From assembly GCA_001821295.1 (NCBI GenBank), contig MHSK01000028.1, positions 224-36,919 on the forward strand: a DNA stretch of 36,696 nucleotides. The letters are read 5' to 3'. Positions 1 through 36,696 of the stretch are shown here, piece by piece (position 1 is the first letter of the stretch; the number at the start of each line of letters is the position of its first letter). The DNA comes from Candidatus Taylorbacteria bacterium RIFCSPLOWO2_12_FULL_43_20 (GTDB taxonomy: Bacteria; Patescibacteriota; Minisyncoccia; Phycocordibacterales; HO2-43-120). The position numbers were made by a program, and so were the translations under genes. The notes beneath the pieces were generated by a model, which searched no databases, was not told the DNA's origin, and worked only from the letters and a program-made list of their open reading frames with translations.

Positions 1-1236
1 ATCCCACCAGCCAGAGCCCACGTAGACACCAAAGGATGTCCCACACCTAAAGCAGACAACTTCAGCATCAAACCCAACTGGAACACCATACCCTCCCTCA
101 TATCCGCTCCTTCTCTAGAGCTAGGCATCCTAAACCTCGGCAAAGTAACCCTACAGAGACAACAAGGCATACTCCTCGTAAAGTCCACTCAAGACTCCGA
201 CGACCGTCTAGACTTTGACTCCCACCTCTCATTCTCCCAAAACAAGGTAACAGCCAACCCTACCGAACTTCCTCTCTTCTCCGAACCAACAACCATCACC
301 CTCTACAACATAGATGAGATACAGCCCAAGATACTCAAAGACGGCACAGAATGCTCCGACTGTTCCATCACCTCCTACCAAGACAATGTACTCATCTTCA
401 CCGTCCCTCACTTCTCCACCTATGAGATCACCGAAGGATACGTAAACCCTCCCAATACTCCAGAACCTGCAAGAACCACGGGAGGAGGAACTTTCAGCGG
501 AAGAGCAAGGAGAGTGACGACACCCGCCTCCGTCCCTCTCCGCCAGCTGGCGGATCGGAACTACGGCGTGGCAATGCCCGCAACCACCTATACTTTCACC
601 CGCGACCTATACCCAGGTTCCTCCAACGATGACGTCAGGATTCTTCAGAAAGTCCTGAACTCCCAAGGATATACCGTAGCTACCCAAGGTGTTGGCTCTC
701 TAGGAAATGAGACAGACTACTACGGCCCAGCCACCACCCGTGCCATCCAACGTTTCCAGTGTGCCATCCTCCAGATCTGCTCGGGTACCCCTTACACCAA
801 CGGATATGGTAACTTCGGACCAAGGACTAGGGTTGCTTTGAACGCGAGAGTCGGTGGAACAGTACAAACACCAGTAGTCACAACACCAACTCCTTCCTTG
901 CCAGCCGTAGCTCCTGCTGTGCCCGCCGTAGCCTCTGGCGAAGGTTGGACACGCAATCTAACGATCGGCTCTCGCGGTGCAGATGTCAGAAATCTCCAAA
1001 TCTTCCTTAACACACAAGGATTCACTGTCTCAAATCAAGGAGTGGATTCGACAGGCTCACCACGAGCTGGTTCTCCTGGCAACGAAACAGATTACTTCGG
1101 CCCGGCCACCCACTCCGCCGTCATCAGATTCCAGAATCACTACAGAAATGACATCCTTGTTCCTGTAGGTCTTACACAGGGAACGGGGTACTTTGGGCCG
1201 AGTACGAGAGGGAAGGTGAATAGTTTAAGTATTTAA
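1..1236 (+). CDS. Secreted peptidoglycan-binding protein, 3' part (5' end outside window)
   Basis: The frame is open from base 1 to the TAA at 1234-1236, giving 411 residues with the start upstream of the window. An internal ATG at 514 lies inside the continuous frame and is unlikely to be the real start. The first 170 residues are a beta-rich region ending in an LIFTVPHFSTYEIT-type segment, a motif I associate with surface proteins of Parcubacteria. A Gly-rich linker (GGGTFSGRARR) follows. Two copies of a peptidoglycan-binding-domain-1-like unit lie at about residues 198-282 and 321-411, each with a DVR-LQ...LN-QG...GNETDY(Y/F)GPAT...RFQ pattern. The protein probably acts at the cell surface by holding the cell wall. 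Codons end in C far more than in neighbouring genes (many TCC, ACC, CTC), which could reflect transfer or expression level. A copy of a dispersed palindrome sits in frame at 539-556. Confidence 0.85.
   Translation: MPPARAHVDTKGCPTPKADNFSIKPNWNTIPSLISAPSLELGILNLGKVTLQRQQGILLVKSTQDSDDRLDFDSHLSFSQNKVTANPTELPLFSEPTTITLYNIDEIQPKILKDGTECSDCSITSYQDNVLIFTVPHFSTYEITEGYVNPPNTPEPARTTGGGTFSGRARRVTTPASVPLRQLADRNYGVAMPATTYTFTRDLYPGSSNDDVRILQKVLNSQGYTVATQGVGSLGNETDYYGPATTRAIQRFQCAILQICSGTPYTNGYGNFGPRTRVALNARVGGTVQTPVVTTPTPSLPAVAPAVPAVASGEGWTRNLTIGSRGADVRNLQIFLNTQGFTVSNQGVDSTGSPRAGSPGNETDYFGPATHSAVIRFQNHYRNDILVPVGLTQGTGYFGPSTRGKVNSLSI
539..556. repeat. Palindromic repeat TCCGCCAGCTGGCGGATC inside a coding region
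   Basis: The palindrome centred on CCGCCAGCTGGCGG lies in frame in the surface-protein gene (encoding part of LRQLADR). It recurs at 22149-22166, just ahead of rplJ. Identical palindromes at two unrelated loci suggest a mobile or dispersed short repeat rather than protein conservation. Confidence 0.6.
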
Positions 1237-1280
1237 AGGGTCATTTGGATTTTAATGTCAGTTTATGTTAATATAGAACC

Positions 1281-1679
1281 ATGAATATAGATAATGTAAA
1301 ATCAAAGGCTGTCGAACTTGCCCATAAATACAATCTGGATATGGTTGTCCTTTTTGGTTCGCGCGCCGATGGTACGTCGACCAAAAAAAGCGATGTGGAT
1401 ATCGCTTATGCGAAAAATGAGCCACTCTCCTTTGATGATCAGTTATCGATCGGCGCCGAATTGGCCCATTTTTATGGCACTGAAGCCGCCGATGTCGTCT
1501 ACTTGAACAAGACTTCACCGGCATTTATGTATCAGATAATGAAAAAAGCAAAACTTCTTTTCTCAAAGAGCCCGCTGATTTTTCCTAATTTTTTCTCTTA
1601 TGCTGTGAAAAGATTGCGTGAAAACATGTTTTTATATGATATGAAGTTTGATCGTCTGTGTAAGGAATACGGCGTCTAG
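1281..1679 (+). CDS. MNT-type nucleotidyltransferase (MntA-like antitoxin)
   Basis: 132 residues. The N-terminal half shows the minimal nucleotidyltransferase signature: VLFGSRADGT at about residues 23-32 followed by SDVDIAY with the paired aspartates, and a later DVVYL strand that could supply the third carboxylate. In known HEPN-MNT modules, MntA-type proteins AMPylate and neutralise a HEPN ribonuclease (HepT) encoded next door. Here a fragmentary HEPN-like frame starts 21 bases downstream, so the pair was probably once a toxin-antitoxin module. The C-terminal 30 residues (RLRENMFLYDMKFDRLCKEYGV) are typical of the family. The start codon follows a TTAATATAGAACC stretch without a clear Shine-Dalgarno site. 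The family call is firm; whether it still has a role without its partner is unknown. Confidence 0.8.
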   Translation: MNIDNVKSKAVELAHKYNLDMVVLFGSRADGTSTKKSDVDIAYAKNEPLSFDDQLSIGAELAHFYGTEAADVVYLNKTSPAFMYQIMKKAKLLFSKSPLIFPNFFSYAVKRLRENMFLYDMKFDRLCKEYGV

Positions 1680-1700
1680 TAAAGAAATAATTTAAATTCC

Positions 1701-1887
1701 ATGCCCATTGAAAAAACTTTCATTATTTCCAAAGTCGAACGCATTAAAGAAAAATTGGAAAAGATTCGATCCAAGCTTCAGCTGTCTGAACGAAGATGTT
1801 AAGCCCGCGGTTTTCGTGGAGAGTTTGAGGAAAAATATCGGAGATTATGATCAGTACGTGAAGTGCATACTTTCAACTCTGAAATAA
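1701..1887 (+). pseudogene. Decayed HEPN/DUF86 (HepT-like) toxin remnant
   Basis: Two short frames together resemble the ends of a HepT-like protein. 1701-1802 encodes 33 residues (MPIEKTFIISKVERIKEKLE..., a DUF86-like first helix) and then meets a TAA. Just before that stop, the +1 frame opens and continues to the TAA at 1885-1887, encoding DVKPAVFVESLRKN...DYDQYVKCILSTLK, which resembles the C-terminal helix of DUF86 proteins. Total coding potential is about 60 residues against a usual 110-140. The middle, which would carry the catalytic R-X4-6-H motif, is absent. I infer an internal deletion plus a frameshift. The match is by pattern only; a short unrelated coiled peptide is the alternative. 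Confidence 0.5.
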
Positions 1888-1995
1888 ATTTTGAAGAAAT
1901 TTTCCACATAAAGTTTTTCAATACGACGTCAGAGAAAATATCAAGGTTTAACCTTGATATTTGGTGTGAGTGCGGGATCGTGGTATTTTTATATG

Positions 1996-3132
1996 ATGAA
2001 ATATATTGATGTGCACGCGCATGTGAATTTCGCGGCGTTTGATCATGACAGGGAAGAAACCGTTAAAAGAACGCTTGAAGGTGATACTTGGATGATAAAT
2101 GTCGGGACGCAGAAAGATACCGCAAAGGGCGCGGTGGAATTGGCAAACAGATATGAGAAAGGGGTTTACGCCATAGTCGGCCTCCATCCTATACATACGG
2201 ACAAGTCGTATCATGACGAAAAGGAGCTTGGTGAGGGGGCAAGAAATTTTACCTCAAGAGGGGAGGTTTTTGATTATGAATATTATAAAAAATTGGCGAT
2301 GGATCCTAAGGTTGTTGGAATAGGCGAATGCGGTTTGGATTATTACAAACGTAACACAAATCAACGAATGGAAACGAATGCCACGAATGAACGGAACACA
2401 AATCTACGGCTCCGACGCTTCGGTCGGAGCCCCGACCGAAGCGTCGGGGATGATACGAATAAAGATGAAGATAAAGACACGAGTATTGAGAGGCAGAAGG
2501 AGGCGTTTAGGAAGCAGATTGAGCTTGCGAATCTGGTGAATAAGCCGTTGATGCTTCATGTTAGGAACCCCTCGGAGGAAATTTCCAATATACAAGCACT
2601 CCCTCGACAAAGCTCGGGACAAGCAATTTCCAAACAAATCCCAATCTCTAATATCTCCCTCGACAAAGCTCGGGACAAGCAATTTCCAATGGAAGAGGGG
2701 GGAAATCCTCCGGTTTGTAAGAACGGACCACCTCCTTTAGGAAAGGAGGAAGAACCGCGCAGGGTTGTTTCGGCTTATAGGGACGCTGTTGCGATACTTA
2801 AGGCAGAAGCGAAGGTTAAGGCGAATTTTCATTTTTTTGCCGGAACCATTGAGGAGTTTAAAGAGATTCTTGACGCGGGATTTTATGTTTCTTTTACCGG
2901 AGTTATAACTTTTGCCAAGGAGTATGAGGAGCTTATTCAATATGCTCCGATGGATCGGATAATGTCTGAAACCGACTGCCCGTATGTTACTCCCGCGCCG
3001 TATAGGGGAAAAAGAAATGAGCCGCTGTATGTAAAAGAGGTGGTGAAAAAAATCGCGGAGATAAAGAAATTAAGTCTTGAAAAAACCGCGGAAGAATTGT
3101 TTGAGAACGCGAGAGGGTTTTTTGATATATGA
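1996..3132 (+). CDS. tatD: TatD-family metal-dependent nuclease with in-frame repeat insertions
   Basis: TatD-type hydrolase (amidohydrolase fold), in known members a Mg-dependent 3'-5' DNase. I start at the ATG at 1996 (an ATG at 1993 directly precedes it), because MKYIDVHAHVNF is the standard TatD N-terminus. Family residues are all present: HxH in DVHAH, GLHP, the Glu of GIGECGLDYY, the His of PLMLHVRNP, the His of KANFHFFAG, and ETDCPYVTP. The protein is 378 residues against a usual 255-265. The excess is two segments encoded by DNA repeats found elsewhere in the window: about 2350-2490 between GLDYYK and SIERQKEAFRKQ, and about 2575-2756 between HVRNP and RRVVSAYRDA. Both insertions preserve the frame and add no stop. 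It lies upstream of rpsF on the same strand. Confidence 0.9.
   Translation: MKYIDVHAHVNFAAFDHDREETVKRTLEGDTWMINVGTQKDTAKGAVELANRYEKGVYAIVGLHPIHTDKSYHDEKELGEGARNFTSRGEVFDYEYYKKLAMDPKVVGIGECGLDYYKRNTNQRMETNATNERNTNLRLRRFGRSPDRSVGDDTNKDEDKDTSIERQKEAFRKQIELANLVNKPLMLHVRNPSEEISNIQALPRQSSGQAISKQIPISNISLDKARDKQFPMEEGGNPPVCKNGPPPLGKEEEPRRVVSAYRDAVAILKAEAKVKANFHFFAGTIEEFKEILDAGFYVSFTGVITFAKEYEELIQYAPMDRIMSETDCPYVTPAPYRGKRNEPLYVKEVVKKIAEIKKLSLEKTAEELFENARGFFDI
2350..2490 (+). repeat. Dispersed repeat inserted in frame in tatD (first)
   Basis: Contains AACACAAATCAACGAATG, ACGAATG tandem words and a double hairpin around GACGCTTCGGTCGGAGC / CCCGACCGAAGCGTCGGG. The same hairpin occurs between genes at 3161-3199, and the AACACAAATCAACGAATG lead-in occurs at 4929-4946 with a decayed hairpin near 5000. 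In tatD it encodes about 46 low-complexity residues in a surface position after the GLDYY motif. Confidence 0.85.
2575..2756 (+). repeat. Composite dispersed repeat inserted in frame in tatD (second)
   Basis: Two copies of a unit with CCCTCGACAAAGCTCGGG and ACAAGCAATTTCCAA, followed by one copy of the AATCCTCCGG...CCACCTCC...AAGGAGG hairpin repeat. The first unit also occurs at 8885-8920 and in part at 12070-12095. The second occurs at 6711, 8237, 8707-8858 (three copies), 9481 and 13841-13943 (two copies). It adds about 60 residues to TatD without a stop. Confidence 0.85.
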
Positions 3133-3356
3133 TGCTAGGCATAACACTAATCAACGACTCCGACGCTTCGGTCGGAGCCCCGACCGAAGCGTCGGGGATA
3201 GATACGAATAAGAAAAGAAGACACCCCATCGCCTCGCCGACTCGGCACTTCCCCTCTAAAGAGGGGAAGAGGGGGGTTGTTCAAATGGCCGGAGCGTGTT
3301 AGTGTGTACTAACTTCGTTATTTCTCGAAGTTTTATCAAATTATTATAAAAAAAAG
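3133..3356. repeat. Repeat-filled spacer between tatD and rpsF
   Basis: Holds the GACGCTTCGGTCGGAGC / CCCGACCGAAGCGTCGGG double hairpin at 3161-3199 and a CTTCCCCTCTAAAGAGGGGAAG palindrome around 3249-3270 that recurs at 6800 and 13250. The last 60 bases before rpsF are AT-rich with no clear Shine-Dalgarno site. Confidence 0.7.
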
Positions 3357-3848
3357 ATGGATGAAGAAAATAATGAGGGAAGAGCCGAGATATATGAACT
3401 TGGCTACCATATCGTTTCCAGCGTTGCGGAAAGCGATCTTCCCCAAGAAGTCAACGCTATAAAAAGTTTTATTGAAGAGAAGGGGGGTATTATTATCAGT
3501 GACGAGTTTCCTAAAATCAAGCCGCTTTTTTACACTATGTACAAAGCGGTAAATGGCGCGAAGAAGCATTACAACAGCGCTTATTTCGGCTGGATAAAAT
3601 TTGAAATAGGAACAGATAGTATAGCTTCCATAAAGGAGAGGGTAATGAATAACTCCAATATTCTCAGATATTTGATCGTGAAGACCGTGAGAGAAAACAC
3701 GATTTACGGTCCCAAGATCGCGCAAATGTCAAAAATGCAGGGCGGGGCGGAGCGTGAGGGCAGGAAAGAAAAACAAGTGGTGGAAGATAAGCCGAAGATG
3801 AGCGCGGAAGAGATTGATAAGACGATTGATGAGATGGTGAAGGAATAG
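3357..3848 (+). CDS. rpsF: 30S ribosomal protein S6
   Basis: 163 residues. The core IYELGYHIVSS...EVNAIKSFIEEKGGIII...YFGWIKFEI...NILRYLIVKTVREN follows the S6 beta-alpha-beta plan, with the YxxxY/F pair and the ILRYLIV strand that binds S18 and 16S rRNA. It is longer than the usual 95-130 residues because of a charged C-terminal tail (about residues 125-163: REGRKEKQVVEDKPKMSAEE...). Order with ssb and rpsR is the widespread rpsF-ssb-rpsR arrangement, which supports the call. Spacing to ssb is 212 bases and includes repeat-like AAATTCGAAAAAATTTTAAATTC DNA, looser than in most bacteria. Confidence 0.9.
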   Translation: MDEENNEGRAEIYELGYHIVSSVAESDLPQEVNAIKSFIEEKGGIIISDEFPKIKPLFYTMYKAVNGAKKHYNSAYFGWIKFEIGTDSIASIKERVMNNSNILRYLIVKTVRENTIYGPKIAQMSKMQGGAEREGRKEKQVVEDKPKMSAEEIDKTIDEMVKE

Positions 3849-4060
3849 CTAGGGTAAGCACGAAATACCAAATCCGAAATTCGAAAAAATTTTAAATTCA
3901 AAATTAAAAAAGGAGGTCAAGAAAAGAAAAAGGATAAAGGGAAGGGAAGCAAAGATTAGGGAGAAATTTCTATGGCTCTGCGGATTGTAAAGTTTGGTTT
4001 TTGGAGTTATATTAATTAAAGCTAAAATCTAACAGCTAACAGCTAAAACCAACTACCACT
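3849..4060. repeat. Spacer between rpsF and ssb with AGCACGAAATACC-type repeat
   Basis: About 3857-3905 carries the GCACGAAATACCAAATCCGAAATTCGAAAAAA repeat family in shortened form (GCACGAAATACC, AATCCGAAATTCG), also present at 13158, 18952, 22676 and inside the 23S gene. An AGCTAAAATCTAACAGCTAA segment just before ssb is tandem-like. No gene seen. Confidence 0.6.
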
Positions 4061-4510
4061 ATGTACATAAATAAGGCCATTTTATATGGCAATCTTACGA
4101 GAGATCCGGAGCTGAAGTCTCTTCCTTCGGGAATTCAAGTGGCTTCGTTCGGTGTTGCCACTAACAGAGTCTACAAAGACAAAGACGGCAATAAGAAAGA
4201 GCAGGCGGATTTTCACAACATCGTAGCGTTTGGCAGGCAGGGAGAGCTAGCGGCGCAATATTTAAAGAAGGGATCCGGGGTATTCGTTGAGGGAAGAATG
4301 CAGACAAGATCGTGGGACGCGCAGGATGGACAGAAGAAATATCGTACGGAAGTTGTGGCTGACAGAATACAGTTCGGTCCGAGAAGTGGAGGAGGAGGAA
4401 ATTATTCCGGAGCGGCGAACCAGGAGTCGAAGCAGGAAGAAAAGACAAAGCCGGTGGATACTATTCAGTATCCGGAGGAAGAGATTAATCCGGAGGATAT
4501 TCCTTTCTAA
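4061..4510 (+). CDS. ssb: Single-stranded DNA-binding protein
   Basis: 149 residues. The OB fold spans about residues 1-105: MYINKAILYGNLTRDPELK, ASFGVATNR, DFHNIVAFGRQGELAAQYLKKGS, VFVEGRMQTRSW and YRTEVVADRIQF are family hallmarks. A Gly-rich linker follows and the tail ends in EEEINPEDIPF, matching the conserved acidic DDIPF tip that docks replication and repair partners. It protects and organises single-stranded DNA during replication and recombination. Position between rpsF and rpsR is the common bacterial order. Confidence 0.96.
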   Translation: MYINKAILYGNLTRDPELKSLPSGIQVASFGVATNRVYKDKDGNKKEQADFHNIVAFGRQGELAAQYLKKGSGVFVEGRMQTRSWDAQDGQKKYRTEVVADRIQFGPRSGGGGNYSGAANQESKQEEKTKPVDTIQYPEEEINPEDIPF

Positions 4511-4670
4511 ACTCGAAGCGAGTCTAGAAAATTTCTAATACTAATAAAAGAAGAGAGGAGTTAGAAGAAATTTCCAATTACCAATTACCAAAATAAGAGA
4601 GGGCGGTTAACAATTAATTTTAACATTTGATCAGAAAAAAGAATTTTCCAGGTCACATGTCAAATATCAC

Positions 4671-4883
4671 ATGTCAAATGTAAATAAGCAGTGTTATTTC
4701 ACTCAAAACAATATTAAACACATAGATTATAAAGACGTAGAAATTTTGAAAAAATTTCTTAATCCTCATGCTCGCATGATATCCAGAAAGAAGACGGGAA
4801 TCACAGCTAAGAATCAAAGGAAGCTGGCGCTTGCGGTAAAAAGAGCGAGGTTTATGGGATTGCTTCCGTTCGTGGCTAGATAG
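4671..4883 (+). CDS. rpsR: 30S ribosomal protein S18
   Basis: 70 residues: QCYFTQNNIKHIDYKDVEILKKFLNPHARMISRKKTGITAKNQRKLALAVKRARFMGLLPFVAR contains the S18 core IDYKD...LKKFL and the basic KTGITAKNQRKLA-IKRAR-like helix that binds 16S rRNA beside S6. Closest start is the ATG at 4671, which lies in a repeat-like segment (TCACATGTCAAAT repeated at 4653-4680), the same words found in dispersed repeats elsewhere, so the start and 5' leader appear to be repeat-derived. Last gene of the rpsF-ssb-rpsR group. Confidence 0.93.
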   Translation: MSNVNKQCYFTQNNIKHIDYKDVEILKKFLNPHARMISRKKTGITAKNQRKLALAVKRARFMGLLPFVAR

Positions 4884-5448
4884 TGAGGGGTAGCTTTTAG
4901 CTGTCAGCTATTGGTGTGCTAGTAAAAAACACAAATCAACGAATGGTGACGAATGCTACGAATAGGAATGCAGGCTTTTTTAGTTCAAAAACGAATAATA
5001 CGACTCCGGACGTTTCGGTCGGGAAAGATAAGAATGAATAACGCCCAGCGGTGCCACTCGTAAAATTTATGTGGTTTATTAATAATTATTGCTGGTCCTA
5101 AAAAATTTCCAATTTGGATTAAAATTATTGCGGTACTTCTAGTCGCGGGACTGATTTTCATTACTCTTTACGGCAGGCGATAAGAAAGTCGGAAGTCAGT
5201 TGAAGGAGTTGTTAATCAACATTGTGGGGAGGCTGAGCCTCCCCACAAGATAGTGATTGGGGAGGCTGAGCCTCCGCACAAAATATAAGTTGCTAGTCAG
5301 CAGTCATTAATGGGAGAATTCCAAAGGGGTCTGGATTCCCGCGTTCGCGGGAATGACATGTGAGCGTGGGATGACAGCCCTCAGGGTGGGTGTGAGCGGT
5401 TACTTAAAAGTTAATTGCGCGGGCGGTTTTAGCTGTTATAATTGAGAT
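4884..5448. repeat. Gene-free stretch with several repeat families
   Basis: Contains AACACAAATCAACGAATG (4929-4946), a decayed CTCCGGACGTTTCGGTCGGG hairpin near 5000, two GGGGAGGCTGAGCCTCC palindromes (5222-5246 and 5259-5281) and one GGATTCCCGCGTTCGCGGG unit (5333-5358). Around 5085-5183 a hydrophobic frame (PKKFPIWIKIIAVLLVAGLIFI) runs to a stop but has no ATG/GTG/TTG start that I can see. No convincing gene. Confidence 0.65.
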
Positions 5449-5808
5449 ATGAAAAAGAAGCCGCAAAATAAAACAGATAGTCACACTGAAGAGATAAAAA
5501 GATATTTGGGAGCGCTACATGAAGACCATCAAGAAAAGCTTGATGTCGTTGTTGAGTTAGTTAAGGGATTAGACGGAAAAGTCGCAGACTTGGATGGGAA
5601 AGTTAATAAGATGGATAGCAGACTGGATAGAGTTGAAAACAAGTTAGATGGAGTTGTTGAACAGGTTGGTAGGATAAGTGAAGATGTAGAAATAATGAAA
5701 GGCGACATAAACGTAATAAAAGGAGATTTAAAACAAAAAGTTGATTACAGAGAATTTTCTTCACTTGAAAAAAGAGTGGGAGTGTTGGAGTTGAAAGTTA
5801 GGAAGTGA
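5449..5808 (+). CDS. Small coiled-coil protein of unknown function
   Basis: 119 residues, starting at an ATG preceded by a TATAATTGAGAT stretch that contains a good -10 (5436-5441), so the mRNA could be leaderless or nearly so. After a Lys-rich N-terminus the protein is a run of heptads: LDVVVELVKGLDGKVADLDGKVNKMDSRLDRVENKLDGVVEQV..., with L/V/I at a and d positions through to the C-terminus. No signal peptide, membrane segment or enzymatic motif. Similar short heptad proteins (DUF-type, some resembling phage tail or SlyX-like coiled coils) exist; no function can be assigned. It stands alone, flanked by repeat-filled spacers. Confidence 0.75.
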   Translation: MKKKPQNKTDSHTEEIKRYLGALHEDHQEKLDVVVELVKGLDGKVADLDGKVNKMDSRLDRVENKLDGVVEQVGRISEDVEIMKGDINVIKGDLKQKVDYREFSSLEKRVGVLELKVRK

Positions 5809-6039
5809 TTATAGTAGATACCGCATAACGAAAAGCGCACATGAAAAATATCAAGGTTAAACCTTGACATTTGAACACCTTAGACAAAGAAATTTCTCCT
5901 TCGAGTTCCTCAGGATGGTGAAGCAATTGAATCATAATTACCAATTTCTAATGAGAATAGGGAGAGGGAGTTAAATGGCTCACACTTACGTGTGAGCCAT
6001 TTAATGTGTAGTAGAGCGGGTCTAGCAGAGGAGGGCTTG
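5809..6039. repeat. Repeat-filled spacer before the efp terminator
   Basis: TAGTAGATACCGC...CGCACATGAAAA (about 5813-5845) recurs at 18915-18948. CCTTCGAGTTCCTCAGGATG GTGAAGCAATTGAA (about 5898-5932) recurs at 9551-9585 and, inverted, at 23357-23391. No gene seen. Confidence 0.65.
5973..6002 (-). terminator. Hairpin after efp
   Basis: Perfect 13-bp stem AAATGGCTCACAC / GTGTGAGCCATTT with a 4-base loop, 38 bases past the efp stop codon. On the minus strand only a short T run (ATTTAA) follows, so termination strength is uncertain. Confidence 0.6.
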
Positions 6040-6603
6040 TTAATTGGCGCGTTCTACATACTGGCCTGTTTCGGTGTTTACGCGGATCGTGTCGCCTTCG
6101 TTTATAAACATTGGTACATAGACTTCGGCTCCGGTTTCCAGCTTTACTGATTTCGTGCCGCCTTGGACAGTGTTGCCTTTTACCGCGTCTACCGCTTCCG
6201 TAACTTTGAGGTCAACTTTGATCGGCAGTTTTACTCCGATGATTTTTTCATCAAATGACAACGATGTCGCCAGTGAGTTCGGCTTGATGAATTTGATTTG
6301 CGGCCCAAGCATTGATTCTTCAATTTTAAAACGCTTGGAAGGATCGGCTGGATCTGAGAACCAATATTCACCTCGATTGGTATAGATGAATTTAACCTCT
6401 CCTTTCACGAGGTCAGCTTCATGGACTTTGTCGGATGATTGGAAGGAATGTTCAACAATTCTGCCTGTCAGCATGTTGCGCAGTTTCGTGGCGTTCACGG
6501 GTTTTCTCTGCTGTTTTCTGAACACGTGGGACGAGAGGACTTCGTAGGGTTCGTCCTCAAAAATTATATATTTATGTTCTTTGACTTCGTTGTATTCAAG
6601 CAT
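6040..6603 (-). CDS. efp: Translation elongation factor P
   Basis: 187 residues. Three EF-P domains are recognisable: an N-terminal KOW-like domain (KHKYIIFEDEPYEVLSSHVFRKQQRKPVNATKLRNMLTG), the middle OB domain (EHSFQSSDKVHEADLV...FIYTNRGEYWFSDPADPSKRF) and the C-terminal OB domain ending GDTIRVNTETGQYVERAN (family motif GD.I.v.T..g.Yv.R). EF-P enters the ribosomal E site and relieves stalling at proline runs. The tip loop that normally reads PGKG or PGRG is QQRKP here, so the usual modified Lys/Arg lies in a different local sequence. Last gene of the minus-strand cluster that begins with ftsK. Confidence 0.94.
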   Translation of the reverse strand: MLEYNEVKEHKYIIFEDEPYEVLSSHVFRKQQRKPVNATKLRNMLTGRIVEHSFQSSDKVHEADLVKGEVKFIYTNRGEYWFSDPADPSKRFKIEESMLGPQIKFIKPNSLATSLSFDEKIIGVKLPIKVDLKVTEAVDAVKGNTVQGGTKSVKLETGAEVYVPMFINEGDTIRVNTETGQYVERAN

Positions 6604-6832
6604 AGTAATTGAAGTTGTTAGTCAATAGTCAATAGTCAATAGTTGTTAGTAGGAGCTTCAGTGGCTTGCTAGGGGAAGAACATTTGACATGAACAATTGA
6701 CAATTGACGGGGAAGAGAGAGAAATCCTCCGGTCTACGACCACCTCCTTTGCCCCTTCGCTCGAAGCGAGCTACGGAGGCACACAGTAAGAACGAGGACT
6801 TCCCCTCTAAAGATGGGAAGAGGAAGAGGGGG
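6604..6832. repeat. Repeat-filled spacer between efp and a small membrane gene
   Basis: GTTAGTCAATAGTCAATAGTCAATAG tandem words near 6617-6645, the ATTTGACATGAACAATTGAC word (6684-6705, same as 12035 and as arms of 23S insertions), an incomplete AATCCTCCGG...CCACCTCC hairpin repeat (6721-6750) and the CTTCCCCTCTAAAGATGGGAAG unit (6800-6822). Confidence 0.65.
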
Positions 6833-7003
6833 CTAGCGGATGAAGTATATTGACGAGCCGGCGATTGCCAAGAGCGCCGCGAAGCCCACAAGAGGATTGG
6901 CAAACCCTCTGGCTACTTCCATGAATGTGAATACTAATCCAAATAATCCACCCATCACCGCACTCCTTGCCCATAAGGGAAGGTTTTTCATATTTTTTTT
7001 CAT
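6833..7003 (-). CDS. Small two-helix membrane protein, unknown function
   Basis: 56 residues from MKKNMKNLPLWARSAVMGG to the stop at 6833. Two hydrophobic stretches, about residues 14-32 (AVMGGLFGLVFTFMEVA) and 38-55 (PLVGFAALLAIAGSSIYF), suggest a helical hairpin in the membrane. I prefer this start because the frame upstream (24 more residues) is not membrane-like and covers the probable leader. It lies between recA and efp on the same strand. I recognise no family. Alternative: a spurious frame, but the amphipathic design and conserved-looking Gly/Ala spacing favour a real gene. Confidence 0.55.
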   Translation of the reverse strand: MKKNMKNLPLWARSAVMGGLFGLVFTFMEVARGFANPLVGFAALLAIAGSSIYFIR

Positions 7004-7128
7004 AAACATGGAAATTGTATATGAAGATAATGTTAATGTCCAATAACTGGGGGAAAGCACCAAATCACATGACAATTGACCAAAGCAAAGATTAGGGAGA
7101 AATTTCTAAAGGAGAAGAAGAGGGGAGA

Positions 7129-8190
7129 TTATTCTTCAGAGTCGGGGTTGGCGGCGGGGACTGAACTGCCGCCGTTCTCTTTGAGCTTTATTCTTATATC
7201 ACTCAATATTTGTTCGGAGACGTTTTGGTTTTCTTTTAAGAATTGTCTTGTGGAGTCATAGCCACGCCCGAGCTTGGCCTCGCCGTAAGAATATGAAGTC
7301 CCGGTCTTTTGAACGATTCCCATTTTTTCGCCCAAGGCGATGATTTCGCCTTCCTTTGATATGCCTTCGTTGTACATGAGGTCAAATTCCGTTTGTTTGA
7401 AGGGTGGAGCGACTTTGTTCTTGACCACTTTCACCCTGACGCGGCCGCCCATGACCTCGTCGCCTTTCTTAATCTGGGCAATGCGTCGAATGTCCAGACG
7501 AACCGATGTGTAAAACTTCAGCGCTTTGCCGCCCGGGGTGGTTTCCGGGTTGCCGAACATAACGCCGATTTGCATTCTGATCTGGTTGATGAATATGACT
7601 ATGGTCTTGGATTTGGCGACTATGGCAGTGAGTTTGCGCAGGGCTTGGGACATGAGGCGAGCTTGTTTTCCGACGTGGTGAGAACCCATATCGCCCTCAA
7701 TTTCGTCTTTCGGGGTAAGGGCGGCTACCGAGTCAATGACTATGACGTCCATTTTGCCCGAGCGGACAAGACTCTCCACTATCTCAAGCGCTTGTTCGCC
7801 GGCGTCCGGCTGTGATATCAGAAGCTCACTTGTCTTTACTCCGAGCCGCAAGGCGTAGTCGGGATCCATCGCGTGTTCCGCGTCTATGAAAGCGCAAAGA
7901 CCGCCTTTTTTCTGAGCTTCGGCGATAATATGCAATGACAGAGTTGTTTTTCCCGATGATTCAGGTCCGAAAATCTCAACAATTCTACCCCTCGGCATTC
8001 CTCCTACTCCGAGCGCGGCGTCAAGGCCTATTGAGCCGGTGGGGATGGCGTTGACGTCCACTTTGGGTTTGTCACCGAGCATCATTATGGATTCATCGCC
8101 GAATTTCGTGCGGATGGCATCTAGAGTATCGTCAATATTTACCGTTCCGACACTTTTGTTTATTTTGGGTTCTTTTTTCTTGAAGGCCAT
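7129..8190 (-). CDS. recA: Recombinase RecA
   Basis: 353 residues, standard length. Walker [11 protein letters not shown] at about residues 75-84, MAW-like [21 protein letters not shown] just before it, Walker [11 protein letters not shown], the L2-type region [38 protein letters not shown], and an acidic end (NPDSEE). RecA forms the helical filament on single-stranded DNA for homologous recombination and SOS signalling. It sits in the minus-strand group downstream of a DUF559 gene. Upstream 100 bases hold a hairpin repeat at 8237-8302, so the promoter is probably close to the ATG or further upstream. I see no LexA-type operator. Confidence 0.98.
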
Positions 8191-8236
8191 ATTATTGGGT
8201 GAATTTTAAATTTGTAATTTTAAATTTTTAAGTTTG

Positions 8237-8302
8237 AGGGGAAATCCTCCGGCCAAGGGCCACCTCCTTTATGAAAGGAGGAAGGAGAGGGGAAATCCTC
8301 TG
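8237..8302. repeat. Hairpin repeat (CCTCC family), one and a third copies
   Basis: Full copy 8237-8286 with stem GGCC-AAG-GGCC between AATCCTCC and ACCTCCTTTATGAAAGGAGG; a truncated second copy (GGGGAAATCCTC) runs to 8300 and abuts the stop codon of the DUF559 gene. Confidence 0.8.
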
Positions 8303-8668
8303 TCAGCTCATATTTCTGGAAAAATTTTCGATTGATACCCTTATCTCTCGTATAACACTGTCACGGTTATATCTCACATCTTCATCAGTAAAACGCAAAA
8401 ATCGAACACCTCGCGATTCTAAAACATTTTGTCTCGCGCGGTCTTGCTCTACTTTACTGTCGTGGCTGACTCCGTCTATTTCAATCGCCATGTTCAGCTT
8501 GTGACAATAAAAGTCTACCACGTAATCTCCAATCGGACGCTGACGTAAAAATTGTACACCTAATCTTTTCGCGCGCAATTCTTTCCAAAGTAATACTTCT
8601 GACAAATTCCCAGATTTTCTAAAATTTCGAGCGAGTGGTTTCAATTTTTGGCTGTAGTGCAGCTTCAT
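8303..8668 (-). CDS. DUF559 endonuclease-like protein (Vsr/PD-(D/E)XK fold)
   Basis: 121 residues. The pattern LRKSGNLSEVLLWKELRAKRLGVQFLRQRPIGDYVVDFYCHKLNMAIEIDGVSHD...D..R...LE..GVRFLRFTDEDV is the DUF559 signature: an N-terminal helix with S-E-LLW, then F.RQ.PIG.Y.vDFyc..l.laIEiDG..H, and a terminal strand with R(F/I)..DV. The D of VVDFYC and the E-x-D of IEIDG fit the PD-(D/E)XK catalytic core related to Vsr mismatch nucleases. Its cellular role is not established; members are scattered and often near mobile DNA. It lies between recA and an anchored Ig-like protein on the same strand. The stop is bordered by a repeat, so the gene may have been trimmed or inserted by repeat activity. Confidence 0.88.
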   Translation of the reverse strand: MKLHYSQKLKPLARNFRKSGNLSEVLLWKELRAKRLGVQFLRQRPIGDYVVDFYCHKLNMAIEIDGVSHDSKVEQDRARQNVLESRGVRFLRFTDEDVRYNRDSVIREIRVSIENFSRNMS

Positions 8669-8946
8669 GAAATTTTGGGCTTTGATAAGTTCTTCGGTTT
8701 AGAAGAGGGGAGAAATCCTCCGGTCTACGACCACCTCCTTTATGAAAGGAGGAAGGAGAGGGGAAATCCTCCGGTCTACGACCACCTCCTTTATGAAAGG
8801 AGGAAGGAGAGGGGAAATCCTCCGGCCTCTGGCCACCTCCTTTATGAAAGGAGGAAGAAGAGGAGGGGAAGAAATTTCTAATATCTCCCTCGACAAAGCT
8901 CGGGACAAGTAATTTCTAATGAAAGAGAATAGGGGGGATCCCCGGT
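8669..8946. repeat. Three tandem CCTCC hairpin repeats plus CTCGGGACAAG repeat
   Basis: Three near-identical units with a 51-54 base period at 8707-8858, each AATCCTCCGG-(loop)-CCACCTCCTTTATGAAAGGAGG. Units one and two have tip GGTC/GACC, unit three GGCC/GGCC. They are followed by CCCTCGACAAAGCTCGGG ACAAGTAATTTCTAA (8887-8919). The array resembles a short CRISPR by periodicity but has no unique spacers. Confidence 0.85.
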
Positions 8947-9309
8947 TCATTGCTGGTCTGGATCGTAGACCAGTTCCAGCTTCTTTTCTTTCCTTCTTCC
9001 GAACCTGTCCTCGGCCCTTATGGTAATTATATTATAGCCGGGCGAAAGTACCACCACCTCTTTAAAGTTTCCGGTTTCGTCCAAATATATTTTGCGATCA
9101 TTCATGAAGACGGCGGAAGAGCGCGTTATTTTACCGCGCACGTCCAAGGCCGGGCTGCGCGCGGCACCGGTTTGCGGCTCCAATATGGTTATGGTCGCGC
9201 CTCGGGCCATATCTTTTGTCCTGAAAAAGACATAAGTGGAAATGACAAAAACCACGACGACAATCACGCAAACCCTCAAATAAAATTTTGTGTTGATTGT
9301 TTTGGTCAC
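8947..9309 (-). CDS. Membrane-anchored protein with Ig-like (glucodextranase B-type) domain
   Basis: 120 residues. One N-terminal transmembrane helix (about residues 9-28: YLRVCVIVVVVFVISTYVFF) leaves a short cytoplasmic tail; the rest is a single extracellular beta domain with ITILEPQTGAARSPALDVRGKITRSSAVFMNDRKIYLDETGNFKEVVVLSPGYNIITIRAEDRFGRRKEKKLELVY. The pattern P..g......v.v.G......v.vNg..v..d.dG.F...v.L..G.N.I.i.A.D..G is typical of Ig-like domains of the glucodextranase-B kind. No enzymatic residues are evident. Downstream of ftsK on the same strand with a 445-base repeat-filled gap. Likely envelope-associated; exact role unknown. Confidence 0.7.
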   Translation of the reverse strand: MTKTINTKFYLRVCVIVVVVFVISTYVFFRTKDMARGATITILEPQTGAARSPALDVRGKITRSSAVFMNDRKIYLDETGNFKEVVVLSPGYNIITIRAEDRFGRRKEKKLELVYDPDQQ

Positions 9310-9754
9310 AAAGGATCAAAAATACAAATATACGAATTGATATGAATATACGAATGGGGAAGGGAGGGGGATCTTCAGTAGCTTCATAAGCTTCGTTAGT
9401 TTATAGCTTGTTCATAAATTTTAAATTTGTAATTTTAAATTTTAAAATAATGATCAATTTTAAATTTAGAATTTGCTGATGAGGGGAAATCCTCCGGTCT
9501 ACGACCACCTCCTTTAAGAAAGGAGGAAGAAGAGGGGATGAAGAAATTTCTCCTTCGAGTTCCTCAGGATGGTGAAGCAATTGAACCATAATTTCTAATA
9601 CCTATAGGACTTACGCATTCTAACCTTTTCAAACCACTCTCTATGTGTCATTCCCGCGAAAGCGGGAATCTAGGGTCTATCTGCATACTCTGGATTCCCG
9701 CTTTCGCGGGAATGACACCAAAGGCGTAAATCCTGTTCTAAATAAATTCTAATA
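9310..9754. repeat. Repeat-filled gap between ftsK and the Ig-like gene
   Basis: AT-rich TTTTAAATTTGTAATTTTAAAT words (9418-9475), one CCTCC hairpin repeat (9481-9537), CCTTCGAGTTCCTCAGGATG unit (9551-9585), and the paired TCATTCCCGCG element described separately. No gene seen. Confidence 0.7.
9646..9720. repeat. TCATTCCCGCGAAAGCGGGA paired inverted-repeat element
   Basis: Two inverted copies of TGTCATTCCCGCGAAAGCGG-GAATC separated by about 25 bases, so the entire 75 bases fold on themselves. Similar elements at 13326-13401, 19079-19157, 31404-31475 and a diverged one inside the 23S gene at about 30681-30737; a single unit at 5333-5358. Such palindromes are widespread in bacteria; the paired form resembles a miniature inverted-repeat element. 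Confidence 0.85.
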
Positions 9755-11953
9755 CTAGACTTCTTCTTGGGAAGGTTCTTCGTCGCTTGTCTCTCCTTCT
9801 CCATATACTTCTCGCGGCTTGGCTCCGTCTGCGGGGCCTATGACTCCCTTTTGCTCCAGCATGTCCATAATACGCGCGGCTCTCGCGTAGCCGAGGCCGA
9901 GCTTGCGCTGAAGATATGAAGTTGACGCTTTCCGCGCTTCAAGGACCGCGACTCGGGCATCTTCGTACATCTCATCCTCGTCCTCAAGTGATTCGTCGTC
10001 CATAGTGGATTCAAATATGGAATTTTTTTCAGTGTCGCTGAAGCTGATATCGCTCGGCAGAATATCGGAATAATTTTCTGACAAAAATTTGACTACGCTT
10101 TTTACCTCCGACTCGCTGATAAAGGCGGATTGCAGGCGCTGGGGCTTGGACATTTCTCCGCCAAGATACAGCATGTCGCCGGCTCCCAGCAGTTTTTCCG
10201 CCCCGCTAGTGTCCAGAATGGTTCGGGAGTCAATTTGGGACGATACTTGCAAAGCGACGCGCGTGGGAATGTTGGCTTTGATCAGTCCGGTGATGATGTT
10301 GACCGATGGACGCTGAGTGGAAAGGATGAGATGAATGCCGACGGCTCGGGACATTTGCGCCAGCCGAACTATGGCAGACTCCAGCTCGCGCGGATAAGTG
10401 GACATGATGTCCGCGAGCTCATCTATGATGATGGCGATATAAGGCATTGTCTCGGGCATTTTCACCTCTTCTTCACCATTTTTCACGCCCGCGTCGCGCA
10501 TTTTTTTCAGCTCCGGCTCCAAGATGTTCTTGTGATATGACTCTATATCCCTCACTGATTCAGCTTCCAATATATCGTATCTCCGATTCATCTCTTTAGC
10601 AGCCCATTTCAGAGCAAGTATGGCTTTTTTGGCGTCCGTTATGACTGGCGTAAGCAGGTGGGGAATTTTATTGTAAAGAGTAAGCTCCACTCTTTTCGGG
10701 TCTATCATAATAAACTTGAGATTTTCCGGAGAGTTTCTGTATAGCATGGAAGTTATGATGGAATGTATGGCGACTGATTTGCCTGATCCGGTGGCGCCGG
10801 CGATAAGCAGGTGGGGCATTTTGCCGAGATTGGCGAAGTGGCATTTGCCTGACACGCCTTTGCCCAGCGACAATAGGAGGGATTTGTCAGATTCCTGATA
10901 TTCCGGAGAGCTGAGCATCGTGCCTAGACCCACCGTCGTCTTGGTGCTGTTGGGTATTTCTATGCCCACCAATGACTTGCCCGGTATCGGCGCTTCTATT
11001 CTTATCGGGTGAGCGGCGAGCGCGAGCGCGAGATCATTCTGAAGGCCGACTATGCGCGAGAGCTTGACCCCTTCTGCCGGCTTTAAAGCATATCTGGTGA
11101 CGGACGGGCCGATGGAGATTTCGTCCATTTCCACATTAATGCCGAAATTTTGCAAAGTTCTCTTTATAATATTGGCGTTGGCTTTGATGTCGCCCACTCC
11201 AGGTTTGCCCTTGTCTCTTTCCAATAAGGAAAGGGGGATAGGAACGTATTTGGCCATGCCGACCAGCGAAGGCCGTTTCTGATTTACGAAAAACTCATCT
11301 TTGTCGTCAAGAATTTTTTCCGATTTCTTTGAAGATTGTTTTGTTTGTTTTTCTTCATTTCCGCTGTCTTCGTCTCGTGATTGGCCGACGTTGATTTTAT
11401 CTTGCTCGTTTTTATCCAACACCACCTGCTCTTTCTCGGTCTTTTTATTTCTACCGAGAAGCTTTTTCAATTTCTCAAAAAAATTGGTATCCATAACCGG
11501 CTCAATCGTCAGGATAAGAAAAATGATAAAAATTCCGAAAAGTATAATGAAGCTGGCGTAAAGATCCACAACGGCGACAAGCGGAGTGGAGAGAGATTGC
11601 CCGATAATTCCCGCTTCGCCGCGCGCGAAGAGATCAATAAGTCCGAGTCCGGCAAGTATCGCAAACAGTGAGAAGATGATTTTAGAAATATGGAATGTTT
11701 GCTTGAAATTTTTGAAAAAAGTCAAAGACAAAACGAAGGAAAACAGGGGCAGTAGCAAATATCCGACACCGAGCAGGTGCCTGAGGAGAGTGTGGATTTT
11801 TTCTCCCGCTATGCCTGATTTACCGAAAGCGGATAAGACGAGGAATACTCCCAGAATGAAAAATATGATTCCGAATACAGCTTGTTTGGTTTCGTCTTTC
11901 GTATATTTGAAAATGTTTAGATTAATTTTTGTTCGTAAATGCTTCTTTGCCAT
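9755..11953 (-). CDS. ftsK: DNA translocase FtsK
   Basis: 732 residues, a compact FtsK/SpoIIIE. Four N-terminal membrane helices (about residues 27-47, 62-80, 90-110, 130-150) anchor it at the septum. A short charged linker (155-225) is followed by the FtsK alpha-beta motor: RGGSV-like GPSVTRYAL, Walker A GATGSGKS at 385-392, IMIDPKRVEL, Walker B IIIDELAD at 508-515, and STQRPSVNIITGLIKANIPTRVALQVSS. The gamma winged-helix domain that reads orienting sequences is at about 665-720 (DARVAVLEARKASTSYLQRKLGLGYARAARIMDMLEQKGVIG), ending in an acidic tail. It pumps the chromosome terminus through the closing septum. First gene of the minus-strand cluster ending with efp. Confidence 0.97.
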   Translation of the reverse strand: MAKKHLRTKINLNIFKYTKDETKQAVFGIIFFILGVFLVLSAFGKSGIAGEKIHTLLRHLLGVGYLLLPLFSFVLSLTFFKNFKQTFHISKIIFSLFAILAGLGLIDLFARGEAGIIGQSLSTPLVAVVDLYASFIILFGIFIIFLILTIEPVMDTNFFEKLKKLLGRNKKTEKEQVVLDKNEQDKINVGQSRDEDSGNEEKQTKQSSKKSEKILDDKDEFFVNQKRPSLVGMAKYVPIPLSLLERDKGKPGVGDIKANANIIKRTLQNFGINVEMDEISIGPSVTRYALKPAEGVKLSRIVGLQNDLALALAAHPIRIEAPIPGKSLVGIEIPNSTKTTVGLGTMLSSPEYQESDKSLLLSLGKGVSGKCHFANLGKMPHLLIAGATGSGKSVAIHSIITSMLYRNSPENLKFIMIDPKRVELTLYNKIPHLLTPVITDAKKAILALKWAAKEMNRRYDILEAESVRDIESYHKNILEPELKKMRDAGVKNGEEEVKMPETMPYIAIIIDELADIMSTYPRELESAIVRLAQMSRAVGIHLILSTQRPSVNIITGLIKANIPTRVALQVSSQIDSRTILDTSGAEKLLGAGDMLYLGGEMSKPQRLQSAFISESEVKSVVKFLSENYSDILPSDISFSDTEKNSIFESTMDDESLEDEDEMYEDARVAVLEARKASTSYLQRKLGLGYARAARIMDMLEQKGVIGPADGAKPREVYGEGETSDEEPSQEEV

Positions 11954-12136
11954 GTGGTAATTATATAATAAGAGATAGTAATATACGAATGGGGGAGTAG
12001 CTATTGGCTATTAGTTTACTAGGGGAAGAATATTTGACATGAACAATTGACAATTGACCGAAGCAAAGATTTCGGGACAAGTAATTTCTAATGGAAGACG
12101 AAGAGGGAAAGAGGAGAGATACTTTGGTGTATTTAT
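11954..12136. repeat. Spacer between divergent ftsK and HTH gene
   Basis: Holds ATTTGACATGAACAATTGAC (12031-12052), the word shared with 6684 and with the arms of 23S insertions, and a CGGGACAAGTAATTTCTAAT fragment (12079-12098). These are partial repeats; no gene seen. Confidence 0.6.
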
Positions 12137-12240
12137 TTGCGTAAGATGAGTGTCCTATATATAATGGACAGCAAAGAATGTTTTTCTATCAGTCGCGGGT
12201 GATCAAGGACATCAGATTATAAAGGACATGTTAAAGGACA
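12137..12240 (+). promoter_or_regulatory. Promoter with GGACA operator array
   Basis: -35 TTGCGT (12137-12142), 17-base spacer, -10 TATAAT (12160-12165). The -10 is enclosed by the inverted pair TGTCC (12151-12155) and GGACA (12166-12170). Downstream in the leader come CAAGGACA (12204) and two AAAGGACA copies at 12221 and 12233, spaced 12 bases. Because the next gene codes for a C-terminal HTH-like protein, I infer an operator set for autoregulation. Confidence 0.65.
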
Positions 12241-12241
12241 C

Positions 12242-13009
12242 ATGGATCATAATAAGACGGAGCAAGACGTAAAAAAATACGATATCCCCAATGATCTAGG
12301 CGCCGTTAATGTTTTTAAAGACGACGGCATTTTGGTTTTCTTGTACAAAAAAACGGAGAAAATTATAACAGCTACACATCTCATTACTGACTCTCTAAAG
12401 GACGAAGAGCCGATAAGACGAGACCTGAGGCAGAAGAGCTGTGCCGCTCTGTCCAATATACTCGCATATAACTCCAGAAGAAATTATGACTCCGCTCGAT
12501 CTGTAGCGGGCTTGCTTTTGGAGCTTGTTTCTTTGTACGAAATCGGAGAGAATTCCGGTTTAATTTCTCATATGAATTGTTCGGTAATGAAAGCGCAGAT
12601 AGCTATAGTGATGGAAGAGTTCAATCGCCGACTTTTAAACTACTCCATACCATTGAGGGAGGATATATTTGATGTGGGAACAACGGGCCGTCGTCTTTCT
12701 GTTTTTATGGATGCGAATAAAGAAGAGGTACCTGAGGGTAAAGGACATTCTAAAGGACACGAGATGTCCTTTAGAAATAAAACTCATAAAGGACATAATG
12801 AGCAGGACATGACTCTAAAGGACAGAAAGGAAAAAATAGTTTCAATTGTTCGGAAAATGTCTGTAGCCGGCATAAAGGATATAAGCGGCCAAATAAAAGG
12901 ATGCAGTGAGAAGACAATACAACGAGATCTTATTGCTTTGGTAAATGAGGGGGTGCTGAAAAAAATAGGGGAAAAGAGGTGGAGTAGGTATCAGTATATG
13001 AGGGGGTAA
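12242..13009 (+). CDS. Putative HTH regulator with repeat-encoded KGH linker
   Basis: 255 residues. The N-terminal 165 residues form a helical domain (four-helix look: NDLGAVNVFKDDG..., QKSCAALSNILAYNSRR..., SVAGLLLELVSLYEIGENSG, MKAQIAIVMEEFNRRLLNYS). A linker at about 163-195 (EGKGHSKGHEMSFRN...KGHNEQ) follows, then a DeoR-like winged-helix at about 197-250 (RKEKIVSIVRKMSVAGIKDISGQIKGCSEKTIQRDLIALVNEGVLKKIGEKRWSRY), with TIQRDLIALV matching the DeoR recognition helix pattern. The linker is encoded by AAAGGACA octamers identical to those in its own promoter (12740, 12752, 12788, 12817 and an inverted one at 12765). I infer a DNA-binding regulator, perhaps autoregulatory; the ligand or target set is unknown. 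Confidence 0.75.
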   Translation: MDHNKTEQDVKKYDIPNDLGAVNVFKDDGILVFLYKKTEKIITATHLITDSLKDEEPIRRDLRQKSCAALSNILAYNSRRNYDSARSVAGLLLELVSLYEIGENSGLISHMNCSVMKAQIAIVMEEFNRRLLNYSIPLREDIFDVGTTGRRLSVFMDANKEEVPEGKGHSKGHEMSFRNKTHKGHNEQDMTLKDRKEKIVSIVRKMSVAGIKDISGQIKGCSEKTIQRDLIALVNEGVLKKIGEKRWSRYQYMRG

Positions 13010-13325
13010 GCACGAAGCACGAAATCCTGGTTCGACCCCTTCGACTTCGCTCAGGGTAAAAGGCTCACCATCCTGAAGAATTTGAAGGAGAAATTCCAAA
13101 AAATTGTAAATTCAAAAAAGAAGAAAAAAGAAGAGAAGAAGACACCCCATCTTTTAGATAAGCACGAAGTACGAAGCGCGAAATTCGAAAAAATAATACC
13201 AATATCCCCCTTCGCTCTAAGAAGAGCTTCGGTGGGACACAGTCGGCACTTCCCCTCTAAAGAGGGGAAGAGGAAGAGGGGAGGGGGACAAGAAATTTCT
13301 AATTTCTATAGGGCTTGCGCGTTTG
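13010..13325. repeat. Repeat-filled region after the HTH gene
   Basis: AAGCACGAAGCACGAAATCC (13008-13028), CACCATCCTGAAGAATTTGAAGGAG (13067-13091, in pieces), AAGCACGAAGTACGAAGCGC (13159-13178), and CTTCCCCTCTAAAGAGGGGA (13249-13268). An unbroken frame at 13082-13396 is made of repeat DNA and is not a credible gene. Confidence 0.65.
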
Positions 13326-13401
13326 ATGTCATTCCCGCGAAGGCGGGAATCCAGAAGATGGATTATAGCCCTAGATTCCCGCTTTCGCAGGAATGACATC
13401 C
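13326..13401. repeat. Paired TCATTCCCGCG inverted-repeat element
   Basis: TCATTCCCGCGAAGGCGGGA at 13329 and its inverted partner TTCCCGCTTTCGCAGGAATG near 13376-13395, with about 27 bases between; second member of the family at 9646. Confidence 0.85.
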
Positions 13402-13564
13402 CTTTGTGTGCGAGGGGTTACAGGAAGAGGTATTGATAAAGGGCAGATATGTGTCATATTGTTGACTTAAAGTCATCAGTTGTGTAAGATTAAGCTCAGA
13501 TTAACGTCTTCGCTAGCAGATTCAACTAGGGCTGTTTTTTGTGTTTATACCCTGAATTTTTCGG

Positions 13565-13609
13565 TTATCCACAGTTTTATTGCGGAACCTGAACATATTA
13601 AAGTATAAT
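13565..13609 (+). promoter_or_regulatory. DnaA-box-like site plus strong promoter
   Basis: TTATCCACA (13565-13573), a perfect DnaA-box consensus, precedes -35 TTGCGG (13580-13585), an 18-base spacer and -10 TATAAT (13604-13609). The word GTTATCCACAGTTTT is also found at 19613, again upstream of a surface-protein promoter. Transcription would start near 13616 and read through about 600 bases to the surface protein gene at 14224. Confidence 0.6.
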
Positions 13610-13615
13610 TACAGC

Positions 13616-14200
13616 CACGGTTTGAAAATTAATCAGCATAGACGGAACATTGACAATATAATAGTTGAGTGAAAATACGGAATTTTCGCAATTCAGTTAC
13701 GGTCAGTTAAAGCTAAGTGTTTCAGCATAAAATACACAAACTAATTCATTAGCTCGTGTCGACCCAGTGCCTTCTAAGAATCGGAAGGGGGAGGGGAAGA
13801 AATTTCTAATTTCTAATATCTAATTTCTAATGAGAAGAAAGAAGAAATCCTCCGGTTCATTCAGAATGAACCACCTCCTTTATGAAAGGAGGAAGGAGAG
13901 GGGAAATCCTCCGGCCTCTGGCCACCTCCTTTATGAAAGGAGGAAAAAGAAAGCAAAGAAGGGGATCGGGTTCTTGGAAGGTGCTGGGAAATGAGTGATG
14001 AGTAGGTTAATTAATTAGCAGTCGGAAATGTCTGGACGAGATGACACGCGGCGAGTTACTCGCTCTCGGAGTCAGGTGCCAGATGTTTCAAAGACAGGCA
14101 AGAGCTTATGTCGATATCAGAGTTCTTGATTTGTCAGAAAGTTTGAGGATGGTCTTCTCGAAATTATTATTATTAAAATGAGAAGCCAAAAAATTATTAA
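13616..14200 (+). ncRNA. Possible structured RNA or long 5' leader with repeats on a stem tip
   Basis: No reading frame is convincing here. Bases 13763-13780 (CCCAGTGCCTTCTAAGAA) pair with 13971-13988 (TTCTTGGAAGGTGCTGGG) in an 18-bp helix with three G-U pairs and no mismatch; two more pairs extend it inward. The helix encloses about 190 bases made only of dispersed repeats. Flanks hold CGTGTC/GACACG (13755-13760 with 14043-14048 region) and hairpin GCGAG-TTA-CTCGC (about 14052-14064). This matches the way repeats sit on helix tips in the 23S gene. I cannot match it to RNase P, tmRNA, 6S or SRP RNA. It may be the leader of the surface protein mRNA. Confidence 0.45.
13790..13945. repeat. AATTTCTAAT tandem words and two CCTCC hairpin repeats
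   Basis: GAAATTTCTAATTTCTAATA-type tandem words (13798-13831) followed by two hairpin units (13841-13896, 13899-13943). The first has a longer tip stem GGTTCATTC/GAATGAACC, the second GGCC/GGCC. They lie within the helix closed by 13763-13780 and 13971-13988. Confidence 0.8.
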
Positions 14201-14223
14201 AAAATATGTTACAAAATTTTAAA

Positions 14224-16305
14224 ATGAAAAAAATCATTGCAGGATTCTTGGGAATCTCAATGACATTGTCCTTAGTGGGAAGCGTTGCTTCTTCAGCTGA
14301 TGCCCAAATGGCAGGCGGAGCAACTTTCACTAGAGACCTTACAATAGGTTCAACAGGAGACGACGTAGTAGCTCTCCAGAGCATACTCGTAGCCGGAGGT
14401 TACCTTACAATTCCAGCCGGAGTTGCTCCTGGATACTTCGGAGGGCTTACAAGAGCGGCTCTTGCCAAATGGCAGGCGGCCATGAACATCAGCCCGGCGG
14501 TGGGATATTTTGGTCCTATCTCCAGAGCGGCTATAGGAGGCACACCAGCTGCTCCGATAGCTACAGTTCCTGGATGCCCCGCGGGAGCATTGTTCAATTA
14601 CTTGACAGGAGCTCCTTGTACAGCAGCGCCAGCGGCGCCTGTAGCGGGATGCCCAGCCGGAGCTATCTACAACTACCTAACAGGTGGATTGTGTAGCGCG
14701 ACCGGTACAGAATCACCTTCACCTTCGCCAAGCACGGGTCTTGAGGGAGGAGCAGGATCAGTTGATAGCTATACGCTTGTATCTGGTCTTAATAACGAGA
14801 AAGTCGGCGAAGGATCCAATGATGTATCAGTTGCGGGTATTGACGTTGAGGTTGATGAAGGGTCAGACATAATGATTACAGCTGTAAAACTTACCTTTAA
14901 TGAAGGTACAGCGGGAAGCGACTTTGACAAGTATGCTGACGATGTGTCAATTTGGGTTAACGGCACCGAGTATGCTAGAGTTGATGGCGATAAATTCAAC
15001 TCTGACAATAACTGGATCAGCACTCTTTCTCTGGATAGCGGCGCTATAATCAAAGCGGGCACTACCGAGGATATTGTTGTGAAAGTTTCGGGCATCTCAA
15101 ACCTTGATTCAAACGATGCGGCTGATACTTGGACTGTAGATTTCTCAAGCGTTAGATTCCAAGACGCTCAAGGGGCTACTATATCCGAGGATCCGGGCAC
15201 AGCCACGCGAACATTCTCATTTGAGACATTTGCGACGGCCGTTAACGCGGAGTTGAAGATTGTGGCTGAAGATAAGGACGTGAATGATCCTCATATCATT
15301 GACATTCATGCTACAGACGACACAGATGATGTTCCGGTATTGTCCTTTACCATGGAGGCAAAGGGCAGTTCTGACCTGAAGATTGAGAAATTGGCCGCTT
15401 CTACCACAGTTACAGGCGCTACAAACGTTGATGCTTTAGTTAAAGAAATCACTCTTTGGATAGAAGGTAAGGAAATCGGTTCCGGCACCGCAATCCAAGA
15501 TGCTGATGGCGCAAGTGTGGGAACAGTGGAGGACTATCTCTTTGACGACATTGACTATACGATAAGCGCGGGAGATAAAGTTGAAGCAGAGATTAGAGTT
15601 TCATTTAATTCTATTGCTGATACTGGTGTAACGGCTGGAGATACTCTTCAAGTTGATATCAATGAAGGACAGACTGACCAGTCTGCGTTCTGGAGTGTTA
15701 AAGATGAAACTGGAGAAAGATTGCTTGACGCTGATATCACCGGTACTGTTACCGGAGGCGCTCATGCCATATACGACATTGGGCTTAACTTGAAGTTCGT
15801 AAGCGCTACAGCCAAGACTGACGGATCCGCAGCCGGTTCCGCGACAGGAGATGACACTGGTATTTACACCATTGTCTTTGACGCAACATCATTCGGAGAC
15901 GATGTCTTCATTGATGCTGACGTATTGGCTACTACAAGCGCGGACACGGTTACCACAGGTGGAGACGGTATACTATGGGCGACTACGACAAACTCAACAG
16001 CTACAGGAGGTGTTGGCTCTACGACAGTATTGACACTTCTCGAAGCTGAAGGGTCGGAAAGTTCATCGAGCACCGCTCCTGACGTAGAGACAGCGGGTTC
16101 ACTGTCGTTTGGTGTTCCGGAAGGAGAGACCAGACGCTTTACTTTGAAGGTTAATATCGGCCCAGCCGGTATTGATCAGCAAACAGGTGTCAGAATAAGA
16201 GGTATTAACTGGGATACTGACAGCGGCGATGCTCACGCCAATCTATACAACTTTAATCTTGGAAATTTCAAAACAGAGACAATATCTCTGCTCCAACAGA
16301 CATAG
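14224..16305 (+). CDS. Large secreted surface protein with peptidoglycan-binding domain
   Basis: 693 residues from MKKIIAGFLG (an in-frame ATG at 14206 is six codons earlier; I choose 14224 because it begins a clean signal peptide: two Lys, hydrophobic core GFLGISMTLSLVGSVAS, cut near SADAQ). A PG-binding unit spans about 38-105 (TFTRDLTIGSTGDDVVALQSILVAGGYL...GYFGGLTRAALAKWQ). Two cysteine motifs follow, GCPAGALFNYLTGAPC and GCPAGAIYNYLTGGLC, then a Ser/Pro linker and about 500 residues of Thr/Asp/Val-rich beta domains. No enzymatic motif. The probable long leader and the strong terminator after it suggest a separately regulated, abundant envelope or S-layer-like protein; this last point is inference. 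Confidence 0.85.
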   Translation: MKKIIAGFLGISMTLSLVGSVASSADAQMAGGATFTRDLTIGSTGDDVVALQSILVAGGYLTIPAGVAPGYFGGLTRAALAKWQAAMNISPAVGYFGPISRAAIGGTPAAPIATVPGCPAGALFNYLTGAPCTAAPAAPVAGCPAGAIYNYLTGGLCSATGTESPSPSPSTGLEGGAGSVDSYTLVSGLNNEKVGEGSNDVSVAGIDVEVDEGSDIMITAVKLTFNEGTAGSDFDKYADDVSIWVNGTEYARVDGDKFNSDNNWISTLSLDSGAIIKAGTTEDIVVKVSGISNLDSNDAADTWTVDFSSVRFQDAQGATISEDPGTATRTFSFETFATAVNAELKIVAEDKDVNDPHIIDIHATDDTDDVPVLSFTMEAKGSSDLKIEKLAASTTVTGATNVDALVKEITLWIEGKEIGSGTAIQDADGASVGTVEDYLFDDIDYTISAGDKVEAEIRVSFNSIADTGVTAGDTLQVDINEGQTDQSAFWSVKDETGERLLDADITGTVTGGAHAIYDIGLNLKFVSATAKTDGSAAGSATGDDTGIYTIVFDATSFGDDVFIDADVLATTSADTVTTGGDGILWATTTNSTATGGVGSTTVLTLLEAEGSESSSSTAPDVETAGSLSFGVPEGETRRFTLKVNIGPAGIDQQTGVRIRGINWDTDSGDAHANLYNFNLGNFKTETISLLQQT

Positions 16306-16346
16306 TTGTTGTGTAAGCTAGACCTAAATGAAGGTTTAAGCTAAGC

Positions 16347-16374
16347 AAAACCCCCGCCGAAAGGCGGGGGTTTT
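16347..16374 (+). terminator. Rho-independent terminator after the surface protein
   Basis: 12-bp stem AAAACCCCCGCC / GGCGGGGGTTTT with a GAAA tetraloop and trailing T run, 41 bases after the stop. Strong and well placed. Confidence 0.95.
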
Positions 16375-16502
16375 GTGTTGGCTGTTTTTGATTATTAGTC
16401 TCTTGTGATACATTTAAGGACATTCACGTCAATTTCTAGCCACACAAAAGTCAGAATGTTTGACTACAAGGAGAGCATATCAATAAATATATAAGAAAAA
16501 TA

Positions 16503-18899
16503 ATGAAAACGAATAAAATCTTAAGATATGTAATACTAGGGGGAGTATTTCTAGTGCCGGTTATTCCACTTATTATCACCAACTCACTTTTTTTCCCTTT
16601 TATTACCGGCAAGAATTTCGCCTTTAGGATAATTGTGGAGATTATCTTCGCGGCGTGGCTTATTTTGGCATTGAGGGACGCAAAGTATATGCCTAAAAGA
16701 TCCTTTATTTTATGGGCACTCCTCGCTTTTTTGGGCATATTAACTCTGGCGGACATATTTGGCGTGGATCCTCAAAGAAGTATTTGGAGCAATTTTGAGA
16801 GAATGGAGGGTTTGATAACTCATGTTCATCTTTTTTTGTATTTCGTAGTAGCCAGTACGATGCTTTTGGGTCGAAAATTATGGGATAGGTTTTTTCATGC
16901 CAATATAGCTGTAAGTTTGTTTGTTACGCTATATTCCATGCTACAACTTGCCGGAGAATTGGTAATAAATCAGGGAGGTGTTAGGGTTGACGGTACTCTT
17001 GGAAATGCCACGTATTTGGCCGTGTATTTACTTTTCAGTATTTTCTTTCTTATATACTTTATTGTTGCGAATCGCGATACTCTGAAAGATCTGCTTATCA
17101 CATACGCGGCCGGTTTTGGCGGTTTTATACTTTTTTATCTAAATCATATAAAAGGGGATGATGTTTCAGCAGGCAAAGTGGGTATAATTTTGTCAGTTTT
17201 GTCTCTGCTGGGGATAATAGGAATCGTCTATTTCCTATCAAAACGGCAAAAATCAATACACAGCTCCATTTGGAGAATTGTCCTGTACGGCGCTCTCCTT
17301 ATAGCGGAGATGTACGTTCTTTTTTTCACAGCTACTCGAGGTGTCATATTAGGCCTTGCGGCAGGTGTGAGCATAATCGCGATTGCTCTATTGCTATTTG
17401 AAAAACAAAATAAATTTCTTAGAAGATCCAGCGCCGTGTTTTTGATATTGGTGGTGGTAACTGCCGCTTTATTCATTGGTTTTAAGGATGAGAAAATTGT
17501 GAGAAAAAATCCGGTATTGTCTCGCTTTAGCTCTCTTTTTGACTCGGATATCAAAACTTTTTTCTCTGAAGGGGAGGGGAAGTCAAGATATTTGAATGGG
17601 AAAACATCCCTAGAGGCATTCAAAGAAAGGCCTATATTGGGTTGGGGACAAAATAATTTCAACTACGCTTTCTATAAATATTACCAGCCCGGAATGTTCG
17701 GTCAGGAGCCGTGGTTTGATAGGGCGCACGTCGTTGTTTTTGACTGGCTTGTCGCGGCCGGCATTCTAGGATTACTCGGCTATTTGGCAATATTAGTGTC
17801 TGCATTTTACTATTTATTGAGGAGAGGCACGCACGCTGTCATAGAATTGCCGGAACGAATAATTTTTTCCGCGCTTCTTATCGGATATTTCATACAGAAC
17901 CTTACAGTCTTTGACAATATTGTCAGCTATATGCTTTTTTTCACACTATTGGCATTTATTCATTCTAATTACAGTGTACCCATAGAAAGTAAAAAAGCGA
18001 AAAAAATTGAGAATGTAGCATCGAAGCTCACGCCTTTTACGGTACCCGTTGTGGTGTCGGCGCTTTTATTGTCACTTTATTTTACGAGTATTAAAGGACT
18101 TATGGCCGCGGAAACATTAATAGATGCCATGTCTCCTCAAAAAGGGGGTGTAAGTAAAAACCTTGATTATTTCAAACAGGCGCTCTCATATAATACTTTT
18201 GGCGACAGGGAAATTAGGGATAGTCTGGCGGAAACGACGGGGCTTATTTTGGCTTCCAGTATTGATCCAAATTTAAAAAATTCATTTGCCAGACTGGCCG
18301 AAGAAGAATTGGAAAAGCAAATTGGGGAAACACCCGAGGACGTGAGATCTTATTTCATCGCGGGATTGTTTCATGCCAAGGAAAAACAATATGATACGGC
18401 CATTCAGTATTTGGAAGAAGCCCACTCCCTCTCACCTCAAAAGCAAAACATATTGGTGGAGTTGAGTGTTGCTTATATTAGCGCCGGAGAATATGAAAAA
18501 GCTTTGTCATCCGCGAAACAAGCGTATGAGCTTGGACAAAATTTCAACCAGCTGAAAGCAATATATGCCATAGCTTTAATTTATAATGGCAATGATAAAA
18601 TGGCAGAAAGTGTCATGGGAGAAGAGCTTTATCAAAAGTATCTGGTAACAGACCGGCGTTTTTTGCCCGCGTTCGCGGTGACCGGGCAGTACGATAAAGT
18701 TATTGAGCTTTGGAAAAAATGGATAAAGGGGGATCCCAATAACGCTCAGTATAGGGTTTCTTTAGCGGCAGCATATCTTAAGATAAATGACCGAGCGAGC
18801 GCTGTCAGAGAAATTGAAAAAGCCATAGAGATCGACTCCAAATTTAAGAAACAAGGCGAGGAACTGATCAAGAAGATAAGAGAAGGACAGAGCTTTTAG
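16503..18899 (+). CDS. O-antigen ligase-like membrane protein with C-terminal TPRs
   Basis: 798 residues. About a dozen membrane helices from residue 9 to about 530. A Wzy_C/O-antigen ligase signature is visible: the long loop with GKTSLEAFKERPILGWGQNNFNYAFYKYY and the following H of DRAHVVVFDWLVAAGILGLLGYL match the family pattern F...P..G.G...f...y, then aHN..l.....G..G. The C-terminal 200 residues are TPRs (EDVRSYFIAGLFHAKEKQYDTAIQYLEEAHSLSPQKQNILVELSVAYISAGEYEKALSSAKQAYELG...). Such proteins join or transfer polysaccharides, or glycosylate surface proteins. The gene follows the terminator of the large surface protein; a link with surface glycosylation is inference from context. Confidence 0.85.
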   Translation: MKTNKILRYVILGGVFLVPVIPLIITNSLFFPFITGKNFAFRIIVEIIFAAWLILALRDAKYMPKRSFILWALLAFLGILTLADIFGVDPQRSIWSNFERMEGLITHVHLFLYFVVASTMLLGRKLWDRFFHANIAVSLFVTLYSMLQLAGELVINQGGVRVDGTLGNATYLAVYLLFSIFFLIYFIVANRDTLKDLLITYAAGFGGFILFYLNHIKGDDVSAGKVGIILSVLSLLGIIGIVYFLSKRQKSIHSSIWRIVLYGALLIAEMYVLFFTATRGVILGLAAGVSIIAIALLLFEKQNKFLRRSSAVFLILVVVTAALFIGFKDEKIVRKNPVLSRFSSLFDSDIKTFFSEGEGKSRYLNGKTSLEAFKERPILGWGQNNFNYAFYKYYQPGMFGQEPWFDRAHVVVFDWLVAAGILGLLGYLAILVSAFYYLLRRGTHAVIELPERIIFSALLIGYFIQNLTVFDNIVSYMLFFTLLAFIHSNYSVPIESKKAKKIENVASKLTPFTVPVVVSALLLSLYFTSIKGLMAAETLIDAMSPQKGGVSKNLDYFKQALSYNTFGDREIRDSLAETTGLILASSIDPNLKNSFARLAEEELEKQIGETPEDVRSYFIAGLFHAKEKQYDTAIQYLEEAHSLSPQKQNILVELSVAYISAGEYEKALSSAKQAYELGQNFNQLKAIYAIALIYNGNDKMAESVMGEELYQKYLVTDRRFLPAFAVTGQYDKVIELWKKWIKGDPNNAQYRVSLAAAYLKINDRASAVREIEKAIEIDSKFKKQGEELIKKIREGQSF

Positions 18900-19078
18900 G
18901 TTGCGCATTTTTTATAGTAGATACCGCTTAATGAAAAGTGCACATATGAAAAGCACCAAGCACCAAATAACAAATTCCAAAAAAATAATGATACACGAAT
19001 GGGAAACGTCTTGCGGTGCCGCTCTTAAAATTTACATTTCGGCTAGCCATTAGAGCAAGATTTCACAAAGCCGAGTGG
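18900..19078. repeat. Repeats after the O-antigen ligase gene
   Basis: TAGTAGATACCGCTTAATGA AAAGTGCACATATGAAAA (18915-18948) matches 5813-5845; AAGCACCAAGCACCAAATAA (18950-18970) is of the GCACGAA family; GCGGTGCCGCTCTTAAAATT (19013-19032) matches 5049-5068. Confidence 0.65.
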
Positions 19079-19157
19079 CGTCATTCCCGCGTAGGCGGGA
19101 ATCCAGGCTGGGCAGTGATCCTTTATCTTCTGGATCCCCGCATTCGCGAGGGTGACA
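19079..19157. repeat. Paired TCATTCCCGCG inverted-repeat element
   Basis: TCATTCCCGCGTAGGCGGGA at 19081 and a diverged inverted partner TGGATCCCCGCATTCGCGAG at 19131, separated by about 30 bases. Followed by GTTACTCG...GTGAGCAG (19185-19206), a flank also seen at 31354 and 31476. Confidence 0.8.
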
Positions 19158-19256
19158 GAGGAGATAAGGACGAAGTATTAAGCCGTTACTCGATTTTGTG
19201 AGCAGATACCCATTAGATCGTGGATGGGCTCTAAGAAAGATGGTACAATATTGATC

Positions 19257-19412
19257 ATGTCAGGATATTTTGATAAGACTTTTTTTAAATTCGCGTTGGG
19301 TTTCGTGACTATTATTGCCGTGAGTATTTTCTTGTTTATCGCTGTCAGTTATATAGAAAATGGAAGGGCGGAAAACCACTCGGCACAAACAATTAGTCAT
19401 GATGGGTTGTAG
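19257..19412 (+). CDS. Small single-pass membrane protein, unknown function
   Basis: 51 residues from MSGYFDKTFFKFALGFVTII to the TAG at 19410. One strong membrane helix at about residues 13-34 (ALGFVTIIAVSIFLFIAVSYI) with a short polar tail (ENGRAENHSAQTISHDGL). I choose 19257 because the preceding 11 codons overlap a repeat (GTGGATGGGCTCT, 19220-19232) and a TACAAT -10 (19243-19248) 8 bases before the ATG, which would make an almost leaderless mRNA. No family recognised. Confidence 0.5.
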   Translation: MSGYFDKTFFKFALGFVTIIAVSIFLFIAVSYIENGRAENHSAQTISHDGL

Positions 19413-19638
19413 CAATCGCGTCTGCTTTTGTAAATGCGATCGCGGCAACCACGATGCCGCTCATGAGAATATCCTATCCTCTATCTTTTGAAATAAATCG
19501 GACGCTGATTGATGAGTTATCCACGCATATCCCCTCACGGGGTAACTAGATCATTCATGGCTTTGAATATGGGTCAATAATTGCAATTACCCCATCAAGG
19601 GATACACGTGGAGTTATCCACAGTTTTCAAGTTATTCC
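19413..19638. promoter_or_regulatory. Large inverted repeat flanked by DnaA-box-like sites
   Basis: DnaA-box-like TTATCCACG (19517-19525) and TTATCCACA (19614-19622) flank a pair of arms: TCCACGCATATCCCC...GGGGTAA (about 19520-19545) and the inverse of TCCACGTGTATCCC...GGGGTAA (about 19586-19612). The centre (about 41 bases) is AT-rich. No gene seen in 19413-19737. The region could be a complex operator for the gene at 19738 or an origin-like element; dnaA itself is not in the window. Confidence 0.45.
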
Positions 19639-19667
19639 ATGTCAAATGATTTAATTAGTTGTATAAT
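19639..19667 (+). promoter_or_regulatory. Promoter for the secreted repeat protein
   Basis: -35-like ATGTCA (19639-19644), 17-base spacer, -10 TATAAT (19662-19667); the DnaA-box word GTTATCCACAGTTTT lies 17 bases upstream, the same arrangement as at 13564. Confidence 0.6.
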
Positions 19668-19737
19668 TATTATTGTTCTATGTCGTCGAAAGACATAACT
19701 ATTATTAAAAGATATATATTAAAATAAGAAATAAAAA

Positions 19738-20367
19738 ATGAAAAAAACTTTTTTTTCAATAATGTTATCAGTTGGTGTGGCTGTGTTGTTTATTGCCGTG
19801 TCGGTCGGCGCGGTGACAACCATCAGCACTAATATAAGCACTGGGGGCACTTTGAGTGTTACTGGGGCTAGCACGCTTACTGGGTTGGCCACTTTAGGTC
19901 ACGCGTCCACGTCGGCTATCTCTACTACCGGCACGTTGATGATTAATGGCTACGCTACAACCACCAACACCACAGGGGCTTTCGCGAGTGAGGGTGCGTT
20001 AACGGTGGGAGGGAATTCTACGCTTGCGTCGGTGGATATTGGAGGGGCTTATTCCAGTGGTGGAAGTGGCGCGACGATTTCAGCCGCGGGAGCGCTCTCA
20101 ATCAACGGCGATTTGGCCGTTAATGGATATGCGACTACAACTGCGACTACAGGCACTTTTGGCACTGAAGGGAAAGTCGGAGCAGGCACCTCCACTCCGG
20201 CGACTGAATTGGCGGCTTCCGGCGCGGCCACAACTACGTTATATCTTCATTCAACAGGGACAAAAGTGGGGGGGTGCATACAAATAGAGGGCGCGAATGA
20301 CACAGTATTCCGCGCCTATGCCACTACTTCCGGTCCTCTAGTGATTGAGGCGGGCACCTGCAAATAA
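19738..20367 (+). CDS. Secreted low-complexity Thr/Ala/Gly-rich repeat protein
   Basis: 209 residues. Signal peptide MKKTFFSIMLSVGVAVLFIAVSVGAV. The mature part consists of short degenerate repeats with T-L-x-V-x-G-x-S/A-T-L (ISTNISTGGTLSVTGASTLTG, GALTVGGNSTLASVDIGGAY, GALSINGDLAVNGYATTT), as in beta-solenoid or trimeric fibre shafts. A terminal segment, GTKVGGCIQIEGANDTVFRAYATTSGPLVIEAGTCK, has two cysteines that could close a small cap. Only low charge and no catalytic residues. Similar proteins are frequent at the surface of Parcubacteria; function, perhaps adhesion, is inference. Confidence 0.8.
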   Translation: MKKTFFSIMLSVGVAVLFIAVSVGAVTTISTNISTGGTLSVTGASTLTGLATLGHASTSAISTTGTLMINGYATTTNTTGAFASEGALTVGGNSTLASVDIGGAYSSGGSGATISAAGALSINGDLAVNGYATTTATTGTFGTEGKVGAGTSTPATELAASGAATTTLYLHSTGTKVGGCIQIEGANDTVFRAYATTSGPLVIEAGTCK

Positions 20368-20480
20368 AAATTGAAAAGAGAAATTAGCTCGCTATCTTTC
20401 ACGAAGCAATGGCTAATTGCAATAAAACTGGTCGTCTAATTTCTCGAGGTAATTAAATTACTTTCTAAATTATAAAAATC

Positions 20481-21668
20481 ATGAAATTATTAATCTCTAT
20501 TTTGGCGCTTCTTATCTCTGTGCCAGCTCCTGTGGCTTTCGCGGTCTATAATGATGTAACTTTAACCACCGATACGGTTATAACAGTTGGTAGCGTTAGC
20601 TTAAACGTCATAAGTTCAAGCGCCACTCTTGAGTCAATAGTTGTGGGCGCCACAAGCTTCACGGCTACATTAGCCCCTGATTCTTCGCTTATTGTCCAAA
20701 CTACAGGCAGGAATGATTTTGAGACAGCTACCGGCTTAGGCACAAGTATTGTTATATCAGAATCATGCACTTCAAGCGTGTCCCAGCTAGAATTATCTCT
20801 TGCTTCTGGAAATTCTGCGGAGGTAATTGTCACTCCACTTTCCACTGTCTGTACTACTTCCGGAGGAGGTGGCGGAGGAGGAGGTGGCGGGGGCGGTTCC
20901 AGTTCAGACGATGATGACGAAGAAAGTCCATCACCATCACCAAGCGCTAGCGTGTCTCCTTCGCCAGCGGTAGGTCTGGCTGTGCCGATTGCCGGTGTGT
21001 GCGCAGCGGGGCAGTTGTTTGACATTATGACAGGCGCGCCTTGTACAAGCGTCACTGAAATTCCTAGCTCTGTCATATCTTCAAACGCGGTATTTGATTC
21101 AAATTTATCTTTTGGAAACCAAAATGATGACGTAAAAAGACTGCAAGAGCTTTTTGCCACTGATCCGGAAATATATCCGGAAGGTCTAACCACGGGATAT
21201 TACGGCAATTTGACGGTACAGGCGGTAAAAAGATTCCAGGCAAAACACGGCTTGCCGCAAGTTGGAGTGGTCGGGCCTATGACCAGGGAGAAGCTTGTCG
21301 AGGTGTATGGGGGCGCAAGCGTTGTTCCCTCGCCTTCTTCAGGCGAAGTATCAGCTGGTTTGACGACACCTTCTCTATCAATGCCCGTTGTAGGATTATC
21401 GGGTGTCTTTGCGATTGATCTGTCAAAAGGCGATGTGCATGAAGATGTGGTACGCCTCCAGCAATTGCTAAATTCAGATCCGGACACTAGAATTGCCGAA
21501 ACCGGCATGGGGTCGGCGGGAAGTGAAACCAATTACTTTGGAACCTTGACCTTAAACGCAGTCCAGAAATTCCAAGTCAAGCATGGCGTTGCTTCCGAAG
21601 GCAATCCGGGATACGGAAGAGTAGGGCCTATGACTAGGACAAAACTGGCTGAAGTTTTCGGAGAATAA
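20481..21668 (+). CDS. Secreted protein with two peptidoglycan-binding domains
   Basis: 395 residues. Signal peptide MKLLISILALLISVPAPVAFAVY. An N-terminal beta domain (about 25-125) is followed by a run of 12 Gly, an acidic stretch (SSSDDDDEE) and SPSPSPS linker. A cysteine motif CAAGQLFDIMTGAPC matches those of the protein at 14224. Two PG-binding units follow: about 205-275 (LSFGNQNDDVKRLQELFATDPEIYPEGLTTGYYGNLTVQAVKRFQAKHGLPQVGVVGPMTREKL) and about 310-393 (LSKGDVHEDVVRLQQLLNSDPDTRI...GSETNYFGTLTLNAVQKFQVKHG...GRVGPMTRTKL). Probably cell-wall-attached. The Gly run is encoded by GGA/GGT/GGC repeats and could vary in length. Confidence 0.88.
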   Translation: MKLLISILALLISVPAPVAFAVYNDVTLTTDTVITVGSVSLNVISSSATLESIVVGATSFTATLAPDSSLIVQTTGRNDFETATGLGTSIVISESCTSSVSQLELSLASGNSAEVIVTPLSTVCTTSGGGGGGGGGGGGSSSDDDDEESPSPSPSASVSPSPAVGLAVPIAGVCAAGQLFDIMTGAPCTSVTEIPSSVISSNAVFDSNLSFGNQNDDVKRLQELFATDPEIYPEGLTTGYYGNLTVQAVKRFQAKHGLPQVGVVGPMTREKLVEVYGGASVVPSPSSGEVSAGLTTPSLSMPVVGLSGVFAIDLSKGDVHEDVVRLQQLLNSDPDTRIAETGMGSAGSETNYFGTLTLNAVQKFQVKHGVASEGNPGYGRVGPMTRTKLAEVFGE

Positions 21669-21687
21669 CTGATACAGACATGGGTGG

Positions 21688-21717
21688 AAGACGCGGACGC
21701 GAAGCGTCCGCGTCTTT
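21688..21717 (+). terminator. Terminator after the two-PG-domain protein
   Basis: Stem AAGACGCGGACGC / GCGTCCGCGTCTT with GAA loop and TTTT, 20 bases after the stop codon. Confidence 0.9.
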
Positions 21718-22029
21718 TGCATCACCGGCATTTCATTGACAAAGCTCTAAAAATAAATATTCTATACAATATAAGGCCAAAGACAGCAGACAGCATTGCT
21801 TCGCAAAATTTCTAAAACCTGATACATAATTTCTAGTAAAATCCAAAATCTTAAGGGAAATTAAGACATTGGAAATTCATTAGAAATTAGCAATTAGAAA
21901 TTGGAAATTCCATGCCAGGCATGGCGTAGGTTCTGCCGAGGTTTAACTCACTTTTTGTGGTTTAAATTTCTATTGAGCCGTAGAGGTCGGTTTTTATTAA
22001 AAAATAAGGAGCAAGGCGACTATATTTTT
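21718..22029. other. AT-rich spacer before the L10 leader
   Basis: TTGACA (21737-21742) with TATACAAT (21762-21769) looks like a promoter for the rplJL unit (20-base gap, or TACAAT at 21764 with a 21-base gap, so suboptimal). AAATTAGCAATTAGAAATTGG AAATTCCATG tandem words at 21885-21913. No gene seen. Confidence 0.45.
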
Positions 22030-22140
22030 CATAACCCTGTGTAATAAGCGGCGAATGATTGTTCTCAAGATAAACTTTTGTGCCGCTAAATTGTTAATCT
22101 GAGTAATTGCAGTCTAATCGGTATTACACGGGGTGATGAT
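22030..22140 (+). promoter_or_regulatory. Ribosomal protein L10 leader (autoregulatory)
   Basis: ACCCTGTGTAATA (22034-22046) pairs with TATTACACGGGGT (22122-22134) in a 13-bp helix with one G-U pair, enclosing AGCGGC/GCCGCT (22047-22052 with 22082-22087) and further loops. The layout and position directly upstream of rplJ match the L10 leader family, in which the L10-L12 complex binds its own mRNA. Confidence 0.75.
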
Positions 22141-22148
22141 TTTTGTAG

Positions 22149-22166
22149 TCTCCGCCAGCTGGCGGA
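22149..22166. repeat. Palindrome CTCCGCCAGCTGGCGGAT in the rplJ leader
   Basis: Identical core to the palindrome inside the first gene (539-556). It sits 16 bases before the rplJ ATG, where a Shine-Dalgarno site would be expected; none is visible. Confidence 0.7.
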
Positions 22167-22182
22167 TCCTTAAAAATCAATC

Positions 22183-22668
22183 ATGCCTATATCAAAAGAT
22201 AAAAAGAAGGAAATCTGTGACAAAGTGACGAGGATTGCCAAAGAAAACAGCAGTCTTGTTTTTGTGAATTTTCACAAAATTAACGTCGCTGATGTGACCG
22301 CGGCAAGGCGAGCACTGCGAGAAAAAAATGTCGGGTATTATGTTGCCAAAAAAACTCTGATAAAAAAATCCTTGGTGGACGCGGAGATCCAGGGTGAAAT
22401 GCCGGAGTTGAAGGGCGAGGTGGGAATTGCTTACAGCAGCGAGCCTACCGCGGCCGCCAGAGAAGTGTTTGCCTTTTCAAAAAAATTGGACGACCAATTT
22501 AAATTGATCGGCGGCATATTTGAGGGTAAGTTCAAAAACGGCGATGAGATGAACGAAATTGCGCTTATACCATCTTTGGAAGTTTTGCGCGGTAAGTTTC
22601 TCAATCTTATAAATTCGCCCAGACAGCGATTCGCTATGTTGCTCAGCGAAAAAGCTAAGAAAGCATAA
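22183..22668 (+). CDS. rplJ: 50S ribosomal protein L10
   Basis: 161 residues. Family pattern: K.....I..i.k...S.vfvnfhki.v.d....RR.LRe....Y.VaKKTLikk.l..a; here VFVNFHKINVADVTAARRALREKNVGYYVAKKTLIKKSLVDAE, followed by LKGEVGIAYSSEPTAAAREVFAFSKKLDDQFKLIGGIFEGKF and a C-terminal helix (LEVLRGKFLNLINSPRQRFAMLLSEKAKK) that holds L7/L12 dimers. L10 anchors the stalk to 23S helix 42-44. Upstream leader and downstream rplL complete the usual pair. Confidence 0.96.
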   Translation: MPISKDKKKEICDKVTRIAKENSSLVFVNFHKINVADVTAARRALREKNVGYYVAKKTLIKKSLVDAEIQGEMPELKGEVGIAYSSEPTAAAREVFAFSKKLDDQFKLIGGIFEGKFKNGDEMNEIALIPSLEVLRGKFLNLINSPRQRFAMLLSEKAKKA

Positions 22669-22836
22669 ATTATAAATAAGCACGAAGCACCAAATAAAAT
22701 TCGAAGCACGAAATACGAAGCATGAAAAAATAAAAAAAATTTAAAAACGGAAAAGTAAAAATTATGTTTTGAATTTTATATTTTGTATTTTTTCGGATTT
22801 CGGATTTATTTGAGATTTAGAATTTAATCAAACATT
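22669..22836. repeat. GCACGAA-family repeat between rplJ and rplL
   Basis: AAGCACGAAGCACCAAATAA, AAGCACGAAATACGAAGCAT (22678-22727) with an inverted arm TTTCGGATTTCGGATTTATT (22790-22810) forming a long weak hairpin. The same family is inserted in the 23S gene. Confidence 0.75.
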
Positions 22837-23256
22837 ATGTCAGAAGAAAATCAAACAAAAGAAAATCAAAATGAAAAAGTGGAAGTTCCTGCTAAGTTCA
22901 AAGCAATAGTAGATGAAGTTGAGAAATTGTCTATTATAGAATTGAATGAGCTTGTCAAACTATTGGAATCCAAATGGGGAGTTTCGGCCGTGGCTGTCGC
23001 TGCGGCGGCGACGGGAGGCGAAGTGGCTCCGGCGGCTGAGGAGAAGAGCATGCTGGCTGTTCACCTTGTGGAGGCGGGAGCGCAAAAAATTGCCGTTATC
23101 AAGGTGGTCAAAGAGGTGCTAGTCCTCGGTTTAAAAGAAGCAAAAGATCTTGTTGACGCGGCGCCTTCTTTGCTGAAGGACGGAGTTAAAAAAGAGGACG
23201 CGGAAGAGATGAAGAAAAAATTGGAAGTGGCAGGTGCGAAGGTGGAATTGAAATAG
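22837..23256 (+). CDS. rplL: 50S ribosomal protein L7/L12
   Basis: 139 residues. N-terminal dimerisation helices ([39 protein letters not shown]), an Ala/Glu hinge ([12 protein letters not shown]), and the factor-binding C-terminal domain [56 protein letters not shown], with the conserved [10 protein letters not shown] helix and G-A-K-VELK end. It recruits translation GTPases as part of the stalk. An extra N-terminal acidic/Gln segment of about 20 residues precedes the core. Follows rplJ on the same strand. Confidence 0.97.
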
Positions 23257-23415
23257 AATCCTGACAATTGACCTATAACATTTGACAATTGACTAAGAGC
23301 CCATCCACGATCTAACCGCCAGATATAAAGCAAGACATGGCTTGCCTGCCATTATGGTTCAATTGCTTCACCATCCTGAGGAACTCGAAGGAGATTGTGG
23401 ATGGGCTCTAAAAAA
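23257..23415. repeat. Spacer with long inverted repeat AGAGCCCATCCAC
   Basis: TTGACAATTGAC words (23260-23294), then AGAGCCCATCCAC (23296-23308) pairing with GTGGATGGGCTCT (23397-23409). The interior holds the CACCATCCTGAGGAACTCGA unit (23370-23389). The arm GATCGTGGATGGGCTCT also occurs alone at 19216-19232. Confidence 0.7.
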
Positions 23416-23437
23416 AATCGCCGCGAGGCGATTTTTT
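23416..23437 (+). terminator. Terminator of the rplJL unit
   Basis: AATCGCC-GCGA-GGCGATT stem-loop with GCGA (GNRA) tetraloop and a TTTT tail, about 160 bases past rplL. Confidence 0.85.
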
Positions 23438-23566
23438 GGTGGGTGTGGGGGTAATACTCATGACAAGCAAAACAAAGACATAAGTAATTCTTATCCGTCA
23501 ACCCTAGATTTTTGTTGAGGAAATGAGATACAATGCATATATTAAGTTTTGTCACCGATAGCTGGC

Positions 23567-23601
23567 GTTCTCTGCCGTGCCGCGGCGGCACGGCAGAGAA
23601 C
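23567..23601. promoter_or_regulatory. Perfect 35-base GC-rich palindrome before a regulator gene
   Basis: GTTCTCTGCCGTGCCGC and its exact inverse around one central G, 18 bases before the ATG at 23620. It could act as an operator, or as a hairpin in the mRNA. TTTTTG follows, so weak termination is also possible. Confidence 0.65.
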
Positions 23602-23619
23602 AATTGTTTTTGATACATT

Positions 23620-24264
23620 ATGAAAACTCTGGGTAAAATATTTGGAAGTGAAGGGAGGGTCAGAATCATGCGTCTTTTCCTGTTTAATTCAGGTCGCAAC
23701 TTTGACCTGGCTTTGGTCGCGAAGAGGTCAAACGTGGACAAAAGTTTCGCAAGAAGAGAGGTTGATGCGCTCGAGGAAATTCATCTTTTGACAAAAAAGT
23801 TTTTACAAAAGCCGAACAAAGAATTCATCGGAAAGAAAAAGAAAAACAGATCCGCGGGAAAAAAAAGAAAACTGCTATGCTGGACTCTTAATCCTAGGTT
23901 TAGTTATCTTAACGAGCTTCAAAGCTTGTTGGTAAACACGACCTTGTTCAGTGAAGATGAGATTGTAAGACGGTTGGCCGGGACTGGAAAAATTCGTCTT
24001 ATCATAATGGCGGGCGTTTTTATTCAAAATTGGGACAGTAGAGTTGACTTGTTTATTATCGGCGATAAGATAAACAAGAAAAAACTTACTTCCGCCATAA
24101 GGCGGATGGAGTCTGAAATAGGCAGAGAATTGCAATACGCATGCTTGGATACGCAGGATTTCAAATATCGCATGAGCATATACGACAAACTGGTGAGGGA
24201 CGTGCTAGACTATCCTCATAAGGTGGCTTTGGACAGGGTTGGAGTTAAACTCGGTTTTGATTGA
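23620..24264 (+). CDS. Putative winged-helix regulator with nucleotidyltransferase-like domain
   Basis: 214 residues. N-terminal winged-helix-like part (about 1-60): MKTLGKIFGSEGRVRIMRLFLFNSGRNFDLALVAKRSNVDKSFARREVDALEEIHLLTKKF, in which GS.GRV.IMRLFLFN resembles starts of CPR-conserved transcriptional regulators. A very basic stretch (KKKKNRSAGKKRK, about 73-86) follows. The C-terminal part (about 125-205: KIRLIIMAGVFIQNWDSRVDLFIIGDKINKKKLTSAIRRMESEIGRELQYACLDTQDFKYRMSIYDKLVRDVL) resembles a minimal nucleotidyltransferase fold with D-x-D in RVDLFIIGD. Its stop codon overlaps the -35 box of the rRNA promoter. A role in transcription control is inference. Confidence 0.7.
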   Translation: MKTLGKIFGSEGRVRIMRLFLFNSGRNFDLALVAKRSNVDKSFARREVDALEEIHLLTKKFLQKPNKEFIGKKKKNRSAGKKRKLLCWTLNPRFSYLNELQSLLVNTTLFSEDEIVRRLAGTGKIRLIIMAGVFIQNWDSRVDLFIIGDKINKKKLTSAIRRMESEIGRELQYACLDTQDFKYRMSIYDKLVRDVLDYPHKVALDRVGVKLGFD

Positions 24265-24288
24265 CAAAATATTTCGCTGATATATACT
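24261..24288 (+). promoter_or_regulatory. Promoter of the 23S-5S transcription unit
   Basis: -35 TTGACA (24261-24266), 16-base spacer, -10 TATACT (24283-24288). Transcription would begin near 24295. It is the best promoter match in the region and lies in the only gap before the 23S gene. Confidence 0.75.
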
Positions 24289-24363
24289 TCTCTGTAAATA
24301 ACTATGATAATCAAATCTAAATTTAAGCGGGTCACATAACGGCTTTAATGTTCGCGTTTGTGT

Positions 24364-24391
24364 AATCCGCTAATGGCGGATTTGTTTTTTT
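24364..24391 (+). terminator. Terminator-like hairpin in the rRNA leader
   Basis: AATCCGC-TAATG-GCGGATT followed by TGTTTTTTT, about 70 bases after the predicted start. As written it should stop a large share of transcripts before the 23S gene unless an antitermination mechanism acts, or it ends a separate small RNA. Confidence 0.7.
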
Positions 24392-24840
24392 ATGGTTTTG
24401 TTTTATCTGTGATCTCGGTTGTCTCCATGGCTTGAGAGTGAAGGAGATAGCCGAGAATACGGATGAACTGAAAAGGAAGAAATGACTGTCTCTTTGACAG
24501 ATGAATTCCATCACAACAGCTTTTCTTGCCGCTAAATCTAGCGGAAGAGGGGTCTTTATTGTTGGAGGTGGGCTGACCTTTATGTTTATTCATGAAGGTC
24601 GTCTGTCCGTTGGTATGACGGATGGAAGATTACCGCGCTTTCTGAAGTAAGGCGGTAATTACAGGTAAAATACATCGCCGGTAACGGCGATTGGATTGCC
24701 GTTTCGCCAATATGGGCGGGATGGAAATCTGTTCCCACCGCATTAAGTTGGGTGGGGTGATTTAATTTGATTGGCCAGGTCATCGGATCAATCCGTAGCC
24801 CGGCAAGTCAAAGTATTCGATCAGTGGTGATCGAATATAA
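24392..24840 (+). ncRNA. Hairpin-rich leader of the 23S rRNA
   Basis: No gene and no 16S sequence. A chain of at least seven hairpins: CTCGGTTGTCTCC/GGAGATAGCCGAG (24415-24455), CTGTC/GACAG (24487-24500), CCGCTA/TAGCGG (24530-24545), GACCTT/AAGGTC (24576-24601), ATTACCGC/GGCGGTAAT (24628-24660), ATCGCC/GGCGAT (24673-24690), ATTCGATCA/TGATCGAAT (24814-24835). The last one abuts the processing stem of the 23S. It could be a pre-rRNA leader with processing or antitermination signals. Confidence 0.6.
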
Positions 24841-24996
24841 ATTTCCTAATAGGAAATTAAGAGCATATGGTGGATGCCTTGACTAGAAGAGGCGATGAAG
24901 GACGTAGCAAAGCTGCGATAAGCTCCGGGGAGGCGCCAAGCAACCTTTGATCCGGAGATCTCCGAATGGGGAAACCCCTCGTGCATTGCACGAGAC

Positions 24997-25120
24997 GTGC
25001 GAAGCACAAGGAACAATTGACAATTAACTTTTGACAATTGACCGCAGAATTTTTCGAAGCAAAATTCTGCCTAGTCACATGTCAATTGTCACAGGTCAAA
25101 TGTCTCTTGCGCTTCGCGCG
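24997..25120 (+). repeat. 23S insertion A (helix 9/10 region), CAATTGAC family
   Basis: Starts GTGCGAAGCACAAGG, ends CTTGCGCTTCGCGCG. The 124 bases form a long foldback: GACAATTGACC against GTCAATTGTC and CGCAGAATTTTTC against CAAAATTCTGC. It replaces the tip next to the CTCGTGC-ATT-GCACGAG hairpin. Nearly the same as B, E and F. Confidence 0.9.
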
Positions 25121-25220
25121 AGCATACCCAGGGAAGTAAAACATTTCAGTACCTGGAGGAAAAGAGACTAATAAGAATTCCGTTAATAGCGGCGAGCGAA
25201 AGCGGAAGAGCCCAAACCAC

Positions 25221-25344
25221 GTGCGAAGCACAAGGAACAATTGACAATTAACTTTTGACAATTGACCGCAGAATTTTGCGAATCAAAATTCTGCCTAGTC
25301 ACATGTCAATTGTCACAGGTCAAATGTCTCTTGCGCTTCGCGCG
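25221..25344 (+). repeat. 23S insertion B (about E. coli 270-350 region), CAATTGAC family
   Basis: Second 124-base copy of the same foldback, differing from copy A by only a few bases. It replaces a variable helix between the GTAGCGGCGAGCGA block and the GTAACAGCCCCGTA block. Confidence 0.9.
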
Positions 25345-25558
25345 CTGGGGTTGTAAGACAGGAACGTAGTATTTATATTAGAGAAGTTACAAAATGTTGT
25401 GTTAACCGAACAAGCTGGAAAGCTTGGCCCAAGGAGGTAACAGCCCCGTAGGTGAAAACGCAATATCTTCTTTGTTCCTGTTCTTGAGTACTTCGAGACA
25501 CGAATAGCTCGGAGGAATCCGCCGGAACTAACCGGCAAGGCTAAATACTCTTCTAGAT

Positions 25559-25601
<43 letters not shown>

Positions 25602-25682
25602 GGAGAGGGGAGTGAAATAGACCTGAAACCATATGCTTACAAGGAGTCAGAGCCGTCGCATCACATGGGATGTGATGCGACG

Positions 25683-25810
25683 GAAATTCGAAATTCGAAA
25701 TTCGAAATCCGAAAAAATTCAAAATATTAAATTCAAAACAAGATTTTTTCTTTTTTGTTTTTTATATTTTCTTTATTTTTTCGTATTTCGTGCTTCGTGC
25801 TCTGAATTTC
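25683..25810 (+). repeat. 23S insertion C (helix 25), GCACGAA family
   Basis: Arms AAATTCGAAATTCGAAATTC and the inverse TTTCGTGCTTCGTGCTCTGA fold over an AT-rich middle. It sits on helix 25, a site where other bacteria carry intervening sequences. The family is the intergenic one seen at 3857, 13158 and 22678. Confidence 0.85.
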
Positions 25811-25896
25811 CGTTGCATCGCGTTTTGCGTGATGAGACGGTCATGGCGTGCCTATTGAAGAATGAGCCAACGAGTTAATTTGCACTGCTTGCTTAA

Positions 25897-25996
25897 CCCC
25901 GCCCTTTTGATTAACATTTCATTTTTTGGGATGAATTTGGAAAATTAGGTGAACAAATAATGAGCACCTTAAATTTTGTTGATCAAAGAGGCGGGG
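25897..25996 (+). other. 23S insertion in the helix 28-29 region, no family match
   Basis: CCCCGCCCTTTTGATTAACA (25897-25916) pairs with TGTTGATCAAAGAGGCGGGG (25977-25996) almost completely. Inside, AAATTAGGTG and CACCTTAAATTT form a second stem. About 100 bases longer than the corresponding E. coli part; no copy seen elsewhere in the window. Confidence 0.65.
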
Positions 25997-26430
25997 CGAG
26001 GCCTAGCGAAAGCGAGTCTGAACAGGGCGTTTGTAGTGCAAATTAGACCCGAAGCCAAGTGAGCTTGCCATGAGCAGGGTGAACTCTGATGAAAATCAGA
26101 GGGAGGCCCGAACCGTTTAGCCGTGCAATACTATCGGATGACTTGTGGTAAGAAGTGAAAAGCTAATCGAACTTGGTAATAGCTGGTTCTCTCCGAAATA
26201 GCTTTTGGGCTAGCGTCGCGTGTTCCTTATAGGGGTAGAGCACTGGAAGAATTCGACAGGTCGAAAGATCGCGAATTCTATCAAACTCCGAATACTATAA
26301 GTCATAACGCGGCAGTTAGACCGTGGGGGCTAAGCTCCACTGGTCAAAAAGGAAACAGCCTAGATCTCTATTTAAGGTCCCTAAATCTACACTAAGTGCA
26401 AGTAAGGTGGTGAAATTTCTTCAACAATGA

Positions 26431-26462
<32 letters not shown>

Positions 26463-26544
26463 GAAAGCGTAACAGCTCACTCATCAAGAGATTTTGCGCC
26501 GAAGATAATCGGGGCTCAAGTGTAGTACCGAAACTGAGGGTACC

Positions 26545-26812
26545 GTGCAAAGCACAGAAATCCGAAGCACGAAGCACGAAATACGAAAAATATCTAAATT
26601 TTAAATTCAAAATTTTAAACAATTATTTTTGTTTGACATTTTGTTATTTCGGCTAGCGAGGAGCGTGTGAATGATTCTTATCATTCACGACGTCCGAGCG
26701 AAGACGAAACAAAGGTTCAATACCTCGAGGATTGCCCCGAGGAACCTTTATTTGAATTTTGGATTTATTTCGAATTTCGATATTCGAATTTCGAATTTCC
26801 GCGCTTTGCGCG
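26545..26812 (+). repeat. 23S insertion D (helix 45), GCACGAA family, composite
   Basis: 268 bases bounded by GTGCAAAGCAC (26545-26555) and GCGCTTTGCGCGG (26801-26813). The outer parts are GCACGAA/TTCGAATTTCGAATTTC arms; nested inside is a 100-base hairpin-rich segment (GTGAATGATTCTTATCATTCAC; AAAGGTTC...GAACCTTT). Helix 45 is a known intervening-sequence site in Salmonella. Confidence 0.85.
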
Positions 26813-27171
26813 GTGCGGTAGGAGAGTATTCGCATCTTGCTGTGAAGCCAAAGGGGTGACCCATGGTGGAGCGTTGCGAAGTAAGAATGTTGGCACAAGT
26901 AACCACAATGGAGGTGAGAACCCTCCACGCCGAAAGACCAAGGTTTCCTTGGCGATGACAATCAGCCAAGGGTTAGTCGGTCCTAAGGGGATGGCGAAAG
27001 CCGAACCCGATGGATATATGGTTAATATTCCATAACTCTTATGCAAAATGATGGGAGGACGGGGTGTAGTATGTCTTGCGTATTATTGGATTTACGTTCG
27101 TGCTCTGAGGAAGATTTCCAGGAAAATCCGGAAGTCTGCTTTTAATGGCATTTCCAAGGAGAGCGAGAACT

Positions 27172-27296
27172 GTGCAAAGCACAAGGAACAATTGACAATA
27201 AACATCTGACAATTGACCGCAGAATTTTGCAGAGCAAAATTCTGCCAAGTCAAAAGTTAAATGTTCACGGGTCAAATGTCTCTTGCGCTTTGCGCA
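27172..27296 (+). repeat. 23S insertion E (helix 58-59 region), CAATTGAC family
   Basis: Third copy of the 124-base foldback, with boundary GTGCAAAGCAC / TTGCGCTTTGCGCA. Base changes in both boundary strands keep the terminal stem. Confidence 0.9.
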
Positions 27297-27464
27297 GAAT
27301 AGGACAAAGCACGCCTCCAAGAAAAATCTCTAAGTTTATTTGCATGAGATCCGTACCGCAAACCGACACAGGTGGTCAGCTCGAGTAGAGTAAGGCGAAC
27401 GAGTGAAATTTCCCCAAGGAACTCGGCAAAAAAGCAGCCGTAACTTCGGAATAAGGCTTGCCTT

Positions 27465-27587
27465 GTGCGAAGCACAAGGAACAATTGACACTTAACAATG
27501 GACAATTGACCGCAGAATTTTGCAGAGCAAAATTCTGCCAAGTCAAAAGTTTAATGTCACAGGTCAAATGTCTCTTGCGCTTTGCAT
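27465..27587 (+). repeat. 23S insertion F (helix 63), CAATTGAC family
   Basis: Fourth copy of the foldback, GTGCGAAGCACAAGG to TCTTGCGCTTTGCA, on helix 63, also a known intervening-sequence site. Confidence 0.9.
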
Positions 27588-27771
27588 GAGGCTGCAACAA
27601 AAGTATCTCTGGCAACTGTTTATCAAAAACACAGCTCCCTGCGAACTCGTAAGAGGATGTATAGGGGGTGACACTTGACCAATGCCCGAAGGTCAAACGT
27701 TGTCGGTTCACATCATTCTGCACTTCATTATTGGAGGATAGAATGGTGTGAGCTGAACGATGTAAGCCCGG

Positions 27772-27806
<35 letters not shown>

Positions 27807-28115
27807 TCCCACTTCGTGCTTGCACGAAGTGGGAAGGACTGGGACTGTTATAGTTCTGTTAATGCAATAAAATGTAAAAACATTTTGATAAACTAAATAA
27901 ACAATAATCAGTACACTATTCAAAGCTGCCTCGCTCTGTAGTAATACAAAGCAGGTCCGCACCATGGCTATATGCGGGGAAGTCTGTAATTTGCAGATCA
28001 TCCGCAGGGAAGTTCTAAAATTTTTTTTAGAACCCCTCAGAGACCACACGCCATGCTCCAGCTGGTTTGTACCAGCTGGATGAAGATATGGTCCTTCGTT
28101 AAAGAGGAAACGAAA
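27807..28115 (+). ncRNA. Group I intron at 23S position 1931
   Basis: Interrupts CCTAAGGT|AGCGAAATTCC, immediately after U1931 in E. coli numbering. Core elements R (CAGAGACCACACG, 28038-28050) and S (AAGATATGGTCC, 28083-28094) pair as P7 (GACCA/TGGTC). The 5' part has a perfect TTCCCACTTCGTGC / GCACGAAGTGGGAA hairpin. No ORF. The 3' boundary is uncertain by a few bases because a terminal G is not exactly where the exon match implies. The core differs from the other three introns, so it is of separate origin. Confidence 0.8.
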
Positions 28116-28135
28116 AGCGAAATTCCTTGTCGGGT

Positions 28136-28863
28136 AGGAACTGCCCAACTTGATAGTGATATCAAGAAAAAACTGGCTTATAACGGTGGAGTCCTCGCTG
28201 GAGCGCTTGAGGAGACGCAATGAAGGCAGGAGAATACCGTGGGAAGTCGTACTGAGCTTGTTTTACAAGCGAACGTATTGACCCCGTATCGACTTCGGTC
28301 GCCACTGAATGTTGGCGACCGAGATAGTAGATGATATAATCACTACTATAATACGCCAGCTCTAATGAATAGAAATCTTGAAGAGTATATTTCGGGATAT
28401 GTAGATGGAGAAGGATGTTTTTCCCTATCATTTTCCCGAAGAAATAAAATGCTTGTAGGGTGGGAGACTAAACCTAGTTTCTCTGTAAGCCAAAACCAAG
28501 AGAGAGCGGAAGTGCTCTATCTTATTCAAAAAAGATTTGGTTGTGGGTTTATCAGACGAGACTATAGTGACAAAACTCTCAAATATGAAGTAAGAAGTCT
28601 GGATGATCTTTTAAAAAAGATTATTCCTCATTTCGTTACAAACCCGCTTCTTTCATCCAAGCAAGATGATTTTCTAAAGTTTAGAAAAATATGTTTGATG
28701 ATGAGTAAAGAGAAACACAAGCAGTCAAAAGGATTAAAAGAAATCATGAAAATTGCTTTCACGATGAATCCTGGAGGCAAAAGAAAATATACTCAAGCAA
28801 TGATGATATGTTCATTAGATGAAGATATAGTCAATACTGATGGAAACATCAGATAGGAATATG
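28136..28863 (+). ncRNA. Group I intron at 23S position 1951, with homing endonuclease gene
   Basis: Breaks GTCGGGT|AAGTTCCGAC after U1951. The guide GCCC (28143-28146) pairs with exon GGGT giving the U-G pair at the splice site, and GGAACT (28137-28142) pairs with 3' exon AGTTCC as P10. The intron ends in G at 28863. Core words TAACGGTGGA (28181), AATACCGTGGGAAG (28233) and GATGAAGATATAGTC (28818) are shared with the introns at 2500 and 2656. The endonuclease gene occupies the region between R and S and overlaps S. Confidence 0.92.
28365..28856 (+). CDS. LAGLIDADG homing endonuclease in the 23S intron
   Basis: 163 residues. One LAGLIDADG-type motif, ISGYVDGEGCFSLSF (about residues 9-23), places it in the single-motif class that works as a homodimer, cutting the intronless allele to spread its intron by double-strand-break repair. 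Further family marks are PSFSVSQNQERAEVLYLIQKRFGCG and the later DDFLKFRKICLMM helix. The start ATG at 28365 follows the intron R element by a few bases. The C-terminal LDEDIVNTDG is encoded by the intron S element, so protein and ribozyme sequence overlap. It appears intact, so the intron may still be mobile. Confidence 0.9.
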   Translation: MNRNLEEYISGYVDGEGCFSLSFSRRNKMLVGWETKPSFSVSQNQERAEVLYLIQKRFGCGFIRRDYSDKTLKYEVRSLDDLLKKIIPHFVTNPLLSSKQDDFLKFRKICLMMSKEKHKQSKGLKEIMKIAFTMNPGGKRKYTQAMMICSLDEDIVNTDGNIR

Positions 28864-29413
28864 AAGTTCCGACGCGCACGAATAGTGTAATGACTGGAGA
28901 ACTGTCTCGGGGAATAGCTCGGTGAAAATACAATACCGGTGAAGATGCCGGTTACCTGCAGTTAGACGAAAAGACCCCAGAAGCTTTACTGCAACTTGGT
29001 ATTGAGGATACGTTTTTAATGCGTAGCGTAGGTGGGAGGATTTGAAGTTTACCTTTCGGGGTAGATGGATCCGACAGTGAAATACCACTCTTTAAAAATG
29101 TGTTTTCTAACTTCGTCGGAAAAAACGGCGAAAGACAGTATCTGGTGGGCAGTTTTAGTGGGGCGCTATCCTCCTAAAAAGTAACGGAGGAGTTTATTAA
29201 GGTCAGCTAGGCGCGAATGGAAACCGTGCCGATAGTGTAATGGCATAAGCTGGCTTAACTGTGAGACGTACTTGTCAAACAGATGCGAAAGCAGAACATA
29301 GTGAACCGACCATACGCATTAGACGCGGTGGAAGATTATCGGACAAAAGCTACTCTGGGGATAACAGGCTAGTTCCGCCTAAGAGTCCATATCGACGGCG
29401 GAGTTCGGCACCT

Positions 29414-29777
29414 TAACACATTGGGGTGCCATGCGAGAGATTGCATTAGCTATTTTAATGTATGTGAGACATGAACCAACATACATTAAAAGAAAAAATT
29501 GGCTTATAACGGTGGACTCCATGTAACGTGGATAATACCGTGGGAACCTAGCATTATTATCGATAGATAATGGTATGAAATAATGCTGGAGGCAGTAATA
29601 TTTATGAGACTATGATAATTTGTTCATAAATTATACTGGACCCGTAGAGACTTGAGCATTAATGCTCGGAGTTTCCTTATAATAAGGAAGCTAAGACGCC
29701 AACTCCTAATTTATCGGAAGATAAAAAGGATGAAGATATAGTCCAAACCTTCTAGTGATAGAAGAAATAAATGACAG
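29414..29777 (+). ncRNA. Group I intron at 23S position 2500 (peptidyl transferase centre)
   Basis: Splits GGCACCT|CGATGTCGG after U2500. Guide GGGTGCC (29424-29430) pairs with exon GGCACCT over 7 bp with a U-G pair at the splice site. Core words TTATAACGGTGGA, AATACCGTGGGAA, AAGACGCCAAC and GATGAAGATATAGTC (29729-29743) are present; the intron ends in G at 29777. It has no ORF; 364 bases. Confidence 0.93.
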
Positions 29778-29933
29778 CGATGTCGGCTCAACTTATCCTG
29801 GGGCTGGAGAAGGTCCCAAGGGTTTGGCTGTTCGCCAATTAAAAAGTTACGTGAGCTGGGTTCAGACCGTCGCAAGACAGGTTGGTCTCCTATCTACTGC
29901 AGGCGTTGATTCTTGAGAAGATTTGCTCCTAGT

Positions 29934-30490
29934 AAAATATTGCTACTTCAGAAAGTAATTTCTGATGACAATGTGGCTAATAACGGTGGAGGCTTCCATT
30001 TGCTGCAAAATGTCGGTCCGATATTTGCAGAATAAAACAAATTGAAGTTAATACCGTGGGAAGTTGTGAGTTTCGTTGAAGTTCTTTATGTTGGGTGTAG
30101 CTTAAAAAATAATAACCTTGTGTTGGTGAGATAGGCTTGCGCGTAGGCCTACTGAGCTGGCACTTTGGAAGAGGTTATAGCACCGGATCATTAATCCAAA
30201 CGTCAAGGTTCGAGTCCTTGCACCCAACGCCAATTTTGGGCAAATAGTTTTATTTGCCCCTTCAACGAAACTCGCAACCCCGTAACGACTGAGTCCTTCG
30301 GGACGAGATGAGAGATGCCTTAGTGCTAGACATTAAGATCACACTTTCATAATACGCCAACATCCTAAGTTTGTACGATGTATCGTACAAAACGGATGAA
30401 GATATAGTCTATGCCTCTGGTGACAGAGGATTCGTTCTGCGATTGTCCGCGTTAAGTCTGCGGCAGTCTGCGGTTTACGAAGTAAACATG
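29934..30490 (+). ncRNA. Group I intron at 23S position 2656 (sarcin-ricin loop)
   Basis: Splits GCTCCTAGT|ACGAGAGGACC after U2656, inside the sarcin-ricin loop. GCTA (29942-29945) can pair with exon TAGT with a U-G splice pair. Core words AATAACGGTGGA, AATACCGTGGGAAG, ATAATACGCCA and GATGAAGATATAGTC (30395-30409) match the introns at 1951 and 2500; the intron ends in G at 30490. A peripheral stem (GAGTTTCGTTGAAG, 30068-30081, with CTTCAACGAAACTC, 30260-30273) carries a tRNA-like sequence. Confidence 0.9.
30090..30232 (+). tRNA. tRNA-like cassette (degenerate or interrupted) inside the 2656 intron
   Basis: Acceptor GTTGGGTG (30090-30097) pairs with CACCCAAC (30221-30228), followed by GCCA. 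A perfect T arm CAAGG-TTCGAGT-CCTTG lies at 30204-30220. A D-arm pattern (GCTTAA ... GGTTATAGC) is split by about 68 extra bases, closed by ATAACCT/AGGTTAT (30112-30118 with 30172-30178). The following GGATCATTAATCC resembles an Asn-type anticodon arm, but the lower stem is mismatched and the base before the anticodon is C, not U. Alternatively TTTGGA/TCCAAA pairs, giving a different body. Whether it is a functional tRNA is doubtful; acceptor, T arm and CCA are clear. Confidence 0.55.
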
Positions 30491-30627
30491 ACGAGAGGAC
30501 CGGAGTGAACTGACCTCTGGTGTATCTGCTGTTCCTGCCAAGGGCAATGCAGAGTAGCTATGTTGGGAAGGGATAACCTCTGAAAGCATCTAAGAGGGAA
30601 GCCTACTTCAAGATTAGGAATCGAACA

Positions 30628-30787
30628 GTGCATGGCACTGGAAATTCGAAACCCGAAACCCAAAAAACGACTTTGTCGTTCCCGTGCAGAAGGGAATCCA
30701 GGATGATCTGGTTTTCCGCTTTCGCGGAGATGACAGAATTATGTCATTTTTGAGCTTCGTGTTTCGTGCTTCCAATGCCGTGCATTG
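30628..30787 (+). repeat. 23S insertion G (helix 98 region), composite repeat
   Basis: CAGTGCATGGCACTG then GAAATTCGAAACCCGAAACC (GCACGAA family), and in the middle a diverged paired TTCCCG element (30681-30737). The closing arm is GCTTCGTGTTTCGTGCTTCC and CAATGCCGTGCATTG. Two repeat families are nested inside one rRNA helix. Confidence 0.85.
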
Positions 30788-30890
30788 TAGAGACCCGTAA
30801 GAGATGATTACGTTGATAGGCTTCAGGTGTACGCACAGTAATGTGTTTAGCCGAGAAGTACTAATCCGTCCATAACCTATTAGGAAATTT

Positions 30891-31047
30891 ATAAAGCACT
30901 TTACCATCACTTAATGCGATGGGAGCAGATTTTTTTACCTGGTAATCCACCATTAACACTCTATAAGTTAATGGGGATGAGATCTTCAGAGTCCCGTTCG
31001 AAGGGCACATAAACAAAACCGTTTAGCTTATTTGACCGGTTCACTTT
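30891..31047 (+). other. 23S-5S spacer
   Basis: Contains CCATC-ACTTAATGC-GATGG followed by GAGCAGATTTTTTT (30904-30939), a terminator-like or processing hairpin, and AACCGT/ACCGGTT near 31017-31041. No tRNA or gene seen. Confidence 0.6.
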
Positions 31048-31258
<211 letters not shown>

Positions 31259-31262
<4 letters not shown>

Positions 31263-31281
31263 GTAGTGAACTATTTTTTTT
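31259..31281 (+). terminator. Terminator of the rRNA unit
   Basis: AAAGTAGT-GA-ACTATTTT hairpin running into eight T, overlapping the last bases of 5S. Confidence 0.75.
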
Positions 31282-31353
31282 GCATAGGACCACTCAACAT
31301 CACAGCTCTGATCGTTTTTTTACGTCAGGGCAGAGCGGGGCGCGTGTATTACC

Positions 31354-31497
31354 GTAACTCCTCACAAGACCGAGTAATGGCCACACCACAGCCTTCTTTT
31401 CTTCTGTCATTCCCGTGAAAACGGGAATCCAGATCAAAATATGGCCTAGATTCCCGCCTTCGCGGGAATGACACCACTCGGTCTTGTGAGCAGTTAC
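31354..31497. repeat. Nested inverted-repeat element: 22-base arms around a TCATTCCCG pair
   Basis: GTAACTCCTCACAAGACCGAG T (31354-31375) and its inverse (31476-31497) match at 21 of 22 positions. Between them lies a TCATTCCCGTGAAAACGGGA pair (31405-31472). The whole 144 bases fold as one cruciform. No gene in 31263-31574 other than this and a hairpin GCTCTG/CAGAGC at 31304-31336. Confidence 0.8.
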
Positions 31498-31574
31498 GTA
31501 TTACCATCTTGCTGTTCAGCTGAATATGTCATACAATAAATTCATTATAACTTAAGTCTGTGACAAAAATTTTT

Positions 31575-32561
31575 ATGGAAAATACACAAGAGATGCCAGT
31601 GCCGGCCGTAAAACCTCCATTGCCTGGCGCTTGGAACATGTTTAAACAGTCAGTCGGTTTTTTAAAAGATAATTTTAGAGCTGTCTTCGGTATTTTCATC
31701 TCGCCTTTGATATTTATGGTTGTTGGGACCATGTTAATACGCTCTCTACCGGTGGATGATAGAGGCAATGCTATTTTAAGTGGCGCGACCTCAGGTCAGC
31801 TAACGGCATTTATAATAGGGGTGATTATTTCCATTATTGGTGGAGTTCTTGCTTATATCGCGGCTATCGGATTTATTTATTTCTTGCTGGATAAAGAAAA
31901 AGGTGTTTATTCTTCTGTTAAAGAATATTATAAAAAGGCCGCTCACATTTTTTGGGCTTTTGTCTGGATAAGTATTCTTCTGTCGCTATCAATTTTTGGC
32001 GGGTTTGCATTATTTATTGTGCCGGGTATCATTTTATCTTTCTATCTCTTGTTTAGCACCTATGTGCTAGTTGATGAGAATAAGAAAGGGTTGACGGCTC
32101 TCACCCAAAGTTGGAATTACGTAAGAGGATATGCCTGGAGCATTTTCTTTAAATTATTATTGTTTGGATTGTTGCTTTTTCCGATTTATATTGTCTTCAT
32201 TGCCGTCTTTGCGGGATTGGCTTACGTGTCATTCGGTCAAGAGCTATCCATTATAACAATTTCATCTATTGATATTGTTGTAAGATTTATCCAGCAAATT
32301 ATTATTGGGCCTCTTGGCGCTATTTATCTTTTCCTAATCTATAGAAATCTTAAGAGTGTTAAGTCCGAGACCGTGCCTGATTTTGTGGAAAAAAAGAGGA
32401 AGAATAAGCTTATAGCAGTCTCAATACTCGGCTTACTGATTATTCCGCTGATAGTACTTTCCGTGGTTTTCACTAGTCTTATGGCGGCTAGGCAAAAAGC
32501 GAAAGATGTCTCTTCTCCCGAACAGTATATTGAAATTGAAGAGGTGTACGACTACAATTAA
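31575..32561 (+). CDS. Multi-pass membrane protein of unknown function
   Basis: 328 residues from MENTQEMPVPAVKPPLPG (ATG 31575; a GTG at 31560 in frame is less likely). A Pro-rich cytoplasmic N-terminus is followed by about seven membrane helices: FGIFISPLIFMVVG, LTAFIIGVIISIIGGVLAYIAAIGFIYFLL (two), AAHIFWAFVWISILLSLSIFGGFALFIVPGIILSFYLLFSTYVLV (two), FFKLLLFGLLLFPIYIVFIAVFAGLAYV, and IAVSILGLLIIPLIVLSVVFTSLMA near the end. The P-G-I-...-LF...VLVDEN...LTALTQSWNYVRGYAWSIF stretch resembles DUF975/YciC-type and glycerophosphodiester-phosphodiesterase-membrane-domain families. Function not known. A TTATAA-type -10 lies at 31544-31550. Confidence 0.75.
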   Translation: MENTQEMPVPAVKPPLPGAWNMFKQSVGFLKDNFRAVFGIFISPLIFMVVGTMLIRSLPVDDRGNAILSGATSGQLTAFIIGVIISIIGGVLAYIAAIGFIYFLLDKEKGVYSSVKEYYKKAAHIFWAFVWISILLSLSIFGGFALFIVPGIILSFYLLFSTYVLVDENKKGLTALTQSWNYVRGYAWSIFFKLLLFGLLLFPIYIVFIAVFAGLAYVSFGQELSIITISSIDIVVRFIQQIIIGPLGAIYLFLIYRNLKSVKSETVPDFVEKKRKNKLIAVSILGLLIIPLIVLSVVFTSLMAARQKAKDVSSPEQYIEIEEVYDYN

Positions 32562-32580
32562 AGTCGGTGACAAGTTTGCG

Positions 32581-32613
32581 AAAATCAGCCGCTTCTTTCT
32601 CGGCTGATTTTTT
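32581..32613 (+). terminator. Terminator after the membrane protein
   Basis: AATCAGCCG / CGGCTGATT stem around TTCTTTCT-type loop with a run of T, 20 bases after the stop. Confidence 0.9.
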
Positions 32614-32751
32614 GATATCATTATGGGGGAGTGTTTAGGAATTCCTCCTCCTTTTTTTTCCAAAGAGGAGACGAAACTTCCTTTAGGTTTTATTTCTTTT
32701 TTCGAACTTTACTTAGAAATTAGAAATTGGTAATTAGAAATTTCTTTAAAT

Positions 32752-34122
32752 ATGTCTCATTGGGCAACAAAAAGAAAACTTAGTTACATCGGGGCTTTTT
32801 TCGTGCTTTTGTTTGTCGGATTTGCCTTGCCTGTTTTCTTTTTTGTCTATGATTCGCCGACGTGCTTTGATGGCAAACAGAACCAAAATGAAACCGGTAT
32901 TGACTGTGGAGGTTCATGCAATATCCTTTGCTCCACGGAGTCTATTAGGCCACTGGTTCTCTGGCAGAGAATATTTAAAGTATTGCCGGGAATATATAAT
33001 GCCGTGGCGTATGTGGAGAATGCTAATATCAGTTCAGGTTCTGAAGCCGTACCTTACGTATTTGAACTGTATGATGAGAATGGCAGTTTGATTGCGGAAA
33101 GGAAAGGTGTGGCGGACATTCCCCCGAACAAAAAATTTCCTATTTTTGAAGACCGTATAGACACGGGAGGCAAGACTCCGTCCAGAACAATTTTTCAATT
33201 TACGGACGACCCTGTGTGGAAGAAAGATACTCGCCAGTTTCCTGACATCAGAGTAACGAGTTCAAGTCTGGTTGAAGGCGAGGATAATCCTAGGGTTTTG
33301 TCCACTATTGAAAACAGATCCTTGGAAGATATTTACGACCTGGAAGTTGTAGCTATGGTTTACGATAGCGGGGAAAATGTTATTGCCGCTTCACGGACAT
33401 ACGTCAACAAATTGGAAAAAGGAGGATCTGAAAACTTGGTATTTACTTGGCCCTACGCTCTTGATCTGGGCGTTGTTGAGTGTGAAAGCCCGGCTGATGT
33501 GATGCTTGTGATAGACCGTTCGGGAAGCATGGATGACGATGGTGGCGACCCTCCCGAACCGCTTTCATCCGTAAAGAAGGCGGCTGTGTCTTTTGTTGAA
33601 AATATGAAGGAACGCGACAGGGCTGGTGTGGTTTCTTTCGCCAACACTGCCAGTGATCCATTAGACATTGTTCTAACTGCTGATTTCAAAAAAGTCAAAG
33701 ATTCTGTTTTTGCCATAAACATAGCCACTACTTCAGGTCCTCAGAATACCAATATAGGCAGCGGTCTTATCGTGGCCACGAAAGAGTTGCTGTCAGAAAG
33801 AGGCCGAGAAGAGGCAAAAAAGGTTATCGTATTGCTGACTGACGGTTTGCCTTCGCGCCCCACACTTCCGGACAATAAAGAGTATCCAGAGAAGTACGCC
33901 ATAGACGCGGCCAACGGTGCCAGAGCGGCCAATATTGATCTGTACGCTATCGGTCTTGGCAGCGGGGTTCGCGCTGATTTTCTCCGCGACCTAACAGTCA
34001 TTCCCGATCGTTACTTTGAGGCGGCGCGGCCCGAAGAGTTGATACAAATCTACAGGAATATAGCCGCGTCAATATGCAAGCTTGGGCCGACTAAAATCCA
34101 GATCTCTCCGATTTTAAAATGA
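32752..34122 (+). CDS. Membrane-anchored von Willebrand factor A domain protein
   Basis: 456 residues. An N-terminal membrane helix (about 13-34: GAFFVLLFVGFALPVFFFVY) is followed by a Cys-rich motif CFDGKQNQNETGIDCGGSCNILC (Cys at about 38, 52, 56, 60), seen in many Parcubacterial surface proteins and looking like a metal or disulfide knot. A beta domain fills about 65-245. The vWA domain spans about 246-440 with MIDAS residues DRSGSMD (about 255), T of TSGPQNTNIGSGL and D of LLTDGLP. It probably binds protein partners at the outer face. The stop overlaps the start of the next gene (ATGA), so it is translationally linked to a SEDS protein and may take part in envelope growth; that link is inference. 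Confidence 0.85.
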   Translation: MSHWATKRKLSYIGAFFVLLFVGFALPVFFFVYDSPTCFDGKQNQNETGIDCGGSCNILCSTESIRPLVLWQRIFKVLPGIYNAVAYVENANISSGSEAVPYVFELYDENGSLIAERKGVADIPPNKKFPIFEDRIDTGGKTPSRTIFQFTDDPVWKKDTRQFPDIRVTSSSLVEGEDNPRVLSTIENRSLEDIYDLEVVAMVYDSGENVIAASRTYVNKLEKGGSENLVFTWPYALDLGVVECESPADVMLVIDRSGSMDDDGGDPPEPLSSVKKAAVSFVENMKERDRAGVVSFANTASDPLDIVLTADFKKVKDSVFAINIATTSGPQNTNIGSGLIVATKELLSERGREEAKKVIVLLTDGLPSRPTLPDNKEYPEKYAIDAANGARAANIDLYAIGLGSGVRADFLRDLTVIPDRYFEAARPEELIQIYRNIAASICKLGPTKIQISPILK

Positions 34123-35249
34123 AAATAGGCAACTTATTGAAAAGACAAAATATTGACTGGCTCTTGTTCTTTTCGGCTTTACCTATCTTGGGCGCGGGGC
34201 TTGTAACAATGAATTCTTTTGTCGGGGACAGTTCGCTTTTTGACAAGCAGATAATATGGATCGCTGTCTCTCTCTCTGTTTTTTTTATACTGAGCTTTAT
34301 AGATTTCAGATTTTTGCGCAGAACGGAGGTTATAATTTTTATTTTTATCTTTTTATGCGCTCTGCTTTTCCTTCTTTTTATTCTCGGGGTGACCGTGAGG
34401 GGTTCGCAGAGTTGGTTTCAGTTCGGATCCGTGGCCTTTCAGCCGTCAGATCTGGCAAAATTGGTCACAATTTTAATTCTGGCCAAATATTTTACCCGGC
34501 GGCATATTGAAATCGCCCGTCTACGCCACATACTTTTGTCTGGATTTTATGCTTTGGTTATCTTCGCGCTGATTCTGCTTCAGCCGGATTTCGGCAGTGC
34601 GATTATTATCTTTATTATCTGGCTGGGGATGGTGCTGGTTTCCGGCATTTCCAAAAAACATTTGCTGGCTGTTTTTTTCATTGGCGTCGCTTGTTTTGGC
34701 GCTCTGTGGTCTTTCGGATTTCAGGATTATCAAAAGCAGAGGATTATCAGTTTTATCCATCCGCTCGCGGACATAAGAGGAAGCGGCTACAACGCTTACC
34801 AGTCTACTATTGCCGTGGGTTCCGGAGAGCTTTATGGAAAGGGTGTCGGCTACGGCACTCAATCTCGCCTTAAATTTTTGCCCGAATATGAAACTGATTT
34901 TATATTCGCCGCTTTCGCGGAAGAGTGGGGCTTCTACGGTTCTTTAATCCTCTTTTTTCTATTTGGAATGGTTATATATAGAATTTTGGCGAACGCTCTC
35001 CGCGGCGCCACCAATTTTGAAATTCTTTACGGTATCGGTTTGTCAATATATTTTATGAGTCATTTTGTTATAAATGTCGGCATGAATATAGGGCTACTCC
35101 CAGTGACCGGACTGGTAATGCCTTTCATGAGCTACGGCGGGTCTCATCTCCTTGCTGAATTTGCCGGCCTTGGAATTCTTATGGGTATGCGCCGCTACCG
35201 CCGCACTACACATAAAGATAATATGAAAAATGAATTTGTCGGAGTCTAA
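34119..35249 (+). CDS. rodA: RodA/FtsW-type SEDS peptidoglycan polymerase
   Basis: 376 residues with about ten membrane helices. SEDS marks: W-x-x-x-G...RG...SW (TVRGSQSWFQFGSVAFQPSDLAKL, where QPSDLAKL is the family QPSE..K pattern), LLQPDFGSA, R-x-SF-x-P-x-D...G.GY...QS..A.GSG...GKG.G.G.Q...LPE..TDFIFA.FAEEWGF, and G..PVTGL.MPF.SYGGS. The conserved Asp of LPEYETDFIFA and that of QPDFGSA are present. These proteins polymerise lipid II with a partner class B penicillin-binding protein. No DxD or PBP gene lies in the window. The WD-type length and the lack of an FtsW-like extension favour RodA. Overlaps the vWA gene by four bases. Confidence 0.93.
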   Translation: MKIGNLLKRQNIDWLLFFSALPILGAGLVTMNSFVGDSSLFDKQIIWIAVSLSVFFILSFIDFRFLRRTEVIIFIFIFLCALLFLLFILGVTVRGSQSWFQFGSVAFQPSDLAKLVTILILAKYFTRRHIEIARLRHILLSGFYALVIFALILLQPDFGSAIIIFIIWLGMVLVSGISKKHLLAVFFIGVACFGALWSFGFQDYQKQRIISFIHPLADIRGSGYNAYQSTIAVGSGELYGKGVGYGTQSRLKFLPEYETDFIFAAFAEEWGFYGSLILFFLFGMVIYRILANALRGATNFEILYGIGLSIYFMSHFVINVGMNIGLLPVTGLVMPFMSYGGSHLLAEFAGLGILMGMRRYRRTTHKDNMKNEFVGV

Positions 35250-35264
35250 GAGTTTAACCTCCTT

Positions 35265-35290
35265 GTAGGAGTTTAACTCCTACAGATTTT
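35265..35290. terminator. Bidirectional hairpin between convergent genes
   Basis: GTAGGAGTT-T-AACTCCTAC (35265-35283) followed by AGATTTT, between the stop of rodA and the stop of the glycosyltransferase gene on the other strand. T run weak. Confidence 0.6.
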
Positions 35291-36509
35291 ATCTTTCGTA
35301 TACTTTCCGAGTCTCTTCAACCATTCTCTCCAGCGAAAAATTAGACTTTATTTTTTGCTTTAACTTGACCGCCATTTCTTTTTTTTTGTTTTTGTTTTCA
35401 ATCAGGAAAGATACTGCTTCTTTGACTTCTTTCGGCTCCTTCGGTCTTATCAGTATGCCTGTTTCCAGCTGGTCTATTATTTCCGGGATGCCTCCCACGC
35501 TTGAAGCGACCACGGGGACGCCCGCGGCGCCTGCTTCCAATATGACATAGGGTAAGCCCTCAGTAATTGAAGTCAGCGCGAATATATCAAACGCGCATAG
35601 ATACTGCGCGGCGTTTTCCAACTGACCGATCATAAAAATTTTACCAGACAGATCGTTGTTATCTACTCTCTTTCTGAGAAACTCTTTTTCTTCGCCGTCG
35701 CCAACAATGACGAGAATTACTTTTTCATGCTTACGTTCAAGATGTTTTATGCCGTCTATGAGGTGCGCCAGCCCTTTGTTTTTATGAAGTTCGGCGATTG
35801 TTCCTACCCAGACAGTTTTATCTGTTTTCTTTGGCTTCGGGATATGATCCGACAACGCGGGATGGTTTGATATCAAGAGTTCACGCGCCGCCATTTTTTT
35901 CATTAAAGCATGTTTTCCTATGCCGTTTTGGATAACAGTAATCTTGTCCAAGATCAAGCTGGGCCAGCTCCGCACTTGTTCCTTTAGCGTTTGGGATACA
36001 ACTATCGTTTTATGCGTGACCAGCACAGACAACGCTTGAAGAAGTTTGCTGGCAAATTTTATAAATTGCGAGCGTTGCTCATTGAAAAACCAGCCGTGCA
36101 CGGTGAATACGATTAGGATTTTATGGAGCGGTTGGCGCTTAAGTTTAATGTAATAAAGGCGGAACAAATACGAATTTACGAGACGCGCGGCAAGCGCGCC
36201 CAAACCGCCCACTTTAGAGCTGTTTAGATGGATTATGTCTGGGTTGATGTCTGTTATAATCTTCAGCAATTTAAAAAAGACTTTCACGTCGTCTATGATG
36301 CTCACGTTTCTCCTCAGGTTTTCAACCATCACCGTTTTTATTCCCAATTCCTCCAGCTTTGTTATCAGTTCACCTTTTCCACCGCAGGCGACCGCGAGGT
36401 CGTATTCATCCTTAAGATTGGATGACAGGTCAAAGACGTATCTCTGCGCTCCTCCCCAGTTGGATTTGGTTATAACAAAAAGGATTTTTTTTCTGGTCAA
36501 TTTATCCAT
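35289..36509 (-). CDS. Glycosyltransferase, family GT4 (group 1)
   Basis: 406 residues of GT-B fold. N-terminal domain begins KILFVITKSNWGGAQRYVFDLSSNL with the GGAQ loop, and has DIIHLNSSKVGGLGALAAR and IVFTVHGWFFNEQ. The C-terminal domain shows TVIQNGI, VWVGTIAELHKNKGLAHLIDGI, VILVIVGDGEEK, IFMIGQLENAAQYLCAFDIFALTSITEGLPYVILEAGAAGVPVVASSVGGIPEII, with the E-x7-E motif (TEGLPYVILEAG) that binds the nucleotide sugar. It should transfer a sugar in surface polysaccharide or glycoprotein assembly. It is convergent with rodA. The start MDKLTRKK is preceded on the minus strand by a TATAGT -10-like site about 25 bases away (around 36530). Confidence 0.9.
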   Translation of the reverse strand: MDKLTRKKILFVITKSNWGGAQRYVFDLSSNLKDEYDLAVACGGKGELITKLEELGIKTVMVENLRRNVSIIDDVKVFFKLLKIITDINPDIIHLNSSKVGGLGALAARLVNSYLFRLYYIKLKRQPLHKILIVFTVHGWFFNEQRSQFIKFASKLLQALSVLVTHKTIVVSQTLKEQVRSWPSLILDKITVIQNGIGKHALMKKMAARELLISNHPALSDHIPKPKKTDKTVWVGTIAELHKNKGLAHLIDGIKHLERKHEKVILVIVGDGEEKEFLRKRVDNNDLSGKIFMIGQLENAAQYLCAFDIFALTSITEGLPYVILEAGAAGVPVVASSVGGIPEIIDQLETGILIRPKEPKEVKEAVSFLIENKNKKKEMAVKLKQKIKSNFSLERMVEETRKVYER

Positions 36510-36696
36510 GGATATTGTTCACAATAACTATATCAGCAGTAACAGTTTAAACACCACTTGACATATATTGTGACAAAATGTCCGGTATTTAAATACAAAC
36601 ACATTTACTGACCTTTCCACATTAGGTTAATACAACCCGCTCGCTTTGAGGAAACCCCTGAGTAGCTTGTTGTCATTCATTGTGCGCTTCGCCTTT
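36510..36696. other. Window end, no gene seen
   Basis: Holds TTGACATATATTGTGACA (36557-36574), with promoter-like words on both strands. No reading frame of note in the last 187 bases. Confidence 0.4.

Follow-up and report, generated by a model that had tools for sequence, protein, structure and literature searches.

A structured leader RNA with a boxA-like motif, possibly Nus-controlled, precedes an S-layer-like surface-protein gene in an order of Paceibacteria and has an apical repeat insertion in one lineage

We describe a structured 5' leader in a 36,696-nucleotide stretch of the Candidatus Taylorbacteria bacterium RIFCSPLOWO2_12_FULL_43_20 genome (contig MHSK01000028.1; hereafter, "the window"). 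The leader precedes the gene for a dominant S-layer-like surface protein, and we consider it probable that it is a new boxA-bearing leader of that protein's mRNA, controlled by Nus factors. Computation reveals a conserved promoter, conserved synteny, a covarying core hairpin, a boxA-like motif and an insertion in an apical loop; transcription of the leader and the direction of its regulation are predictions made from the DNA. A first-pass annotation had proposed a structured RNA at 13616-14200. That reading largely holds, and the parts that are conserved in relatives (the TTATCCACA box, the boxA-like motif and the GUCGA hairpin) were absent from it.

The leader lies on the forward strand between an HTH (DeoR-like) regulator gene (12242-13009; Pfam HTH_DeoR, E=1e-4) and the surface protein gene (14206-16305), whose product has a signal peptide, a PG_binding_1 domain (Pfam, E=3.6e-6) and a long extracellular part. 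The annotation's remark that no open reading frame occurs before 14224 is borne out: the forward strand has none of at least 80 amino acids between 13397 and 14205, and the surface gene starts at 14206 or 14224. A blastn comparison of the 3' half of the leader with 148 relatives returned only chance matches, the best of them at E 7e-4 over 28 nt, since it is structure and short motifs, and not sequence, that the leader RNA keeps. We therefore located relatives by synteny, using the HTH gene as the anchor. Homologs of this gene occur in 338 of 397 genomes of the order, mostly as a single copy per genome, under the names Candidatus Taylorbacteria, Zambryskibacteria, Nomurabacteria, Kaiserbacteria, Wolfebacteria and unnamed Parcubacteria; where a genome was present in both of our collections, identical rows were counted once. 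Within this one Paceibacteria (Parcubacteria) order, whose members are very small and for the most part uncultured bacteria, the same layout recurs: the HTH gene is followed by the TTATCCACA box with a -35/-10 promoter, a 5' hairpin, the motif GAACTTTGACAAYTNAATA, the GUCGA hairpin, a hairpin near the start codon whose loop contains AUUAUUA and, finally, the gene for a surface protein with a signal peptide and a peptidoglycan-binding domain. Such a protein was found in 10 of the 10 cases read, and nine such proteins from relatives resemble one another. The sister species (G001) has a gene order identical to that of the window, with the homologous RNA present.

Several side observations concern these genes and genomes. 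Seven of the nine AAAGGACA sites in the window fall at 12221-12824, just 5' of and inside the HTH coding region, in direct and inverted orientations, and similar sites occur within the HTH homologs of relatives; they are possibly an operator within the regulator's own gene. The start region of a surface-protein paralog in the same genome (G000:C17) displays, by eye, no leader features. In the sister species, an apparent intein carrying a homing endonuclease splits an FtsK homolog (L077, 2680-6255) in frame, beyond its Walker A region.

As a whole, the leader RNA (13616-14205) is predicted to fold far more stably than expected. For 13616-14200 (585 nt) the fold has z = -7.1, with 0 of 100 shuffles equally stable, and 75 of 80 homologous leaders have z < -2 (mean -5.2). 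Rfam at the gathering threshold gave no match in 13400-14300 or in ten relatives, in keeping with the annotation's suggestion of a possibly new structured RNA. Known RNA families are excluded by the Rfam, ARAGORN and whole-genome family searches: ARAGORN reported no tmRNA in the window, RF00023 did not match at the leader, and the genome's only RF00010 match is on another contig (C7:10952-11491), which rejects RNase P RNA as the leader's identity. Our literature search found no report of this leader, nor of a boxA in a surface-layer gene. In the genome as a whole, tmRNA (RF00023) has no match over the cut-off, and the RNase P RNA match is 540 nt and the 16S match 2536 nt long, which suggests inserts in several structural RNAs of the organism. 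The 23S gene in the window (24847-29936) extends over ~5.1 kb and contains a group I intron (27848-28110) as well as further inserts.

The annotation had left open whether the RNA is a leader or a separate transcript. A small RNA that is processed or terminated before the surface gene and acts in trans would fit the strong promoter of its own and the compact conserved fold. We nevertheless find this improbable and are nearly certain that the region forms the 5' leader of the mRNA for the surface protein, because the same gene type lies directly 3' in nearly all relatives, no intrinsic terminator was found on the forward strand in 13000-14400, and a second hairpin recurs near the start codon. 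This hairpin lies ~20-30 nt before the start codon and has a long A/U loop with AUUAUUA on stems of quite different sequence; of 80 leaders, 33 have it at a score above the 95% shuffle threshold, against 4 expected. The copy in the window (AAATTATTATTATTAAAA, 14151-14187) scores 15.5, below that threshold. Another hairpin is found near the transcription start, where the first 70 nt of the leaders have a mean z of -2.2. A ligand-sensing riboswitch would also present itself as a long conserved leader with a conserved loop. However, the region has neither a conserved multi-stem core, nor a terminator/antiterminator pair on the forward strand, nor an Rfam match, and we regard this identity as exceedingly improbable.

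Upstream of the leader, the promoter that the annotation had placed at 13580-13609 is present and is kept in relatives, which share its layout. It consists of a -35 element TTGCGG (13580-13585), an 18-nt spacer and a -10 element TATAAT (13604-13609), from which transcription is expected to start near 13616. Just 5' of the -35 is the box TTATCCACA (13565-13573), which is the DnaA-box consensus. Among 93 distinct homologous regions 3' of the HTH gene, 84 contain an exact copy, against 0.2 expected from shuffling; in 73 of the 93 an exact TATAAT follows the box at 29-34 nt (0 expected), and 65 regions have a TTG-type -35 between the two. DnaA may bind here, and the promoter suggests that the replication initiator may time the synthesis of the coat; another protein may instead read the box. 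A replication origin at the leader was considered and rejected, with one exact DnaA box nearby and no GC-skew reversal there; near-matches to the DnaA box number 13 in the window, against 8.7 expected. A second TTATCCACA followed by TATAAT occurs at 19614-19740, 5' of the gene for a short surface-like protein (19738-20367). The short leader there has no boxA and contains a small hairpin, AUGUC-GUCGAAA-GACAU, whose loop includes GUCGA; its fold is no better than that of shuffles (z -0.4).

The conserved core of the leader is a hairpin whose left arm (CTAATTCATTAGCTCGT, 13741-13757) and right arm (ATGAGTGATGAGTAG, 13991-14005) enclose the near-invariant loop sequence GUCGA (13758-13762). A stem capped by a GUCGA-containing loop is present in all recognizable leaders, and the loop is GUCGAUA in the compact members. 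A MAFFT alignment that mixed both loop classes gave a poor consensus, because class 1 is without two 3'-side bases, and separating the classes solved this. When one loop class is aligned in a register fixed by the 7-nt loop, 95.5% of the 110 pair cells are paired, versus 30-59% after sliding the register, and 8 of the 11 pairs show double changes. The other class, to which the window is similar, has 88.7% of cells paired among 12 sequences (39-54% slid) and 90.2% among 36 distinct sequences found by the model (41-53% slid). The latter set contains 118 double-changed cells versus 34+-6 in shuffles, a count reached by 0 of 500 shuffles; the alignment, having been fitted to the structure, favours it, and related sequences inflate the counts. 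The core stem covaries strongly, and the covariation in related genomes that the annotation had named as a check is thus present as extensive compensatory change.

Searches with covariance models point to the same location. Across 297 whole genomes, and without any synteny information, one match was found in each of 36 genomes, and 29 of 30 inspected loci lie 0.2-0.7 kb downstream of the HTH gene. The window itself is missed by the model because of its 226-nt insert; its membership is based on synteny, the promoter, boxA, the loop and the flanking arms. A class-wide model search gave no match in 285 genomes, a sample without a known positive searched by a model blind to members with inserts and to class 1, and this result is therefore no proof of absence outside the order. 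Against the rRNA leaders scanned, the GUCGA hairpin model found no match, with one weak off-target hit at E=0.14, an E-value that is rough, as are all those from our home-made models. Two observations on the loop itself may be of use. The 7-nt loop GUCGAUA resembles a T-loop (UUCRA). In class-1 leaders L103, L122, L136 and L145, the UAGCGYR that follows GUCGA is complementary to a UGCGYUA 49-94 nt downstream, close to the start codon in several cases; this possible alternative pairing could act as a switch.

The 20-bp helix that had first drawn attention to the region is exactly as annotated. Positions 13763-13782 (CCCAGTGCCTTCTAAGAATC) pair with 13969-13988 (GGTTCTTGGAAGGTGCTGGG) in 20 contiguous pairs (16 Watson-Crick and 4 G-U, 0 mismatches). 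The longest unbroken helices in 100 dinucleotide shuffles of 13616-14200 had 12.5 pairs on average and 17 at most. It does close a repeat block, as had been noted: 13783-13968 is composed of an ATTTCTA tandem and two copies of a 51-nt unit, AATCCTCCGG...CCACCTCCTTTATGAAAGGAGG. The helix begins at the base right after GUCGA, and its 3' arm ends at 13988, followed by AA and then by the conserved right arm AUGAG (13991). At this same point, 26 of 63 loops have just UA or UG and the others have extra sequence, with a clean hairpin in L117, L126, L149 and L161 and, by eye, also in L164, L180 and L181; the sister species has its own, different long insert at the identical position. The helix and repeats (13763-13988) are an insertion specific to this lineage in the apical loop of the GUCGA hairpin, and not the conserved core, because relatives hold UA/UG, other sequence or hairpins at that point. 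The conservation that the annotation had looked for in the helix arms is thus absent even in the sister species and is found in the GUCGA hairpin that flanks them. The leader thereby pinpoints a place at which a structured RNA can accommodate large insertions of repeats, an exact position in the apical loop.

The annotation had also taken the G-U pairs as a sign of pairing in RNA rather than a DNA inverted repeat. For the core this stands: a hairpin with a single, syntenic occurrence per genome, an invariant loop and a covarying stem that includes G-U pairs contradicts the alternative of inverted repeats at the DNA level (mobile palindromic elements). For the inserted repeats, a DNA-level reading is possible: the 51-nt unit has further occurrences in the window, its core CCACCTCCTTTATGAAAGGAGG occurs 8 times there with none expected, and other inserts in relatives also look repetitive. 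As an account of the stems as a whole, we consider it very improbable.

Between the promoter and the core hairpin is the boxA-like element CATTGACAATATAATA (13648-13663, forward strand). boxA normally stands in front of ribosomal RNA and, in rRNA leaders, is bound by NusB and ribosomal protein S10 (NusE). The consensus of the element is G-W-W-CTTTGACAAYTNAATA, and a motif with at most 1 mismatch to CTTTGACAAYTNAATA is present in 57 of 80 leaders (71%) versus 1.6% of shuffled sequences, by a consensus that was partly shaped by the leaders themselves. The motif is positioned about 40-150 nt after the -10, its density in leaders is 60-fold above that in the rest of the same loci, and 56 of the 57 motifs have a G at -3 (three bases before the C). 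A similar motif precedes 16S in G045, G016, G082 and G001; G050, G014, G067/G175 and the window's own genome have it less clearly. Shuffle tests of 10 rRNA leaders support the motif in 3 to 5 of them, with at most 1/100 for G045, G016 and G082, 5/100 for G001 and 8/100 for G050. In the own genome, the 16S leader has a weak candidate, GGACTTTGACATTGATC, at -407, which is not the best match in a consensus scan, and a similar sequence, CTCTTTGACAGATGAATT (24490-24507), occurs in the spacer before the 23S of the window. We judge it likely that the TTTGACA motif is a boxA. Reading its TTGACA as a second, internal promoter was rejected, as no consistent -10 follows it and the motif resembles boxA.

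A different reading is that the leader is purely a cis element for message stability and translation, one that binds a protein or protects the 5' end, in which TTTGACA is no boxA but an unpaired site for a protein, or else half of a pseudoknot. The hairpins near the transcription start and the start codon would suit such a role, and UUGACA can make 6 pairs (one G-U) with the loop sequence UGUCGA. By eye, however, TTGAAA variants occur alongside an unchanged GUCGA loop with no compensating change seen, and co-variation gives this pseudoknot no support. The motif is also much longer than its complementary portion and is met again in several rRNA leaders. We regard the purely cis-acting leader as the less likely account, though a serious one.

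The Nus-controlled leader would operate as follows. Transcription would start near 13616, at a promoter with a DnaA-box sequence beside the -35, and run into the surface gene. The nascent leader would offer its boxA to NusB and S10, by analogy with rRNA leaders, and the Nus complex would ride RNA polymerase through the long, hairpin-rich untranslated leader; the GUCGA and start-proximal hairpins would then fold and govern how stable the message is and how it is translated. The insertion of the 20-bp helix and repeats is tolerated by the apical loop of the GUCGA hairpin. NusB is encoded in all 14 genomes of the order that were checked, the own genome included, and Rho (TIGR00767) was undetected in each of them, with only weak matches far below the cut-off that are probably other ATPases. 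Since Rho is undetected, the role of the complex would therefore lie in processivity, RNA folding or translational control, and protection from Rho is an unlikely purpose. Whether control of the leader is Nus-dependent at all seems to us evenly poised, arguing from the known systems. Its likeliest purpose is to express the surface coat at a high level and in step with ribosome synthesis and growth; alternatively, the complex may tune translation, as in suhB.

To our knowledge, gene regulation in the candidate-phyla-radiation bacteria is almost wholly uncharted, and they gain here a regulatory RNA of testable anatomy that recurs across an order, 5' of a major gene for the cell surface. That the leader of a surface-protein mRNA contains a boxA-like element, in genomes with no Rho detected, bears directly on roles of boxA and Nus factors besides protection against Rho. 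More tentatively, an order of Rho-less, host-dependent bacteria may run its main surface protein like an rRNA operon, coupling coat, replication and ribosomes through the leader. If true, this would be an rRNA-like system comprising a DnaA-box promoter, a boxA-loaded polymerase and a dedicated structured leader.

The leader is like boxA-containing rRNA leaders in having a boxA-like sequence that follows a 5' hairpin within a long, folded and untranslated region, in organisms that have NusB and, in several cases, a similar motif 5' of 16S; it differs in preceding a protein-coding gene and in that Rho is undetected. S-layer protein mRNAs in other bacteria also have long untranslated leaders, possibly as stabilizers, and the likeness to them, drawn by description alone, is that of a long untranslated leader on a surface-layer mRNA; we know of no boxA or TTATCCACA promoter in those leaders. 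With DnaA-regulated promoters (reviewed in PMC8203912), the likeness is a consensus DnaA box adjoining the promoter, whereas the target here would be a surface protein and DnaA binding is putative. The published gamma-proteobacterial boxA consensus, GYTCTTTAANA, likewise has the G at -3 seen in the leaders' motif (PMC5725501). In the suhB mRNA leader of Enterobacteriaceae, described in the same study, the E. coli boxA lies near the start codon and represses expression (PMC5725501); our leader is much longer and structured, and differs in gene, phylum and the failure to find Rho. What the two have in common is a boxA, or boxA-like element, in the 5' UTR of an mRNA, and a proposed control of a protein-coding gene by the Nus complex.
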